Origin: Jiulongibacter sediminis | Lineage (GTDB): Bacteria; Bacteroidota; Bacteroidia; Cytophagales; Spirosomataceae | Length of the DNA stretch: 64,000 bases | Reading direction: 5' to 3' | Assembly (NCBI RefSeq): GCF_001306455.1 | Contig: NZ_LGTQ01000006.1 | Location: forward strand, 1 to 64,000 | Part shown: piece after piece, positions 1 to 64,000 of the stretch | Layout of the letters: each line of letters starts with the position of its first letter | Numbering within the stretch: position 1 is the first letter of the stretch | The notes under the pieces: model-generated | Databases searched by the model: none | What the model was told of the DNA's origin: nothing | The model's input: only the letters and a program-made list of their open reading frames with translations | Position numbers and translations under genes: made by a program

Positions 1-95
1 CAATAAGTCTATGAACTTTATCCGTCCACACTTTCGTGTTTCAGGCTTGTGCTTTTCAGCTATTTCGCTTCATTGTTTTTTGGCGAAACGGATTG

Positions 96-128
96 CAAAG
101 GTACAACCGATCATTTCGAAACTCCAAA
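96..128 (-). promoter_or_regulatory. Leftward Bacteroidota-type promoter (proximal of two)
   Basis: On the minus strand TACCTTTG (96-103) matches the Bacteroidota -7 box TAnnTTTG exactly. A TTTG (125-128) lies 21 bp upstream, the expected -33 spacing. It points out of the window to the left. Downstream of it (positions 28-39) is a short hairpin with a GAAA tetraloop on the minus strand. Confidence 0.55.
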
Positions 129-211
129 TAATTTTTTAATTATTTTTTCGAGTTGTTTATCTTGAAGCATTTCTTAGAACTAAATCCCGCCCTTCGTTCG
201 AAACGGGAGTG

Positions 212-244
212 CAAATGTAGAGGAAGAATTTGAAATATCACAAC
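212..244 (-). promoter_or_regulatory. Leftward Bacteroidota-type promoter (distal of two)
   Basis: On the minus strand TACATTTG (212-219) is an exact TAnnTTTG box, with GTTG (241-244) exactly 21 bp upstream. With the promoter at 96-128 it forms a tandem pair in the same orientation, an arrangement typical of strongly expressed stable-RNA operons. Apart from these promoters, 1-427 holds no open frame I can support. A 14-bp AT-rich palindrome (406-419) sits just before the gene at 428. Confidence 0.5.
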
Positions 245-427
245 CCACCTTTTAAATAATTTTACCCCTCATTGATATCGCTACTGAATATCAACTAATT
301 AGAGATTGAAATATTTTTGAGCTTTCAAATAGTTCTTTAAATAATGCAATTGGCCACTACAGAATACGATGTCATATCCGTTTTGATCCTTTACTTTTGC
401 GGCTCATCTTTTAAAAGATCATAAAGT

Positions 428-1435
428 ATGAAGCTTTTAATTACCGGGGCCACGGGTCTTTTGGGTTCAGAGATTGTTCGACAATTGAAAGACTACCCTG
501 GAAATGGTTTTGTTTCATTTGTAAGGAACCAAGATCAGCTTGACCAGTTCGATAACCCACAATTAGGAGATATCCTAGATTACCCTTCTCTACTTGAAGC
601 GTTTGAAGGTATCAATATTGTGATTCACGCCGCAGCAAAAGTTAGCTTCTCGCCGAAAGAAAAAGCTGAGCTTTTTGAAGCGAATGTTGACGGTACGGCA
701 AATGTGGTAAACGCTTGCCTGGAGAAAGGTGTAAAACGTCTTATATATATAAGTTCAGTGGCAGCAATTGGAAGACCCGAAAAGGATACGGATACAAAAC
801 AGCCCATCTCCATTAACGAAAGTAATAAATGGGAAGACAGCCCGATTAACTCCGAATATGCTAAAAGCAAGTACAGAGCTGAACAAGAGGTTTGGCGGGG
901 GCAGGCCGAGGGACTTCAAACCGTAATTCTAAACCCTTCGGTAATATTGGGCGAAGCTGACTGGAAACAAAGCAGTACCCAGCTCTTTAATTATGTTTAT
1001 CAAAGAAACAGATTTTATACGGATGGGGTGATTAATTATGTAGATGTACAGGATGTAGCAAATGCAGTCATTCAATTAATTGACTCGGACATAGAAGACA
1101 AAAGATACATTATGAATGCAGGCTCTGTTACATATGCCAAGTTTTTTGGCCTAATGGCCAAAGGTTTTGGCGTAGCACCACCTAAATACAAACTGAAACC
1201 GTTTGCCATAGAAATCCTTTGGAGGCTTGAAGCCATTAGGGCTTTCATTTTCAGAACATCCCCTTTAATCACAAAAGAAACGGCAGTTACAGCAAGAGCA
1301 AAAATTCACTTTGACAACTCAAGAATCAAAGAAGACTTGCAAATGGAGTTTATTCCTTTAGAAACCAGTATAAAACGCGTTTGCAATTACCTGTTGACTA
1401 AAAACAACCAGCGGTTAACGGTAGAGCAGAAATAA
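428..1435 (+). CDS. NAD-dependent epimerase/dehydratase (extended SDR)
   Basis: 335-aa soluble protein of the extended short-chain dehydrogenase/reductase family. The N-terminal Rossmann signature G7-A-T-G10-L-L-G13 binds NAD(P). The catalytic pair Y144-xxx-K148 and the preceding Ser109/110 (in YISS) are all present. Length and order fit nucleoside-sugar epimerase or dihydroflavonol-reductase-like enzymes, but the substrate cannot be read from the sequence. The ATG at 428 places the nucleotide-binding glycines at the usual distance from the start. A TACTTTTG box at 392-399 could be its promoter element, although no good -33 match accompanies it. It is followed by a 187-bp gap before atpA and is probably not in the same operon. 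Confidence 0.85.
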   Translation: MKLLITGATGLLGSEIVRQLKDYPGNGFVSFVRNQDQLDQFDNPQLGDILDYPSLLEAFEGINIVIHAAAKVSFSPKEKAELFEANVDGTANVVNACLEKGVKRLIYISSVAAIGRPEKDTDTKQPISINESNKWEDSPINSEYAKSKYRAEQEVWRGQAEGLQTVILNPSVILGEADWKQSSTQLFNYVYQRNRFYTDGVINYVDVQDVANAVIQLIDSDIEDKRYIMNAGSVTYAKFFGLMAKGFGVAPPKYKLKPFAIEILWRLEAIRAFIFRTSPLITKETAVTARAKIHFDNSRIKEDLQMEFIPLETSIKRVCNYLLTKNNQRLTVEQK

Positions 1436-1622
1436 ATGGACCAAGATACCTGCAAACGATCTAAGAAAAGTGCAAGAAATGGTATCCTTTTTTCAGATTT
1501 ATATGGGAATTATGAAATTTTCTTAGTTATTTCGCAGCCTGAAAAGCCCCCTCTGGACGGGTCAATTCCTCCAAAACAGGGCCAAATATCAAATTTTACG
1601 TAAAAACAACATTCAATAAGAC

Positions 1623-3200
1623 ATGGCATCAGTAAGACCAGATGAAGTTTCGGCCATATTAAGAGAGCAGCTTGCCGGAGCAAAAACCGAGGCAGAGCTG
1701 GAAGAAGTAGGAACGGTACTGCAGATCGGTGACGGTGTAGCTCGTATTTATGGATTATCTAAAGTTCAGGCGGGTGAGTTACTTGCTTTTGAGAACGGAT
1801 TGAAAGCCTTGGCACTTAACCTTGAAGAGGATAACGTGGGTGCGGTACTTCTTGGTGATTCAGCCGACATCAAAGAAGGTGCTACTGTTAAAAGAACTGG
1901 TGAAATTGCTTCAGTAAAAGTAGGAGAAGGTATTGTTGGACGTGTAGTAAACACTCTGGCTGAGCCAATCGACGGTAACGGACCACTACAAGGTGAAACT
2001 TATGATATGCCAATGGAGCGTAAGGCCCCTGGTGTTATTTACAGAGAACCCGTAACTGAGCCTCTTCAAACTGGTATCAAGGCAGTTGATGCGATGATTC
2101 CAATTGGCCGTGGTCAACGTGAGCTTGTAATTGGTGACAGACAGACCGGTAAAACTGCTGTTTGTATTGATACCATTATTAATCAGAAGGAATTCTACGA
2201 CAAAGGAGAGCCAGTATATTGTATATATGTAGCCTGTGGTCAGAAAGCTTCTACAGTTAAAGCTGTAGAGCAGACATTGAGACGCTACGGTGCAATGGAT
2301 TACACGGTAATCGTTGCCGCCAATGCCTCTGATCCTTCTCCAATGCAATTCTTTGCTCCGTTTACAGGTGCAGCCATCGGTGAATACTTCAGAGACACAG
2401 GTCGTCCTGCATTGGTTATTTATGATGACCTGTCAAAGCAGGCTGTTGCTTACCGTGAGGTTTCTCTTCTTCTAAGAAGACCTCCGGGACGTGAGGCCTA
2501 TCCTGGTGACGTTTTCTACCTTCACTCAAGATTATTGGAAAGAGCTGCAAAAGTTAACTCTTCAGATGAGATTGCATCTCAAATGAACGACTTACCGCCT
2601 TCACTGAAAGATAAAGTAAAAGGTGGTGGTTCATTGACTGCCCTTCCGATCATTGAAACTCAGGCCGGTGACGTGTCTGCCTATATTCCAACAAACGTAA
2701 TTTCGATTACGGATGGTCAGATCTTCCTTGAGTCAAACCTTTTCAACGCCGGTATCCGTCCTGCTATTAACGTGGGTATTTCGGTATCACGTGTGGGTGG
2801 TAATGCTCAGGTAAAATCAATGAAAAAGGTATCTGGTACATTGAAGCTCGACCAAGCTCAGTTCCGTGAGCTTGAAGCTTTTGCTAAGTTCGGGTCAGAC
2901 CTTGATGCTGCTACCAAACTGGTAATTGAAAGAGGTAGAAGAAACCAGGAGATCCTTAAGCAGGGTCAGTTCCAGCCAGCCCCAGTGGGTGAGCAGGTGG
3001 CTATCATCTACGGGTCTATTAACGGTATCATGGACAAAGTACCTGTGGAAAGAGCAAAAGAGTTCGAAAACGAATTCCTTTCTCTAATGCGTGCCAGCAA
3101 GCCTGAATATATTGCCACGCTTGCCTCAGGTAAGCTTGACGATGAGGTTACTGCCTGGATCGTGAAAGAAGGTAAAAGCCTTGCTGAGAAATACGCTTAA
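1623..3200 (+). CDS. atpA: F1F0 ATP synthase alpha subunit
   Basis: 525-aa alpha subunit of the F1 catalytic head. The P-loop GDRQTGKT lies around residue 171. The order is the usual N-terminal beta-barrel, nucleotide-binding domain and C-terminal helical bundle. The N terminus beginning [13 protein letters not shown] is typical of Bacteroidota AtpA and supports the ATG at 1623. atpG follows after 47 bp, so the two are almost certainly cotranscribed. The usual upstream genes (atpB, atpE, atpF, atpH) are not here: the preceding gene is an unrelated epimerase. Codon use is biased toward GGT, CGT and AAC, as expected for a highly expressed gene. Confidence 0.98.
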
Positions 3201-3247
3201 TCAATTCGAAATTACCCCGGGGTAATCTTTAATTCAGATTATAAAAA

Positions 3248-4132
3248 ATGGCTTCATTAAAAGAAGTAAGAAACCGAATAACATCTGTTAACTCGACGAT
3301 GCAGATCACCAAAGCCATGAAAATGGTGGCGGCTGCTAAGCTTAGAAGAGCTCAGGATGCTATTCTCCAGATGCGACCATACGCAAATAAACTCAACGAG
3401 CTTATTGCAACGGTTTCGGCCAATACCGAGGTGGGGGCACAAAGTCCCTACACCGCCGTAAGGCCGGTAGACAAAGTATTGCTAATTGTGGTGACGTCTG
3501 ACAGAGGCTTGTGTGGTGGTTTTAATTCTAATATCATTAAGGCTACCCAGGCATTGATTAATGATAAGTACGCTTCTCAGCAAAAAGCAGGTAATGTTAC
3601 CATCAAAGCTCTTGGTAAAAAAGGCCTTGAAGCTTTTTCAAAGAGAGGATTTGCTGTCAATAAAAATCATTCTGAAATCTTTTTGAAACTGAGCTTTGAA
3701 GAAGCAAGAAAAGCTGCTGAAGAGGCTATGGAAGCTTTCAAAGTTGGAGTTTATGACGAAGTTGTTCTTGTTTTCAATGAATTCAAAAACGTTGCGACTC
3801 AAATCATAAGAACTGAGACGATGCTTCCACTGACTGCAGACGTTGATGAGAATGCTGCGGTGAGTAACACTGACTACATCTTTGAGCCTTCAGAAGAGGA
3901 GATTATCCTTGACCTGATGCCAAAGGCTATCAAAATGCATTTGTACAAAGCTGTATTGGAATCCAATGCCTCTGAGCACGGAGCTCGTATGACAGCTATG
4001 GATAAGGCCACTGAAAACGGCGGTGAACTATTGAAAGATCTTAAGATTCAATACAACCGTTCGCGTCAGGCGGCTATTACGAAAGAAATTCTTGAAATTG
4101 TAGGTGGAGCTGAAGCACTAAAAGACAGCTAA
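3248..4132 (+). CDS. atpG: F1F0 ATP synthase gamma subunit
   Basis: 294-aa gamma subunit, the rotary shaft that couples F0 rotation to catalysis in the F1 head. The N-terminal helix carries the family pattern MASLKEVRNRI...TMQITKAMKMVAA. The C-terminal helix (ASEHGARMTAMDKATENG, then NRSRQAAITKEILEIVGGAEAL) is equally canonical. It is the last gene of the atpA-atpG unit. A strong UUCG-loop terminator starts 30 bp after the stop. atpD/atpC (beta/epsilon) are not in the window; in Bacteroidota they commonly lie elsewhere. Confidence 0.98.
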   Translation: MASLKEVRNRITSVNSTMQITKAMKMVAAAKLRRAQDAILQMRPYANKLNELIATVSANTEVGAQSPYTAVRPVDKVLLIVVTSDRGLCGGFNSNIIKATQALINDKYASQQKAGNVTIKALGKKGLEAFSKRGFAVNKNHSEIFLKLSFEEARKAAEEAMEAFKVGVYDEVVLVFNEFKNVATQIIRTETMLPLTADVDENAAVSNTDYIFEPSEEEIILDLMPKAIKMHLYKAVLESNASEHGARMTAMDKATENGGELLKDLKIQYNRSRQAAITKEILEIVGGAEALKDS

Positions 4133-4162
4133 GCCCATAATTTCCCTTTTCAGGGACTCTGA

Positions 4163-4188
4163 GCCCTTCTTAATTCGTTAAGAAGGGC
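4163..4188 (+). terminator. Rho-independent terminator of atpA-atpG
   Basis: Perfect 11-bp stem (4163-4173 with 4178-4188) closed by a TTCG tetraloop and followed by TTTTCTTT. It lies 30 bp after atpG. Confidence 0.92.
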
Positions 4189-4230
4189 TTTTCTTTGATA
4201 TTTAAATAATGTTTAACCCATAAGGAAATC

Positions 4231-5308
4231 ATGACAACAGAAGCGTTGAAAGATTTGAGGGCCAGAGTGACGGCCTTGAGGAGGTATCTTTGACTACGAT
4301 AGCCGAAAAGAAAAACTAGGAGATTTAGAAAATCAGCAGGCTCAGCCTGAATTCTGGAACGACTCTGACCATGCTCAGAGCGTAATGAAAGAAATACAGA
4401 CTATCAAAAACTGGACAGAATCTTACGAAAAGATGGATACCAGCATGAGCGATCTGGAAACTCTTTATGAGTTCCATGAAATGGGTGAGGTTTCGGAAGA
4501 GGAAATTGATTCAGAAGGTGCCAAAACAGAGGTGCTGATAGAAGAGCTGGAATTGAAAAAGATGCTTTCAGGCGAAGAAGATCAGTTCTCTGCGATTGTA
4601 GAAATCAATTCAGGAGCTGGTGGTACTGAAAGCCAGGACTGGGCCAGTATGCTTTACCGTATGTACCTGATGTGGGCTCAAAAAAACGGATATAAAGTAA
4701 CTCAAGTCGACTGGCAGGATGGCGACGGAGCTGGTATAAAATCAGCTTCAATGCAAATTGACGGTCCGCAAGCCTATGGCTATCTCAAATCTGAGAATGG
4801 TGTACACCGTTTAGTTCGTATTTCTCCGTTCGATAGTAACGCAAGGAGACATACTTCTTTCGCCTCGGTATATGCCTATCCCGTGATTGATGACTCCATT
4901 GAGGTAGAGGTGAAAGATGCCGATATTGAGTGGCAAACGTCAAGATCAGGAGGTGCAGGTGGACAGAACGTAAACAAGGTGGAAACCAAGGTTCAGCTAA
5001 CTCACAAGCCCACGGGAATCGTTATCGTTTGTCAGATGGAACGAAGTCAGTTGGCTAATAAAGAACACGCCATGAACATGTTGAAGTCTCGTCTCTACCA
5101 GATTGAGATGGAAAAACGAAATGCGGCGAGGGCTGATATTGAAGCATCCAAAAAAGCTATTGAGTGGGGCTCTCAAATTAGAAATTATGTATTTCACCCA
5201 TACAAATTAGTCAAAGATGCCCGAACAGGACACGAGACATCAGACATTCAGGGAGTGATGGATGGAAACCTCGATGACTTCATCAAGGCTTATTTGATGA
5301 TGGATTAA
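4231..5308 (+). CDS. prfB: Peptide chain release factor RF2 (programmed +1 frameshift)
   Basis: RF2 recognises UGA/UAA and triggers peptide release. Zero-frame translation from ATG 4231 gives 20 codons ending ...LRRYL and then an in-frame TGA at 4291-4293. Reading resumes in the +1 frame at GAC 4292 (DYDSRKEKL...) and runs to 5308, giving a 358-aa product. The slip site has the classic layout: an internal Shine-Dalgarno-like AGGAGG (4279-4284), 3 nt, then CTT TGA C. This is the autoregulatory frameshift of prfB, not a mutation. The downstream frame carries the SPF codon-recognition tripeptide (RISPFDSN) and the catalytic GGQ loop ([11 protein letters not shown]). It is a single gene between two terminators. 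Confidence 0.96.
4279..4294 (+). promoter_or_regulatory. prfB +1 recoding site
   Basis: AGGAGG, TAT, CTT, then TGA followed by C. The SD-like element, the slippery CTT and the poorly terminating UGAC context match the RF2 recoding signal known from Escherichia coli. Low RF2 favours the shift and so restores RF2 synthesis. Confidence 0.95.
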
Positions 5309-5326
5309 ACCTTAGGATATAAGAAC

Positions 5327-5362
5327 AAAGAAAAAGGCTGCCTTTTGGTAGCCTTTTTCTTT
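5327..5362. terminator. Bidirectional terminator between prfB and the convergent gene
   Basis: 16-bp stem with one G-T pair (5327-5342 with 5347-5362) and a TTTT loop. The outer arms are A-rich and T-rich, so it can terminate transcription in both directions: prfB from the left, the minus-strand gene ending at 5377 from the right. Confidence 0.88.
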
Positions 5363-5376
5363 AGTCTCTTATTGTT

Positions 5377-5877
5377 CTATGCCGCTTCCACTCTGAAGTA
5401 TCTGGCAAGAAATGGACTTTTTGCCGCAGGAATTTTCCAGTTGCTATGAAGCTGGGCAATGGTTTGAACAGCATTGCTGTTATAAATCAAAGTATCAGGC
5501 TTTATTAAACCATTTTCTACAGCCTTCTTCAACTCAAAAGGTGGAATGGTTTTGATCTCATTATCCGAAAGAAAAGCCCAGGAACGATCAAAGAAATTGA
5601 TATTCATCTCCTCTCCCAGTTTCTTTAACCAGGCCACTGAACTATCAATTGAGCATCCGCTGGGCAGTTTGTGAGACTCATCAACCGCAATAATCACAAA
5701 GTGACCATCCTGTACCTTTACCGAGCCTAACAAATCCTCTCCGTGAGCATTCCACTGTTCCAGAGTAGTTTTTAACGCATAAGCGACCATATTCTCTTCT
5801 TTTGCCGTCATTAAACGGTCAGACTGGTATACCCAAACTCTGGAGTGGACGGTCATTTGATCAAAGTCTTTAAACAT
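5377..5877 (-). CDS. Conserved Bacteroidota protein of unknown function
   Basis: 166-aa protein starting MFKDFDQMTVHSRVWVYQS. As I recall, Bacteroidota proteins with this N terminus are often labelled 'ABC transporter ATPase'. I see no Walker A or B motif, no signature motif and no membrane segment here, so that label is not supported. The protein is soluble, with a mixed alpha/beta pattern (GSVKVQDGHFVIIAVDES resembles a strand pair). It is a single gene, convergent with prfB and sharing its terminator. The function is unknown. Confidence 0.75.
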   Translation of the reverse strand: MFKDFDQMTVHSRVWVYQSDRLMTAKEENMVAYALKTTLEQWNAHGEDLLGSVKVQDGHFVIIAVDESHKLPSGCSIDSSVAWLKKLGEEMNINFFDRSWAFLSDNEIKTIPPFELKKAVENGLIKPDTLIYNSNAVQTIAQLHSNWKIPAAKSPFLARYFRVEAA

Positions 5878-6035
5878 ACTTTTTTGAGTTGATATGAGTA
5901 ATTAGCTTAACGTAAAAGTAAAGCCTTTCATTCAGCAGAGGAGTCTAAAAATTTTAGAAAGGTTGGGAATTGTGGATAAGTTAGTCTCTGTTCTATTTTT
6001 TGTGATCTGTACCCAATTAGTAATTTTGGAATGTT

Positions 6036-6110
6036 CGGGGTGTAGCTCAGTCCGGTTAGAGTACACGTCTGGGGGGCGTGTGGCCGCTGGTTCGAATCCA
6101 GTCACCCCGA
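6036..6110 (+). tRNA. tRNA-Pro (anticodon GGG)
   Basis: All arms fold: acceptor CGGGGTG (6036-6042) with CACCCCG (6103-6109), discriminator A6110, D stem 6045-6048 with 6059-6062, anticodon stem 6064-6068 with 6076-6080 and loop CTGGGGG giving anticodon GGG at 6071-6073. The T stem is 6086-6090 with 6098-6102, with loop TTCGAAT. The 3' CCA is not encoded. A terminator follows 4 nt later. Confidence 0.97.
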
Positions 6111-6114
6111 CTTT

Positions 6115-6136
6115 TGGTCGCCTTCACGGGCGACCA
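6115..6136 (+). terminator. Terminator after tRNA-Pro
   Basis: 8-bp perfect stem TGGTCGCC (6115-6122) with GGCGACCA (6129-6136), a 6-nt loop and then a TTTTTA run. The U-tract exists only for plus-strand transcription, so it serves the tRNA and not the converging gene that ends at 6140. Confidence 0.85.
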
Positions 6137-6139
6137 TTT

Positions 6140-6931
6140 TTACATTTGCTGGAGCAGCAATTCAGCAAGATCATAAACCTTCACCTCCGCTTCCTTTTCT
6201 TTGTTCTTTACCCCGTCAGACATCATCGTCATGCAGAAAGGGCAGCTTACCGCAACGGTCTTAGCACCCGTTTCCAGAGCCTCTTCAATACGTTCTATGT
6301 TTACGTCTTTCTTACCGGCCTCTGGTTCTTTGAACATTTGACCACCACCGGCACCACAGCATAAGCCTTTTGACTTACACCTTTTCATCTCAACCAATTC
6401 AGCATCCAATGCCCTAATTACTTCTCTGGGAGCTTCATAAACCTCATTGGCTCGGCCCAGATAACAGGAATCATGAAATGTGATTTTTTGACCTTTAAAC
6501 TCTCCTCCCTTAACCTTAAGTTTGCCTTCAGAAATAAGTTGTTGCAAGTATTGAGAATGATGAATCACTTCATAATTCCCACCCAGTTCAGGGTATTCAT
6601 TTTTGAGCGTATTAAAACAGTGTGGGCAGGCTGTTACGATTTTCTTGACACCATAACCATTTAACACCTCAATGTTCTGCATGGCCAGCATCTGAAAGGT
6701 AAATTCGTTGCCAGCTCTTCTTGCCGGGTCACCTGTACAACTTTCTTCTGTGCCGAGAACGGCATAATTGATATTCAACTGGTTCAGAATTTTCGCAAAA
6801 GCAATGGTAACTTTCTTATATCGGTCGTCAAAACTGCCGGCACAGCCCACCCAAAAAAGAATTTCAGGTTCTTTATTTTGTGCCATCAGATCGGCCATTG
6901 TAGGTACAGAAAAAGGCATTGTTTCGCTCAT
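6140..6931 (-). CDS. (Fe-S)-binding CCG-domain protein (heterodisulfide-reductase/GlcF-like)
   Basis: 263-aa protein with two cysteine-rich CCG domains. The first half has WVGCAGSFD near residue 28 and TACPHCFNTLKNEYP mid-protein. The second has HDSCYLGRANEVY and LCCGAGGGQMFKEP, with a final VSCPFCMTMM. This is the domain pair that binds an unusual 4Fe-4S or zinc centre in HdrB, LutA, GlcF and succinate:quinone reductase E-type subunits. In many Bacteroidota a gene of this type follows a larger membrane-associated Fe-S oxidoreductase; that partner is absent here. The ATG at 6931 lies downstream of a TATATTTG box (6983-6990, minus strand) whose -33 match is weak. The electron donor and acceptor are unknown. 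Confidence 0.85.
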   Translation of the reverse strand: MSETMPFSVPTMADLMAQNKEPEILFWVGCAGSFDDRYKKVTIAFAKILNQLNINYAVLGTEESCTGDPARRAGNEFTFQMLAMQNIEVLNGYGVKKIVTACPHCFNTLKNEYPELGGNYEVIHHSQYLQQLISEGKLKVKGGEFKGQKITFHDSCYLGRANEVYEAPREVIRALDAELVEMKRCKSKGLCCGAGGGQMFKEPEAGKKDVNIERIEEALETGAKTVAVSCPFCMTMMSDGVKNKEKEAEVKVYDLAELLLQQM

Positions 6932-7026
6932 AGATCGTACTGAATTGAATTAATCAAAAATAGTATGCTTGCATAACATTTGCAAATATATTTAGCCTAG
7001 CCGCCAACCGCTTATTGTCATGGAAA

Positions 7027-7159
7027 GTCGTGGTTAGTCGTGCCACGACAATACTCTAAAGAAGACGGTCTACCCTGATCCTGGAGTTTGATGAAGCCTA
7101 TTCAATTGAGGAATTTAACCGTGGCACGACCGATTTCGTCGTGGTTAGTCGTGCCACGA
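7027..7159. repeat. Two exact 22-bp palindromic repeats (7027-7048, 7138-7159)
   Basis: The same 22-mer (starting GTCGTGGTTAGTCG, ending TGCCACGA) occurs at 7027-7048 and 7138-7159, start to start 111 bp. Each copy can fold on itself (TCGTGG with CCACGA). A related CGTGGCACGAC lies between them at 7120-7130. The right copy contains the last codons and stop of mnmD, so the left copy resembles a duplicated gene end. Confidence 0.8.
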
Positions 7160-7804
7160 TAATTTGATAGCTCTTAATATTTCCCGTTTCCGTGGTGGGC
7201 CTGGGTGTTTTTCAACCATGAATCCAGCAGCTTTTAGGTTTCGCTGAACGTAGCCTTTTGAGCAATAGGTTGTCAAAACTCCTCCCTCCTCCATGAGGGA
7301 ATAGAGTTTCTCAAAAATCTCCAGTGTCCATAGTTCCGGTTGAGACTCCGGTGCAAAGGCGTCGTAATAGACCAAATTGAATTTTTGATCGGTTTGAAAA
7401 TTTTGAAGTGGGGTATTGTACTTTATAAAACTAAATATGTCATTGACCTCTACCTTTTCTCCCCACGGGAGAGCATGTAATTGCGAAGCATCAAAATTGA
7501 GTTCACCTATCATTTCTTCGGTGATTGGAAAAGCTTCAAGCCCGGTGTAATTCACTTTTTTTGACTGGCTTTCAGCAAAGTTTTTTGTCAATAGGGCATT
7601 CAACCCCGTGCCAAAACCCATTTCCAATAGGTTTATCTCCTCAAAACGCTCGAAAGCAAAACAGAGCCCGAGGTCGATAAACACGACCTCAGACTCCTTT
7701 TCGGCTCCAAAAATGGAGTGGTAATGCTGATCAAAACATTTGCTGTAAACGGTAGTGCTGCCGTCAGCTGTTATTTTAATATGCTGTTCGTCTTTACTCC
7801 GCAC
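7145..7804 (-). CDS. mnmD: tRNA 5-methylaminomethyl-2-thiouridine methyltransferase (MnmD)
   Basis: 219-aa SAM-dependent methyltransferase of the MnmD/DUF752 family. It corresponds to the methylating half of E. coli MnmC and forms mnm5s2U at wobble U34 of tRNA. The SAM-binding motif LEMGFGTGLN is at residues 60-69. The family motif YYDAFAPESQPELWT is at about 146-160. No FAD domain (MnmC C-half) is fused. The start is GTG at 7804, overlapping the end of the M61 peptidase gene by 11 bp, so translation is probably coupled. The stop codon lies inside one copy of a palindromic repeat. Confidence 0.9.
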   Translation of the reverse strand: MRSKDEQHIKITADGSTTVYSKCFDQHYHSIFGAEKESEVVFIDLGLCFAFERFEEINLLEMGFGTGLNALLTKNFAESQSKKVNYTGLEAFPITEEMIGELNFDASQLHALPWGEKVEVNDIFSFIKYNTPLQNFQTDQKFNLVYYDAFAPESQPELWTLEIFEKLYSLMEEGGVLTTYCSKGYVQRNLKAAGFMVEKHPGPPRKREILRAIKLSWHD

Positions 7805-9635
7805 TCAGCCAGGCGTTTCTTAACTTAACTTGATCTTCTGTGGCGTTAGGGTTATCCTGAAGAACATTTTTAGCCACCACAGCAATTTTCATTATAGGAG
7901 CAGAAAGCTCCTTTTCATTGAAAACCCCATCTTCTTCACGCTTTATTTTCATGGTTAACTGCTCCCCGGTCTTACCATCTTCCTGCAAATCTGCTACTAA
8001 AGAACGAAAAGTAGCAATACCCACTTCCTGACCGTTCATTTCAAGAAGAATATCGCCTTGCTGATAACCCATTTCTTTCCCGAATTCATTCATATTGGAA
8101 TTATCGGCCACAATGATCTGACGATCTTCGTTAACCCCGATACTGATGGACCCAAGAGAAACTGTACTATCTCCCGTTTGCATTTCAGGAATAAAGTCAA
8201 CGCCAACCCAACTTAAAACCTCCTCAAGAGGTAATGGCTGAGGCCCGGCCACATGATTATCAAGAAATGCTCTCACTTCGGGACTTGTCATCTTTTCGAT
8301 CTGATCAAAAAGCTCATCATCTTTAAATGGTTTATCTGAACCATAGACATCTGATAGGTCGTTTACCAAATCTATAATACCATACCCTCCGTCAGAGTCC
8401 TTTCTTAACATTAAATCAAGACACATGGAAATTAAGGCTCCTTTTTGGTACACATTACCGTACTCAGGCTCATATTCCTCCTCTAAAACCCGCTCACTCA
8501 TGATGGTAAAAGGCAGATCATCTTTGTAACGAGTTCTTGACGCTGTGATCTTATTTGACATCTCCTCATAAAAGTCTTCCTTTGATTTGAGGCCATATCG
8601 TGTCTGGGCAAGGTGAGCATGGTACTCGGTGGAACCCTCATAAAGCCATAAATGCTTACTCATTTGAGGATCATTGAAATCAAAATAATGGATTTCCTCA
8701 GAGTGTGTGTTCAGCGGTGTCAGGATGTGAAAAAACTCATGAGCAGAAACATCCATAATGAAAGGCAGAGCACGGTCACCTGCTACCTCGGGCAGAAAAT
8801 AAAGTGACGAAAAACTATGCTCCAATGCCCCCTGAGAACCTGAGAGTGGGGCCTTATCTGTCAAATAGATAATGAAAGCATATTTCTTCACCGGCATTTC
8901 TCCGATATAAGCTACCTGAGCATCGAGTAGTTTTTTGAGGTTTTCAGCAAGATAATCAGCCTTCACGACGCCATTAGGCGAATAAACACCAATAACAACT
9001 TCACTGTCTCCAATTTTGATGCTGGCATTATTCTCTTTGGCATACATGATCGGGCTGTCTACCAGTCGATTGTAAGTTGTGGCCTCAAACTGATCGATGG
9101 TTGAGGAGGCATCTTCATCAATCAGGGAAGTGGTTGCCACCAGGTCATCCTGATGTTTGATAGTCAGCTCAAAAGGCATTTGCTTTCTATCCTGAAAATA
9201 ACCAAAGAAGCAATGAGTATTAAGAACATAATTTTCGTCCTTCTCAATATTGCTACCTGCGGGCTCAAAAATGGCTCCACCCGTTCTGACTTCATCAAAG
9301 GAGTCATTGACCCAATAGGTTATTTTTTCAATTCTTTTGGCTTTGAAAATTCTCCAGGAATTGTCGTCAAGTCTTCTAACTTTCAGATTTCTGCCGTTTT
9401 TATCAAAAGCCTCCAGATTTTCAACGTATCGCCCGTAATTGTCTGTTGAGTAGGTACCAGGCACCGTTTTCGGCAGATAAAATACTACGCTTTTCCCGCT
9501 GATTTTAGGACTGACAAGCTCCACTTGAAGTTTGTCATCCACCGTCTGATTGAGGTCAATCGAATATTGATATTTCTGTGCAAAGCCTTGGCCTGCTATA
9601 AAAATCAGCAAAGCCAATATTAATTTTTGTCGCAT
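7794..9635 (-). CDS. M61-family metallopeptidase with PDZ domain (glycyl aminopeptidase-like)
   Basis: 613-aa exported zinc peptidase. A Sec signal peptide (about residues 1-19, ending GQGFAQ) is followed by the N-terminal beta domain of M61. The catalytic site is H299-E-F-F-H303, with the third zinc ligand probably E333 in WLYEGSTEY. A C-terminal PDZ domain (about 490-570) carries the carboxylate-binding-like GYQQGDILLEMNG. Family members such as Sphingomonas glycyl aminopeptidase act on N-terminal residues, and the PDZ domain may select peptide ends. It is the first gene of a two-gene unit with mnmD. No lipobox is seen, so a periplasmic location is likely. Confidence 0.9.
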   Translation of the reverse strand: MRQKLILALLIFIAGQGFAQKYQYSIDLNQTVDDKLQVELVSPKISGKSVVFYLPKTVPGTYSTDNYGRYVENLEAFDKNGRNLKVRRLDDNSWRIFKAKRIEKITYWVNDSFDEVRTGGAIFEPAGSNIEKDENYVLNTHCFFGYFQDRKQMPFELTIKHQDDLVATTSLIDEDASSTIDQFEATTYNRLVDSPIMYAKENNASIKIGDSEVVIGVYSPNGVVKADYLAENLKKLLDAQVAYIGEMPVKKYAFIIYLTDKAPLSGSQGALEHSFSSLYFLPEVAGDRALPFIMDVSAHEFFHILTPLNTHSEEIHYFDFNDPQMSKHLWLYEGSTEYHAHLAQTRYGLKSKEDFYEEMSNKITASRTRYKDDLPFTIMSERVLEEEYEPEYGNVYQKGALISMCLDLMLRKDSDGGYGIIDLVNDLSDVYGSDKPFKDDELFDQIEKMTSPEVRAFLDNHVAGPQPLPLEEVLSWVGVDFIPEMQTGDSTVSLGSISIGVNEDRQIIVADNSNMNEFGKEMGYQQGDILLEMNGQEVGIATFRSLVADLQEDGKTGEQLTMKIKREEDGVFNEKELSAPIMKIAVVAKNVLQDNPNATEDQVKLRNAWLSAE

Positions 9636-9891
9636 TGGTTAATGTTTGAAATGAATGTTGATGCAAAATTGTCACAAATGGTGCTAAATCACCTCATATT
9701 TGTGAGAAAACGGATAGTATTCGATTGAAAAAGTTGCACAGAGATCGATAAATTTAGATTCAGAATCTATTATCCTAACGAAAGCCATGCCCCTGTTGGT
9801 GTATTCTGTAAAAAGCAACGTAATTTTCGAACCCTTGTCTGTTTCAGTACGTTAAATGACCAACCTTTTTTAACCGCGTATCAATATTTCT

Positions 9892-11442
9892 GTGGAATAT
9901 ACCTGTCAACGTCTACCTCTTTCAGCCACCGGAGCTTTCTCCGATCTTTTCATTGATTATATGAATCAAAAAGACGCCTTGAAGTCTTTTTATTCAGAAT
10001 ATCCGGCGATTGAGAATTTTAAAAAACTCATTGACAATAAGAGTTTTTCAAAAGCAAAGAGGGCGGTTTTAGTTTCAACGCTTAAAAAGCAATACGAAGG
10101 CCTTGAGAATCAACCGAATTTTGACCTTTTACTTTCTGAAAAGACGTTTACGGTAACTACGGGGCATCAGCTCAATATTTTCAGTGGTCCACTTTATATT
10201 CCTTTCAAAATCATCACAATTATCAATCTGGCCAGAGACCTGAAAAAGGCTTATCCCGAATATAATTTTGTTCCGGTGTATTGGATGGCTACCGAGGATC
10301 ATGACCTGGAGGAAATTCAGTCAACCAAGGCATTTGACCAGAAAATCCTCTGGGATACCCACCAACAAGGAGCCGTCGGACGAATGAAAACTACCGGCCT
10401 TCAAGAACTGGCAGAGCGATTAGGCAAGACAGGTGAACTATTCAAAAAAGCTTACAGCGAAAATGAGTTGCTGGGTGATGCAGTAAGAGCATACATGCAC
10501 GAACTTTTCGGCTCATATGGATTGGTTACACTTGACGCTGATGACCGTGAGTTGAAAGGGCTTTTTAAAGATGTTATCAAAGATGACCTTATAAAACATT
10601 CTGCTGAGCAATTGGTTGCTAAGCAAAGTCAAAAGCTGGCTTATCTTGATTACAAAACACAAATAACCGCAAGAGAAATCAACTTTTTCTATTTAGCTGA
10701 AGGCTTGAGAGAAAGAATCGTTTCAGAAAACGGAAAGTTTCAGGTTCTCAATACGGACCTCGAATTCTCAGAGGAAGAACTTTTAAAAATCGTCGACGAA
10801 GAGCCGGAAAGATTTAGCCCGAATGTGGTGTTAAGACCTCTGTATGAAGAAATGATATTGCCGAATCTGGCCTATATCGGTGGACCCTCTGAGGTGCCTT
10901 ACTGGCTTCAGCTTAAACCTGTTTTTGACCATTACGGAGAGGCCTTCCCGGCATTAATGCCCCGCAATTTCGGGATGATTTTGAGTGATAAGCATCTGGA
11001 CAAATGTGAGAAACTCCGTATTTCAGCCGAAGATTTATTCAAACCACTGCATGATCTTCAGAAAGATTGGGTGGAAAAACACTGCGAGCATAACTTAGCT
11101 CTCAATGGGGAAATTGGTGAGCTGAAGGCTCTATTTGAGCGAATAGAGCAAAAAACTTCTCAAATAGATGCTACGCTTAACAGAACCGCAGAGGCTTTTG
11201 AAACCAAATCTGTAGATCTGCTGGAGCGACTGGAAAAGAAAATCAGAAGAGCGGAAAAAAGAAAACATGCCGAAGCAATGAATCAGCTGGAAAACCTCAA
11301 AAATCTACTTTTCCCTGGCGGTGGCCTTCAGGAGCGAAAAGTCAATATCACTCAATTCCTGGAACAAAGGCCTGACTTGATTGAGGTACTTATTGCGGCT
11401 TTTGATCCGCTGGATTATCGGTTCAATTTGGTTGATATTTAG
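9892..11442 (+). CDS. bshC: Bacillithiol biosynthesis cysteine-adding enzyme
   Basis: 516-aa BshC, which adds cysteine to glucosaminyl-malate in the last step of bacillithiol synthesis. The family pattern is clear: TVTTGHQLNIFSGPLYIPFKI near residue 85, YWMATEDHDLEEI near 120 and PRNFGMILSDKHLDKC near 355. A coiled-coil rich in E/K/R follows (about 430-480), then the typical LFPGGGLQERKVNITQF C terminus. The start is GTG at 9892, because no in-frame ATG fits the conserved N terminus. The stop overlaps that of the convergent GNAT gene by 4 bp. bshA and bshB are not in the window. Confidence 0.93.
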   Translation: MEYTCQRLPLSATGAFSDLFIDYMNQKDALKSFYSEYPAIENFKKLIDNKSFSKAKRAVLVSTLKKQYEGLENQPNFDLLLSEKTFTVTTGHQLNIFSGPLYIPFKIITIINLARDLKKAYPEYNFVPVYWMATEDHDLEEIQSTKAFDQKILWDTHQQGAVGRMKTTGLQELAERLGKTGELFKKAYSENELLGDAVRAYMHELFGSYGLVTLDADDRELKGLFKDVIKDDLIKHSAEQLVAKQSQKLAYLDYKTQITAREINFFYLAEGLRERIVSENGKFQVLNTDLEFSEEELLKIVDEEPERFSPNVVLRPLYEEMILPNLAYIGGPSEVPYWLQLKPVFDHYGEAFPALMPRNFGMILSDKHLDKCEKLRISAEDLFKPLHDLQKDWVEKHCEHNLALNGEIGELKALFERIEQKTSQIDATLNRTAEAFETKSVDLLERLEKKIRRAEKRKHAEAMNQLENLKNLLFPGGGLQERKVNITQFLEQRPDLIEVLIAAFDPLDYRFNLVDI

Positions 11443-12005
11443 ACTGTCCAATCCCAAACAATAATATCCCAAGGCTCCCCCTGATCAGGTTCATCAAAAC
11501 GGATGATGACCTCAAAGCCCGCTTTCAAATGGGCTTTTAATGATCGATGATTGCGATAAGAAACATCTGTCATTGCGAGTTCGTAGAGGCTTTGGTAGCT
11601 CTCCCTGTAAGAGGCATACATTTTCCCCAAAAGTCCTTTACCGGCGTAGTTTTTATCTACACAAACCTGGCCTACCGAGCAGTAATTCCAGTCTTTGAAT
11701 TTTCGGCCTCTGTATTCCAACTCATCGAAAATAGGGAAAATACCTCCGCCTTCTTTCATCAGGTGATTGGTAGACCTATCCATCAGAAGCACGTAACCCA
11801 CGACTTTTTCTCCGTCTTTGGCGACAATATGGTGATTTCCCGCCGGCATTATTTTCAGGAATTCCATATCATACTCCAGAGTCACAAAACCCTGAGTACT
11901 TCTCTCCTCCTCAGTCAGGTTTTTACGAAGATTGGCTGATTGCAGGTTGAGAATTCCCTGAAGATCCACTTCGGTTTTAGCTTTGGTGATGATGGGTTCA
12001 GACAT
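11439..12005 (-). CDS. GNAT-family N-acetyltransferase
   Basis: About 188 aa. The GNAT fold is recognisable from HHIVAKDGEKVVGYVLLM (beta-4 region), followed by VGQVCVDKNYAGKGLLGKMYASY, which holds the acetyl-CoA pyrophosphate-binding pattern (A-G-K-G-L-L-G-K). The late YRNHRSLKAHLKAGFEVI is the usual alpha-4/beta-6 element. I place the start at ATG 12005 (MSEP...) because an AAAGAAG lies just upstream; an in-frame ATG at 12026 would add seven residues. The substrate is unknown. It converges on bshC, sharing 4 bp of stop codons. Confidence 0.85.
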   Translation of the reverse strand: MSEPIITKAKTEVDLQGILNLQSANLRKNLTEEERSTQGFVTLEYDMEFLKIMPAGNHHIVAKDGEKVVGYVLLMDRSTNHLMKEGGGIFPIFDELEYRGRKFKDWNYCSVGQVCVDKNYAGKGLLGKMYASYRESYQSLYELAMTDVSYRNHRSLKAHLKAGFEVIIRFDEPDQGEPWDIIVWDWTV

Positions 12006-12055
12006 GTGCTTCTTTGAAAGCCTCAAAAATAGGAGAAGCGATAGGATTCTGAAAC

Positions 12056-12814
12056 TTATTTCCGACCGGAAAATTGATCCAAAACCTTTTTGAGCTCCGA
12101 AGCCCTATCGCCATCGGGTATGGTTTTGAGTTTTCTCATCATTGAAATAGCTGCTTTTAGCAATTTGACCTCTGCTTTCTGAATTCCTGAAACAGTTTCC
12201 TGAACAACCTCATCTCTGGTTTCTTTTGTGAAGGCCCGATTGACAAGACCCGTGGAAAGAGCTTCACCCGATGTAATTTTTTTGCCTGTCAAGGCCCAGT
12301 CGAGAGCCGTTCTTTCTCCGACGATTTCAGGAAGTTTCTCCATCACCTGAAAAGGGAAAAGTCCTATTTCTATCTCAGGCAAACGGAACCAAACATCTTC
12401 TCTGGCAAGAACCATATGGCACTCATTGAGAATCAAAAAGCCACCGGCAATTACGGGCCCTTCCACCACGGCAATCAAAGGTTTTTCCAGTTGTCGCAAA
12501 GCTAAAGCCATGGTCAGTCCTTCAGCTTTGAATTTTTCAGGAATGTCCTCATGAACCTCACCTCTGAAAATTTTGAGATCCATGCCGGCACAAAAAACAG
12601 GTGGAGCGGCTTCCAGTTGAACCGCCTTTATTTCCATATCAGCATTTGCACCCTGAATGGCATAGGCGAGTTCATGAATCATCAACGGACTAAAGGCATT
12701 TCGCTTTTCAGGCCTGTTGAGGGTCAACTTCAGTATGCCTTCCTTTTTCTCCAGGAGAAGGTAGCGATAGCTTACATCCAAATAATCTGCAGTATTTGAG
12801 AAATATTCAGGCAT
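12056..12814 (-). CDS. Enoyl-CoA hydratase/isomerase family, probable methylglutaconyl-CoA hydratase
   Basis: 252-aa crotonase-fold protein. LTLNRPEKRNAFS and FCAGMDLKIF supply the oxyanion-hole region. PLIAVVEGPVIAGGFLILNECHMVLA is the second conserved helix/turn. The catalytic region is around IEIGLFPF, where classical hydratases have E/D residues. The gene overlaps the upstream HMG-CoA lyase gene by 8 bp, so the pair is translated from one message. HMG-CoA lyase uses the product of methylglutaconyl-CoA hydratase, so the leucine-pathway hydratase (LiuC) is the best guess. The exact substrate cannot be proved from sequence. Confidence 0.8.
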   Translation of the reverse strand: MPEYFSNTADYLDVSYRYLLLEKKEGILKLTLNRPEKRNAFSPLMIHELAYAIQGANADMEIKAVQLEAAPPVFCAGMDLKIFRGEVHEDIPEKFKAEGLTMALALRQLEKPLIAVVEGPVIAGGFLILNECHMVLAREDVWFRLPEIEIGLFPFQVMEKLPEIVGERTALDWALTGKKITSGEALSTGLVNRAFTKETRDEVVQETVSGIQKAEVKLLKAAISMMRKLKTIPDGDRASELKKVLDQFSGRK

Positions 12815-13649
12815 AGGAAACGAGTTTTTGAAAAGCTGAATTTAACTCTTCTATCTGATTCTCATCAATTCCTTTCCATTGTAAAAGTCCTTCAGTAGGA
12901 ATATTCCCAACAAGCTCATCTTTGGCCATCGGGCAGCCTCCAAAGCCTTGAAAAGCTCCATCGAAGTGCGTGCAACCCAATTCAAAAGCAATCTCTACCA
13001 ATTCTTGCCATTGACCCGGAGCGGCGTGAAAATGGGCACTCAATTCTATTTCCGGAAAATTCCTATTGAACTTGGCAAATAGCTCCTTTACCGAGTCCTG
13101 CCGGGCAACGCCAATGGTATCTGATAAGGCTAATGAATTAATACCCATCTCAATGAGTTTCTGTGCCCAAATCAAAACTTCCTCTGCAAACCACGGTTCG
13201 CCATAAGGGTTCCCAAAAGCCATGGAAAGGTAAATTCTGACCCGTTGACCGGCCGTTTCAGCAATCTCCTGAATGCGAGCAATGCGTAAAAGAGCCTCTT
13301 CCCTACTGGCTCCGGTATTCCGTTGTTGAAATTCTTCAGAAATAGAAAAAGGAAAACCCAAAATGTCAACGAGATCAAATTGAGATGCCCGCTCAGCCCC
13401 TCTTTCGTTAGCGATGATGGCTAGTAATTGAGTATCATTCTTTGGCTTTTTGAGTCTCTTCAAAACCTCCTCAGTATCCGCCATTTGAGGAACGGCCTTG
13501 GGAGAAACAAAACTACCAAAATCAATGGAATGAAATAAACCAGAGTCCAAAGCCTTCTGAATATAAGCAGACTTCGGCTCCGACGGAATTTGCTTTTTTA
13601 GCCCTTGGATAGCGTCTCTGGGGCAGTCTGTGATTTGGATAATATGCAT
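12807..13649 (-). CDS. Hydroxymethylglutaryl-CoA lyase
   Basis: 280-aa TIM-barrel lyase cleaving HMG-CoA to acetyl-CoA and acetoacetate, the last step of leucine breakdown. Catalytic elements are visible: D8-C-P-R11-D12 (R and D of the active site), H206 and H208 in SAHFHAAPG (metal ligands), and the signature GFGGCPMAK at 235-243 with the active-site C239. Length is slightly under the usual 295-325 aa. It is the first gene of the pair with the enoyl-CoA hydratase. It corresponds to liuE/mvaB/yngG in other bacteria. Confidence 0.9.
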   Translation of the reverse strand: MHIIQITDCPRDAIQGLKKQIPSEPKSAYIQKALDSGLFHSIDFGSFVSPKAVPQMADTEEVLKRLKKPKNDTQLLAIIANERGAERASQFDLVDILGFPFSISEEFQQRNTGASREEALLRIARIQEIAETAGQRVRIYLSMAFGNPYGEPWFAEEVLIWAQKLIEMGINSLALSDTIGVARQDSVKELFAKFNRNFPEIELSAHFHAAPGQWQELVEIAFELGCTHFDGAFQGFGGCPMAKDELVGNIPTEGLLQWKGIDENQIEELNSAFQKLVSYA

Positions 13650-13720
13650 AAGTCATTAAGGAAAGACCCAAATAAATTTTCTCTTCAATTTGAAACATTT
13701 TGAAATACCGAATCGTGGCT

Positions 13721-13762
13721 GTCCTTGCCGGACGGACATTACTTTTTTTTTCGAAAAAAAGT
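13721..13762. repeat. T8/A7 hairpin element in an intergenic gap
   Basis: A 9-bp stem (13741-13749 with 13754-13762) consists of ACTTTTTTT and its complement with a TTCG tetraloop. It is preceded by GTCCTTGCCGGAC (13721-13733) and followed by the GC-rich GCAGCCGCGGACCGCC. Similar ACTTTTTTTCGAAAAAAAGT elements are, in my experience, scattered between genes in Bacteroidota genomes. I find no second copy in this window. The rest of 13650-13944 shows nothing codable. Confidence 0.6.
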
Positions 13763-13944
13763 AACCGCAGCCGCGGACCGCCAAAAAAACATTGCCAAAA
13801 CAAACTCGTACAGTCAATTTTCTCTTCTAAAAGGTATATTCCTTCCCATTTCTTTTGAAAATTGACCGTACTTTAAACAGTGTTTTGGCTCAGCGGTTTT
13901 CATTAATTTTATCTCAAACTTGTCTAAATTGTTTCGAGGAATAT

Positions 13945-15090
13945 TTACTTCAAAAGCTCTTTAGCAATTACCATTTTCTGGATATTTGAGGTACCCTCTC
14001 CAATGGTACATAACATAGCGTCTCGATAATATTTTTCAACCGGGTATTCTTTTGAATAGCCATATCCCCCAAACAATTGAAGAGCCTTTGTACTCACTTT
14101 AACTGCCGTTTCAGAGGCATAGAGTTTCGCCATGGCCGATTGTTTGGCTGTGCTTTTGCCTTCCATTTTTAATTTTGCTGCATTTCTGATCAGCAATTCT
14201 GAGGCTTCAATTTCCGTCGCCATATCCGACAGATCAAAACGTACCGCCTGAAACTTGGCAATTGGCTTTTTAAACTGCTTTCGTTCCTGAGTATAGGCCA
14301 AAGCACTCTTCAATGCTCCTTTTGCGATACCAAGTGATAAAGCACCGATAGAAATACGGCCACCTTCCAATAATTTGAGAGCCTGAATAAAACCTTGCCC
14401 TTCTTCTCCAATACGTTGCGATTCATGTACCCTGCAATCGTCAAGAAAAAGTCCGGCCGTTTCAGACGCCCTCATGCCCAGCTTATCTTCTTTTTTACCC
14501 GAGCTAAATCCTGGCGTACCTTTTTCAATGATAAAAGCACTCATGGAGTGGCTGTCGCCTTCGTCTCCTGTTCTGGCCATCAAAACCGTAACATCTCCCG
14601 AAATAGCGTGGGTAATAAAGTTTTTTGAGCCATTGATAATATAATATTCTCCCTCTTTCCGGGCAGTGGTTTGCATCCCACCGGCATCAGAACCCGAGCC
14701 GGTTTCGGTGAGCCCCCAGGCTCCTATCCATTCGCCCGAAGCCAATTTTGGGAGGTAAAGATGTTTTTGTTCTTCATTGCCAAAGCTCAGAATGTGATTG
14801 GTGCATAATGAGTTATGAGCCGCAAGCGAAAGGCCAATTCCTCCACATACCTGAGAAATCTCATCAATGATGGTGATGTACTCCTGATAGCCAAGACCGG
14901 AACCACCGTAGATTTCCGGAACCAGCACACCCATGAAACCCATGTGCCCCATTTTTTTGAAGACTTCTATCGGAAACTCCTGAGCTTCGTCCCATTTCAT
15001 TTTATTGGGTTCTATTTCCCTTTTGGCAAAATCTATTGCACTTTCTCTGATCATTTCCTGATCAGACGCGTTTGTCTCTAAGATATTCAT
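13945..15090 (-). CDS. Acyl-CoA dehydrogenase
   Basis: 381-aa flavoprotein of the acyl-CoA dehydrogenase family. It has WGLTETGSGSDAGGMQTTA (FAD/substrate loop), NFITHA, LEGGRISIGALSLGIAKGAL and ALQLFGGYGYSKEYPVEKYYRDA. The C-terminal IGEGTSNIQ places a glutamate (about E365) at the catalytic-base position of short/medium-chain enzymes. Canonical isovaleryl-CoA dehydrogenases lack Glu there and use one in an earlier helix. The genomic setting (HMG-CoA lyase, carboxyltransferase) suggests branched-chain acyl-CoA oxidation, but the residue pattern leans toward a butyryl- or methylbutyryl-type substrate. The electron acceptor is presumably ETF. It diverges from the carboxylase gene across 132 bp. 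Confidence 0.9.
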   Translation of the reverse strand: MNILETNASDQEMIRESAIDFAKREIEPNKMKWDEAQEFPIEVFKKMGHMGFMGVLVPEIYGGSGLGYQEYITIIDEISQVCGGIGLSLAAHNSLCTNHILSFGNEEQKHLYLPKLASGEWIGAWGLTETGSGSDAGGMQTTARKEGEYYIINGSKNFITHAISGDVTVLMARTGDEGDSHSMSAFIIEKGTPGFSSGKKEDKLGMRASETAGLFLDDCRVHESQRIGEEGQGFIQALKLLEGGRISIGALSLGIAKGALKSALAYTQERKQFKKPIAKFQAVRFDLSDMATEIEASELLIRNAAKLKMEGKSTAKQSAMAKLYASETAVKVSTKALQLFGGYGYSKEYPVEKYYRDAMLCTIGEGTSNIQKMVIAKELLK

Positions 15091-15119
15091 AGCTTAAATT
15101 GTAGTGTTTGTTGATGACG

Positions 15120-15150
15120 ATAATGTAGGCATTTATTCCCTGATTTTCAA
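15120..15150 (-). promoter_or_regulatory. Candidate promoter of the acyl-CoA dehydrogenase gene
   Basis: On the minus strand TTG (15148-15150), a 20-bp spacer and TACATTAT (15120-15127) partly fit TTG-N20-TAnnTTTG; the last two bases of the -7 box diverge. The predicted start would leave a leader of roughly 25 nt before ATG 15090. Confidence 0.35.
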
Positions 15151-15222
15151 TAGCTCCCGGGAATGAACTGCTCTTACAACATAAACGTAAATTCTATTGA
15201 AATCGCTTAAACAACCTATGAA

Positions 15223-16812
15223 ATGAGTACAATGAAAGCTTTGCTTGACGAACTAAAAGAAAAACATGAAGGCATACGGCTAGGCGGCGGTCTCGAGAAG
15301 ATTGCGAAACACAAAGCCAAAGGAAAGCTTACGGCCTTTGAGCGAATTCAACACCTACTGGATGAAGGTAAAGAATTTATAGAAATCGGTCTTTTTGCGG
15401 GCGATGGCATGTATGAAGAAGAAGCTGGCTGCCCCAACGGCGGTGTTGTTTGTGTCATGGGCTATGTTTCTAATCGCCTATGTATCATTTTAAGCAATGA
15501 CGCCACGGTAAAGGCCGGAGCCTGGTTTCCGATAACGGGGAAAAAGTGCCTGAGAGCTCAGGAAATAGCCATGGAAAACCATTTGCCCATCATCTATTTA
15601 GTAGATTCAGCCGGTATTTATTTGCCTTTGCAATCTGATATTTTCGCAGACAAGGAGCATTTCGGACGTGTTTTCAGGAATAATGCAAAACTCTCCGCCA
15701 TGGGCGTTCCCCAAATTTCAGCCATCATGGGAAGCTGCGTGGCTGGCGGGGCTTATCTGCCCATCATGTCCGATTATGCCATGATCGTAGAAGGCACTGG
15801 ATCCGTTTTTCTGGCAGGTCCTTATCTGGTAAAATCTTCCATTGGTGAAGATGTTGATGCCGAAACCTTGGGTGGTGCTTTTTCACAATCGGCCATTTCA
15901 GGTGTGACTGACAATATGTACCCTGATGACGAAAGTTGTCTAAATGCTATCAAAGGTATTATGGATAAAATGGGGCACTATGAAAAAGCCGGATTCAACC
16001 GAAAAGAAGCTGTCAAGCCTCAAAAAGACGAAAAAGAGATTTACAGCATTTTACCCTCGGACAAAAGTCGCCCATACGATATGGTGGAAATCATAGAGCG
16101 ACTGGTGGACAACTCCGATTTTGAGCAATACAAAGAGGAGTACGGCAAAACTATTATCTGCGGCTGGGGCAGAATTGACGGTTGGTCAGTAGGTATTGTT
16201 GCCAATCAACGGATGATTGTCAAAGCCAATAAGCCCGGCAATGCCAAAGAAATGCAGGTGGGCGGTGTGATTTACAGCGACTCGGCCGACAAAGCTGCAC
16301 GGTTTATCATGAACTGTAATCAACAGCGAATTCCTTTGGTTTTCCTTCAGGATGTAACCGGCTTTATGGTGGGAAGCCGCAGCGAACAGGGCGGGATCAT
16401 CAAAGACGGAGCTAAACTAGTCACCGCCATGTCCAATTCCGTAGTACCAAAATTCACTTTTATTGTAGGTAATAGCTACGGAGCAGGTAATTACGCCATG
16501 TGCGGAAAGGCTTATGATCCACGGCTCATTTACGCCTGGCCGGGCTCTCAAATGGCAGTGATGAGTGGAAGTGCCGCTACCCAAACGCTTTTTCAGATAG
16601 AGCAAGCCAATAAAAACAAAAAAGGCCGTGATCTGGAAAGCATCAAAAAGAACTACGAAGACCAGCTCAGCCCTTACTACGCTGCCGCCCGCCTTTGGAC
16701 CGATGGGGTAATTGACCCTTTAGAAACCCGTAAAATTATCTCCATGGGCATTGAAGCGGCAAATCATGCTCCCATTCGGGAGGAGTATAAGCTAGGGGTG
16801 ATTCAGACGTGA
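15223..16812 (+). CDS. Acyl-CoA carboxylase beta subunit, probable methylcrotonyl-CoA carboxyltransferase
   Basis: 529-aa carboxyltransferase with tandem crotonase-like halves. The first half has PIIYLVDSAGIYLPLQ and MGSCVAGGAYLPIMSDYAM. The second has FLQDVTGFMVGS, GNSYGAGNYAMCGKAYDPR and WPGSQMAVMSG, the pattern of methylcrotonyl-CoA carboxylase beta (LiuB/MccB) rather than PccB. It would transfer CO2 from biotin to 3-methylcrotonyl-CoA, feeding the hydratase and lyase encoded nearby. The biotinylated alpha subunit is not in the window. I start at ATG 15223; a second in-frame ATG follows three codons later. Confidence 0.9.
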   Translation: MSTMKALLDELKEKHEGIRLGGGLEKIAKHKAKGKLTAFERIQHLLDEGKEFIEIGLFAGDGMYEEEAGCPNGGVVCVMGYVSNRLCIILSNDATVKAGAWFPITGKKCLRAQEIAMENHLPIIYLVDSAGIYLPLQSDIFADKEHFGRVFRNNAKLSAMGVPQISAIMGSCVAGGAYLPIMSDYAMIVEGTGSVFLAGPYLVKSSIGEDVDAETLGGAFSQSAISGVTDNMYPDDESCLNAIKGIMDKMGHYEKAGFNRKEAVKPQKDEKEIYSILPSDKSRPYDMVEIIERLVDNSDFEQYKEEYGKTIICGWGRIDGWSVGIVANQRMIVKANKPGNAKEMQVGGVIYSDSADKAARFIMNCNQQRIPLVFLQDVTGFMVGSRSEQGGIIKDGAKLVTAMSNSVVPKFTFIVGNSYGAGNYAMCGKAYDPRLIYAWPGSQMAVMSGSAATQTLFQIEQANKNKKGRDLESIKKNYEDQLSPYYAAARLWTDGVIDPLETRKIISMGIEAANHAPIREEYKLGVIQT

Positions 16813-16822
16813 GGGGTGAATA

Positions 16823-16993
16823 TTAACCTTTCCTAACTTTAATTACGAAATAGGCTATTACACCTATTACCAACAAAACAAGGAAAACGCCAACATTTAC
16901 CCCGGCTTTAAAAACTCCTCCTACAAATTCACAACTGGAGAGTAAAGCCATAAGAGGTAGAATTAGTGCGATGGATGGGATGAACTTTTTCAT
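16823..16993 (-). CDS. Small membrane lipoprotein
   Basis: 56 aa from the ATG at 16993; an in-frame ATG at 17014 would add seven residues. A signal peptide with a lipobox (LLSSC) ends near residue 21. A short linker (EFVGGVFKAGVNVG) and one strong membrane helix (FLVLLVIGVIAYFVIKV) follow, with a basic end. Similar tiny lipoproteins are common in Bacteroidota, where some carry the misleading label phosphatidate cytidylyltransferase. No enzyme motif is present. It lies tail to tail with the carboxylase gene, 10 bp away. The function is unknown. Confidence 0.65.
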   Translation of the reverse strand: MKKFIPSIALILPLMALLSSCEFVGGVFKAGVNVGVFLVLLVIGVIAYFVIKVRKG

Positions 16994-17106
16994 TTTATGT
17001 AGTTGATTTTTCATTCACCCATAAAACCTCATACCTTTCTAATTGAGTCTTTTTGATTGTATTTTCAGATTTAAAACTGATGAATTGAGGATGGAATTCT
17101 ACGAAA

Positions 17107-17140
17107 AGCAAAAAGCCCCCGCTCCAATGGAGCAGAGGCT
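17107..17140 (-). terminator. Rho-independent terminator of ahcY
   Basis: Read on the minus strand, a 12-bp stem (17129-17140 with 17114-17125, two G-T pairs) with an ATT loop is followed by TTTTTGC. It starts 24 bp after the ahcY stop. Confidence 0.9.
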
Positions 17141-17163
17141 TCAAAACATAAAATCTTTGATTC

Positions 17164-18480
17164 TTAATATCTGTACATCTCAGACTTATAAGGTCCTTCT
17201 ACAGAAACACCGATATATTCTGCCTGCTCAGGCGTCATTTTCTCTAGCGTAGCTCCCACATGTGAAAGGTGGAAAGCAGCTACTTTCTCATCTAAATGCT
17301 TAGGCAATACATACACTTTGTTTTCGTAAGCGTCAGTATTGTTCCAAAGCTCAAGTTGAGCAAGTGTTTGGTTTGAGAATGAGCAAGACATCACAAAAGA
17401 CGGGTGACCCATGGCACAGCCAAGGTTTACCAGACGACCTTCGGCCAAAATGATAATATCGTTTCCATTGATATTATACATGTCTACTTGTGGCTTAATG
17501 GTTGATTTTGTGCTGCCGTAGTTTTTGTTCAACCACGCCATGTCGATTTCATTATCGAAGTGACCGATATTACAAACGACTGCTTTATCTCTCATTTTCA
17601 GGAAATGCTTCTCCTGAATGATATTATAGTTACCTGTTGCGGTTACAAAGATTTGAGCTCTTGGAGCTGCCTCATCCATAGTTACTACCTCGTAGCCGTC
17701 CATAGCAGCCTGAAGTGCACAGATAGGATCTACCTCAGTCACCATTACTCTACAGCCCGCTCCACGTAGCGACTCAGCAGAACCTTTACCTACATCACCA
17801 TAACCCGCTACTACAGCCACTTTACCAGCTAGCATCAGGTCAGTAGCTCTGCGGATAGCATCTACTAAAGACTCACGACAACCATATTTATTATCAAATT
17901 TCGATTTCGTAACAGAATCGTTCACGTTGATGGCAGGAAGCGTCAATGTTCCTTTCTTCATTCTTTCATACAGACGGTGAACACCCGTGGTAGTTTCTTC
18001 AGAAAGCCCTTTGATACCAGCTACCAACTCAGGGTATTGATCAAGAACCATATTGGTCAAATCACCACCATCATCCAGAATAAGGTTCAATGGCTGCTGC
18101 TCTTCACCAAAGAAAAGGGTCTGCTCTATACACCAGTCAAACTCCTCTTCTGTCATTCCTTTCCAGGCGTACACTTGAATACCAGCATCTGCAATGGCAG
18201 CCGCGGCGTGATCTTGTGTAGAAAATATATTACAAGAAGACCAGGTTACCTCTGCACCCAGCTCTACTAAAGTTTCAATTAAAACGGCTGTTTGAATAGT
18301 CATGTGCAAACAACCAGCTATACGAGCACCTTTTAGCGGCTTAGAAGGCCCGTACTCTTTTCTGATTTCCATCAGACCCGGCATTTCAGACTCAGCAAGA
18401 GTAATCTCTTTACGGCCCCAGTCTGCCAGAGAAATGTCTTTTACTTTATAAGGAAGATACGTTTTCGTTTCTGTTGACAT
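17164..18480 (-). CDS. ahcY: Adenosylhomocysteinase
   Basis: 438-aa S-adenosylhomocysteine hydrolase, which splits SAH to adenosine and homocysteine and so relieves product inhibition of methyltransferases. NAD-binding [17 protein letters not shown] and [19 protein letters not shown] lie mid-protein. Substrate-site elements include [47 protein letters not shown] and [12 protein letters not shown]. The C terminus KSEMYRY is the conserved end. It is monocistronic, with its own terminator. Upstream (18542-18549, minus strand) a TAATTTTG box could be the -7 element, but no clear -33 was found. Confidence 0.97.
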
Positions 18481-18741
18481 TTGAAAAGTTATTTTATCTA
18501 CAATTTTTTGAATTCGATATAGAATTTATCTAAAACGGTGCCAAAATTACAAAATTCTATCTTTGATTTAAAAGATTTCTAAACATTTTATCTGTACCGA
18601 AATTGACTTGAACGAATTAGGTCTCCCGGAATATTGACTATCATAGCACCATTTTTGTAAGAATAATACGGAAGCCAAACAGACTAAGGCAATGGCACTT
18701 TTCGTAGTTTAGAAGTGAAAAAGCCTTACAGTTGATAAGAA

Positions 18742-20967
18742 TTGAGGAATCTATATATCATCATATTGCTTTTATTGAGCATTACCATTTCTGCTCAGAG
18801 GCCAGACCGCAAAGCTGATATCTGGTTTTTTGGCGATGGAGTACCACTTCAATTTCGGGGTGGCCAAAACCCTGCGGTTATTAGTGGGAACAATATGACT
18901 TCCCGAAGCAGCAGTTCCATTATTTCCGATAAAAACGGAAATCTTGTGATGTACTCTAACGGACAAAAAGTATGGAATAATCTGGGAGCTGTAATTGAGG
19001 GAGCTGATAACCTCGTTCCATCCAATGACCCAAAATATCCGGGACTGATCATCCCAATTCCAGAAAATAAAGGTCAGTATTACGTTTTGGCTGTTGATGA
19101 TTCACAAGGAAGCTCTTCGCCAAATGTGATTTCGTTCCCCATATATATATCAAAAATTGATATGCAGGCCAATGGCGGCTTGGGAAAGCTCGTTGAACAA
19201 TCTTTACCCTTGTGGCCTGAGACTTCTTTTGGCATGACTACCGTAAAGCATTGCAATAATGTAGACTATTGGCTTATCATTCATAAAGGAGATACTAATG
19301 GTTTTCTGGTGTACCTGATTGATAAAGACGGAATTCATAAAGATGAGGTCAGTGAGTATAAATTGGGAACTACTTTCGTGGGTTCTTCTCAAGGGCTTCA
19401 GCAAGAAATTCTCAGCTCAGAAGATGGTTCTGTTTTGGCGATCACAAAGCCGATTGAACCGGAGGGCGGATTCTTAGAAACATTTGCTTTTGATAATTCT
19501 TCCGGGGAAATCACTCAAAAGCTGGCTACTATTAGAAACCTGGGCCAAATCAAAGGAATGGCTATTTCACCGGACGGTAAACTAGTTTATATCTCCAGAT
19601 TCATTGGTCGAACCCCATCAAGTTTCGACACTGATGCTTTTCAGGACAATTACGAGGTACGGCAATTCAAAACTACAGAAGACCCGGCCTATGATAAAAC
19701 CATATTCACAGATGGCTTTGTTGGTAAAAACGGTAACACTCCCATGATAGAATCCGGGTCATTTGGCAACCTGAAGCTAGGGCCGGATGCCAAGATTTAC
19801 ATGGCTCATAAGGATACCACGAAATTGTCTGTCATTCATTTGCCAAACGAAGAAGGGATTAACTGCAATTTTGAGGAATATGGACTTGATTTAGGCAACC
19901 GAAAGTCGGGGACTCAACTCCCGGCTACCATATCTCCTGACTATAAAGCAGTCGACGCCAAACTTGTTTTTCAGGGCGAAAAAGGCGTCTGTAGACCCAT
20001 TCTAAAGGTAGAGGCCGATGGCTTTAGTGATGCTCAAACCACTTATGCTTGGTATATCGGTGATTCACTACTGAATGTTCAGAAAAAAGAAACGCTGAAA
20101 ACCGTGGGGCCCGGTAATTACTCTGCCATCATAAAAGATGCTTGTCATGAAATTAAGACAAATGTTCAGATCATTACTACCGGTGGCGATGTTCCACCTC
20201 CCCGTAAAGACACTCTTATTACTTCTTGTGCTTTTGTGGAATTAGAGCGATTCAGGGTCAATGGCCAAAACCTAAAATGGTATAATGACGAGGCATTAAC
20301 AACACTGATTAGTCAGGAAAATGACTTCGATATTCCACTCGATTATAATGTTCCTCAAACACATAGTTTTTATCTGACGCAAACTCAAAATGGATGTGAA
20401 AGCGAAGCAGCGAAAATAACTTTTCAGGTTATTGACAATACCCCCATTGAATTTGTAGACTCATTGCTGAAAGAGTGCTTTACCGGTAATAACGGCATTA
20501 AACCAGAACTGGTTTATGATTTCCCGGGGGAGCTTGTGTGGTACAAAGACGGTCAACTTTTCAGCAATGAAGATTCTCCGCTGATTTTTACCTATGGAAA
20601 TTACACCGTTAAGAGGGCTGATAATCGCTGTGAAGCAGAAGACAGTATACTGATTGAAGACGGTTGCCTTAAACTTTTTCTTCCGACCGCCTTCAGCCCA
20701 AACGGTGACGGCCTCAATGAGGAATTCAAGATTTTTGGCAAAGGTTTTTTTGAAATAGATTTTGAGTTGATAGATCGCAATAATCAAATTTTGAAAGAAA
20801 TTGACAATGCCATTTTTGACTCAGATGAAATGACTCTTTGGGACGGAACCATTGATAAAGAACCAGCACCCTCAGGTCTATATTTTTATGTTCTCAAAAT
20901 CAGAAATCAGGTAGACAAAACGGTACCTGAAGAAATAAGGACCGGTAATATCACCCTTACCCGATAA
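18742..20967 (+). CDS. Secreted protein with gliding-motility-type (T9SS type B) C-terminal domain
   Basis: 741 aa. A signal peptide (about 1-18, ending TISAQ) is followed by a repeated beta-rich region with WD40/PQQ-like strands (ADIWFFGDGVPLQF, LVMYSNGQKVWNN, AISPDGKLVYISRF). Two Ig-like segments come next (about 420-640). The C-terminal domain (about 655-741) begins FLPTAFSPNGDGLNEEFKIFG and contains LWDG and PSGLYFYVLKI, the CHU_C/gliding-CTERM sorting domain recognised by type IX secretion. The start must be TTG at 18742: an in-frame TAA lies at 18736-18738 and the next ATG comes after the signal peptide. It ends 11 bp inside the convergent murF gene. Confidence 0.88.
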   Translation: MRNLYIIILLLLSITISAQRPDRKADIWFFGDGVPLQFRGGQNPAVISGNNMTSRSSSSIISDKNGNLVMYSNGQKVWNNLGAVIEGADNLVPSNDPKYPGLIIPIPENKGQYYVLAVDDSQGSSSPNVISFPIYISKIDMQANGGLGKLVEQSLPLWPETSFGMTTVKHCNNVDYWLIIHKGDTNGFLVYLIDKDGIHKDEVSEYKLGTTFVGSSQGLQQEILSSEDGSVLAITKPIEPEGGFLETFAFDNSSGEITQKLATIRNLGQIKGMAISPDGKLVYISRFIGRTPSSFDTDAFQDNYEVRQFKTTEDPAYDKTIFTDGFVGKNGNTPMIESGSFGNLKLGPDAKIYMAHKDTTKLSVIHLPNEEGINCNFEEYGLDLGNRKSGTQLPATISPDYKAVDAKLVFQGEKGVCRPILKVEADGFSDAQTTYAWYIGDSLLNVQKKETLKTVGPGNYSAIIKDACHEIKTNVQIITTGGDVPPPRKDTLITSCAFVELERFRVNGQNLKWYNDEALTTLISQENDFDIPLDYNVPQTHSFYLTQTQNGCESEAAKITFQVIDNTPIEFVDSLLKECFTGNNGIKPELVYDFPGELVWYKDGQLFSNEDSPLIFTYGNYTVKRADNRCEAEDSILIEDGCLKLFLPTAFSPNGDGLNEEFKIFGKGFFEIDFELIDRNNQILKEIDNAIFDSDEMTLWDGTIDKEPAPSGLYFYVLKIRNQVDKTVPEEIRTGNITLTR

Positions 20968-22246
20968 ACTGCACTATCGTCTCCAGGCTAACTCCACGAC
21001 TACCTTTGATCAGAAAAGCCTTATTATCAAAGGCTTTGTCTTTGACCCAATTATGAATAGAAAACTTATCAGTAAAATAGAAGGCCATAGGTAAATGCTT
21101 CAACGCCGCTTTCATATTTTCACCATAGAGAACAACGGTTTCAAAATTCCCTTCCGCAATTAATTGGCCTAAAGACTCGTGTTCCTTTTCACTATCTTCC
21201 CCAAGCTCAAACATATCCCCCAAAATCACGACTTTCCCTTTCTCCGTCTCATAAGACATGAAGTTTTTCAGCGAGGCCTCCATGGAAGATGGGTTCGCAT
21301 TATAAGCATCTAAAAAAATCTCATTGGAGCCTTTCTTTACCAGCTGGGAGCGATTATTATCAGGAGCGTAACTGGCCAGAGCCTCGCAGGCATCTTCTGA
21401 ATGGACATTGAAATACAAACCGATATTATAAGCGGTTTGCATATTTTCAAAATTATAGGCCCCTGAGATATGTGCAGTGAATTTCTGACCTTCTGGATTT
21501 TCAAAAACCACTTGCGGACTTTCAGAAAGCATTTTCAAAGCCCTCTCATCTTTTCCATAATAAACGGCCCGAACCATCTGACGTTCTTTCACCATTGAAG
21601 TCAGCGTTTCATTTTTCTCATTGACAAAAACATAGCCTTCACTAGCTTTAAGAAAATCAAGTAACTCTCCTTTCCCTTTTTTAACGCCCTCCACTCCACC
21701 AAAACCTTCCAGATGAGCTTTCCCGATATTGGTAATAAAACCGTGCGACGGCTCGGCAATTTTGCACAGCATCTCAATCTCCTTCTGATGATTTGCTCCC
21801 ATCTCAATAATCGCCATTTCTGTATCAGTAGGCATGGAAAGCAAGGTCAGCGGCACTCCGATATGGTTATTGAGATTACCCTGCGTGGCTTGCACTTTGT
21901 ACTTTTTAGAAAGCACCGTTTTCAGCAGTTCTTTATTTGTGGTTTTACCGTTTGAGCCTGTCAGGCCAATTACCGGAATGTCAAATTGACGTCGGTGATG
22001 AGTTGCAAGCTGTTGCAGCGTTTCCAAAACATCGTTGACAAGAATACATTGAGGTCCTGAATAGAACTCTTCTTCGTCGATAATGGCGTAATTAGCACCG
22101 GAATCAATGGCCTGCTGAGCAAATTTATTCCCATTGAAATTATCTCCTTTCAGGGCAAAAAAGAGGTCATGTTTCTCAATTTTACGGGTGTCTGTACAAA
22201 CCTTATTCGAGTTTCGGAACCGCTGATAGATTTCTTCAATGCTCAT
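20957..22246 (-). CDS. murF: UDP-N-acetylmuramoyl-tripeptide--D-alanyl-D-alanine ligase
   Basis: 429-aa Mur ligase adding D-Ala-D-Ala to UDP-MurNAc-tripeptide in the cytoplasm. The N-terminal domain starts STDTRKIEK-like (VCTDTRKIEKHDLFFAL). The ATP loop GLTGSNGKTTNKELL is near residue 95. The central domain has MAIIEMGANHQKEIEMLCKI and FITNIGKAHLEGFGG, and the C-terminal domain LDAYNANPSSMEASL. I start at ATG 22246; an upstream TTG at 22252 is unnecessary. It stands alone rather than in a dcw-type cluster, as does murE further on. Confidence 0.94.
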   Translation of the reverse strand: MSIEEIYQRFRNSNKVCTDTRKIEKHDLFFALKGDNFNGNKFAQQAIDSGANYAIIDEEEFYSGPQCILVNDVLETLQQLATHHRRQFDIPVIGLTGSNGKTTNKELLKTVLSKKYKVQATQGNLNNHIGVPLTLLSMPTDTEMAIIEMGANHQKEIEMLCKIAEPSHGFITNIGKAHLEGFGGVEGVKKGKGELLDFLKASEGYVFVNEKNETLTSMVKERQMVRAVYYGKDERALKMLSESPQVVFENPEGQKFTAHISGAYNFENMQTAYNIGLYFNVHSEDACEALASYAPDNNRSQLVKKGSNEIFLDAYNANPSSMEASLKNFMSYETEKGKVVILGDMFELGEDSEKEHESLGQLIAEGNFETVVLYGENMKAALKHLPMAFYFTDKFSIHNWVKDKAFDNKAFLIKGSRGVSLETIVQFIG

Positions 22247-22306
22247 GCTCAATTGCTACAATTTTTGCCCGCAAAGTTCGCCTTATTTTTCTAATTTCAA
22301 GTTTCT

Positions 22307-22792
22307 ATGACATTATACAAAGCATATTATCACTCTCCCCGCGGGCCAATTGAATTGGTCAGTTCTGAAACAGGAGTAAAAGAAGTAACCTTTGTCAAAG
22401 AAGTAGGAGAAAAATCATTAGAACAGCCCGCAATTCTGCGGAGTCTTAAAGAGCAACTCAAATCGTATTTTGAAGAAGATTTACAGAACTTTAACCTTAA
22501 TTTAGAGCCAGAAGGGACCGATTTCCAGAAGCGGGTATGGGAAGAGCTTTGTCAAATTCCATACGGTAAAACCATTTCTTATGATGAGCTCGCCCGAAAA
22601 CTAGGCGACCCTAAAGTGATCCGTGCAGCGGCCTCGGCGAATGGTAAAAACCCTATCGGTATCCTGATTCCCTGTCACCGGGTAATTGGTAAAAACGGCA
22701 GCCTGGTGGGCTATGCCGGGGGTTTACCTAATAAACATTTCCTGCTTGATCTGGAGAATAGAGTGGCAAATGGGGTGTTGGAATTGTTTTAA
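22307..22792 (+). CDS. ogt: Methylated-DNA--[protein]-cysteine S-methyltransferase
   Basis: 161-aa suicide DNA-repair protein that removes O6-alkyl groups from guanine. The acceptor cysteine is C123 in GILIPCHRVIGKNGSL. The helix-turn-helix ahead of it (FQKRVWEELCQIPYGKTISYDELARKLG) and the RAAASANGKNP asparagine-hinge region are intact. The N-terminal domain is short, as in Ogt rather than Ada, and there is no AraC domain. The stop shares four bases (TTAA) with the stop of the convergent pepA gene. Confidence 0.94.
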   Translation: MTLYKAYYHSPRGPIELVSSETGVKEVTFVKEVGEKSLEQPAILRSLKEQLKSYFEEDLQNFNLNLEPEGTDFQKRVWEELCQIPYGKTISYDELARKLGDPKVIRAAASANGKNPIGILIPCHRVIGKNGSLVGYAGGLPNKHFLLDLENRVANGVLELF

Positions 22793-24222
22793 TAATTCTC
22801 CATCACCTCTCTCAAAAGCCTCACCCCATACGCTGTCGCAGATCCACCTTTCGAAAATTCCGACTTTTTGAAAGCTGTACCGGCAATGTCTAAATGAGCC
22901 CAGTTGGGGTGCTTATCCGTAAAATACTCCAAAAACTTACCCGCTGTAGTGGCTCCCGCATAAGGCCCTCCAAGGTTTTTTATATCCGCTACATCAGAAT
23001 TGAGTTCGTCTTTATAATCATCAGTTAGTGGTAGTCGCCAAACTTTCTCCCCGGTTTTAATACCAGCCTTTTCGATAGCCTGGGCCAAAGAATCATTATT
23101 AGTCATCAGACCTGCCGAAACATGACCAAGTGTACGGATACAACTACCTGTGAGCGTGGCCAGATCAATCATCATTTCCGGCTCATATTTAGTGGCCATT
23201 AAATGAATGGCATCAGCCAAAATCAATCGCCCTTCAGCATCGGTGTTGATGACTTCAATGGTTTTGCCAGAGTAAGAGTTGATCACATCCCCCGGCTTAA
23301 TGGCCAGGGCATCAATGCAGTTTTCTGTAAAGGCAACAATACCGGTAAGGTTAACTTTCAACTTCAGCTTTGCCGCCAGTTCCACAGCTCCAATGACCGC
23401 TGCAGAGCCCCCCATATCCATTTTCATATCTTCCATACCGCTGCCCGGCTTAAGCGAAACGCCACCGGTATCAAAAGTGACACCTTTGCCTACTAATCCT
23501 ATTTTCTTCCCTCCACCATTATATTCCATCACCACAAGGCGAGCAGGCCGATCAACTGAACCTCTACCTACAGCCAGCAAAGCATGAAAGCCCTTTTTCT
23601 CACACTCTTTCTCATCATACACTTTGACCTTGAAATCGTTCGCCCTGCCCGATTTTTTTACGTAATCAGCCATCATTTCAGGCGTTTTGTAATTTGATGG
23701 AGCATCTACCAGGGCCATGATGTTCATCTGACTCTCGGCCGTTTTTAGACCGGCATCGACACCCGCCTTTACTTTCTCCTTCTGATTCGCTGTTGTCCAG
23801 AAAAAGAATTTCGCATCATTGTTGAAAACATTCTTCTCCTCTTCATCACGGGTTTTTAGCATCCCAAGTTCATAGGACGCAAGAGAGATACCATTAGCTA
23901 TAAATTCAGCCTTTTCTTTACACGCTCTCAGGTCAATAACGATCTCTCCGTTTAACTTTTTCTTATTCTTGAAAAAGAATGACCTGAACGTATAAATTAT
24001 ATCGCTATCTGAAGGCTGGCTTCCTAATCCAAGGAAAACAAGGCTCTTAAAATCACCCTTTTCAAGAGATACCCTGAACGTTTCCTTCTTTTCGCCATTA
24101 AAGCTTTCACTGATAGCAATTCCGGTTTCCGTAGACCATTTCTCAAGCTGACTATCACCTTTATAAATTGGCACTATCAGGGTCTTCGTGCTAACGGGTT
24201 TTAAGATTATGTTGATCTCCAT
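22789..24222 (-). CDS. pepA: Leucyl aminopeptidase (M17 family)
   Basis: 477-aa cytosolic two-metal aminopeptidase. The C-terminal catalytic domain has VGKGVTFDTGGVSLKPG and DMKMDMGGSAAVIGA (metal ligands K and D). It continues with the M17 signature NTDAEGRLILADA and the LATLTGSCIRTLGH segment. The N-terminal macro-like domain (about 1-160) is less conserved, as usual for the family. It removes N-terminal residues from peptides. A TAATTTTG box (24245-24252, minus strand) just upstream of ATG 24222 may be part of its promoter. Confidence 0.94.
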   Translation of the reverse strand: MEINIILKPVSTKTLIVPIYKGDSQLEKWSTETGIAISESFNGEKKETFRVSLEKGDFKSLVFLGLGSQPSDSDIIYTFRSFFFKNKKKLNGEIVIDLRACKEKAEFIANGISLASYELGMLKTRDEEEKNVFNNDAKFFFWTTANQKEKVKAGVDAGLKTAESQMNIMALVDAPSNYKTPEMMADYVKKSGRANDFKVKVYDEKECEKKGFHALLAVGRGSVDRPARLVVMEYNGGGKKIGLVGKGVTFDTGGVSLKPGSGMEDMKMDMGGSAAVIGAVELAAKLKLKVNLTGIVAFTENCIDALAIKPGDVINSYSGKTIEVINTDAEGRLILADAIHLMATKYEPEMMIDLATLTGSCIRTLGHVSAGLMTNNDSLAQAIEKAGIKTGEKVWRLPLTDDYKDELNSDVADIKNLGGPYAGATTAGKFLEYFTDKHPNWAHLDIAGTAFKKSEFSKGGSATAYGVRLLREVMENY

Positions 24223-24310
24223 TTCTTTTCAATTGCTTTATGAGCAAAATTATTGTTAAAACTCAAGGTATCCCGACGAAACGCCGTAAAAAGTCTGAAT
24301 CAATTACTCC

Positions 24311-24382
24311 AGAGGAGTGGCATGCCAGTAATTCAGATTCTCCTCTTTGAATTTTTTTTTGATTCAGCTGAAAAAAAAATTT
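24311..24382. other. Structured AT-rich segment in a 398-bp gene-free gap
   Basis: In the gap 24223-24620, AGAGGAG (24311-24317) pairs with CTCCTCT (24340-24346). The loop holds a perfect palindrome TGGCATGCCA (24318-24327). Directly after come A2T9 (24350-24360) and A9T2 (24371-24381), an 11-bp AT hairpin around GATTCAGCTG. The first hairpin followed by the T9 run looks like a terminator on the plus strand, although no gene precedes it on that strand. The remainder of the gap shows no codable frame. Confidence 0.5.
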
Positions 24383-24620
24383 AAAGCATGGCCGCGACAA
24401 GGTGTTTTTTACGAAAACCGTAATTCGATATACGAAAAAGAATATGGGAAATACCAGTTAGCAAAACAGGCCTACCCATAAAACATAACTTGCTGGTTTT
24501 AAGATAGTAAAAAACCATTTTCAAGAATTTTTGCCGACCAAATGGTACGAATATTGAGAATTTCTAAATGTCGGATTTGAGTAAACTCATAAACCGACTA
24601 CAAGGCAAAATCTAATTCAT

Positions 24621-24911
24621 ATGAAAAAAACTTTTTACAATCTTAACAGTCTCCAGCACATGTCTAATGAAGAAACCAGAACCAGGATCATAGCCAATTT
24701 TAATTCCAAAAAATTGGATGACACCAATCAAAGTGAAGCTCTGGAGGACAAAAAAGCTGAGGAGAATGAGAGTGCAAATACAATAGTAAAAGATGCTCTG
24801 AAATATCCCTTCCAATTTCTATTTAAAGCTTTAGAAACGTCATCAATCAGACCAGAGGGATACAACCATAAAAGAAAATCAGTCTTTACAGCTGTTACGC
24901 TGTCATTATAG
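24621..24911 (+). CDS. Small hydrophilic protein of unknown function
   Basis: 96 aa, no signal peptide or membrane helix and no recognisable domain. It is rich in Lys, Glu, Asn and Ser, with an acidic central stretch (EALEDKKAEENESAN) followed by DALKYPFQFLFKALETSS, which could form an amphipathic helix. It has an ATG start and lies 69 bp upstream of the hybrid kinase on the same strand, so it could be the first gene of that operon. Coding is judged only from length, composition and position, so it may be spurious. Confidence 0.45.
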   Translation: MKKTFYNLNSLQHMSNEETRTRIIANFNSKKLDDTNQSEALEDKKAEENESANTIVKDALKYPFQFLFKALETSSIRPEGYNHKRKSVFTAVTLSL

Positions 24912-24980
24912 GCATTTCATATAAAAAACTGACCGGGCAGATCGGTTTCAGATTCATTATTCAGGTAAAAACTCTTCATT

Positions 24981-27900
24981 ATGGAAGCAAGTCATTCTTT
25001 ATATTCGAAAAACGTTCGATCCACACCTTTCTCCATCGTCAAATCCGGCAGTTTGGATTACTACGAGAGTATTTTTAAGAATATCTCAGATCTTATAGGG
25101 GTTCTTGGATTTGATGGTTACCTCAAATCGGTAAATCCGTCATTTCGAAGAACCCTGCTTTGGGGAGAAAATGATTTGCTCCAAACCAAGGCGATTGAGT
25201 TTATTCACCCGGATGACCTTTCTATCGTTAAACAGGAAATAAGTAAAATAAACGGTTCAAAAAGAGCACTTTCATTTAAAGCCAGATTAAGAACAAAGAA
25301 AAATGAATATGTCCTTCTTCACTGGTCCTTTAAAGTCGACTATAAAAACGCTCTTATTTATGCTACCGGACAAAATTTAACCCCTCTTGAAAAGGCAAAG
25401 TCGGAGCTTCAGCTCGCCAAAACGATGCTGGAAGAGACTAACAGAATTGCTCTGGTAGGTGGTTGGCAATTAGAAAACAAGACGAAAGAGATAACATGGA
25501 GCTCCACTACACGCGAGATTCATGAGGTAGATGAAGATTATAAAGTCACTCTGGAAAATGCAATTAGCTTTTTCCCAGAGGGGCAAAATAGAAATAAGAT
25601 AGAAGAGCTGGTAAGCTCCGCACTGAACGATAATATCCCATATGAAACAGAGTTGGAAATTATCACTCTCAAGGGGCGTAGAAAATGGGTAAGAGTAAAA
25701 GGCGAGCCCGTTTTCGAAGGAAATGAGTGTATTAAACTGATAGGAACGATACAGGATATTAGCAGGGAAAAGGAAAGTGAGTTCAACCTGAGAAGGGTCA
25801 ACTCTCACCTGCAAGCCATTATGGAAGCGAGCACTGAGGCCGCTATTATAGCTCTGGATAGTACCGGAACAATAATGTTTTTTAATTCCGGAGCCGAAAT
25901 GCTTCTTGGTTATACAGCCAATGAAATGGTCGCACAAAAGAAGCCTTTGGACTTTATTGACCCTCAAACATTAATAGAGAAAGCAAACCGGCTTTCTAAA
26001 AAGTATGGACAAAAGGTACAACCCGACATTGATTGCTTAACCTTTCTTTCCAAAAAAGGAATTGTAGATACGCAGGAATACACTTTCATAAGCCGTGACG
26101 ATTCCAGAATGGAGGTTGAGGTTTCAATTACACCAATAAAGAATAGTCATGATAACATCATTGGTTATGTAAGTATTGGCCTCGATGTTACGGAGAAAAA
26201 AGAAAGAGAAAGAAGAATCATTGATAGCGAAAATCAATTCAGAATCTTCTTCAACTCTTCTCATGTGGTTTTATACACTCATGACCTTGAAGGCAAGTTC
26301 CTGAGTATGAACTCAAGAGGAACTACCCTTCTTGGCTATACCGAGGAAGAAATTATAAACAAGAACATTCTGGAAATTGTACCTCTGGAGTCAAAGAAAA
26401 GCTTACCCGAGTATCTGAATGAAATCATAGAAAATGGTAAGTCTAAGGGACTTATGCAGATCGTTGATAAAAATGACAATAAAATAACCTGGATGTACCA
26501 TAACGTGCTTGCTGAATACGCTGATGGCACAAAGTATGTCATCGGTAATGTTGTTGATATCACCGATCGGATAGAATTAGAGAATGACCTTCTGGAGGCA
26601 AAGAGAACTGCAGAGAAAAACGCTCAGATGAAGAACCTGTTTCTTGCTAATATGAGTCATGAAATAAGGACTCCTATGAATGCGATCACGGGTTTTGGGC
26701 GACTTCTTCATGAAAGCCCAAACCTGAGTGAAGAACAAAAAGATTATGTTGAGTCCATAAATATTGCTTCCTCAAACCTTCTTACGCTAATCAATGACAT
26801 TCTTGATTTTTCCAAAATCGAATCGGGTCAACTTGAACTTGAAAGCATTCAGTTCAAACTTCAGGATCAAATCAATTATGTCCGGAAAATTTTGACTCCT
26901 GCCGCTGAGAAAAAAGGACTGAGGTTCAAATGCATGGTAGACTTCACTATACCTGAGGTGGTTCAGGGTGACCCCACCCGATTAAATCAGGTACTGGTAA
27001 ATCTGATCAATAATGCGATTAAGTTCACTGAAGAGGGTTATATACAGCTTTCCGTTCAGGCCATTAAGAATGAGAACGGTATAAATCTGATAGAATTTGA
27101 AATCAAAGACACCGGTATAGGTATTCCTGAAGACAAAAAGGAAGCCATATTTGACCGCTTTACACAAGCCAATACCAATACGACCAGAAAATACGGCGGA
27201 ACAGGACTAGGCCTTAGCATTTCAAAGTCTTTGATAGAAATGCAGGGAGGCCAAATTGAAATTGAAAGTACAGTAGGAAAAGGTTCTGTTTTCCGGTTCA
27301 GTATTCCGTTTATTACTCCAAGTGTTATTCAACTGGAAGACGAGAAAAAAGAAAATCAGGAAATTGAGTTCAACTGCAAAAATCAAATTCTGCTTGTTGA
27401 AGACAATATACTGAATCAGAAACTCGCGATTAAGGTCTTATCCAATAAGGGTTTTGTTGTCGATCTGGCAGAAAATGGTCTGGTAGCTCTGGAAAAACTT
27501 CAGAGTAAGTCGTACGATCTCATTCTGATGGATTTACAAATGCCGGAAATGGATGGGTATCAAACCTCTCATACTCTAAGAAATGAGCTTCAAATTAATA
27601 CTCCGATCATGGCCATGACAGCTCACTCGCTGGTCGGTGAAAAAGAAAAGTGTCTGAAATTTGGTATGAATGATTATATCACCAAGCCTTTTGATCCTAA
27701 AGTACTCTTCAGAAAGATCAAAGAACTGACAGAAAGAGAAATTCCGGAAAAAGAAGAAGTTATCGCTGAAAAACTTGACCTGAGCTATTTGTATTCTTTG
27801 AGTAATCGCGACAAAGACTTTGAAAAAGAAATACTCGAAACTTCATTGATCACCATTCCTGAGGACATGAATAAGTTGCAGGATGCCATTCAGAATTTTG

Positions 27901-28103
27901 AGTATAATGAGATCAAGGCGATCGCCCATAAGCTTAAATCTTCGTTTATGACCATCGGAATGGATGCCAACGAGGAGCTACATCAGCTTGAATATGAAGA
28001 CATTGCGGAATATAAAATACTGGAAGAAATCTACTATTCAGTTAAAGAGAAATATGCCCGATCCAGAAAGGCCGTCATGGCTGAACTTGAGATCAACTAC
28101 TGA
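24981..28103 (+). CDS. PAS-domain hybrid histidine kinase with receiver and HPt domains
   Basis: 1040 aa, apparently cytosolic: no membrane helix is seen. About four PAS domains (roughly 25-140, 150-265, 270-405, 410-535) precede a HisKA domain whose phosphorylated histidine is H560 in NMSHEIRTPMNA. The HATPase follows (about 655-770; N-box NLINNAIKFTEEGY, G-boxes DTGIGIPEDKK and GGTGLGLSISK). A receiver domain has D851 in LILMDLQMPEMDG. A C-terminal HPt domain has H983 in AIAHKLKSSF. A complete His-Asp-His relay therefore sits in one chain and lacks only the final Asp acceptor. The next gene, a single-domain regulator 26 bp downstream, is the obvious acceptor. The PAS ligand is unknown. Confidence 0.95.
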   Translation: MEASHSLYSKNVRSTPFSIVKSGSLDYYESIFKNISDLIGVLGFDGYLKSVNPSFRRTLLWGENDLLQTKAIEFIHPDDLSIVKQEISKINGSKRALSFKARLRTKKNEYVLLHWSFKVDYKNALIYATGQNLTPLEKAKSELQLAKTMLEETNRIALVGGWQLENKTKEITWSSTTREIHEVDEDYKVTLENAISFFPEGQNRNKIEELVSSALNDNIPYETELEIITLKGRRKWVRVKGEPVFEGNECIKLIGTIQDISREKESEFNLRRVNSHLQAIMEASTEAAIIALDSTGTIMFFNSGAEMLLGYTANEMVAQKKPLDFIDPQTLIEKANRLSKKYGQKVQPDIDCLTFLSKKGIVDTQEYTFISRDDSRMEVEVSITPIKNSHDNIIGYVSIGLDVTEKKERERRIIDSENQFRIFFNSSHVVLYTHDLEGKFLSMNSRGTTLLGYTEEEIINKNILEIVPLESKKSLPEYLNEIIENGKSKGLMQIVDKNDNKITWMYHNVLAEYADGTKYVIGNVVDITDRIELENDLLEAKRTAEKNAQMKNLFLANMSHEIRTPMNAITGFGRLLHESPNLSEEQKDYVESINIASSNLLTLINDILDFSKIESGQLELESIQFKLQDQINYVRKILTPAAEKKGLRFKCMVDFTIPEVVQGDPTRLNQVLVNLINNAIKFTEEGYIQLSVQAIKNENGINLIEFEIKDTGIGIPEDKKEAIFDRFTQANTNTTRKYGGTGLGLSISKSLIEMQGGQIEIESTVGKGSVFRFSIPFITPSVIQLEDEKKENQEIEFNCKNQILLVEDNILNQKLAIKVLSNKGFVVDLAENGLVALEKLQSKSYDLILMDLQMPEMDGYQTSHTLRNELQINTPIMAMTAHSLVGEKEKCLKFGMNDYITKPFDPKVLFRKIKELTEREIPEKEEVIAEKLDLSYLYSLSNRDKDFEKEILETSLITIPEDMNKLQDAIQNFEYNEIKAIAHKLKSSFMTIGMDANEELHQLEYEDIAEYKILEEIYYSVKEKYARSRKAVMAELEINY

Positions 28104-28129
28104 TTGAACACCATCTAAATTTTAAGGAA

Positions 28130-28507
28130 ATGAAAATATATGTATTTGAAGATGAGGCTCTCCTGTTAAAATCATTGGAGTTTCGGTTAAGTAAAGAAGG
28201 TTATGATGTTAATTGTTTTAGCAACGGTCTTGAAGCTAAACAAAAGCTTCAGGAAGAACTGCCTGACCTGATCATCACCGATATCATGATGCCATTTCTC
28301 AATGGTCTTGAACTGATCAGTTTTGTCAGAAATGATCTGAAATCTCAGGTTCCAATCATTGTTCTAAGTGCTGCCGGGTTGGAAAAAACAGTTTTAGAGG
28401 CTTTTAATCTGGGAGCCGATGATTTCGTTTCCAAGCCTTTCAGCCCGAATGAATTACTTATCAGAATCAAGAAAATGTCACATCGTATAAAGATATCCGT
28501 TATGTAA
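28130..28507 (+). CDS. Single-domain response regulator
   Basis: 125-aa receiver with no output domain. Acidic pocket ED in FEDEALL (residues 7-8), phosphoacceptor D51 in LIITDIMMP, switch Ser/Thr in IIVLSAAG and K in VSKPFSP are all present. It lies 26 bp after the HPt-bearing hybrid kinase and 20 bp before the HEAT-like protein. Lacking a DNA-binding domain, it should act by protein-protein contact. The neighbouring membrane-bound HEAT-like protein and glycosyltransferase are reasonable targets (inference). Confidence 0.93.
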   Translation: MKIYVFEDEALLLKSLEFRLSKEGYDVNCFSNGLEAKQKLQEELPDLIITDIMMPFLNGLELISFVRNDLKSQVPIIVLSAAGLEKTVLEAFNLGADDFVSKPFSPNELLIRIKKMSHRIKISVM

Positions 28508-28527
28508 TACCCTCAACGCCTTTCCTA

Positions 28528-29598
28528 ATGCTTACGCTCAACCTAATATTAAACATTTTACTCCTTGGAATCGTACCCTTTTTTTGGGGTCTCGCATTGT
28601 GCTTTGCCGTGGCGGGTACAGGCTTCATTGCCTTCGTATTGGTCAGCCGAAAACGGAAAAATCTACATGCCGCTCAGCTGCAGGAAATCAGTGCCAAATG
28701 CCAACCCTTCCTCACCGAACTCGCTTTTGAAGGAACAATACCTGAAGAATACAGAGATCTGGAGAAACAATTGAGAAGCACAAACAATGGAAAATGGATA
28801 ATTCTGAATGAGCTGATTAAAATCAGAAAATATTTTCAGGGAGAAGCCGCCAGTTACATTGAAGAATACTACACAAAGAACAGGCTTTATAAGCTCAGCC
28901 TCAACAAATTATATTCGACAAAACAACATCAAAAAATAGTAGCCATCAACGAGATCATGGACATGAACTATCTGGGAGCAACTCGTAGTTTATTGCAATT
29001 TATCCACAAAGAAAAGAGCCCTGAGCTTGTCTCAAATGCCCTTATCGCACTCACTAAACTTGATTATAAACTAGGGCTTAACAGAATAATAGAACAGGAC
29101 ATTTACCTCTCAGACTGGTTTCAGTTACAAGTGATTAAGATACTCGATGAAGGTAAAGTCTATGAAATCCCACCGCTGGTTAAATGGACTAAAAAAAGTA
29201 CATCACATGCGTTAATGGGTCTTCGTCTGCTGATTTTTTCGGGAGCAATGGACCAAATGGATGAACTAAGTTCTTTACTCAATCATGAGAATGATAAATT
29301 AAGACTGGAAACCATAAAGGCGTTCAGGACACTAGAGTACGACGAAATATCTTTTACCCTGATTCTTAGGTATTACAATGAACCCACGCGTAATAAATGT
29401 GAGATCATCAGAACATTGGAGGTACTGAATTACAAACAGAACCTTGCCTTTATAAGATTATGTGCAAAAAGCGATGATAGTGAAATTCAGCGAGTAGCAA
29501 AAGAGGCTCTGAGAAGATTGACTCCGGAGGAAATACGACTAGGAGTAAATGCTCCCATTATTCATTTATTCACACCCACCTTACAAAGAGCTGTTTAG
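28528..29598 (+). CDS. Membrane-anchored HEAT-repeat-like protein
   Basis: 356 aa. One strong N-terminal membrane helix (about residues 1-38: LNILLLGIVPFFWGLALCFAVAGTG in part) is followed by a basic turn (SRKRKNLHAAQ) and a wholly alpha-helical cytoplasmic part. From about residue 130 there are repeated ~30-residue helical hairpins (VAINEIMDMNYLGATRSLLQFI, SPELVSNALIALTKL, LRLETIKAFRTLEYDEISFTL, SEIQRVAKEALRRL) of HEAT/armadillo type. No catalytic motif is seen. Its stop is 1 bp before the glycosyltransferase ATG, implying translational coupling. A scaffold role linking the response regulator to the synthase is my inference. Confidence 0.75.
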   Translation: MLTLNLILNILLLGIVPFFWGLALCFAVAGTGFIAFVLVSRKRKNLHAAQLQEISAKCQPFLTELAFEGTIPEEYRDLEKQLRSTNNGKWIILNELIKIRKYFQGEAASYIEEYYTKNRLYKLSLNKLYSTKQHQKIVAINEIMDMNYLGATRSLLQFIHKEKSPELVSNALIALTKLDYKLGLNRIIEQDIYLSDWFQLQVIKILDEGKVYEIPPLVKWTKKSTSHALMGLRLLIFSGAMDQMDELSSLLNHENDKLRLETIKAFRTLEYDEISFTLILRYYNEPTRNKCEIIRTLEVLNYKQNLAFIRLCAKSDDSEIQRVAKEALRRLTPEEIRLGVNAPIIHLFTPTLQRAV

Positions 29599-29599
29599 C

Positions 29600-31018
29600 A
29601 TGGATCAAACACTGCACTATATATCGCTTTATGTTCAGTATGGAATAATTTTCTATGCCATTTTCCTGATGAGTTCTTATCTCATCTTGTCTGTTATTTC
29701 CATTCAGGCTTTGTATAAATACCTGAGAATTGCGGAGTACACCGACCATAAGGATTTACTACCCTCTGACATCAGCCCCAAAATATCACTTCTTGCTCCG
29801 GCTTATAATGAGGGGCTCACCATTGTGGAAAACATCAGATCATTATTATCTCTTCACTATTCAGATTTTGAGGTAATCATCATCAATGATGGCAGCAAAG
29901 ACGATACCTTGATCAAAGCGATTGAAGCATACAAGATGGTGCCAACAGACTTCATTGTCAGTAATGACATCCCATGTAAGGCAATAAGAACCGTTTACAA
30001 ATCAAGCCTTCCTGAATTTTCAAACCTATTACTGGTAGATAAGCTCAATGGAGGCAAAGCAGATGCCTTAAATGCAGGAGTCAATGTTTCTACGGCTGAT
30101 TATATCACCTGCATCGATGTAGATTGTATTCTGGAACAAGACTCCCTTTTAAAACTGGTAAAGCCCTTTATTGACTCTGAAAAGAGAGTGATTGCGACGG
30201 GTGGGGTGATCAGGATTATTAACTCCTGTGAAATAAAGAATGGTTCAATTACTCAAATCAATGTACCCAAAAATCTTATTGCAAGAATGCAGGTACTGGA
30301 GTACCTAAGAGCTTTTTTACTTGGAAGAATGGCCTGGGGAAACCTGAGTGGTTTACTCATTATTTCGGGTGCCTTTGGCATGTTTGATAAGGAAATTGTA
30401 AAAGCTGTCGGAGGGTATGATTCTACCACCGTAGGTGAAGATATGGAGCTCGTGGTACGTATGAGACGCTACATGGTTGAAAAAGAAATTCCCTATTGTG
30501 TAAAATTCATCCCTGACCCCCTCTGCTGGACTGAAGCCCCTGAAAACACCCAAATTCTTGGCAGACAACGAAATCGCTGGACTCGTGGAACAGTAGAAAC
30601 CCTATGGCTACACCGCAAAATGTTCTTTAATCCGAAATATGGCATTATGGGGCTTTTGAGTTATCCCTATTGGTTCTTCTTTGAGTTTCTGGCACCTATT
30701 CTTGAATTTATAGGGATAGTATGGATGATTTTTGCCACCATTTTTAATCTCGTAAACTGGCCTTATTTCATAGCTATAACTGCCTGCGTTTACACCTTTG
30801 CTGTCATGCTAAGTATGTTAGCTATTCTCGCAGAGGAGATTACGTTTTATCAGTACAAAAACAGTCGTGACATCTGGAAACTCGTAGGGGCCGGCCTTAT
30901 GGAACCTTTCGTTTATCACCCATTTCTCGTTTGGTCAGCCATGAAAGGTCACGTCGATAAAATAAAAGGAAAAAAATCATGGGGAGAAATGACCCGTGTT
31001 GGACTAAAAAGCACTTGA
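29600..31018 (+). CDS. Processive family-2 glycosyltransferase (PgaC/IcaA/YaiP-like)
   Basis: 472 aa from ATG 29600, which follows the previous stop by 1 bp; an earlier in-frame start at 29549 would lie inside that gene. An N-terminal membrane helix is followed by a GT2 domain with LLAPAYNEGLTI, VIIINDGSKDDT, the DxD-type CIDVDC, GEDMELVVRMRR and the QRNRWTRG motif (QxxRW) of processive beta-glycan synthases. Three to four C-terminal helices (about 355-440) complete the PgaC/HmsR/cellulose-synthase topology. It should polymerise and translocate a polysaccharide across the inner membrane. The sugar cannot be deduced. Confidence 0.9.
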   Translation: MDQTLHYISLYVQYGIIFYAIFLMSSYLILSVISIQALYKYLRIAEYTDHKDLLPSDISPKISLLAPAYNEGLTIVENIRSLLSLHYSDFEVIIINDGSKDDTLIKAIEAYKMVPTDFIVSNDIPCKAIRTVYKSSLPEFSNLLLVDKLNGGKADALNAGVNVSTADYITCIDVDCILEQDSLLKLVKPFIDSEKRVIATGGVIRIINSCEIKNGSITQINVPKNLIARMQVLEYLRAFLLGRMAWGNLSGLLIISGAFGMFDKEIVKAVGGYDSTTVGEDMELVVRMRRYMVEKEIPYCVKFIPDPLCWTEAPENTQILGRQRNRWTRGTVETLWLHRKMFFNPKYGIMGLLSYPYWFFFEFLAPILEFIGIVWMIFATIFNLVNWPYFIAITACVYTFAVMLSMLAILAEEITFYQYKNSRDIWKLVGAGLMEPFVYHPFLVWSAMKGHVDKIKGKKSWGEMTRVGLKST

Positions 31019-31020
31019 AA

Positions 31021-33396
31021 ATGAAAACCTATAACAAAACCAATTTCCAATTTCTGCTACTTAACGCCCTTACTATGGGCAGTTTACTGAGTATTACTGA
31101 GCTTGCTTATAAATTCTTTTTCCAGCATAGTCATTTGGAAAATATCGCTCTGACTATCGCTCAGATAATCTCATTTAACTTTGTGTTTGCAGCCGGAATA
31201 ACAATGCTTTTGGCCCTGCCATTTTTGCTAATGAGCATGATAAGCAGTCGTGCCTCCAAAACTTTTCTGGTCCTCACCGGAATAATCATTCTCCTTTCCA
31301 CTATTGGATTAAATCAATATGCTGCCCAAACCAATTTGCCTCTTGGCAGTGACCTTTATGGGTACAGTTTTGATGACATTCTTTTTATCACCGGCTCCAG
31401 TGCAGAGTTTAGTCTTAGAGCTATTCTGATGTTTCTTCTAATACCGGCCATTTACGCTACACTTGCATTCTTAAAGATTTACCAAAACAAGGTGATCGGT
31501 ATTGTTTCATTAGTGATACTGATTACGTCTATCGCATCAGTACCACTTCTTTTAACTGATCTGACCGATGCATCTAAAACCGCTTATTTTCTCAATGATA
31601 CCAGACAATATCTGAAGGACAATCAAAAAGGAGATGACCAAGAGTTTCTGGCAAACGGTGATGAATTCCCTTTAATGCATCCTTTCAATGCAGCAGAAAA
31701 CGGACTCACAGAACACCTCAATCTCACCGAAAACAAGCCTAATATAGTTCTTTTGATTGTTGAAGGTTTAGGGAGTGACTTTATGGGCAAAAGTGCACAA
31801 TACCCAGGCTTTACACCTTTCCTTGATTCACTGAGTGACAACTCTCTCTATTTCAGCCGCTTTCTAAGTAATACAGGTAGATCTTTCGGGGCCTTGCCAT
31901 CCATTCTTGGTTCTGCTCCGTTCGGGAAAAACGGGTTCCTTGATCTGGAAACTCTACCTGATCATATGTCGCTTATTTCCGTTTTAAAGCAAAACGGATA
32001 CATCACTTCGTATTATGAAGGAGGTAACTCTTCCTTTGACAATAAAAACCGTTATCTGGTCAATGAGGGTATTGATAACCTGATAGACGAAACAAGTTTT
32101 GATCAGAACTATGTAAAAACAAAGTCAACCAAAGACGGCTTTAGTTGGGGATATCCTGATTCTGAAATATACAGGAAAACACTCGCTTCTCTTCCGGAAA
32201 ATGGTCAGCCAAGGTTAGACATTGTTCTATCGATATCAAACCACGAGCCTTTTCAGTTTCCGGGTAAAGAAGAATACCTGAATCAGGTTAACCAGCTGAT
32301 GAAGTCAAGGCCTGAGCTGGCTGGTAAAAGGAAAACCATTGAAGAAAATCCAGAGGTTTTTGCAAGCTTACTTTATACCGACGCCAGTATTCGATCCTTT
32401 ATAGACGGACTGAAAAAGAGGTCAGATTTTGAGAATACCATTGTACTCATAACCGGTGATCACCGATTAATTCCTGTTTCAATGAAAAATCAGATTTGCA
32501 GATACCATGTACCTCTTCTGGTTTACAGTCCACTGGTTAAAGAACCTAAAGAGATCGGGACCATTGCCTCACACATGGATATCGCACCAGCGATTACCGG
32601 AATGCTGGCTAAAGGATATACGATGAAAACTCCGGAAAATGTACCATGGCTGGGCCTGGGTTTATCACCAAACAGTGATAGAGAAATTCCGCTGATGAAA
32701 TATAAAGGCTCATTTACAGACTTCATCAAAGGAGACACCTTCATTGCACAGGGAAAGTCCTATAAAATAGGTAAGAACCTTAGCCTTTCTGTTGGAGTAG
32801 AAAAGGGAGAGACCAACCAAACACTTCAGGCATTTGAACTCGCAAAAAAAAGCGGAAGATATACCACGACGAATAACAAGATCATTCCTGAAAATTTGAA
32901 AATGAATATTTCAAATCTAATCAAAATCAGCAAAGAAGATCAGAAGCGTATTGACGAACTCACCAAAAACTTGAGTCAGGGCGAAATCTATTATATGGCC
33001 AGAGATTCGGCACATAATAAGAACTATGAAATCGCTCTTCTTTTACTTGACCATCTTAATAACCTGAATTTTAACCATTACGATGGCCGAACTCTACGCG
33101 GCAGAATTTATGGATGGAGCGACAGAACCGAACAGGCTGAACAGGAACTCAAATATGTAATCAATCGAAGCCCATTGTACAGTGATGCATATTCTGCCCT
33201 GCTCGATCTTTATTGGTGGAACAGTCTCGGGAATAAGGCAAAAGAGGTAGCCGCCCTTGCAAGAGAGAGATTCGCTAACAACCGCGACTTCTTAAATACC
33301 GTGGCCTCAAAAATGGCCAGATTTGATCCGGCGGATTTTGAAGAAAAGGTTCTTCCCGTTTCCGATCAACTATCATTTAATCAAACGACGCCATGA
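31021..33396 (+). CDS. LtaS/sulfatase-fold membrane enzyme with C-terminal TPR module
   Basis: 791 aa from ATG 31021, 2 bp after the glycosyltransferase stop. Five or so N-terminal membrane helices (about 10-185) precede an extracytoplasmic alkaline-phosphatase-superfamily domain (about 235-550). This has NIVLLIVEGLG (metal Glu), a Thr nucleophile candidate in NTGRSFGALPSILG, and ITGDHR near residue 480 (metal Asp and His). This is the architecture of LtaS, OpgB and related phosphoglycerol/phosphoethanolamine transferases. The last ~150 residues are unusual: TPR-like repeats (about 660-770) resembling those of the next gene's product. It probably decorates the neighbouring glycan; the substituent is unknown. 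Confidence 0.85.
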   Translation: MKTYNKTNFQFLLLNALTMGSLLSITELAYKFFFQHSHLENIALTIAQIISFNFVFAAGITMLLALPFLLMSMISSRASKTFLVLTGIIILLSTIGLNQYAAQTNLPLGSDLYGYSFDDILFITGSSAEFSLRAILMFLLIPAIYATLAFLKIYQNKVIGIVSLVILITSIASVPLLLTDLTDASKTAYFLNDTRQYLKDNQKGDDQEFLANGDEFPLMHPFNAAENGLTEHLNLTENKPNIVLLIVEGLGSDFMGKSAQYPGFTPFLDSLSDNSLYFSRFLSNTGRSFGALPSILGSAPFGKNGFLDLETLPDHMSLISVLKQNGYITSYYEGGNSSFDNKNRYLVNEGIDNLIDETSFDQNYVKTKSTKDGFSWGYPDSEIYRKTLASLPENGQPRLDIVLSISNHEPFQFPGKEEYLNQVNQLMKSRPELAGKRKTIEENPEVFASLLYTDASIRSFIDGLKKRSDFENTIVLITGDHRLIPVSMKNQICRYHVPLLVYSPLVKEPKEIGTIASHMDIAPAITGMLAKGYTMKTPENVPWLGLGLSPNSDREIPLMKYKGSFTDFIKGDTFIAQGKSYKIGKNLSLSVGVEKGETNQTLQAFELAKKSGRYTTTNNKIIPENLKMNISNLIKISKEDQKRIDELTKNLSQGEIYYMARDSAHNKNYEIALLLLDHLNNLNFNHYDGRTLRGRIYGWSDRTEQAEQELKYVINRSPLYSDAYSALLDLYWWNSLGNKAKEVAALARERFANNRDFLNTVASKMARFDPADFEEKVLPVSDQLSFNQTTP

Positions 33397-34640
33397 AAAA
33401 GATTTTGACTTTCTTTCTCATCCTACTCTTCTCTGGAAAAGTAACGTCTCAGGAACTCAATATGGATCCTGACGAGGCTTTTTCCATTGCCAGAGAAATG
33501 GCCTTTGATTCGAAAAGACAAGAGTCGAAAGAGCTATTGACAAGGATTACTAACAATTATCCAACTTATGGAGATGTTCGGCTATTTCTGGCTGTCCTGT
33601 ACGGATGGGAAGAGCAGTATAAGTTAGCCCGAAAGGAGTTTCAGATATTGCTTGACCAGGAACCTCAGGAGAAGGAATACTGGGTGAGTTATATAAAAAA
33701 TGAAATGTGGGCAGAGCAATATTCCAATGTCAAAGAGCTCAGCAGAAAAGCACTTGAAATTTTCCCTGACGATCCTGATTTTGTGATTTTCAAGGCAAAG
33801 ACAGAAAGGGATAACCGGGAACTAACCAGAGCCATACAAACCTGTAAAAAGTTTTTAAGCAAGTATCCCGAAAATGAAAAGATGCAGGAGTTTTATTCTT
33901 CCCTAAGAGAAGGCTTTGTACTGAATCAGATATCTGCATCGTACTCGATTGATCATTTCAGTGACATTTACGACCCCATGCATTATTACACTGTTTCATA
34001 TAACCGGGATACTCCATTTGGAAGTATCATCGGAAAGATGAACGTGAATCAGAAGTTTGAAACCACCGGAACGCAGTTTGAAATAGATTCATACCCAAGT
34101 ATTGCAGACGGACTTTATGCCTATGTAAACGTGGGGTATTCGCAATCGTCTATATTTCCAGGCTGGCGTTACGGATTTCAGCTGTACAAATCTTTACCAA
34201 AGAGTTTTGAAGCTTCGGCAGGTATAAGGTCTTTGAAGTTTGGGGACAGCTTCACGCATATTTTGACAGGATCATTGGGAAAATACGTTGGGAACTCATT
34301 CTTTTTCTTCACACCGTATTTGATTCCTTCTGATGAAGGTTGGAGTAAATCAGGGAACATTACCTTCCGAAATTACGGTGAGAATGAAGACATTTTCTGG
34401 GCCATAACCGCCGGAGCCGGATTTTCACCGGAGATTAACCGTTTTGGAATCAACGCCGAAACATTGCCCATCATTAACCTGAAATCTCAAAAGCTAGGCA
34501 TTGCCAATAACTTCAAAATTAAAAGCGTAAACCATGTCGTAGGCCTTAGTTTATCAGTTTCAAGACAAGAAAGCATTTTTGACCCCGGTCAATATTTTCT
34601 TATTAGCTCCGCCGGAGTTTCTTACTCGTTTGGCTTTTAG
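33393..34640 (+). CDS. YaiO-family outer-membrane beta-barrel protein with TPR
   Basis: 415 aa. A signal peptide (about 1-19, ending KVTSQ) and two to three TPR units (about 25-165) carry the YaiO pattern YxDxRxxxxxxYGW near 59-72. A C-terminal barrel (about 180-415) of alternating aromatic/polar strands ends in the outer-membrane-type SSAGVSYSFGF with terminal Phe. The ATG overlaps the upstream stop by 4 bp. In E. coli, yaiO lies close to a GT2 glycosyltransferase gene, yaiP; here the linkage to a PgaC-like enzyme is direct. Export or anchoring of the polysaccharide is the likely role. Confidence 0.88.
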   Translation: MKKILTFFLILLFSGKVTSQELNMDPDEAFSIAREMAFDSKRQESKELLTRITNNYPTYGDVRLFLAVLYGWEEQYKLARKEFQILLDQEPQEKEYWVSYIKNEMWAEQYSNVKELSRKALEIFPDDPDFVIFKAKTERDNRELTRAIQTCKKFLSKYPENEKMQEFYSSLREGFVLNQISASYSIDHFSDIYDPMHYYTVSYNRDTPFGSIIGKMNVNQKFETTGTQFEIDSYPSIADGLYAYVNVGYSQSSIFPGWRYGFQLYKSLPKSFEASAGIRSLKFGDSFTHILTGSLGKYVGNSFFFFTPYLIPSDEGWSKSGNITFRNYGENEDIFWAITAGAGFSPEINRFGINAETLPIINLKSQKLGIANNFKIKSVNHVVGLSLSVSRQESIFDPGQYFLISSAGVSYSFGF

Positions 34641-34660
34641 ACCACATTTTGACGAATAAT

Positions 34661-34686
34661 GATCTATAAATTGAATTTTATAGATC
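34661..34686. terminator. Terminator closing the polysaccharide operon
   Basis: 10-bp perfect stem GATCTATAAA (34661-34670) with TTTATAGATC (34677-34686), a 6-nt loop, followed by ATCTTTT. It lies between convergent genes and could work in both directions. Confidence 0.75.
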
Positions 34687-34713
34687 ATCTTTTAAGGTTT
34701 CTTGATCTATATC

Positions 34714-37677
34714 TTACCTCAAAGCCTCCCAAAGTACCTCTACCGGGTGCTTGGCCTCACGACCCGTTCCGTCATGAATCTGGTGACGGCAGCTGGTGCC
34801 TGGTGCTGCTATAATCACTTCTTCAGGTTGCTGCCGAACGGTCGGGAATAGCACTAATTCTCCTATTTTCATTGAGAGGTCATAATGCTCTTTCTCGTAT
34901 CCGAAAGAACCACTCATACCGCAGCAGCCGCTAGGGATCAGTTGCACTTCATACCCTTCTGGCAACGAAAGCATTTTCTTGGTAGGAACGAGTGAACTCA
35001 CTGCTTTTTGCTGACAATGTCCATGCAATTTGATTAGTCGTTTCTCAGCCTTGAATACGGATTTGTCAATTCTCTTCGCATCCATTTCGCGGGCGATGAA
35101 CTCGTCAATCATCAAAGCATTTTTACCCAAGGCTTCAGATTTGGCAACCAACTCATCATTGACTAACTCAGGGTAATCATCACGGAAAGCCAGAATACAG
35201 CTAGGCTCTACACCTATGAGTGGGGTTTCTGCAGAAATCAGGTCTGCCAGCATTTGTACGTTTTGCGTTGCCCGTTCCTTGCCTTCATCTAACATTCCTT
35301 TTGAAAGATAAGGCCTTCCACTATCCACATGTTCAGGAATATAGACAGAATACCCAAGTCTGTTCAGCAATTGAATGGCTTTTTGACCGATAGGCACATC
35401 ATTATAATTGGTGAATTCATCGCAGAAGAAATAGACCTTACCTTTTTCACCCTGTTGAAACTCAGCCGCATTTTTATCATACCACTTTTTGAGTGTTGTG
35501 TTGTGAAGCAAAGGCATGGTTCTATCCGGGTGAAAACCCACCATTTTATTGCCGATTCTTCTAAGGCTATCTGTTTTGAAAAGGAAATTATAAAAACCAG
35601 GAGCAATAGAGCCCAACTTGCTCATTTTTGAGAAGTTGGCAATCAATTTTGAACGTACGGGCACCCCATTTTTCTTCTGGTAATGATATAGAAACTCCAT
35701 TTTGAGTTTAGCCATATCTACATTACTCGGACATTCAGATTTACAGCCTTTGCAAAGTAAACAAAGGTCAAGCACCTCTTTGGCCTCTTTATTATCAAAA
35801 CGATCATGACCGTTACCGGCCACAGGATCAAAGGAAACTATTCCGTCTTTCCGTGTTAGAGCCTCGCGAAGCATATTGGCACGAGCACGCGTGGTATCTT
35901 TTTCGTTTTTTGTAGCCTGGTAGCTCGGACACATGGTTCCTCCGCTCAAACTTGTTTTACGACAGTCCCCACTACCGTTACATTGCTCGGCATGTTGAAG
36001 AATATTCTGGTTTTTGAATTTAAATATGGTCTCAAATTCTGGGGTTTGCTGACCCGGCTCATACCGTAGCATCTCGTTCATGGCCGGTGTATCCACTATT
36101 TTATTGGCATTAAAAACACCATTGGGGTCCCAGGTATATTTCAGTTTTTTGAGAAGCAGATAGTTTTTCTCTCCTATCTGTTGAGGAATAAACTCAGCTC
36201 GTAGACGACCATCACCATGCTCCCCACTCAGTGAGCCTTTGTATTTTTTGACCAGATCAGAGATATCCTGAGCTACCTCTCTGAATTGCTCTTTCCCTTC
36301 TGTGGTTTTCAGGTTTATGATAGGTCTTAGATGCAATTCGCCAGAACCGGCGTGTGCATAATGCACCATATCATAACCTTTTTCAGCCATGGTAGCATCA
36401 AATTCTTCAATATAAGCCGGCAAATCCTCAACATCTACAGCGGTATCTTCTATAACTGGTACCGCCTTTTCATCACCTGGAATATTCCCCAATAAGCCCA
36501 GACCAGCTTTCCGAAGTGTCCAAACTTTTTTAACGTCATCTCCATAAAGTACCGGAAAATGATAACCCATTTCCTGTGATTTCATATCGGCTATTAAAGC
36601 CTCAATTTTCTTATCAAGTTCCTCCTGCGAATGCTCTGAGAACTCAGTTACTAATAAGGCTACAGGATCACCCTCCACAAAAAAGCGATTCGCCATTTGC
36701 TCCTTATTGGCTTTGGTACACTCCAGAATATGATGATCCATCAGCTCCACAGCTGTTGGTTTGTATTTCAAAGAGACAAGGTTTGCCTTTAATGACTCCT
36801 TTATGGATTGATGATGCGAAGCCACTACCGCCAGAAACTTAGGAGGCAGGTCATTAACATGAATTTTGATTTCGGTAATGAACATTAATGTTCCCTCAGA
36901 GCCCGCAATCAGTTTACAGAAATTAAAATCTTCTGCCGCTTCAGGAGTAAAAGGCTTGGTTTCAAGAAGCTCATCAATAGCGTAACCGGTATTTCGTCTA
37001 CGTATAGACCTTTTCGGAAATTGATCTCTGATTTCCTTAGCGTTTTCAGCATTTGAAAGCATTTCAGCCACCTGAAGATAAACTCTGTCTTCAAGGGTCA
37101 ATTCCTTCTTGGTTCTCAAACTTTCCAGCTTTTCCTCAAATTCTTCTTCAGAAAGTTTAGAAAATGTAACGGGAGAGCCATCACTTAAAAACCCTTTTAC
37201 TTCTAATAAATGATCGCGAGTACTTCCATATACCACAGAGTTACTTCCGCAGGAGTTGTTACCGACCATCCCACCTATCATTGCCCGATTAGCTGTGCTT
37301 GTTTCAGGGCCAAAATATAGACCAAATGGCTTTAGGTGCATATTAAGCTCATCTCTCACCACACCCGGCTGTAGTCTCACCCAGGATTCCTCTTCATTCA
37401 CCTCTAGAATAGAGGTAAAGGTTCTGGAAACATCTACCACAATACCCTTACCCACCACTTGGCCGGCAAGCGAAGTACCTGCTGTCCGGGGAATCAAAGT
37501 CACCTTCTTTTTATTGGCAAAAAGAATCAGTTCTCTTATATCAGATTCGTCCTTGGGAAAGGCCACTGCTAATGGAACTTCGCGGTATGCTGAAGCATCC
37601 GTTGCATATAGAGTTTTGGTGATTTTATCATCAAGAAATTCACCATTGAATTTGCTTTTTAATCGGCCGAAGTCCAT
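34714..37677 (-). CDS. FAD-linked oxidase fused to Fe-S CCG protein (D-lactate/2-hydroxyglutarate dehydrogenase-like)
   Basis: 987 aa. An N-terminal VAO-type FAD domain (about 20-225: LIPRTAGTSLAGQVVGKGIVVD, GGMVGNNSCGSNSVVYG) is followed by FAD-oxidase C (about 260-545, ending HGDGRLRAEFIPQQIG). Then come cysteine-rich ferredoxin motifs (CNGSGDCRK, CLLCKGCKSECP) and CCG domains (GVEPSCILAFRDDYPEL, HGHCQQKA, SGCCGMSGSFGYE). This is the single-chain GlpC/GlcD fusion also seen in YdiJ. It oxidises a D-2-hydroxyacid and passes electrons through Fe-S centres. I choose ATG 37677, not an upstream in-frame start at 37749, because a good promoter lies between them. Confidence 0.9.
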   Translation of the reverse strand: MDFGRLKSKFNGEFLDDKITKTLYATDASAYREVPLAVAFPKDESDIRELILFANKKKVTLIPRTAGTSLAGQVVGKGIVVDVSRTFTSILEVNEEESWVRLQPGVVRDELNMHLKPFGLYFGPETSTANRAMIGGMVGNNSCGSNSVVYGSTRDHLLEVKGFLSDGSPVTFSKLSEEEFEEKLESLRTKKELTLEDRVYLQVAEMLSNAENAKEIRDQFPKRSIRRRNTGYAIDELLETKPFTPEAAEDFNFCKLIAGSEGTLMFITEIKIHVNDLPPKFLAVVASHHQSIKESLKANLVSLKYKPTAVELMDHHILECTKANKEQMANRFFVEGDPVALLVTEFSEHSQEELDKKIEALIADMKSQEMGYHFPVLYGDDVKKVWTLRKAGLGLLGNIPGDEKAVPVIEDTAVDVEDLPAYIEEFDATMAEKGYDMVHYAHAGSGELHLRPIINLKTTEGKEQFREVAQDISDLVKKYKGSLSGEHGDGRLRAEFIPQQIGEKNYLLLKKLKYTWDPNGVFNANKIVDTPAMNEMLRYEPGQQTPEFETIFKFKNQNILQHAEQCNGSGDCRKTSLSGGTMCPSYQATKNEKDTTRARANMLREALTRKDGIVSFDPVAGNGHDRFDNKEAKEVLDLCLLCKGCKSECPSNVDMAKLKMEFLYHYQKKNGVPVRSKLIANFSKMSKLGSIAPGFYNFLFKTDSLRRIGNKMVGFHPDRTMPLLHNTTLKKWYDKNAAEFQQGEKGKVYFFCDEFTNYNDVPIGQKAIQLLNRLGYSVYIPEHVDSGRPYLSKGMLDEGKERATQNVQMLADLISAETPLIGVEPSCILAFRDDYPELVNDELVAKSEALGKNALMIDEFIAREMDAKRIDKSVFKAEKRLIKLHGHCQQKAVSSLVPTKKMLSLPEGYEVQLIPSGCCGMSGSFGYEKEHYDLSMKIGELVLFPTVRQQPEEVIIAAPGTSCRHQIHDGTGREAKHPVEVLWEALR

Positions 37678-37709
37678 TCGAGTTGAATTGAGTTTTATAA
37701 AAAAGTGAT

Positions 37710-37740
37710 CAAAGATATTGGTAAAAAATAAGATGCTCAA
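37710..37740 (-). promoter_or_regulatory. Promoter of the FAD/Fe-S dehydrogenase gene
   Basis: On the minus strand TTG (37738-37740), a 20-bp spacer and TATCTTTG (37710-37717) match TTG-N20-TAnnTTTG exactly. Transcription should begin near 37705, leaving a leader of about 25-30 nt before ATG 37677. Confidence 0.7.
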
Positions 37741-37744
37741 TTTT

Positions 37745-37778
37745 CGCAAACGATTGCGATTTTTTCCGCAAACGATTG
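37745..37778. promoter_or_regulatory. Paired LacI-type operator-like repeats
   Basis: CGCAAACGATTG occurs twice in direct orientation (37745-37756 and 37767-37778), 22 bp apart, about two helical turns. The first copy extends to the near-palindrome CGCAA-ACGA-TTGCG, the shape of LacI/GalR-family operators. The pair sits just upstream of the dehydrogenase promoter (-33 at 37738-37740) and within the 276-bp region leading to susC, so one regulator could serve both divergent genes. Confidence 0.55.
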
Positions 37779-37953
37779 AAATAAAAAACTTCTACCGATA
37801 ACACATTTTTGGGCATCTCAATTTTGGATTATGCCTATATGTTTTTGTAGGTTTACGCCCTGATTCAGCAGATAGTGCAAGAATTTCGGTCTTAAGTGAC
37901 ACGTTCTAAACTCTCTGAATTAACGCCAAATTTTTTAACTTAAACTTAAACCT

Positions 37954-40900
37954 ATGATGAATTCGCTCTACCTACTGGGCCAAAAAGTGTCCAAGGTTGG
38001 TAAGAAGTCAGGCAGCACATTTGCAGCTTTGGCTTTCGTACTTTCATTCATTTCCATTTCAGCTTTTTCTCAAAGTATTTCAGTTTCCGGTAAGGTCACT
38101 GACACAGACGGGATGGAGCTACCTGGTGTAACTGTACAGGTTAAAGGTACTACTAACGGAACCTCAACAGGTATCGACGGTACTTACAGTTTATCAAACG
38201 TACCAGGTAATGGTACAATCGTTTACAGTTTCGTGGGTATGCAACCTCAGGAAATTGCGGTTCAAGGCCAAACAGTGATCAACGTTTCTCTTGCAAACGA
38301 CGATCAGGTTCTTGAAGAAGTAGTAGTAGTAGGATATGGTACCGTGAAGAAAAAAGATGCTACCGGTGCTGTTAACGCTATCGGTACAAAAGATTTCCAG
38401 AAGGGTATCGTGACTTCACCTGAGCAGCTAATGCAAGGTAAAGTAGCGGGTGTTCAAATCACGCAAAGCTCTGGTGAGCCAGGTGGTGGAATTAACATCC
38501 GTATTCGTGGAACATCTTCAGTGTATGGTGGTAATAACCCACTTTTTGTAATTGACGGAGTACCTCTTAGTGGTGATAACACTTCTGCTGGTGGAGACTC
38601 TCAGGGTCTTGGACGCCAGCCGGCCAAAAACCCTTTGAACTTCCTTAACCCAGAAGATATCCTTAGCATTGACATCCTGAAAGATGCTTCTGCAACGGCT
38701 ATTTATGGTGCTCGTGGTGCTCAGGGTGTTGTTTTAATCACAACCAAAAAAGGTTCTGGTAAAGGAACACTTTCTTATGGTTTCTCTCTTGGAGCAAGTA
38801 ACATCACAAAAAAGTATGACTTATTGAACGCTGATGAGTTTGCATCTGCAAACCCATCACAGGACAGAGGTGCTGATGTTGATTGGCAGAATGAGTTGTT
38901 CCAGACCGGCATTACTCAGCAGCATAACCTTTCTTACGGTGGAGGTGATGCCACAGGAAACTACCGTTTCTCTTTAGGTTATCTTGATCAGGAGGGTATC
39001 GTACTTACATCAGGTATCAAAAGATATTCTATCGGTTTCAACGGTGGTAAGAAGTTCATCAATAACAAATTGAACATTACCTCTTCTGTAAACCTTGCGA
39101 ATACTCAGGATAGAGGTGTTGGTATCTCTGAAAACTCAGGTTACACTGGTGACCTTTTGGCTGCTATTATCAAGTCAAACCCTACAATGCCTGTTTACAC
39201 AGGTGGCGAATTTACTCAGCCAGGTATAACTGAGCCAAACCCATTGGCTATCGTTAACTATAACAAAGACAGAACCAACACGCTAAGAGCTCTTGGTAAC
39301 ATTGCCGCAGAGCTTGAGCTTCTTGAAGGTTTGAAATTCAAAACTGTTTTAGGTTTTGACAAGTCTCTTTCAAGTAGAAAGAATGCGTTCTCTTCGGACC
39401 TTGTTCTTGACGGTGTGAGTGGTATCGGTCGTTTGTACATCACAGACATTGAAGCTGACAACAACCTTTGGGAAAACTACTTTACGTATGACAAAGAATT
39501 TGGTAGCACTTCATTGAATGCTTTGTTAGGTTACTCATACCAGAGCTTTGATGGTTACTATAAATCTTCAAGCCTTGCCAACTTTGCAACTTCTGATCTT
39601 GACGTAATGATCAATAACCTTGCTTCTGCAGATGCATCTAAGGCTCCAAGTAACGTAGTAAACAACTCTTCATCTGAAAAAGATGAGCTTCAGTCTTACT
39701 TCACTCGTGTTAACCTAAACATGGGTAATAAATACTTGCTAACTGGTACATTACGTATTGATGGTTCTACTAAGTTTGGTGGTAATAATAAGTACGGTTA
39801 CTTCCCTTCAGGAGCTTTCAAATGGAAGTTGATTGAGGAAGATTTCGTTCCTAGAAACGTATTCTCTGATCTTGCTCTTCGTGTAGGTTATGGTTTGGTT
39901 GGTAACCAGAACATCCCTCACAACCTTTATGACAGACGTGACCGCTACTCTGGCTGGGGTGCAAACCAAGGTGCTACTGATATCTCAGGTGGTGGTTTAA
40001 ATGCCGTTGCATTTAATAACCCTGATTTGAAATGGGAGTCGACTTCAACCCTGAACATTGGTTTAGACTTCGGTATCATGAACAACAAAGTGAGTGGTAA
40101 CATCGAATTCTATGATAAGCACACTAAAGACCTGTTATTCCAGGTAGTATCTGCTCAGCCGGCTCCAACACCTTTCGTTTGGAGAAACCTTGATACTGAT
40201 ATTCAAAACCGTGGTGTGGAACTAGGTTTGAATGTTATCGCTGTTGACAATACAAACTTTACATGGGAGGTTAACTTAAACGGTGCTTATAACAAGAACA
40301 TCATCAAAAACCTTTCTGGTGTTTATGATACAGGTCAAATCAACGGACAGGGTCTAACGGGTGCGTTTGCCCAGCGTCTGGCTGAGGGTCAGCCAATGTT
40401 TGCTTACTTTGTTAGAGAGTTTGGTGGATATGATGATCAAGGAAACTCAATCTACCCTAACGGTGACTTCCAGCAGTTTAACGGTGCAAGCCCGAACCCA
40501 ACTTTCACAGCTGGTTTGAACAACAGCTTCCGCTTCGGAAACTTTGATGCAAGCTTCTTCTTCAACGGCGTATTTGGAAACTACATTTACAATAACACCG
40601 CTAATGCTTACTTTACAAAAGGTGCATTGAACAACGGTCGTAACGTAACCAGAGATGTGGTAGGCACAGATGAAGGTCCATGGAACGCTCCTGACGTATC
40701 TTCAAGATTCCTTGAGAAAGGTGACTTTGTACGTCTGCAGAACCTTAATCTTGGATATCGCGTACCTATGAGTGGTAGCAATGCCATTTCTGGTATCCGT
40801 CTTTTCATTACAGGTCAAAACCTGGCAACGTTTACGAAATACAGTGGTCAGGATCCGGAGGTTAGTACCAACAAATCTTTGAATGGTATTCCTTCTTTCG

Positions 40901-40965
40901 GTATTGACTATACGGCTTATCCAAGAGCTAAGACGTGGACAATCGGAGCAAATGTTTCATTCTAA
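37954..40965 (+). CDS. SusC/RagA-family TonB-dependent outer-membrane transporter
   Basis: 1003 aa. An extended signal region (about 1-40, cleavage near AFSQ) is followed by a carboxypeptidase-regulatory-like beta-sandwich (about 42-115: ISVSGKVTDTDGMELPGVTVQVKG). The plug begins at the SusC signature EEVVVVGYGTVKKKDATGAV and contains IRIRGTSSVYGGNNPLFVIDGVP. A 22-strand barrel follows, ending in WTIGANVSF with terminal Phe. It forms the channel of a SusCD importer. susD follows after 23 bp. Codon use is strongly biased (GGT, CTT, AAC), suggesting very high expression. No glycosidase gene lies nearby, so the substrate may not be a classical polysaccharide. Confidence 0.96.
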   Translation: MMNSLYLLGQKVSKVGKKSGSTFAALAFVLSFISISAFSQSISVSGKVTDTDGMELPGVTVQVKGTTNGTSTGIDGTYSLSNVPGNGTIVYSFVGMQPQEIAVQGQTVINVSLANDDQVLEEVVVVGYGTVKKKDATGAVNAIGTKDFQKGIVTSPEQLMQGKVAGVQITQSSGEPGGGINIRIRGTSSVYGGNNPLFVIDGVPLSGDNTSAGGDSQGLGRQPAKNPLNFLNPEDILSIDILKDASATAIYGARGAQGVVLITTKKGSGKGTLSYGFSLGASNITKKYDLLNADEFASANPSQDRGADVDWQNELFQTGITQQHNLSYGGGDATGNYRFSLGYLDQEGIVLTSGIKRYSIGFNGGKKFINNKLNITSSVNLANTQDRGVGISENSGYTGDLLAAIIKSNPTMPVYTGGEFTQPGITEPNPLAIVNYNKDRTNTLRALGNIAAELELLEGLKFKTVLGFDKSLSSRKNAFSSDLVLDGVSGIGRLYITDIEADNNLWENYFTYDKEFGSTSLNALLGYSYQSFDGYYKSSSLANFATSDLDVMINNLASADASKAPSNVVNNSSSEKDELQSYFTRVNLNMGNKYLLTGTLRIDGSTKFGGNNKYGYFPSGAFKWKLIEEDFVPRNVFSDLALRVGYGLVGNQNIPHNLYDRRDRYSGWGANQGATDISGGGLNAVAFNNPDLKWESTSTLNIGLDFGIMNNKVSGNIEFYDKHTKDLLFQVVSAQPAPTPFVWRNLDTDIQNRGVELGLNVIAVDNTNFTWEVNLNGAYNKNIIKNLSGVYDTGQINGQGLTGAFAQRLAEGQPMFAYFVREFGGYDDQGNSIYPNGDFQQFNGASPNPTFTAGLNNSFRFGNFDASFFFNGVFGNYIYNNTANAYFTKGALNNGRNVTRDVVGTDEGPWNAPDVSSRFLEKGDFVRLQNLNLGYRVPMSGSNAISGIRLFITGQNLATFTKYSGQDPEVSTNKSLNGIPSFGIDYTAYPRAKTWTIGANVSF

Positions 40966-40988
40966 TTAAAGATTTAAAAGAATTGAAA

Positions 40989-42482
40989 ATGAAAACAATA
41001 AATTTCAAAAAAGTATTAATAGGTGGCTTGAGCGTAATGTTCATGGCTTCTTGTACAGACCTCGTTAACGATGAAAAAGATTCCATCGTTAGAGCAAATG
41101 AGGGTGGCGGAGGATTTACTCCCGGTAACCCAACTGAACTATTGGTTTCAGCATATAAAGATTTGAGTGCTTACACAGATCAGGCGAACATTTACGCTCT
41201 TGGTCAGCACCCTACTGCTGAAATGATTCCTCCTACCAGAGGTGTTGACTGGGGTGATAATGGTGTATGGCGTACGCTTGACCAGCATACATGGGATGCC
41301 ACTCACAGTGGTATCATCAATGCCTGGAACCAGCTTAACCAACGTGTCTATAAGTGTAACGAGATCATCGCTTCTAACCCGTCTGCTGCTGAGAAAGCAG
41401 AAGCTCAGTTTTTGAGAGCTTTGAACATGTTCCACGTAATGGATTACTGGGGTCAGGTTCCCTTCAGAGAGGTAACTGACGGTGTAGATGTAAACCCTAA
41501 GGTGTTGACTCGTTCTGAGGCTTTTGATTTCATTGTAAGTGATCTTGAAGCTGCCTTGCCTGGTCTAGAGAACCGTGGACCTGCTCCTTTGCAGGCTACA
41601 GCATCTAAGGCTGCTGCTAATTTCCTTTTAGCTAAACTTTATCTGAATAAGGCCGTTTACACAGCAGCTTCACCTGCTGGTCCTTACTCGTTTGATAATG
41701 GTGATATGGCGAAGGTAATTTCTTACGTAGACGCTATCATTGCAGATGGTTACGAAATCAGTGATGATTTCTTCGGTAACTTTACTGCTGATGCAACAAC
41801 TGAGACTATCCTTAACTCTGCTGAAGGTACTCCTCAGAACCGTTGGATGATGACTCTTCACTATGATCAGAACCCATCTGGATGGAATGGTTTCACCACT
41901 TTGGCTGACTTCTACGATACTTTTAGCGACGAGGATATCCGTAAAGGTATTCCTGCAGCTGCAGATGGCAGCAATATGTCTGGTATCGGTCATGGATTCC
42001 TGATTGGTCAGCAGTACAAAGATGATGGAACTCCAATCACTGACTCAAGATCTCAGCAACTCTTGAAATTTACAAGAGATGTAAGCTTGGCTGGTACGCC
42101 AACAGATAAAGGTATCAGAGTAATCAAGTATCACCCGGCTATGGCTGGTAAGTATATCCTTATGCGTTTTGCTGAAGCTTACTTAATGAAAGCTGAAGCC
42201 ATGATGCGTTCAGGTGATACTGCAGGTGCTCTTGCAATGATCAATGATTTGAGAGCGAAAAGACAAGCTTCTGCTTTGAGTTCACTTGATGAGAATAGCC
42301 TTTTCGACGAAATCGGTCGTGAAATGTACTGGGAAGGTGGTAAAAGAACTACGGAAGTTCGTTTTGGTAAGTTTACAACCGGTACCGGTGCACTTATTCA
42401 GGACGATTACACCGTTCTATACCCAATCCCTTCACCGGCGATTGTGTCTAACCCGAATTTAACTCAAAACGAGGGTTACTAA
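40989..42482 (+). CDS. SusD/RagB-family surface lipoprotein
   Basis: 497 aa from ATG 40989. A lipoprotein signal peptide has its lipobox at MFMASC, near residue 24. The SusD fold is seen from the TPR-like helices: QFLRALNMFHVMDYWGQVPF (typical RagB/SusD helix pair), AANFLLAKLYLNKAVY, then the C-terminal RFAEAYLMKAEAMMRSGDTAGALAMINDLRAKR and EIGREMYWEGGKRTTEVRFGKF. It caps the SusC channel and binds the nutrient. The terminal PIPSPAIVSNPNLTQNEGY is the standard end. Its codon bias matches susC, and a strong terminator follows. Confidence 0.96.
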   Translation: MKTINFKKVLIGGLSVMFMASCTDLVNDEKDSIVRANEGGGGFTPGNPTELLVSAYKDLSAYTDQANIYALGQHPTAEMIPPTRGVDWGDNGVWRTLDQHTWDATHSGIINAWNQLNQRVYKCNEIIASNPSAAEKAEAQFLRALNMFHVMDYWGQVPFREVTDGVDVNPKVLTRSEAFDFIVSDLEAALPGLENRGPAPLQATASKAAANFLLAKLYLNKAVYTAASPAGPYSFDNGDMAKVISYVDAIIADGYEISDDFFGNFTADATTETILNSAEGTPQNRWMMTLHYDQNPSGWNGFTTLADFYDTFSDEDIRKGIPAAADGSNMSGIGHGFLIGQQYKDDGTPITDSRSQQLLKFTRDVSLAGTPTDKGIRVIKYHPAMAGKYILMRFAEAYLMKAEAMMRSGDTAGALAMINDLRAKRQASALSSLDENSLFDEIGREMYWEGGKRTTEVRFGKFTTGTGALIQDDYTVLYPIPSPAIVSNPNLTQNEGY

Positions 42483-42506
42483 GACAAGACCTGTCTTTGA
42501 TATTAT

Positions 42507-42541
42507 TCAAAAATGCTCGAACTCGTTTCGGGCATTTTTGA
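42507..42541 (+). terminator. Strong terminator after susD
   Basis: 15-bp stem (42507-42521 with 42527-42541, one G-T pair), a CTCGT loop and T-rich flank. It lies between susD and the lipoprotein gene whose ATG is 17 bp downstream. Partial read-through would give the usual drop in expression after susCD. Confidence 0.88.
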
Positions 42542-42557
42542 TTTATTTAATTGCATA

Positions 42558-43115
42558 ATGAGATATATCTATTCTATTCTCTTCGTTGTAATGCTGGCCG
42601 GTTGCGGTTCGGGCTCTGGTACTGATACCAGAATTTTCGAAGCCCTTCAAAAGCTCGATGCCGGCTCAATGATCGTTGATATTGAAATTGATGGTAAAAA
42701 GTTTTATCCTTTGGATTTACCTTTTAAAGGTTCCATTACGATTAACGAGTTGGCATTTTTTGTCAACTTGAGAAACCCCGAAGGTGGCAATATCGTCATC
42801 AGTATAGAAGATGAAGATTGGTATAAGGCAGAAAGCAAAAAGATACAGTTTGAAGAAGCCATGCCGCTTTCTGGTCACCTGTATGGCTCTCTGTTAGTTG
42901 GCCGAAGAACAAACACTGATGGGGAAGGCTATCTTTTGAAAGAAGGTTATTTTGAGATAAAACAAATGAATCAGGAAGCCTGTATTATTACAATCAATGG
43001 AGTTTTGAAAAATCCCTTTAATGATGAGATCACAAAACCCATTAACGGTTATATCGTCTGGAAAAAACCACCTTCACTAGACCCTAAAACTACGGGAGCT
43101 TACTTTTTTAACTAA
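42558..43115 (+). CDS. Hypothetical lipoprotein of the SusCD locus
   Basis: 185 aa from ATG 42558; an upstream in-frame start would fall inside the terminator hairpin. The signal peptide ends at a lipobox LAGC near residue 15, followed by a Gly/Ser linker (GSGSGTD). The mature part is beta-rich (SMIVDIEIDGKKFYPLD, GNIVISIEDEDWYK, ACIITINGVLKNPFND), compatible with one Ig-like or beta-sandwich domain. I do not recognise the family. It is 5 bp upstream of the first CRTAC1-like gene, so these form one unit, presumably surface-exposed partners of the transporter. Confidence 0.8.
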   Translation: MRYIYSILFVVMLAGCGSGSGTDTRIFEALQKLDAGSMIVDIEIDGKKFYPLDLPFKGSITINELAFFVNLRNPEGGNIVISIEDEDWYKAESKKIQFEEAMPLSGHLYGSLLVGRRTNTDGEGYLLKEGYFEIKQMNQEACIITINGVLKNPFNDEITKPINGYIVWKKPPSLDPKTTGAYFFN

Positions 43116-43120
43116 AAACG

Positions 43121-46100
43121 ATGCAGAAACTCTTTCCTGCCATTCTAGTTTTCACTTTGCTATTAGTATCCTGCAAAGAAGACAATAACGACTCCCTTTT
43201 CAGGCTAATGACAGCTGATGAAACAGGAATTAACTTCAGCAACGATATCCGCAACACTGAGACATTTAATATTTTCAATTACCGCAATTTCTACAACGGT
43301 GGAGGAGTAGCGGCTGGTGACATCAATAATGATGGACTCACCGATCTCCTTTTTACAGCCAATATGGGTAGCAATAAGCTCTATCTCAATAAGGGCAACT
43401 TCCAGTTTGAAGATATCACCGAAAAGGCTGGAATAGCCGAAGCTGACAAGTGGAGTACGGGCGTAGTTATGGTTGACATTAATTACGATGGCCTGCTGGA
43501 TATCTATATCTGTAACGCAGGGTATCAGAAAGGAGTAAGTACCGAAAACGCCCTTTTTATTAATAACGGTAACCTTACTTTTACAGAAAAAGCCTCAGAA
43601 TATGGTCTTAATGACGATGGCTACACCACCCACACCGCCTTTTTTGATTATGACAAAGATGGCGATCTGGATGCCTATATTCTCAATAACAGCTTCATCC
43701 CGGTTAATACGCTTAATTATGCCAATAACCGCGAAATGAGGGCTAAAGATTGGCCAGTCAGAGATTTTCTAAAAGGCGGAGGAGATAAGCTTTTAAGAAA
43801 TGATGATGGCCAATTTGTTGATGTCAGTGAAGAGGCTGGTATTTACGGTAGCCTTATTGGTTTTGGCCTTGGTATAACCGTAGGCGATGTCAATAATGAC
43901 AACTGGCCTGATATGTATGTAAGCAATGATTTTTTTGAAAAAGATTACCTCTACATTAATCAAAAAGACGGCACTTTTAAAGAAGAACTGGAAGACCGGA
44001 TTCAGCACACGAGTCTTGCCTCTATGGGTGCTGATATGGCTGACATCAATAATGACGGACAACCCGAAATCTTTGTAACCGACATGCTTCCGCAAACTGA
44101 GCAAAGACTAAAAACAACGGCCTCTTATGAAAATCACTACATCTATAACCTTAAGCAGGAACGGGGCTTCTATCATCAGTTCATGCAGAACTCATTACAA
44201 CTAAATAATGGGAATGGTGATTTTTCTGAGATTGCTCAATTCTCTGGTGTAGCTAAAAGTGACTGGAGCTGGGGAGCTCTGATGTTTGATGCAGACAACG
44301 ATGGTCTCACAGACATTTACGTTTCAAACGGTATTCGCCACGATGTGATTGATCAGGATTTCATTGACTTCTTTGCTGATGAATTAAGCCAGAAAATGGC
44401 CATTAGTGGTAAAAAAGAGAGCATTGAAAAAATTCTTGAAAAGATGCCAAGCGTTCCCGTAGTCAACAGTTTTTTTAAGAATACGGGTAACCTTAAATTC
44501 GAATTTGAATCTGAGCAGGTCGGTTTTAAAGAAGAATCCTTCTCAAATGGAGCCGTTTATGCTGATCTGGACAATGACGGCGATCTCGACCTGGTCGTAA
44601 ATAATGTAAATCAGACCTGCTTTGTCTATGAGAATCAATCCAAAAAAGATAACCACTTTTTGAAGATTAAGCTCAAAGGAGAAAATAAAAACCCAAGGGC
44701 CATTGGAGCCAAAGTACTGGTTTATCAAAAAGGTAAAGTCTTCAGTCAACAAATGATTCCTACAAGAGGCTTTCAATCCAGCACAGATTACGCCTTAAAC
44801 TTTGGATTAGGCGGCGATTCTGAGATAGACTCTCTTCAGGTTATCTGGCCAAATGATCAGATGAGCTTTTCAGGCCTTTTTTATGCTGATACTACGCTAA
44901 TCTTTGATATCAAAAACGCCAATAAGAAATGGTCGCCCGAAAAAACTGATGGCAGACCCATTCTCGTAGAAAAAGAGAATCGCTTCGACCCCCATCTTGA
45001 AAACGAATATTCCGATTACTATAACGAGAAAAACATCGCCTTTAAGCTTTCTACTGAAGGACCAAAGGCGGCTGTCGGAGATATTAATGGCGATGGTAAA
45101 AATGATGTCATTATAGCCGGAGCAAAAGATCAGGTAACAAAAGTTTACCTCTCTTCAAACGGCTCTTTTCAAACTCTTGACCAGCCGGCTTTTGAACGCT
45201 TTATTTCTTTTGAAGACACGGCCATCGAACTTTTCGATGCTGATGGAGACGGCGATCTCGATGTCTATCTGGGTTCTGGCGGAAATGAGGTTTCTCAGGG
45301 AAACCGAGAGCTTATGGATCGCCTTTTTATGAATGACGGCAAAGGTAACTTTGAGATCAAAACAGGTGGTTTACCAAATATCAGCCTGAACACCTCGGTC
45401 GTAAAAGCCAATGATTTTGATAAAGACGGAGACCTTGATCTTTTTGTAGGCAGTCGTAACATGCCTTTGCAGTATGGCCTTTTCCCTAACTCCTATTTGC
45501 TTAAAAATGATGGCAAAGGCAAATTTAGTATACAGCAAACTTTTCTCACCCTGGGCATGGTTACAGAAGCGGCTTGGGCCGACCTGGACGGTGATAAGTC
45601 TTCTGAACTTATCATTACAGGTGAATGGATGGAAACCATGGTTTTTGCTAACCAAGACGGCCAATTTGTTGCAAAAAACAACACCGGCTTGGTGAACCTT
45701 AAAGGATTCTGGTCTGCCCTAAACATAACAGATATTGATAATGACGGTGACCCCGATCTACTGCTTGGCAACATGGGTGAGAATTTCTCTTTTGAAGTGG
45801 ACTCAGACAAGCCTTTCAAAGTGTGGGTGGCTGACTTTGACCATAATAACACAATTGACAAGGTCTTTAGCAAAACTATTGATGGTGAAGACAAGCCGGT
45901 ATTTCTGAAAAGAGATATTACAGATCAGTTTCCGTCGCTCAAAAATGCCAGTCTGAAACATGCCGATTATGCCAGTAAAACCATTCAGGATTTATTTGAG
46001 AAAAATAGCATTGAACAGTCTATTGTCAAAGAGGTCAATTACCTCAAAAGCATTGTCGCCCGGAATAATGGTGACGGCTCTTTCTCTGTCGAAGAGATGC

Positions 46101-46393
46101 CGATAGAAATTCAGTTTAGCTGTGTAAATGATATCATCAGCCATGATGTCAACAAAGACGGCTTTAACGATTTAATACTTGCCGGCAATAACACGCACAT
46201 GATTCCACAGTTCGGTACATTGGACGCTTGCCGGGGAAATGTCTTACTGAATACGGGAGGGAAGGGCTTTCAAACCGCAAAAAACTCGGGTCTGAACTTA
46301 AAGGGTAATGTAAGACAGCTCAGTCTGCTCAATGATGACTTGCTTTTAGTACTCATCAATAATCAAAAACCCAAAACCTATCAGCTCCCATGA
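43121..46393 (+). CDS. CRTAC1-like FG-GAP/VCBS repeat lipoprotein with ASPIC/UnbV domain (copy 1)
   Basis: 1090 aa. Lipobox LLVSC at about residue 18. Many FG-GAP/VCBS blades follow, with Ca-binding DxNxDGxxD loops (GDINNDGLTD, DYDKDGDLD, DLDNDGDLD, DINGDGKND, DFDKDGDLD), arranged as two beta-propeller regions. Between them lies an ASPIC/UnbV domain (about 520-590: RAIGAKVLVYQKGK, PTRGFQSSTDYALNFGLG, SLQVIWP). This layout occurs in large Bacteroidota surface lipoproteins encoded beside susCD. The function is unknown; binding or processing of the imported substrate is plausible. The stop overlaps the next start by 4 bp. It is paralogous to the next gene over its full length. Confidence 0.92.
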   Translation: MQKLFPAILVFTLLLVSCKEDNNDSLFRLMTADETGINFSNDIRNTETFNIFNYRNFYNGGGVAAGDINNDGLTDLLFTANMGSNKLYLNKGNFQFEDITEKAGIAEADKWSTGVVMVDINYDGLLDIYICNAGYQKGVSTENALFINNGNLTFTEKASEYGLNDDGYTTHTAFFDYDKDGDLDAYILNNSFIPVNTLNYANNREMRAKDWPVRDFLKGGGDKLLRNDDGQFVDVSEEAGIYGSLIGFGLGITVGDVNNDNWPDMYVSNDFFEKDYLYINQKDGTFKEELEDRIQHTSLASMGADMADINNDGQPEIFVTDMLPQTEQRLKTTASYENHYIYNLKQERGFYHQFMQNSLQLNNGNGDFSEIAQFSGVAKSDWSWGALMFDADNDGLTDIYVSNGIRHDVIDQDFIDFFADELSQKMAISGKKESIEKILEKMPSVPVVNSFFKNTGNLKFEFESEQVGFKEESFSNGAVYADLDNDGDLDLVVNNVNQTCFVYENQSKKDNHFLKIKLKGENKNPRAIGAKVLVYQKGKVFSQQMIPTRGFQSSTDYALNFGLGGDSEIDSLQVIWPNDQMSFSGLFYADTTLIFDIKNANKKWSPEKTDGRPILVEKENRFDPHLENEYSDYYNEKNIAFKLSTEGPKAAVGDINGDGKNDVIIAGAKDQVTKVYLSSNGSFQTLDQPAFERFISFEDTAIELFDADGDGDLDVYLGSGGNEVSQGNRELMDRLFMNDGKGNFEIKTGGLPNISLNTSVVKANDFDKDGDLDLFVGSRNMPLQYGLFPNSYLLKNDGKGKFSIQQTFLTLGMVTEAAWADLDGDKSSELIITGEWMETMVFANQDGQFVAKNNTGLVNLKGFWSALNITDIDNDGDPDLLLGNMGENFSFEVDSDKPFKVWVADFDHNNTIDKVFSKTIDGEDKPVFLKRDITDQFPSLKNASLKHADYASKTIQDLFEKNSIEQSIVKEVNYLKSIVARNNGDGSFSVEEMPIEIQFSCVNDIISHDVNKDGFNDLILAGNNTHMIPQFGTLDACRGNVLLNTGGKGFQTAKNSGLNLKGNVRQLSLLNDDLLLVLINNQKPKTYQLP

Positions 46394-49300
46394 GAAAGGT
46401 ATTGATGCTTGTTGGCCTGACCTTTCTTTTGTTTTCCTGCAAAAATGAAAAACAGGAAGAGCCTCTGTTTCGTCTTTTAAAGCCGGAACAAACAGGAGTT
46501 GATTTTCAAAACGGTATTGAACCCACCAAAGACCTCAACATCTTTAGCTATCTCTATTTTTATAATGGTGGAGGTGCCGGGGCCGGAGATTTGAACAATG
46601 ACGGACTGATTGACCTTATTTTCACTTCAAATCTTGAAAAAAGTAAAATATACCTGAATCGAGGAGATTTGAAATTTGAAGATATCACTCAAAAAAGTGG
46701 TTTTGATACCGGCGGAGGCTGGTCAAACGGAATTTCTATTGTCGACATCAATGATGATGGAATGCTTGATTTCTATATTTCACAGGTTGGTGAATATCAA
46801 AATCTGCACGGCAAAAATCAGCTTTTCATTTGCCAGAAAATAGAAGATGGCATCCCCATTTATCAAGAAAAAGGGGCTAAATACGGTCTTGATTTAGTCG
46901 GTTTTGGTACACAGGCCACGTTCGCTGACTTTGATCTTGATGGTGATCTTGATTTCTTTCAGTTAAATCATTCTGTTCACAGTAACGGAACCTTCGGGGA
47001 GCGGGGAAACTTTTTGAATTCATACCATCCCCTTTCCGGAGATCGGTACTTTGAAAATATTGATGGCCATTTTGTTGACAAAACAAAAGCTTCAGCCATA
47101 CATTCAAATGCTTTAGGCTATGGTCTTGGCATAGCAACCGGCGATATCGACTTAGATGGCAAACCGGACTTGTATATCGGGAATGATTTTCATGAAAACG
47201 ACTACCTGTATATCAATCAGGGAGGGGGCGTTTTTTCTGATCAAACCGACCAGTACATGAGCCATACCAGCCGCTTCAGTATGGGCGTTGATATTGCTGA
47301 TATTAATAATGACATTTTCCCTGATCTCGTTTCTCTGGATATGCTACCATGGGATTATAAACTCATCAAGCAGGCAGATGGAGAGGATGTCTTTTACAAT
47401 TTCAATTTCAAGCTGAAGCAGGGCTATAATTTTCAGTTTTCAAGAAATGCCCTGCAGGTCAATAACGGAAATGGCACCTTTAGCGAGGTGGCTATGATGG
47501 CGGGCATACATGCCACAGACTGGTCCTGGAGCTCTCTTTTTGGTGACTTCAATAATGACGGACTGAAAGACCTCTTCATTTCTAATGGCATCAATAAACG
47601 TATGAATGATACGGACTACATGAATTATGTGTCGAACGATGCCATTCAGGAGAAGATCAATAACAAAGAATTCGATGAGTCCGATGAGCTATTGACGGAC
47701 TTATTGCCCGAAGTAAAAATCCCGAATAAATTTTTCCTCAATACCGGAAATGTCCAATTCAAGGAAATAAATGATCTGGTAGATCAAAATACAATTTCAT
47801 TCTCAAACGGGGCCATTCAGGCAGATCTCGACAATGACGGTGATCTGGATTTGGTAACGAATAACATCAATGATCCGGTTTTTATTTATGAGAACCTCAA
47901 TGGGCAAAACAGTGGCTTATCAATTGGCTTTAAGGGCAAAAAAGGCAACCGAAACGCAATAGGAGCCAAGGCCATTTTATACACAAGTGAAGGCACTCAA
48001 TATGCCGAGAAGTTTCCGGTTAAAGGGTTTCAGTCCAGCTCAGAAACTCCCTTGCATTTTGGGGTGAAAGACTCTGTTAAGATAGATTCTTTGGTGATCA
48101 TTTGGCCTGATAATCATTATTCAACCTTGACAAACCCTCAAACGAATCAGATTGAGGTTATTTATAAGGAAGGTCTCCCGCTTTTTGATTATCAATCCCT
48201 CAAACGGAAATCGGGTAAAGATTACCATTTTGAAGATATTGCAGAGCAATTAAACCTTGACATCTGTCACAAAGAAAACCAATTCAATGAATTTGACCGG
48301 GAGGCTCTCATTCCTGCCATGCACTCTACGGCGGGTCCGGCTATCTCTGTTGCAGATATCAATTTAGACGGACTGGACGACATCTTTATGGGTTCCTCAA
48401 AATGGGAGAAAGCGAGAGTGATGATTCAGACTTCGTCGGGTACTTTTCAGCAAACTTCTCAACCAAGCCTGGAAGCCGACAGCACTTTTGAAGAGTCTGC
48501 GGCCGAATGGGCTGATGTGAACGGAGACGGTCAGCTTGATTTACTTCTGGCCTCAGGCGGAAATGAATATTACGGCAAAACGCCTTATCTAAAGCCTCGG
48601 ATTTACCTCAATAACGGAAAGGCTCAATTTGAATTAAAAGAAAATGCCCTCCCTGATATTTTTGACACTCAGGCTTGTATAAAAGCCTCAGACGTTGATC
48701 AGGATGGAGACCTCGATCTATTTATTGGTGGGAAAACAGTCTCCTGGAAATACGGTGAGATTCCTCGCTCCTACTTACTCATCAATGACGGTCAGGCAAA
48801 TTTCAAAGACAAAACACCGGAAGAGTTAAAATACATCGGGATGGTACACTCGGCCGAATGGGTTGATCTTGACCAAAACGGTTCTGAAGACCTGATTCTG
48901 GCCTGCCAATGGGATGGGGTTTTCGCTTTCATGAATGAAAGTGGTGAATTCAAAAAAAATGTTTTGACGAATAAAAAAGGGTGGTGGAATACCCTTTACC
49001 CGACAGACCTGGATAACGACGGCGACCTGGATTTTCTACTCGGAAATCTTGGTGAAAACAGTCGAATTTCAGCCTCTGAAACGGAGCCGGTTCGTCTCTA
49101 TGTGAATGACATCGACGAAAACGGCCGACTGGATCAAATTCTGACGCATTATATGAATCATGAGGAAGTCATTTTTGCGGACAAGAAAGAGCTTGAAAAA
49201 CAGATGCCCTTTATTCGAAAGAAATATAATCTCTCCAGAGATTTCTCAAACGCCTATTTCAAAGATGTTTTTGGTCGGGATAAAATTGACGAGGCTAAAG

Positions 49301-49671
49301 TTTATGAGGCCAATTATTTTGACAATGCGGTATTGATCAATGACGGTAAAGGAAATTTTGAAACAAAGTCTCTTCCGAAGTCTACGCAATTTGGTCCAAA
49401 AGCATCCTTTCAGAAAATTGAGGGAACTCCGTCTGATTACCTCATCATGGGCAACTTCTTTGAAAGCAATATTCAGTTTGGTCGCTATGATGCTGATTAC
49501 GGCGGTTTACTTTCTTTTGATTCAGGCACAGCTAAACACCAGCCTTTGCCGGATTTAAAGATTTACGGTCAGGTCAGAGCTATTGTTCCTATCAAAATTA
49601 AAGGAGAAACCCATTACCTTATCGCCCGAAACGATGATGTCTTGATGGTTTTGAAAAAGACTTCTGAATAA
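46390..49671 (+). CDS. CRTAC1-like FG-GAP/VCBS repeat lipoprotein with ASPIC/UnbV domain (copy 2)
   Basis: 1093 aa, with a lipobox LLFSC near residue 17. It aligns in order with the preceding protein: FYNGGGAGAGDLNNDGLIDL against FYNGGGVAAGDINNDGLTDL, and FSMGVDIADINND against LASMGADMADINND. Its ASPIC/UnbV segment (NAIGAKAILYTSEGT, PVKGFQSSSETPLHFGV, SLVIIWPDN) lies at the same place. Divergence is substantial, so the duplication is old. Translation is probably coupled through the ATGA overlap. It is the last gene of the locus; no clear terminator is seen before the flippase gene 36 bp on. Confidence 0.92.
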   Translation: MRKVLMLVGLTFLLFSCKNEKQEEPLFRLLKPEQTGVDFQNGIEPTKDLNIFSYLYFYNGGGAGAGDLNNDGLIDLIFTSNLEKSKIYLNRGDLKFEDITQKSGFDTGGGWSNGISIVDINDDGMLDFYISQVGEYQNLHGKNQLFICQKIEDGIPIYQEKGAKYGLDLVGFGTQATFADFDLDGDLDFFQLNHSVHSNGTFGERGNFLNSYHPLSGDRYFENIDGHFVDKTKASAIHSNALGYGLGIATGDIDLDGKPDLYIGNDFHENDYLYINQGGGVFSDQTDQYMSHTSRFSMGVDIADINNDIFPDLVSLDMLPWDYKLIKQADGEDVFYNFNFKLKQGYNFQFSRNALQVNNGNGTFSEVAMMAGIHATDWSWSSLFGDFNNDGLKDLFISNGINKRMNDTDYMNYVSNDAIQEKINNKEFDESDELLTDLLPEVKIPNKFFLNTGNVQFKEINDLVDQNTISFSNGAIQADLDNDGDLDLVTNNINDPVFIYENLNGQNSGLSIGFKGKKGNRNAIGAKAILYTSEGTQYAEKFPVKGFQSSSETPLHFGVKDSVKIDSLVIIWPDNHYSTLTNPQTNQIEVIYKEGLPLFDYQSLKRKSGKDYHFEDIAEQLNLDICHKENQFNEFDREALIPAMHSTAGPAISVADINLDGLDDIFMGSSKWEKARVMIQTSSGTFQQTSQPSLEADSTFEESAAEWADVNGDGQLDLLLASGGNEYYGKTPYLKPRIYLNNGKAQFELKENALPDIFDTQACIKASDVDQDGDLDLFIGGKTVSWKYGEIPRSYLLINDGQANFKDKTPEELKYIGMVHSAEWVDLDQNGSEDLILACQWDGVFAFMNESGEFKKNVLTNKKGWWNTLYPTDLDNDGDLDFLLGNLGENSRISASETEPVRLYVNDIDENGRLDQILTHYMNHEEVIFADKKELEKQMPFIRKKYNLSRDFSNAYFKDVFGRDKIDEAKVYEANYFDNAVLINDGKGNFETKSLPKSTQFGPKASFQKIEGTPSDYLIMGNFFESNIQFGRYDADYGGLLSFDSGTAKHQPLPDLKIYGQVRAIVPIKIKGETHYLIARNDDVLMVLKKTSE

Positions 49672-49707
49672 AATCGTAACATTGTACCGGATTTAGCAAT
49701 CGGCAAT

Positions 49708-51207
49708 ATGTCTTTCCTCAAAAAACTGGCAGGCGATACGGTACTCTACGGGCTAAGCAGCATCGTGGGCAGGCTGCTTAACTGGCTGCTGGTGGTGGTA
49801 CATACCCGAGTTTTTGAGCAACCACGTTTACTTTCAGATAATGCTCAGCTTTACTCCTGGGTAATTCCGCTGAATGTACTTTATACTTTCGGCATGGAGA
49901 CGGCTTTCTTCCGATACGGATCCAAAAAGGAAAACCAGAATGAGTATTTCAATATCATTCTGACCTTCATTATACTTCTTGGGGGCACTCTCTCGACGCT
50001 TTTTATTCTTGGAGCCACACCTTTGATCGAAGCTTTAGGCTACCCCGGCAAAGAAAGACTGATCGTTTGGCTAGCCATCATCATTGCTGTAGACGCCATT
50101 TGTGCCATAGCTTTTGTGAAGCTTCGTGCTCAGAATAAAGCCCGACGTTTCGTGAAAATTAAACTTGCCAGCATTTTCATCAATATTGGTCTGAATGCCT
50201 TTTATCTGATCTTTTGCCATAACATTTTAAATGGCGTTTTCCTGCCTGATTGGAAAGAGTTTGCTGCCCGATTCTACAATCCATCCATAGGACCAGACTA
50301 TATCATCTGGGCCAATTATGTGGCCAGCATGATTACCCTTTTACTACTTTGGAAAGAGTTTGTGGGCTATCGTTTTGCCTTCAATTGGGAAAAGCTGAAA
50401 GTGGTTTTGAAATACGCTTACCCCCTGCTCATTATGGGTTTAGCCGGTGCCATCAATTTGACCGCTGACCGACTGATGTTTAGAGAGCTTTTGCCGGATG
50501 GCTTCTACACTGGTCAATCGACTGATGACGCCTTCAGTATTTATGCCAATGTGTATAAGCTTTCCATTTTTATGACACTGGTGGTGCAGGCCTATCGCTA
50601 TGCCGCCGACCCGTTTTTCTTCTCAAAAATGGGTGACAAAAACTCTCCGGGAATGATTGCCCTAAGCACCAAATGGTTTACGATTGCCTGTGTGGTACTC
50701 TGGCTTGTGGTAAGTCTCAATCTTGACTGGATTGGTCTTTTAATTGGCTCAACGTATCGTGACGGCTTGCCGGTTGTTCCCATTTTGCTCCTGGCCAACC
50801 TCTTCATCGGAATTTATGGAAATACCTCAATCTGGTACAAACTGACTGACAAAACCCACTACGGCACCTATATCACCATCGGTGGTATGTTGATTACAGT
50901 AGTTCTCAATCTTATTTTGATTCCTCAAATGGGCTATATTGGCTGTGCCATCACTTTTGTAATCAGTTCATTTCTGATGGTAGCGGCCTGTTATTATTTT
51001 GGTCAGATTCACTTTCCGGTTCCTTATGAAACTCAGAGAATTCTGCTTTACCTTCTTGTAGCCGGAGGATTGATTCTGCTAAATTCGTATGTGAGATTTG
51101 AAAATCTGGCCTTGGGAGTTTCTCTTCATCTGCTTCAATGTCTGCTTTTTCTGGTCTTTATCTATTTTCTGGAAAAGAAGAACTTTTCAAAGTTTAAAGC
51201 CATTTAA
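49708..51207 (+). CDS. MOP-superfamily polysaccharide/lipid-linked oligosaccharide flippase
   Basis: 499 aa, about 14 membrane helices throughout. The start is typical of Wzx/RfbX-like transporters (LAGDTVLYGLSSIVGRLLNWLLV, an amphipathic first helix). AMETAFFRYGSKKE-like and LMGLAGAINLTADRLMFREL are conserved segments of the polysaccharide-biosynthesis family, the latter being the start of the second six-helix bundle. murE begins 6 bp after its stop, so the two are cotranscribed. That pairing raises the possibility that it acts on a peptidoglycan or other wall-glycan precursor rather than an O-antigen unit. The substrate is unproven. Confidence 0.88.
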   Translation: MSFLKKLAGDTVLYGLSSIVGRLLNWLLVVVHTRVFEQPRLLSDNAQLYSWVIPLNVLYTFGMETAFFRYGSKKENQNEYFNIILTFIILLGGTLSTLFILGATPLIEALGYPGKERLIVWLAIIIAVDAICAIAFVKLRAQNKARRFVKIKLASIFINIGLNAFYLIFCHNILNGVFLPDWKEFAARFYNPSIGPDYIIWANYVASMITLLLLWKEFVGYRFAFNWEKLKVVLKYAYPLLIMGLAGAINLTADRLMFRELLPDGFYTGQSTDDAFSIYANVYKLSIFMTLVVQAYRYAADPFFFSKMGDKNSPGMIALSTKWFTIACVVLWLVVSLNLDWIGLLIGSTYRDGLPVVPILLLANLFIGIYGNTSIWYKLTDKTHYGTYITIGGMLITVVLNLILIPQMGYIGCAITFVISSFLMVAACYYFGQIHFPVPYETQRILLYLLVAGGLILLNSYVRFENLALGVSLHLLQCLLFLVFIYFLEKKNFSKFKAI

Positions 51208-51213
51208 CGATTT

Positions 51214-52665
51214 ATGCTGCTCAGCGACATCCTCTATAAAATTTCATTACAGACCGTTTCAGGGAAAACCGATCTGGAAATCAGTGCCATAGAATTCGAC
51301 TCCCGGAAAGTACAAAAGGGCCATCTTTTTGTGGCCATTCCGGGCACTCAGGTGGACGGTCATCAGTATATTGAAAAAGCAATCGATCTTGGTGCATCGG
51401 CCATTTTATGTGAGCGGCTTCCTGAAACTTTAAAAGAACAGGTCACCTACATTCAGGTCGAGAATTCGGCGAAGGCTATGGGACTCGCTGCTGCCAATTT
51501 CTATGAACAGCCTTCTCAACAGTTACAATTGGTAGGCATCACCGGTACGAATGGAAAAACCTCGGTGGCGACGCTTTTGTTTAACCTCTTCCGAAAACTG
51601 GGCTATAAATGCGGACTCTTGTCAACTGTTCAGAATCAAATTGAGGATGAAATCATCGATTCAACCCACACTACACCAGACTCTGTAAGCATCAATAAAC
51701 TGCTTCAGGAGATGGTCAATAAGGGTTGTGGCTTCGTTTTTATGGAAGTCAGCTCTCATGCCGTGGTGATGGAACGGATCGCCGGCCTTCATTTTGCCGG
51801 AGGCATTTTCACCAACATCACGCAGGATCATCTAGACTTCCACGAGACTTTTAAGAATTATATAGCCGCCAAAAAGGGCTTCTTTGATCAATTGCCAAAA
51901 ACGGCTTTTGCCCTGACGAATACGGATGACAAGAATGGCAAGGTGATGCTGCAAAACACCAAAGCCACCAAAGAGTCCTATAGCCTTCGTGGTGTGGGTA
52001 CCTTCAAAGGCAAAATTCTGGACTCCGGTCTTTTCGGTATTCAAATGACTATTGATGAGCAGGAGGTTTGGTTTAAACTGATTGGTCGTTTTAATGCCTA
52101 TAATTTGCTGGCCGTGTACGGTGCCGCTATTTTGCTGGAGGAAAAACCAGAGGACATTCTGACGGAATTATCACAGCTGACTCCACCTCCGGGCCGTTTT
52201 CAGCAAATACATTCTGCCGATGGTAAGGTAGGGATTGTGGACTACGCCCATACTCCTGACGCCCTTCAGAATGTACTGGAAACCATCAATGACCTACGGG
52301 AAGATATTCAGCAGGTAATTACCGTAGTTGGCTGTGGTGGTAACCGCGACAAAGGTAAACGCCCGCAAATGGCTAAAATCGCGGCCGAACTGAGTCATAA
52401 GGTAATCATGACTTCCGATAACCCCCGCAATGAAGAACCCGAGGCCATTCTCAAAGACATGCAGGAAGGCATCAGCATCACCAAAAGAAAAAAGGTATTA
52501 AGCATTGTGGATCGCCGCGAAGCCATCAAAACCGCCGTCATGCTGGCCAATGAAGGCGACATCATTTTAGTAGCCGGCAAAGGCCACGAAGATTATCAGG
52601 AAATCAAAGGAGTAAAGCAGCATTTTGATGACCGGGAGGAGCTTTTGGCGGCTTTTCAGGGTTAA
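51214..52665 (+). CDS. murE: UDP-N-acetylmuramoyl-tripeptide synthetase (DAP type)
   Basis: 483-aa Mur ligase that adds the third peptide residue to UDP-MurNAc-L-Ala-D-Glu. The N-terminal domain has DSRKVQKGHLFVAIPG. The ATP loop GITGTNGKTSVATLLF is near residue 112. The central domain has HTTPDSVSINKLLQEM and FMEVSSHAVVMERI. The C-terminal domain has VDYAHTPDALQNVL and TSDNPRNEEP. The DNPR motif is diagnostic of the meso-diaminopimelate-specific enzyme, so the wall is DAP-type. It is coupled to the flippase gene upstream and ends next to the convergent FUSC gene. Confidence 0.95.
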   Translation: MLLSDILYKISLQTVSGKTDLEISAIEFDSRKVQKGHLFVAIPGTQVDGHQYIEKAIDLGASAILCERLPETLKEQVTYIQVENSAKAMGLAAANFYEQPSQQLQLVGITGTNGKTSVATLLFNLFRKLGYKCGLLSTVQNQIEDEIIDSTHTTPDSVSINKLLQEMVNKGCGFVFMEVSSHAVVMERIAGLHFAGGIFTNITQDHLDFHETFKNYIAAKKGFFDQLPKTAFALTNTDDKNGKVMLQNTKATKESYSLRGVGTFKGKILDSGLFGIQMTIDEQEVWFKLIGRFNAYNLLAVYGAAILLEEKPEDILTELSQLTPPPGRFQQIHSADGKVGIVDYAHTPDALQNVLETINDLREDIQQVITVVGCGGNRDKGKRPQMAKIAAELSHKVIMTSDNPRNEEPEAILKDMQEGISITKRKKVLSIVDRREAIKTAVMLANEGDIILVAGKGHEDYQEIKGVKQHFDDREELLAAFQG

Positions 52666-52666
52666 C

Positions 52667-54892
52667 TCACAAATACACCACCACCTGCTTCATGCTGTCG
52701 CTCAGGCCATAAAGCCATTTGAGTTGTTCGGTGATGAGCTTGCCTTCCTGAAGGCGGTTTCGCATTTCGGGTTTTAGAGGTACAAAACCCTGCGAAAGCT
52801 CTTCGGCACGTACTTCCTCCAGCTTCTTGTATTTGTCTTCCAGTATTTTACTGGCGTCCTCAGTTTCTCCGGTATCGTGCATTGTCGTTTCTTCTCCGGT
52901 ACGCAGTATCTCCTGCACATTTTGCAGGTTAAGCAGTATATGCCTCATCATTGTTTCGTAAGCCTCTGAAGCCGGAGTAGTCTCATGATTCTGTATATAA
53001 GTACCCATGGCAGCAGTAGCGTTTAAAAACGTCTGAATCAGCACCACTATGGCCTGCACTTGCGAAACATGATCTCGTTGAGATTTGGGTTCCTCTGTTA
53101 ATCGTTGAAATGCCGCCAGCAGGTTTCCTGTGTCAATAAATGCCCTTTTTCTTGATAGACGATAGCCGGTGTCAGGCACCGACTTGGTATGATACAGCCG
53201 GTCAATTTCTCTAAAATACTCCGCTACCGATTCCAGAGATTTTGAGATACTGGTTTTGATGTTCTTCCCCTCCCAGGAAGGCCAGAGCAGATAAATAGCC
53301 AAAAAGGAAATTACCGCCCCCACGAGAGTATCCACTACCCGGTAAAGAATGATCTCATACGTTTTATCGACCAGTAATGAATACAGCAACACCACCACCA
53401 GGGTAATAAAAGTGGCGGCGATTTTATAATTCTTCTGAAGAAAACTAAACCCAATAAAAGTGACCGGTATGGCCAGTAGACCATATACCAGCCGTGAGTC
53501 TGTCACATAAACAATGACAAACCCAATGGCCGCCCCTAACAAGGTCCCGAAAATGCGATGCACAGCCCGTTGTTTGGTTAATCCGAAGTTGGGACGCAAA
53601 ATCACACTGATGGTCAGCAAAATCCAGTAGGCATTTTGATGCTGCAAGAATTGACCTGTAAAATAGCCAATCAACATCGCCGTTGTAAATCGCAAAGCGT
53701 GTTTAAACGTCCCGGATTCAAAACTCAGGTTTTCACGTAATGTTTTGAAACTGTAATCCTGAGTGGTGATAAAAAGCTTTCTGTCGGCCCGGTTGGTAGT
53801 CACCGAGCCGTTTTCGAGCAATCGCCCGTAAACCCTCTTGGCAATCGTAATTTTCTGCCATTTTTTTGATTCGGCATCAATGATATTGCGAAGCAACAAA
53901 ACACCTTCGCGTGCTGCAGGCAAGCCCACTTCATTGACATACTCGCCCAGACCAGCCTCGCAAGCTTCCAGATGCGAATAATCTTCCTGCAAAAGTTGTA
54001 ACTCCTCACCATTTTGTAAGGCCTCAGCCAAAGCGTACAAATGAACAATTGACTTAGCTGAAAGGTCTTTAACCGGCTTAAGGGCCTTTTGATGCGTTGC
54101 AAAAATATCTTTTACTAACTCCCGCTCCACTCCTGCTGCAAGTGAAAGCTCATAGATATCAAGAATTTCTATAAAAATCAGGAGGTAACGGTTGGTTTGA
54201 TTCGACTGCCCCTGAGTTTTGCGGTCTTTGTACAAAAGCTCTCTGAGCAATTCATGTTGTGTATTGATTTCTATTTGCTTTTTGAGGAGTTTTTGCTCCA
54301 GCTCCATGGCGTTTTCCGGATCATTCCAGAGCAACTGATAATTAATTTTCAGGTATTCAGCAGTAGACTCTATGCAGTCGGCCAGGTTAAGTGCGGTGTT
54401 TTTATTTTCAAAAATTCGGTGGGAAACACCCGCTAAAAGCAAATACCAAAAGCCGCCACCAGCAATTAAAAGCAGTTGCTCGGGCAATGGAATCACGCTT
54501 TTTTGCAAAGCAAAACTCATGACAATGGCCATTTGCCCGGAGAAACCCACCATAGAACCTCTGAAACCATAAACCGCAAACATGGCCACTGAAAAACAGG
54601 CAAAGGCAAAAAACACCAAAAAAGCCGTGGGATGCCACATTCTAAAAAGCCCGCCCAGCCCCACTATGAGTAAACCAAGGGTTAAAGCAGCCAGAATTCC
54701 CCAGAAGCGGTGCCGGTTGCTACCGTCGGTATTGGGCAAAAAAGTGAAAAGAGTACCCAGTGCAAAAGCAAAACCTTGGTAGAAAGCGTCCAGCTGAAAA
54801 CCGACAAACACCGGAACCACCAAAGCAAAGGTGAGCACCAGACCTTTGATGGTGTCAAACGACAATAAATACCGGCTTACTTTTGGTTTCAT
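52667..54892 (-). CDS. FUSC-family (YccS/YhfK-like) inner-membrane protein
   Basis: 741 aa from ATG 54892. There are two clusters of about five to six membrane helices: about 10-150 (LVLTFALVVPVFVGFQLD, FLVFFAFACFSVAMFAVYGFRG) and about 385-520 (FTTAMLIGYFTGQF, AYWILLTISVILRPNFG, GFVIVYVTDSRLVYGLLAIP). Each is followed by a soluble helical domain. The segment RPNFGLTKQRAVHRIFGTLLGA is the hallmark of the fusaric-acid-resistance-like fold. Family members are proposed aromatic-acid or drug efflux components, but their substrates are mostly unknown. It is monocistronic and tail to tail with murE, 1 bp apart. Confidence 0.88.
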   Translation of the reverse strand: MKPKVSRYLLSFDTIKGLVLTFALVVPVFVGFQLDAFYQGFAFALGTLFTFLPNTDGSNRHRFWGILAALTLGLLIVGLGGLFRMWHPTAFLVFFAFACFSVAMFAVYGFRGSMVGFSGQMAIVMSFALQKSVIPLPEQLLLIAGGGFWYLLLAGVSHRIFENKNTALNLADCIESTAEYLKINYQLLWNDPENAMELEQKLLKKQIEINTQHELLRELLYKDRKTQGQSNQTNRYLLIFIEILDIYELSLAAGVERELVKDIFATHQKALKPVKDLSAKSIVHLYALAEALQNGEELQLLQEDYSHLEACEAGLGEYVNEVGLPAAREGVLLLRNIIDAESKKWQKITIAKRVYGRLLENGSVTTNRADRKLFITTQDYSFKTLRENLSFESGTFKHALRFTTAMLIGYFTGQFLQHQNAYWILLTISVILRPNFGLTKQRAVHRIFGTLLGAAIGFVIVYVTDSRLVYGLLAIPVTFIGFSFLQKNYKIAATFITLVVVLLYSLLVDKTYEIILYRVVDTLVGAVISFLAIYLLWPSWEGKNIKTSISKSLESVAEYFREIDRLYHTKSVPDTGYRLSRKRAFIDTGNLLAAFQRLTEEPKSQRDHVSQVQAIVVLIQTFLNATAAMGTYIQNHETTPASEAYETMMRHILLNLQNVQEILRTGEETTMHDTGETEDASKILEDKYKKLEEVRAEELSQGFVPLKPEMRNRLQEGKLITEQLKWLYGLSDSMKQVVVYL

Positions 54893-55018
54893 GCTGAGCA
54901 AATTTAGATCAATTTTATCGTAGGAAAATTTAATGGCTCATTAGCCAAGTCAATTCTTTAAATTTTTCAATCAGCCCTTCAGATTTAACTATCTTCGTGT
55001 TTAAAGCAGTAAAGAATT

Positions 55019-55930
55019 ATGTTCCAACTCGGTTTTGTTTCAGCCATTTTAGATGGCAAAAGTTTTGATGAAGTGATCGGCTTTGCCGGTCAGAATGGTT
55101 TTGAAAGTGTGGAAATTATGTGCTGGCCAGGTGGTAGTGGCGACAACCGTCGTTATGCCGGAGTAACGCATATTGATGTTGAGAATTTTGATAAAACCAT
55201 GATTCAGAATACTCTTAGTAAAAACGGTGTCGTCATTTCCGGATTGGGCTACTACCCAAACCCTTTGGATTCAGACTCAGCCAAATCTGAGTATTATATA
55301 GAGCATATCAAAAAGGTCATCAGAGCTTGCAATGCTCTCGAAATTCCCGTGATGAATACCTTTATTGGTCGGAATCAAAAGCTAAACATGGAAGAAAACC
55401 TGAAACTTTTCCGGAAACTGTGGGCTCCGATCATTGCAGTGGCTGAGCAGGAAGGCGTTAAAATAGGCATTGAGAACTGTCCGATGTTTTTCACAAACGA
55501 CGAATGGCCGGGAGGCAAAAATCTCGCGATCAGCCCGGCGGTTTGGGATCAAATGTTTGAGGCTTTCCCTACCCCTTTATTCGGTTTGAACTACGACCCC
55601 TCTCATATGATTTTCCAGCACATGGATGAGATTAAACCGATCTACGATTATAAAGACCGTCTGCATCACATTCATATCAAAGACGTGAAGGTTTATAAAG
55701 AAAAACTGGACCGAGTGGGCATTTTCGCTAATCCGCTGGAGTATCATTCGCCCAAACTACCCGGACTGGGAGATGTTAATTGGAGAGCTTTCTTTGCAGC
55801 TTTAACAGACATCCGTTACCGCGGCCCGGTGGTCATTGAAGTGGAGGACAAAGCCTTTGAAGGAAGTGAAGAAGATGTCAGAAAAGCCATTCTGACCAGC
55901 AGAAACTATGTAAAACAGTTTTTGCCCTAA
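55019..55930 (+). CDS. Sugar phosphate isomerase/epimerase (xylose-isomerase-like TIM barrel)
   Basis: 303 aa, AP-endonuclease-2 family TIM barrel. Probable metal ligands are the Glu in VKIGIENCPM, the Asp/His in LNYDPSHMIFQHMD, the His pair in LHHIHIKDVK, and the final Glu in GPVVIEVEDKAFEG. Members include inosose isomerases, dehydratases and tagatose-type epimerases, so the exact sugar is open. A TATCTTCG box (54990-54997) lies just upstream. Its stop overlaps the convergent MutS-like gene by 4 bp. No sugar-pathway partner is adjacent. Confidence 0.85.
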   Translation: MFQLGFVSAILDGKSFDEVIGFAGQNGFESVEIMCWPGGSGDNRRYAGVTHIDVENFDKTMIQNTLSKNGVVISGLGYYPNPLDSDSAKSEYYIEHIKKVIRACNALEIPVMNTFIGRNQKLNMEENLKLFRKLWAPIIAVAEQEGVKIGIENCPMFFTNDEWPGGKNLAISPAVWDQMFEAFPTPLFGLNYDPSHMIFQHMDEIKPIYDYKDRLHHIHIKDVKVYKEKLDRVGIFANPLEYHSPKLPGLGDVNWRAFFAALTDIRYRGPVVIEVEDKAFEGSEEDVRKAILTSRNYVKQFLP

Positions 55931-57717
55931 ACTTTTAAGCCAACACTTCTTAGCAGTTCACTGGCATTGAAGCTTTTACAAACACCTTCTTTGAGTTGAT
56001 AATCGAACGAAAGCTCTCCATCTTTTGAGTCATACTCAAAATAAAAATTATTGACTGAATCAGGGTATTTGGTGGTCATTTCGGTAGTTCTCAAATCGTG
56101 GGTGGCCACCATAGCAAAAGCATTCGCCGCAATAACCTCCTCCAAAAAGGCAATTGACCCTTTTAATTTATCTTCGGAGTTAGTCCCCCGCAGCATTTCA
56201 TCTACCAGAATCAGGGTCTTTGGCTCGTTTTTCATGGCATCCAGCAGCAGACGAATTCTGTCAATCTCAGCTTTAAATGTAGAAGCGTTTTCCTGCAATG
56301 AATCTTTGATCCGCATGTAAGCGAATAGCTGAATTTGATCCGTCAGTTCAAACTGCTTTACAAAAACCGGGGCACCGGCATAGGCTAATAAAATATTACA
56401 GCCAATTGTTCTTAAAAAGGTACTTTTCCCCGACATGTTGGAGCCGGTGATCAGTGTAAGTCGATTGTTTTCTGTAAGGTCAAAATCATTACAAACCGCA
56501 TTCTTCATTAATGGGTGGCCAGCACTTTTTGCTTTTATGGCAACCCGATCTCCGGTTTTTATTTCCGGGTACGTCCATTCTTTTTCATTAAAGGCCAAGG
56601 TGCTCAGACTGGTATAAACTTCAAACTGACCAATGGCTTCAAAAATGCGTTTGAAAAAGTCAGGGTGAGCATTCACCCATTTTCTCAAACGAATCATTTC
56701 AACAAGATCGAAAGGCGAAAAGAGATATAGAAAGAAAGCAGAGAGCTGATTGTCTTTCATCTCAATTTTCTTGGTAATCCGTTGAAAGGAAAGAATCGGA
56801 TCTTTTTCGCCCGTGTCAATTGGCATAAGCTCAAAAGCCTCCTTTAAAACCTTGGATTCCCAGTTTTCTTTGAGAATCAACAACGAGGCCTGATGATAAT
56901 AACCCAGCTCACGACTGATTCCTTTGAGTTTATGATAATAAGATTCTGTCAGCTCCTTATTCATTCCCGATAGACCAAAATGCAGACCCAGAAAAGCAAA
57001 AAGACAGATTGTGCCGGCTGTTACCGAGCCGAAATAAAAGGCAGCAACCAAAAACAAAGGGAAAATCCATTTGATAACCGGATAAAGAGAGATCAGCCAT
57101 TCCATTTTCAAAACAGGAGGTTGCTCTAATCCCGTCAGGCCTTCTGTTTCAGTTTTTTTGAGTTCAAATAAAGAAGCCTGAAACTGCTGACGCCATTCAT
57201 CTTTTTCAGCCAACTCTTTGACAGATTCCTGAGCTTCTGAAATGTCACTCGCACGCGGACTTTCTAGAAATTTACGGGCAAGTGCAGTAGTTCCCTCTTC
57301 CGTTTTTGCCCGGTTGATTTTGTGATACAAAGAAAAGTCTCCGAAAACATCAAGATCGCCCGAGTACCGGTGTTTAGGATTTTCAAAACGTTCTCCACCA
57401 TCATAAACCGAGCTGCCACAATTGAGAATGTTGATTTCATTTTCAATGACATCCAGCATCACCTTTTGAAGGTTAAACTGGTCTGTAACCGAGTCATGAT
57501 ATTTGACTAGTTGATAAAAACCAAGTAAGACCCCAATGCCAACCGCAAGCGTGATAAAAAGAGAGGTCTTTAGCAGAAAATAGAACAAAACCGCAGCTGC
57601 CACAATGGCCAGAAGTCTGTAAGTAGAAACGTCATTGACCTTCTTTTGCAAAAGATTCAGCTCCTCTTTGGCTTCAGCAAGCCTCTTTTCATAATACTTC
57701 TCTACCATGTCCTTCAT
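55927..57717 (-). CDS. Membrane-anchored MutS-like ATPase
   Basis: 596 aa from ATG 57717. The C-terminal ATPase of MutS is complete: Walker A TGSNMSGKSTFLRTIG, Walker B LILVDEMLRGTNSEDK and the switch His in MVATHDLRTTEM. The mismatch-recognition and connector domains of MutS are missing. Instead there is an N-terminal coiled-coil stretch (about 5-30), then a hydrophobic pair (about 35-75: LLAIVAAAVLFYFLL, LFITLAVGIGVLLGF). A second pair follows near 210-255 (WIFPLFLVAAFYFGS, TICLFAFLGLHFG). The protein is thus probably bound to the inner membrane. A canonical mismatch-repair role is unlikely. It diverges from recG across only 38 bp. Confidence 0.88.
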   Translation of the reverse strand: MKDMVEKYYEKRLAEAKEELNLLQKKVNDVSTYRLLAIVAAAVLFYFLLKTSLFITLAVGIGVLLGFYQLVKYHDSVTDQFNLQKVMLDVIENEINILNCGSSVYDGGERFENPKHRYSGDLDVFGDFSLYHKINRAKTEEGTTALARKFLESPRASDISEAQESVKELAEKDEWRQQFQASLFELKKTETEGLTGLEQPPVLKMEWLISLYPVIKWIFPLFLVAAFYFGSVTAGTICLFAFLGLHFGLSGMNKELTESYYHKLKGISRELGYYHQASLLILKENWESKVLKEAFELMPIDTGEKDPILSFQRITKKIEMKDNQLSAFFLYLFSPFDLVEMIRLRKWVNAHPDFFKRIFEAIGQFEVYTSLSTLAFNEKEWTYPEIKTGDRVAIKAKSAGHPLMKNAVCNDFDLTENNRLTLITGSNMSGKSTFLRTIGCNILLAYAGAPVFVKQFELTDQIQLFAYMRIKDSLQENASTFKAEIDRIRLLLDAMKNEPKTLILVDEMLRGTNSEDKLKGSIAFLEEVIAANAFAMVATHDLRTTEMTTKYPDSVNNFYFEYDSKDGELSFDYQLKEGVCKSFNASELLRSVGLKV

Positions 57718-57751
57718 TTTGCGTGAAATTACCAAAGCCTTTCTATTTTTG
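57717..57751 (+). promoter_or_regulatory. recG promoter; transcript probably leaderless or nearly so
   Basis: TTTTG (57717-57721), a 22-bp spacer and TATTTTTG (57744-57751, exact TAnnTTTG). The recG ATG is at 57756, only 4 nt after the -7 box, about where transcription should start. It overlaps the start codon of the divergent MutS-like gene. Confidence 0.55.
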
Positions 57752-57755
57752 TTTC

Positions 57756-59849
57756 ATGTCCTCCCCTTTAAATAAGCCCATTGATTACCTGCGTGGAGTC
57801 GGTACACAACGTGCCGATCTGTTGAAAACAGAATTGGGGATATTCACCTATGCTGATTTGCTTCAGCATTATCCGTTCAGGTATGAGGACCGCAGTACTT
57901 TCCATACTATTAAGGGTATTCATGAAGACATGGAAGCTGCACAAATTAAGGGTCGGCTGGTCAGTCTTCAGAAAATCGGCTCTGCCAGAAAACAAAGACT
58001 TGTAGCCGAATTCTCAGACCACACCGGCACGCTCGAGTTGGTCTGGTTTCAGGGCATAAAATGGGTTGAAAAGAAATTGAGAATTGGTGGAGAATATCTG
58101 GTTTATGGAAAGCCCGTCAGATTCGGCAGTAAATACAATATCACTCACCCTGAAATTGATCTTCTAACCCCGGCCAATAGCAAAACAGGTGGTTTTAAAC
58201 CTATTTATTCTCTTACTGATAAACTTCGCAAAAAGTTTGTGGATAGTAAAGTCTTGGGCCAAATCACCTTCAACGCCCTTCAGGATTTGGGCAAACAAAT
58301 CCCGGAAAACTTGCCTCATAGTTTAATTGAGAAATTTAAGCTCATTCCAAGATATCAGGCCTTTCATCTGATTCATCATCCGAAAGATTTCAGTCATGTT
58401 AAACATGCCACAAGGCGATTAAAATTTGAGGAGTTATTCTACAATCAGTTAAATCTGATCAACCAAAAACTGGTTAAAAAAAGTGAGAATGAAGGCCACC
58501 TGTTCACCAAAACAGAACTACTCACCACCTTTTATGAAAACCACTTACCTTTTGAACTAACCGGAGCTCAAAAGAAAGTGATTAAAGAAATTTTCTTTGA
58601 TTTCAAATCAGGCAGGCAAATGAATCGCCTTCTGCAGGGTGATGTGGGTTCGGGTAAAACCATTGTTAGTTTCATTTGTATGCTGATGGCCATTGACTCA
58701 GGTGCACAATGCTGTATCATGGCACCAACTGAGATCTTGGCTACTCAACATTTTCATGGGCTTCGCGAATTTGCGGAAGCACTAGACCTAAAAATTGAAA
58801 TACTTACCGGTTCCACAAAAAAGAAAGAACGCGAATTGATTCACATAGGTCTACGGGATGGAAGCTGCAAGATTATTGTAGGCACCCATGCTTTACTTGA
58901 AGATGTGGTTCAGTTTCAAAATCTCGGACTTTGTGTCATTGACGAACAACATCGTTTTGGCGTAGCCCAGCGGGCAAAATTGTGGAATAAGAACAAAGAA
59001 AAGCACCCCCATATTTTGGTAATGACCGCAACGCCAATTCCCAGAACACTGGCCATGACACTATACGGCGATTTGGACGTTTCTGTAATTGACGAATTAC
59101 CCGCCGGTCGAAAACCCGTCAAAACCGTTCATCGGTACGATTCCAAAAGACTTGAGGTTTTCCAGTTTGTCAGAGATGAAATCAAAAAAGGACGACAGGT
59201 TTACATTGTTTATCCACTTATTGAAGAATCTGAACAGATGGATTACAAAAACCTCATGGATGGCTACGAAAGTGTGGCCCGGGCTTTCCCGAATGAGGCA
59301 CTGAGCATTGTTCATGGGAAAATGAAGCCACAGGATAAGGAGTTTGAAATGCAGCGTTTTGTCAAAGGCGAAACCTCAATTATGGTGGCCACCACTGTGA
59401 TTGAGGTTGGCGTAAACGTTCCCAATGCCAGCCTCATGATCATTGAAAATGCAGAACGTTTCGGGCTAGCTCAGCTACATCAGCTTCGTGGTCGAGTGGG
59501 TCGCGGTGCTGAGCAATCTTACTGCATCCTGATGTCCGGGGTAAAACTGAGTAGCGATTCACGCAAACGAATTCAAACGATGGTGGAAACCAATGACGGC
59601 TTCAGAATTTCGGAAGTAGATTTGGAACTCAGAGGACCTGGAGATATGGCCGGGACCCAACAAAGCGGACTGGTTGATCTTAAAATAGCCAGTCTGGCCA
59701 CAGATAGCAAAATCCTCACTTTTGCCAGAGAAGCGGCTCTCTCCATTCTGGATGACGATCCTAAACTTGAAAAACCGGAAAACCAAATGATTAACCGGCA
59801 CCTGAAATCTGGAAAAGCAGAACACCTTAACTGGAGCAAAATCAGTTAG
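57756..59849 (+). CDS. recG: ATP-dependent DNA helicase RecG
   Basis: 697 aa from ATG 57756, the usual length for RecG; an in-frame start at 57723 would precede the promoter. The N-terminal wedge OB domain (about 60-150: AAQIKGRLVSLQKIG, GTLELVWFQG) binds the fork. The helicase core has LTGAQKKVIKEI, Walker A LLQGDVGSGKTIV, the DEQH box VIDEQHRFGVAQR, MTATPIPRTLA (motif III), then VATTVIEVGVNVPNA and QLHQLRGRVGRG (motif VI). The TRG motif region (RELRGPGDMAGTQQSG-like) closes it. It remodels stalled replication forks and branched DNA. Confidence 0.96.
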   Translation: MSSPLNKPIDYLRGVGTQRADLLKTELGIFTYADLLQHYPFRYEDRSTFHTIKGIHEDMEAAQIKGRLVSLQKIGSARKQRLVAEFSDHTGTLELVWFQGIKWVEKKLRIGGEYLVYGKPVRFGSKYNITHPEIDLLTPANSKTGGFKPIYSLTDKLRKKFVDSKVLGQITFNALQDLGKQIPENLPHSLIEKFKLIPRYQAFHLIHHPKDFSHVKHATRRLKFEELFYNQLNLINQKLVKKSENEGHLFTKTELLTTFYENHLPFELTGAQKKVIKEIFFDFKSGRQMNRLLQGDVGSGKTIVSFICMLMAIDSGAQCCIMAPTEILATQHFHGLREFAEALDLKIEILTGSTKKKERELIHIGLRDGSCKIIVGTHALLEDVVQFQNLGLCVIDEQHRFGVAQRAKLWNKNKEKHPHILVMTATPIPRTLAMTLYGDLDVSVIDELPAGRKPVKTVHRYDSKRLEVFQFVRDEIKKGRQVYIVYPLIEESEQMDYKNLMDGYESVARAFPNEALSIVHGKMKPQDKEFEMQRFVKGETSIMVATTVIEVGVNVPNASLMIIENAERFGLAQLHQLRGRVGRGAEQSYCILMSGVKLSSDSRKRIQTMVETNDGFRISEVDLELRGPGDMAGTQQSGLVDLKIASLATDSKILTFAREAALSILDDDPKLEKPENQMINRHLKSGKAEHLNWSKIS

Positions 59850-59983
59850 ACAAACCCATTTCTCTTAATCGTTTCATTTCAGCCAAATGTCTGTTTAAAC
59901 CTTTCGGTAAATAAAATTGCCTTGGTTATTAAACGTTCCGTGGCTAATATTGAGCGATAATTAGCCTTTAACTCGCTGTACCT

Positions 59984-61849
59984 TTGAAGATACTCGGAAT
60001 TTCCGCTTTCTATCACGATTCTGCCGCCGCCATAATTGAAAATGGAGAAATTATTGCGGCTGCTCAGGAAGAACGCTTTACAAGAAAAAAACATGACCCC
60101 GGCTTTCCCAAAAATGCTGTGGAATTTTGTCTCAAATACGCTGGCCTTTCGTTAAGTGAGTTGGATGCTATTGTTTTCTATGACAAGCCTCTTCTTAAAA
60201 TGGAGAGGTTGCTGGAGACCTACTACGCATTTTCACCTAAAGGACTTCGTTCTTTTTTAACCGCCATTCCTGTCTGGTTAAAGGAAAAAATGTTTCTCAA
60301 AAAAATGCTTTATACTGAGCTTTTTGAGATTGAGAAATTTGACAAGAAGAAGGTCAAACTTTTATTCCCGGAGCATCACCTTTCACACGCCGCCTCCGCC
60401 TTTTACCCGTCTCCGTATGAAGATGCAGCGATATTGACCTTAGATGGTGTGGGCGAATGGGCAACAGCCTCCATTGGTCATGGACAAGGTAAAAACCTGA
60501 CGATATTAAAAGAGCTTAAGTTTCCTCACTCACTTGGCTTGCTGTATTCTGCTTTCACCTATTTTCTTGGTTTCAGAGTAAACTCCGGCGAATATAAGTT
60601 GATGGGTCTGGCTCCATATGGCCGGCACGGTTCTAAAGAAGTCGACGAATACAAAAGAATTATCAAGGAAGAGCTTATTGAGATTTATGATGATGGCTCT
60701 ATCTGGTTAAATCAGAATTATTTCAATTACGCTACAGGTCTTAGAATGGTCTATGACGACAAGTGGGAAAAGTTATTTGGATTCCCTACCCGACCTGCAG
60801 AAAGCCAATTAGAGCAAAAGCATTGTGATCTAGGTCTTGCCATTCAGGAAATCACAGAGGAAATTGTGATTCTCATGGCCAAAGAAGCTCAGAAAATTAC
60901 AGGAAGTAAAAACCTTGTTATGGCCGGAGGAGTGGCTCTCAACTGTGTGGCCAATGGTAAACTTCAGAATGCCGGTATTTTTGAGAATGTCTATATTCAA
61001 CCGGCTGCTGGTGATGCCGGCGGGGCATTAGGGGCCGCTTTGGCAGCAAATTATCTTGTTTTTGATCAGGAGCGGAAAGTTGACTCTCAAAAAATGGATG
61101 AGATGTCAGGCTCTTATTTAGGTCCGATGTTCTCAGATCTGGAGACTGAATTGACCTCAAAAAAGTACAAAGCAAAATACACACGATTTGAGAGTTTTGA
61201 AGAACTCTCAAAAGAAACAGCCAGTCTGATAGCCGATGGTAATGTTATCGGTTGGTTTCAGGGAAGAATGGAGTTTGGCCCGAGAGCTTTGGGGGCCAGA
61301 AGTATTTTGGGAGACCCCAGAAACCCTGAAATGCAGAAGAAACTCAATTTGAAGATTAAGTACCGCGAAGGTTTCCGACCTTTTGCTCCATCGGTTTTGG
61401 CTGAGGATGTTGAAGAGTATTTTGAGTGTAAAACATCTTCTCCTTACATGCTCTTAGTGCATGGGGTTCAGCAGAAAAGAAGAAACCAAACACCGGATAA
61501 TTACGAATCGCTTCCTATCTTAGACAAACTTTATTTCCTGAGATCTGATTTACCTTCGATAACACACATCGATTATTCGGCCAGAATTCAAACGGTTCAT
61601 AAAGAAACCAACCCCAGGTATTATCAATTGATTTCAGACTTCAAAGACAAAACCGGCGTTGGTGTGGTGGTGAATACAAGTTTCAATGTAAGAGGAGAAC
61701 CCATCGTATGCACACCTGAAGACGCCTACCGATGTCTTATGAGAACGGAGATGGATTATCTGGTCATCGGGAATTATTTATTTGACAAAAAAGAACAGCC
61801 TGAATGGTTGGAAAAAGACAACTGGCAGGAAGAATTTGTGCTTGATTAA
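59984..61849 (+). CDS. NodU/CmcH/SxtI-family carbamoyltransferase
   Basis: 621 aa. The N-terminal Kae1-like domain (about 1-370) has ILGISAFYHDSAAAII, AAQEERFTRKKHDPGFP, LFPEHHLSHAASAFYPSP, AILTLDGVGEWATASIG and VMAGGVALNCVANGKL. The C-terminal YrdC-like domain (about 400-610) has WFQGRMEFGPRALGARSILGDPR and GVVVNTSFNVRGEPIVCTPEDA. It makes a carbamoyl-adenylate from carbamoyl phosphate and transfers the carbamoyl group to a hydroxyl. The start is TTG at 59984, because an in-frame TAA at 59969-59971 excludes earlier starts. The next two genes encode small membrane proteins as in the sxtI-J-K set. The acceptor substrate is unknown. Confidence 0.93.
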   Translation: MKILGISAFYHDSAAAIIENGEIIAAAQEERFTRKKHDPGFPKNAVEFCLKYAGLSLSELDAIVFYDKPLLKMERLLETYYAFSPKGLRSFLTAIPVWLKEKMFLKKMLYTELFEIEKFDKKKVKLLFPEHHLSHAASAFYPSPYEDAAILTLDGVGEWATASIGHGQGKNLTILKELKFPHSLGLLYSAFTYFLGFRVNSGEYKLMGLAPYGRHGSKEVDEYKRIIKEELIEIYDDGSIWLNQNYFNYATGLRMVYDDKWEKLFGFPTRPAESQLEQKHCDLGLAIQEITEEIVILMAKEAQKITGSKNLVMAGGVALNCVANGKLQNAGIFENVYIQPAAGDAGGALGAALAANYLVFDQERKVDSQKMDEMSGSYLGPMFSDLETELTSKKYKAKYTRFESFEELSKETASLIADGNVIGWFQGRMEFGPRALGARSILGDPRNPEMQKKLNLKIKYREGFRPFAPSVLAEDVEEYFECKTSSPYMLLVHGVQQKRRNQTPDNYESLPILDKLYFLRSDLPSITHIDYSARIQTVHKETNPRYYQLISDFKDKTGVGVVVNTSFNVRGEPIVCTPEDAYRCLMRTEMDYLVIGNYLFDKKEQPEWLEKDNWQEEFVLD

Positions 61850-61858
61850 AATACAGCT

Positions 61859-62008
61859 ATGGACTTTTTAAAAGACTTATGGAATTTCATGAAGGAGCGT
61901 AAAAAGTGGTGGTTAACTCCCGTTATCATCGTTTTGCTTCTTATTGGTGTGGTAATTGTTTTGGGTGGAGGCTCGGCTATTGCTCCATTTATTTACACGC
62001 TTTTCTAA
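61859..62008 (+). CDS. 49-aa single-pass membrane protein (DUF5989/SxtK-like)
   Basis: Starts at ATG 61859, 9 bp after the carbamoyltransferase stop. An amphipathic, aromatic-rich N terminus (MDFLKDLWNFMKERKKWW) is followed by a membrane helix (PVIIVLLLIGVVIVLGGGSA) and IAPFIYTLF. Tiny proteins of this pattern are known next to NodU-type carbamoyltransferases; SxtK of the saxitoxin cluster is one. The next gene starts 1 bp after its stop, so all three are translated together. The role is unknown; membrane recruitment of the carbamoyltransferase is plausible. Confidence 0.85.
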   Translation: MDFLKDLWNFMKERKKWWLTPVIIVLLLIGVVIVLGGGSAIAPFIYTLF

Positions 62009-62009
62009 G

Positions 62010-62372
62010 ATGGAAAAACAAAACAAATCGCAAGTTATACTATCTATTGTCGTGGGCTTTTTGGTGCTTTTTACCATTTTTAAAGCTCTCTGGCTACTTT
62101 GGGTATCTCTCGTAATTGGAGTATTGGGTTTACTTTCTGATGCATTTGCAAGTCTTGTTACCAAAGGCTGGCTAAAATTCGCAGAAATACTCGGTAGAAT
62201 TAACGGTAGCATTTTGCTCACCCTGATTTTCTTCATCTTCCTTACTCCCATTGCTTTCTTAATGAGGGTTTTCAAAAAAGGGGATGAGCTAACTCTGAAA
62301 AAGCCGCAAGGCAGTAATTACGCTGAAAGAAATCATCAGTATACAGGCAAAGACCTCGAAAATATCTGGTAA
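62010..62372 (+). CDS. SxtJ-like small membrane protein
   Basis: 120 aa from ATG 62010, 1 bp after the preceding stop. There are three hydrophobic stretches: about 8-28 (VILSIVVGFLVLFTIFKALWL), 30-45 (SLVIGVLGLLSDAF) and 68-88 (GSILLTLIFFIFLTPIAFLMRV). A soluble, charged tail follows with NYAERNHQYTGKDLENIW. The layout and the tail ending in a K-D-L-x-x-x-W motif match SxtJ-family proteins, which accompany NodU-type carbamoyltransferases and a DUF5989 protein in diverse bacteria. The function is unknown. A strong terminator follows, closing a three-gene unit. Confidence 0.85.
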   Translation: MEKQNKSQVILSIVVGFLVLFTIFKALWLLWVSLVIGVLGLLSDAFASLVTKGWLKFAEILGRINGSILLTLIFFIFLTPIAFLMRVFKKGDELTLKKPQGSNYAERNHQYTGKDLENIW

Positions 62373-62393
62373 AATAAAAGCTTCAGATAAAGT

Positions 62394-62421
62394 AAAACCC
62401 CGACCAATGGCCGGGGTTTTT
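62394..62421 (+). terminator. Terminator of the carbamoyltransferase unit
   Basis: Stem AAAACCCCGACC (62394-62405) with GGCCGGGGTTTT (62409-62420), one A-C mismatch and an AAT loop, followed by TGTTTTGTTG. It lies 21 bp after the SxtJ-like gene and could also stop xylA transcription from the other side. Confidence 0.88.
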
Positions 62422-62460
62422 GTTTTGTTGTACTCAGTTTGCTTTCGCAAAAAGAGTACA

Positions 62461-63801
62461 TCAAATGTACTGATTCAAAATCATTTCGTAGTACTCTTGC
62501 TTACCACTAATTTGAGCTGGTTCACCCAATTCATGAGCAATGTTCCTCAAATCTTCAAGTGTAAGTTCTCCTTTCTCAAACTTAGCTCCGTTACCAGAAT
62601 TGAAAGAAGCATAACGATCTGCTCTAAGTTTTTTGTACGGCGACTTTGTCAAAATATCATTGGCTACCAAAAGAGCTCTTGCAAAAACATCCATACCGCC
62701 AATATGAGCAATGAAGATATCTTCAAGATCTGTTGAGTTTCTTCTGGTTTTGGCATCAAAGTTTACACCACCGGTTTTAAAACCACCAGCTTCAAGAATA
62801 ACCAACATCGCCTCAGTTACTTCATAAAGATCAACCGGGAATTGGTCAGTATCCCAGCCATTCTGATAGTCACCACGGTTAGCATCAATAGAACCCAGCA
62901 TGCCGGCATCAGCTGCCATTTGAAGTTCATGAGCAAAAGTATGACCCGCCAAAGTAGCATGGTTTACCTCGGCATTGATTGCGAAATCATTTTCAAGTCC
63001 ATGCTCACGAAGGAAACCAATCACTGTTTGAGAGTCAAAATCATACTGATGTTTTGTAGGCTCAGCAGGTTTTGGCTCAATATAGTACTTACCTTCAAAG
63101 CCGTTTTTACGACCGTATTCAGAAGCAATTTTCAGGAATTGACCAAGGTGAGCAAGCTCAGCTTTAGTATTGGTATTTAAAAGAGACATATAACCTTCTC
63201 TACCACCCCAGAATGTGTAGCCTTCTCCGCCCAACTCAATAGTGGCATCAATAGCATTTTTCACCTGAAGACCTGCATGTGCTACCACATCAAAATTAGG
63301 ATTGGTAGAAGCTCCATTCATATAACGGGGATTAGTGAAAACGTTCGCTGTTCCCCAAAGAAGCTTAACGCCTGAAGCAGCCTGCTTTTGCTTGGCATAA
63401 TCCACCATTTTTCGAAGGTTGCTCTCGTACTCTTTCACCGAATTGCCTTCAGGAGACATATCCACATCGTGGAAACACCACCAGCCGGCTCCTAATTTGG
63501 TGAAAAATTCAAAAGCAGCATCCATTTTATCATGGGCAGCACCTAAAGCATCTTTCTGAGAATCCCATGGAAAAATGTGGGTTCCAGGGCCGAAAGGATC
63601 ACCACCTGTACCACAGAAGGTATGCCAGTAGGCTACGGCAAAACGCAGGTGATCACGCATGGTTTTACCAGCTACCACACGGTTTTCGTCGTAATACTTA
63701 AATGCCATCGGGTTATCAGACTCACGTCCTTCAAATTTGATAGGCTCTTTGATAAATGGGAAGAACTCCTTATCACCTAAAGTGAGGTTCAAATGGCTCA
63801 T
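62461..63801 (-). CDS. xylA: Xylose isomerase
   Basis: 446-aa class II (long) xylose isomerase converting D-xylose to D-xylulose. Landmarks: [29 protein letters not shown] (catalytic His, Asp), [30 protein letters not shown] (metal Glu), [34 protein letters not shown] and [14 protein letters not shown]. The order is as in other Bacteroidota XylA. xylB (xylulokinase) is not in view. A TATATTTG box (63840-63847, minus strand) lies 39 bp before ATG 63801. The preceding gene on the same strand is a MIP channel. Confidence 0.97.
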
Positions 63802-63839
63802 ATTGTTTTTTGTAAAGGTTATTATTTCAGATTAAGTGT

Positions 63840-63890
63840 CAAATATACAATTAATATTTTAGGTTGTACTTTTGAACACTCAAATATTTG
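63840..63890 (-). promoter_or_regulatory. xylA -7 box and upstream palindrome
   Basis: On the minus strand TATATTTG (63840-63847) fits TAnnTTTG; no convincing -33 box accompanies it. About 34 bp upstream lies the perfect 10-bp palindrome CAAATATTTG (63881-63890), directly after the MIP gene stop, a possible activator site. Confidence 0.4.
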
Positions 63891-64000
63891 TCAAAGTCCA
63901 AACGCCAGCATGAAGAAACCGGCTATTATTGAGCCTAAGATGGGTCCGACTACCGGTATCCAGGCATAGCCCCAATTGTTTCCTCCCTTACCCGCAATTG
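63891..64000 (-). CDS. 3' end of an aquaporin/glycerol-facilitator (MIP) gene
   Basis: Only the last 36 codons are in the window; the stop is at 63891-63893 and the gene continues beyond 64000. The residues [19 protein letters not shown] and [12 protein letters not shown] match the final loop and sixth membrane helix of MIP channels, in particular the W-x-Y-x-W-I-P-V-x-x-P-I pattern of GlpF-like proteins. Whether it carries water or glycerol cannot be judged from this end. It lies 89 bp upstream of xylA on the same strand. Confidence 0.85.

Follow-up and report, generated by a model that had tools for sequence, protein, structure and literature searches.

A stand-alone receiver, a HEAT-repeat protein and a family-2 glycosyltransferase form the core of a candidate polysaccharide system in Bacteroidota

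The window is a stretch of 64,000 nucleotides from Jiulongibacter sediminis (GCF_001306455.1, NZ_LGTQ01000006.1), of which positions 24,621-34,640 were studied. Its plus strand carries six genes in the order kinase, receiver, HEAT protein, family-2 glycosyltransferase (GT2), LtaS-like enzyme and YaiO (Table 1). The gaps between them are, in this order, 26, 20, 1, 2 and -4 bp; coordinates and gaps were re-derived and are identical to those of the first-pass annotation. The terminator it had placed at the end of the cluster corresponds to an AT-rich hairpin, which is not among the results of a consensus terminator scan. A small open reading frame at 24,621-24,911, considered a possible seventh part, was dropped: it has no Pfam or NCBIfam family and no homologue in the 38 other genomes searched or in the loci collected by then.

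Table 1. Features of the locus, in window coordinates
Feature	Position	Strand	Remarks
Hybrid histidine kinase	24981..28103	+	PAS x3-4, HisKA, HATPase, REC, Hpt motif
Stand-alone receiver	28130..28507	+	Response_reg alone; Asp51 and Lys102
HEAT-repeat protein	28528..29598	+	Hydrophobic N terminus, RKRK, ~8 helical repeats
Family-2 glycosyltransferase (GT2), ATG at 29600	29600..31018	+	Processive-type motifs, best named match PgaC/IcaA
LtaS/OpgB-like sulfatase-fold membrane enzyme, ATG at 31021	31021..33396	+	Sulfatase/LtaS family match
YaiO-family outer-membrane beta-barrel, N-terminal TPR	33393..34640	+	PF19413, TIGR04390
Terminator-like AT-rich hairpin 3' of YaiO, 12-bp stem	34659..34688	+	Fold -13.8 kcal/mol, z -2.77

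A full His-Asp-His relay had been read into the kinase. HisKA (SHEIRTP at 559), HATPase and REC stand, preceded by three or four PAS domains, but the Hpt domain is borderline (24.2 bits versus a cut-off of 24.6), with the motif AHKLKSS at residue 982. Among nine other kinases scanned, Hpt scored over the cut-off in six (L043, L028, L067, L090, L093, L112) and was absent at E <= 1e-5 in three (L026, L073, L078). A sequence scan gave no transmembrane-like segment in the kinase. The receiver indeed lacks an output domain, Response_reg being its sole domain in Pfam. Its phosphorylation site is intact in nearly all relatives, with the aspartate in 109 of 113 aligned sequences and the lysine in all 113, and the reading frame is shorter than 200 amino acids in 110 of 112 loci measured.

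In the HEAT protein, a hydrophobic stretch (residues 1-41) is followed by RKRK and about eight helical repeats. The HEAT_2 match of the window protein lies below the Pfam cut-off; its HEAT identity was confirmed later by profile and by a structure model (pLDDT 92.8), which shows a solenoid of helical repeats and, at the N terminus, a long helix. This is in keeping with the membrane-anchored alpha-repeat protein first described. The structures retrieved by a fold search were solenoids too, with low TM-scores (0.14-0.48 of the query). The repeats presumably face the cytoplasm. Some HEAT proteins are extended at the N terminus; SPOR or LysM domains, considered for these extensions, found no Pfam support in the two scanned (L022, L028).

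The GT2 has the motifs NDGS, DVDC, GEDMEL and QRNRW and transmembrane-like segments close to both ends, as expected for the processive-type enzyme with QxxRW that had been proposed. Its best NCBIfam match, PgaC_IcaA, reaches 137.8 bits, far under the cut-off of 422.3, and in 395 genomes the GT2 forms a separate family with a score gap from 347 to 166 bits. A PDB sequence search gave partial matches only. The assignment of the fifth protein as a sulfatase-fold membrane enzyme holds as well: the fold is matched in Pfam, the PDB matches are VP1736 and LtaS, and there are four or five hydrophobic segments. The LtaS equivalog NF053595 scores 57.3 bits against a cut-off of 970, and the C-terminal stretch resembles the TPR part of YaiO proteins. 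The last protein is an outer-membrane barrel with TPR, as claimed; it is recognized by PF19413 (203.8 bits, cut-off 23.9) and TIGR04390 (183.8, cut-off 32), together with TPR, and the PgaA model gives 21.1 bits against a cut-off of 366.65.

Relatives were collected in two ways. The HEAT-found set, from which HEAT matches below 34.7 bits were left out, has 61 loci, 58 with a matching GT2 and three without (L061, L065, L066). With the GT2 alone as query, the best 80 of 437 loci were taken, a choice that favours close relatives. Pooling gave 138 GT2 loci (best 80 of 437 included), 136 of them distinct at 97% DNA identity of GT2. Receiver and kinase were counted as near when within 6 kb, in 112 loci comprising HEAT-found loci and GT2-found loci with enough flank (the latter from the best 80 of 437). 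From 50 family-level GT2 places beyond this first set, 40 deep-branch loci were taken and 10 left out.

The first-pass annotation had treated the genes as a single system, and linkage in other genomes was fixed beforehand as the test that could refute it. In the HEAT-found set, HEAT adjoins GT2 in 58 of 61 loci, which are all those having the GT2. HEAT lies directly upstream of GT2 in 76 of the 80 GT2-found loci (best 80 of 437); the remaining four have a contig edge at the HEAT position (three) or a weak HEAT match in place (one). The single-system reading thus withstood the test. Adjacency in 134 of 138 loci overall (best 80 of 437 included) means that the gene set is not due to chance. Two loci, L006 and L007, have the identical six-gene order, including a kinase homologue upstream, between different flanking genes. 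The receiver is near HEAT-GT2 in 106 of 112 loci and a kinase in only 66, with none within 6 kb in 46 (best 80 of 437 included), so that the receiver appears tied more to the synthase than to a kinase. The two sets overlap in L024 and L092, which are the same sequence, and L023 and L025 are 97% alike; with one of each pair removed, the counts are 104 and 66 of 110 (best 80 of 437 included). Among GT2-found loci with enough flank the receiver is near in 57 of 59 (from the best 80 of 437), and no stand-alone receiver was found in 296 kb situated more than 7 kb away.

YaiO is present in 50 of 58 HEAT-found and 71 of 80 GT2-found loci (121 of 138 pooled) and the LtaS-like gene in 28 and 38 (66 of 138), with GT2-LtaS fusion genes in 21 of the 138, the GT2-found and pooled counts with the best 80 of 437 included. 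Compared by sequence across genomes, the neighbourhoods show a conserved unit with a receiver-HEAT-GT2 core, usually YaiO, often the LtaS-like gene and a kinase nearby in over half. That the genes are one system is strongly supported. Of the six-part set first proposed, the core and, usually, YaiO remain; the LtaS-like enzyme is optional, and the kinase is less constant than any other part.

PgaD (PF13994) scored over the cut-off in none of 395 genomes of the phylum, with three weak matches below it and a positive E. coli control; J. sediminis itself has neither PgaD nor a GGDEF match (E <= 1e-10) in its genome. Control of its synthase by PgaD or c-di-GMP is therefore unsupported. GGDEF is matched in two of 50 main-set genomes, and genomes with GGDEF host 20 of the 40 deep-branch loci. 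In two loci (L165, L170) a REC-GGDEF-REC protein with a degenerate GGDEF motif occupies the receiver slot.

Altogether, this looks like a seemingly widespread, undescribed polysaccharide system of Bacteroidota, in which receiver and HEAT protein probably activate the synthase instead of c-di-GMP. We consider it rather probable that this is a synthase-dependent exopolysaccharide system whose phospho-receiver gates the synthase via a membrane-anchored HEAT partner. This reading draws on the conserved linkage, the intact receiver site, the fusion genes, the PgaD and GGDEF results, the REC-GGDEF-REC proteins in the receiver slot, the HEAT model and a recurrent DUF4838 neighbour. The kinase would hand phosphate along His-Asp-His to the stand-alone receiver, which in its phosphorylated form would bind the cytoplasmic HEAT solenoid; the HEAT protein, tethered beside GT2, would then activate or assemble it. 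HEAT and receiver would fill the role of PgaD plus c-di-GMP in PNAG synthesis. The GT2 would polymerise and secrete a beta-glycan in which GlcNAc may occur. On the periplasmic side the LtaS-like enzyme may attach a phospho-group (phosphoglycerol or similar), and the TPR-YaiO barrel would export the polymer. Gating through HEAT is suggested by analogy with EpsW-EpsZ (excerpt of PMC12802240); post-translational control, polymer and decoration are likewise presumed, with precedents elsewhere (excerpts of PMC12802240 and PMC8461298).

A possible clue to the product is a DUF4838 gene that recurs in 19 loci (best 80 of 437 included), in 18 directly 3' of YaiO; all five members scanned are DUF4838, a family named GH163 (PMC9870897). 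This is a hint only of poly-beta-1,6-GlcNAc. It is weakened by the one GH163 activity reported in the literature examined, which is on N-glycans (PMC10154615), and by findings in Polaribacter, where a GT2 gene and a DUF4838 gene lying two locus tags from each other had raised transcript levels and the induced genes were interpreted as polymer use, not synthesis (PMC9870897). Another recurrent neighbour, 'VDKTV', has no Pfam family (two members) or NCBIfam family (one member); its model (pLDDT 79.9) resembles glutamine-amidotransferase/ThuA folds only weakly, the best E value being 0.0034.

Several observations count against gating. HEAT evolves fastest (mean identity 24%, versus 43% for the receiver and 52% for GT2), which is not expected from a tight interface, and to this are added the receiver missing near 13 of 40 deep GT2 genes and the 20 of 40 deep loci in GGDEF genomes. 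The 46 of 112 loci with no kinase within 6 kb (best 80 of 437 included) also speak against the proposed scheme. In favour of the reading, receiver, HEAT and GT2 distances correlate at 0.81-0.86, with partial correlations of 0.57 (HEAT-GT2), 0.44 (receiver-HEAT) and 0.35 (receiver-GT2), in 75 loci and uncorrected for shared ancestry. HEAT could instead serve constitutively in the assembly or stability of GT2, as PgaD does for PgaC, while the receiver acts elsewhere, e.g. on its own kinase or as a phosphate sink. This fits the deep branches, in which HEAT-GT2 is kept in 39 of 40 loci (11 of the 39 HEAT matches under 30 bits) and the receiver in 27, and L179-L183, where HEAT-GT2 has a NAD-epimerase gene as upstream neighbour and no receiver. 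It fits poorly with the main loci (best 80 of 437 included), where the receiver stays near HEAT-GT2 in 106 of 112 and a kinase in only 66, and we regard it as rather unlikely.

Transcriptional control, with the receiver as a phosphorelay link to a DNA-binding regulator encoded elsewhere, appears improbable. The hybrid kinase ends in receiver and Hpt motif, as relay proteins do, relays can include single-domain receivers (excerpt of PMC12802240) and the Polaribacter transcripts (PMC9870897) would agree, but the stand-alone receiver follows the kinase's own putative Hpt, by architecture the position of a terminal acceptor. Slimmer still is the chance that the product is no free exopolysaccharide but a phosphorylated glycan of the periplasm or one linked to lipid, akin to teichoic acid or OPG, with YaiO as an accessory. 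The LtaS/OpgB similarity and the 21 fusions in 138 loci would suit this, but the LtaS-like gene, an optional part, is in 66 of 138 loci and YaiO, usually present, in 121 (all with the best 80 of 437), and the GT2 has processive-synthase motifs and transmembrane-like segments.

For synthase-type matrix polysaccharides, control after translation is known mainly via c-di-GMP (excerpts of PMC12802240 and PMC8461298). If the gating reading is true, a receiver-HEAT switch would explain synthase activation in bacteria mostly without GGDEF, and would join EpsW-EpsZ as a second instance of a receiver controlling the synthesis of a polysaccharide. It is tempting to speculate further, at about even chances, that phosphorylated receiver and tethered HEAT solenoid have from early on switched synthase-type polysaccharide secretion allosterically throughout the phylum. 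The switch would be to Bacteroidota what PgaD/PilZ-c-di-GMP is elsewhere and would operate mainly in genomes without diguanylate cyclases, the degenerate-GGDEF receivers of a few deep branches being an intermediate or parallel solution. The question is open to testing in culturable Flavobacterium: F. johnsoniae CI04 has the order kinase-receiver-YaiO-HEAT-GT2 (L091).

A literature search found no published work on this receiver-HEAT-GT2 gene set among the matches listed, in line with the initial claim that no described system has exactly this set. The E. coli yaiP/yaiO locus shares the YaiO-family barrel, and the neighbour YaiP is presumably a GT2; we are not aware of a receiver, a HEAT protein or an LtaS-like enzyme encoded at that locus. 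The LtaS and OpgB phosphoglycerol transferases share the sulfatase fold and membrane segments, whereas in Bacteroidota the enzyme is paired with a GT2 synthase, in some loci as one fused protein, and has a C-terminal TPR-like stretch. The PNAG systems (pgaABCD/icaADBC) have in common with our locus a processive-type GT2, a non-catalytic membrane partner beside it and perhaps the TPR plus outer-membrane barrel. They differ in that here PgaD is absent, receiver and HEAT would serve as partner, an LtaS-like enzyme is added, the GT2 stays far from the PgaC cut-off and Pfam finds no deacetylase among the six proteins. BcsG, the phosphoethanolamine transferase of the E. coli cellulose (bcs) system, is kin to the sulfatase fold of the LtaS-like enzyme. 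Bcs likewise combines a GT2 with a membrane transferase for a possible decoration of the polymer (excerpt of PMC8461298), but in Pfam none of the six proteins matches PilZ or any other family of the Bcs system, and the enzyme here is LtaS/OpgB-like and sometimes fused to GT2. A parallel to the proposed gating is EpsW-EpsZ of Myxococcus xanthus, where, in the excerpt of PMC12802240, a phosphorylated single-domain receiver controls polysaccharide synthesis post-translationally; like an EpsW-type gene, ours encodes an intact-site receiver with no output domain beside a polysaccharide enzyme. According to the same excerpt, the receiver makes direct contact with EpsZ, which acts as phosphoglycosyl transferase in a Wzx/Wzy pathway, whereas here the enzyme is a synthase-type GT2 and a HEAT protein would stand in between.

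The six genes of the window run from a hybrid histidine kinase via a stand-alone receiver, a HEAT protein, a GT2 synthase and an LtaS-like enzyme to a YaiO barrel. Their coordinates and gaps (26, 20, 1, 2 and -4 bp, from kinase to YaiO) matched the first-pass annotation exactly. The kinase lacks a transmembrane-like segment and a 12-bp hairpin lies downstream of the YaiO gene. A possible seventh gene had been suggested 5' of the kinase (24621-24911, 96 codons), but homologue searches with this frame found none.

Genes of the polysaccharide locus in the window
Gene	Position	Features
Hybrid histidine kinase	24981-28103	three or four PAS, HisKA, HATPase, receiver, Hpt motif
Stand-alone receiver	28130-28507	nothing past the receiver fold
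HEAT protein	28528-29598	N-terminal hydrophobic stretch, then repeats
GT2	29600-31018	NDGS, DVDC, GEDMEL, QRNRW
LtaS-like enzyme	31021-33396	matches to VP1736 and LtaS structures
YaiO	33393-34640	YaiO and TPR both clear

Among the window's own genome and 38 relatives, five, including its own, had a HEAT match. The same six genes in the same order, with different flanking genes, are present in loci from the same genus (L006) and the same family (L007); the respective identities to the window are 57 and 49% for the kinase, 67 and 63% for the receiver, 31 and 32% for HEAT, 74 and 68% for GT2, 47 and 48% for the LtaS-like enzyme and 63 and 56% for YaiO. A HEAT profile matched in 74 of 395 genomes of the phylum; 57 regions with at least 34.7 bits were taken, weaker ones were left out, and together with L006-L009 they gave 61 HEAT-found loci. 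GT2 was present in 58 of them, in every case immediately 3' of HEAT, and a GT2 search of L061, L065 and L066 found none. Independently of HEAT, with GT2 as sole query, the best 80 of 437 confirmed relatives were collected. This set includes Flavobacterium, Chryseobacterium, Pedobacter, Sphingobacterium, Maribacter, Chitinophaga, Algoriphagus, Bacteroidales MAGs, one member of the Ignavibacteriae and a MAG of the Gemmatimonadetes (L146). It also includes L144, whose record bears the title Beijerinckiaceae and, at a guess, is perhaps mis-binned. HEAT is immediately 5' of GT2 in 76 of these best 80; in the other four, GT2 is at a contig edge (L083, L138), HEAT is cut (L121) or a weak HEAT match is in place (L146). 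The expected linkage in other genomes is therefore borne out for HEAT and GT2. Of the best 80, 71 have YaiO and 38 have the LtaS-like gene. GT2 and the LtaS-like enzyme are naturally fused into a single polypeptide in 21 of 138 loci (12/58 HEAT-found, 9/80 GT2-found); if loci whose GT2 genes are 97% identical are counted once, the 138 are 136 distinct ones. Five loci (L133, L134, L137, L143, L144; two are Chitinophaga) have one HEAT gene followed by two tandem GT2 genes, and in Flavobacterium omnivorum (L092, identical in sequence to L024) two HEAT-GT2 units adjoin, with HEAT at 7389 and 13928.

Across the 395 genomes a GT2 profile separated family members (at least 347 bits) from the rest (at most 166 bits) by a clean gap. 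From 50 family-level GT2 places outside the first (main) set, 40 deep loci were taken. HEAT-like sequence lies 5' of GT2 in 39 of these 40, with 11 of the matches scoring 14-30 bits. Within 8 kb, 27 of the deep loci have a stand-alone receiver; YaiO is present in 23 and the LtaS-like gene in nine.

The receiver was counted, as a frame of <200 aa at most 6 kb away, in those 112 loci where HEAT-GT2 has 6 kb or more of flank on either side. It was near in 106 (57/59 GT2-found, 49/53 HEAT-found). In L012 and L013 it is just past 6 kb and in L084 in a 387-aa frame; in L010, L060 and L145 no receiver was found. A search of 296 kb more than 7 kb from HEAT-GT2 found no stand-alone receiver. The phosphoacceptor Asp is D in 109 of 113 aligned receivers and the Lys is K in all 113. 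A kinase core was within 6 kb in only 66 of the 112 loci, immediately 5' in 55, compared with four in 494 kb of outer flank, and the sensor domains of the kinases scanned differ (PAS, GAF, CHASE3). Therefore, the synthase has its fixed partner in the receiver and not in the kinase.

Residues 1-41 of the window HEAT protein are hydrophobic and are followed by RKRK; by the positive-inside rule, the repeats would thus be cytoplasmic, as are the receiver and the catalytic domain of GT2. Its profile-search matches are HEAT-type repeat proteins. A structure model (pLDDT 92.8, pTM 0.83; 58-sequence alignment as input) has a single long N-terminal helix (2-68), then paired helices, and a fold search with it gave HEAT/ARM solenoids at low TM-scores. 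The window protein deviates at the conserved positions Q133 (W in 45/58) and S224 (N in 53/58). Long extra N-terminal stretches occur in L022, L028, L036, L053 and L057, and a much longer C-terminal part in L011, L014, L015, L018 and L020, of which L015, the one scanned, has a further HEAT match.

In synthase systems, c-di-GMP often acts as the switch, via an allosteric site or a partner protein (PMC12802240, PMC8461298). GGDEF (E ≤ 1e-10) was found in 189 of the 395 genomes; at this threshold there was none in the window's genome, and two of 50 genomes of the main set had one, while 20 of the 40 deep loci are in GGDEF genomes. Thus, the receiver-HEAT-GT2 system is mostly, but not only, in genomes without c-di-GMP enzymes, a contrast confounded by taxonomy. 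Among deep loci a receiver was found in 17/20 in genomes without GGDEF versus 10/20 in GGDEF genomes. L179-L183 have no receiver, their genomes have GGDEF proteins, and the neighbor 5' of HEAT-GT2 is an NAD-dependent epimerase/dehydratase (5/5 by Pfam). In L165 (6407-8029) and L170 (6533-8092) this slot holds a receiver-GGDEF-receiver protein with a degenerate motif, WEADTF or WESDMF as aligned by eye; since each genome has a single GGDEF match, this protein is, by count, the only one. PgaD was above the cut-off in none of the 395 genomes, with three weaker matches and E. coli as positive control.

In Myxococcus, the phosphorylated single-domain receiver EpsW activates the transferase EpsZ after translation, a precedent for post-translational control (PMC12802240). 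Because of this precedent and because HEAT would occupy the position of the partner protein, with the input brought by the receiver, we propose that the signal may pass from the kinase via the receiver and then HEAT to GT2. Partial correlations of distances over 75 loci, uncorrected for shared ancestry, were 0.57 for HEAT-GT2, 0.44 for receiver-HEAT and 0.35 for receiver-GT2, which would fit the order receiver, HEAT, GT2 as weak evidence. However, HEAT is the fastest-evolving part, and HEAT-GT2 is kept where a receiver was not found; both argue against this order.

Immediately 3' of YaiO, in 18 of the 19 loci that have it, is a gene whose product has DUF4838 in 5/5 members scanned (GH163-like; e.g., L012, L019, L023, L133, L139) and is possibly a polymer-trimming enzyme. 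A DUF4838-type protein is named GH163, an endo-beta-N-acetylglucosaminidase, in PMC9870897, where GT2 MED152_03905 (8.8-fold) and the DUF4838 gene MED152_03915 (18.5-fold) were raised in Polaribacter co-culture. As these two are two locus tags apart, the gene between them may, judged from the tags alone, be YaiO and the set a receiver-HEAT-GT2 system. Since the data were interpreted in that study as consumption of external polymers (PMC9870897) and the GH163 activity in PMC10154615 is on N-glycans, this is a hint, and no more, of a GlcNAc-containing polymer. Another recurrent neighbor of 382-417 aa has an N-terminal hydrophobic stretch and the consensus VDKTV...GQEH (17 loci of one cluster, e.g., L008:10982-12148, L016, L033, L069, L074, L131; also L147); a Pfam scan of two members gave no family, and a model had weak likeness to amidotransferase/ThuA folds.

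Among the literature matches listed, with subscription papers mostly outside coverage, no work on this gene set was found, and in the available main text of an operon survey of synthase systems (PMC7112194) six terms, among them HEAT repeat, Bacteroid-, YaiO and response regulator, are absent. The known part is synthase-dependent polysaccharide secretion; the control module appears to be undescribed. Putative decoration by the LtaS-like enzyme would be parallel to that by BcsG on cellulose (PMC8461298), and putative export via the TPR barrel to that by PgaA (PMC9384988).
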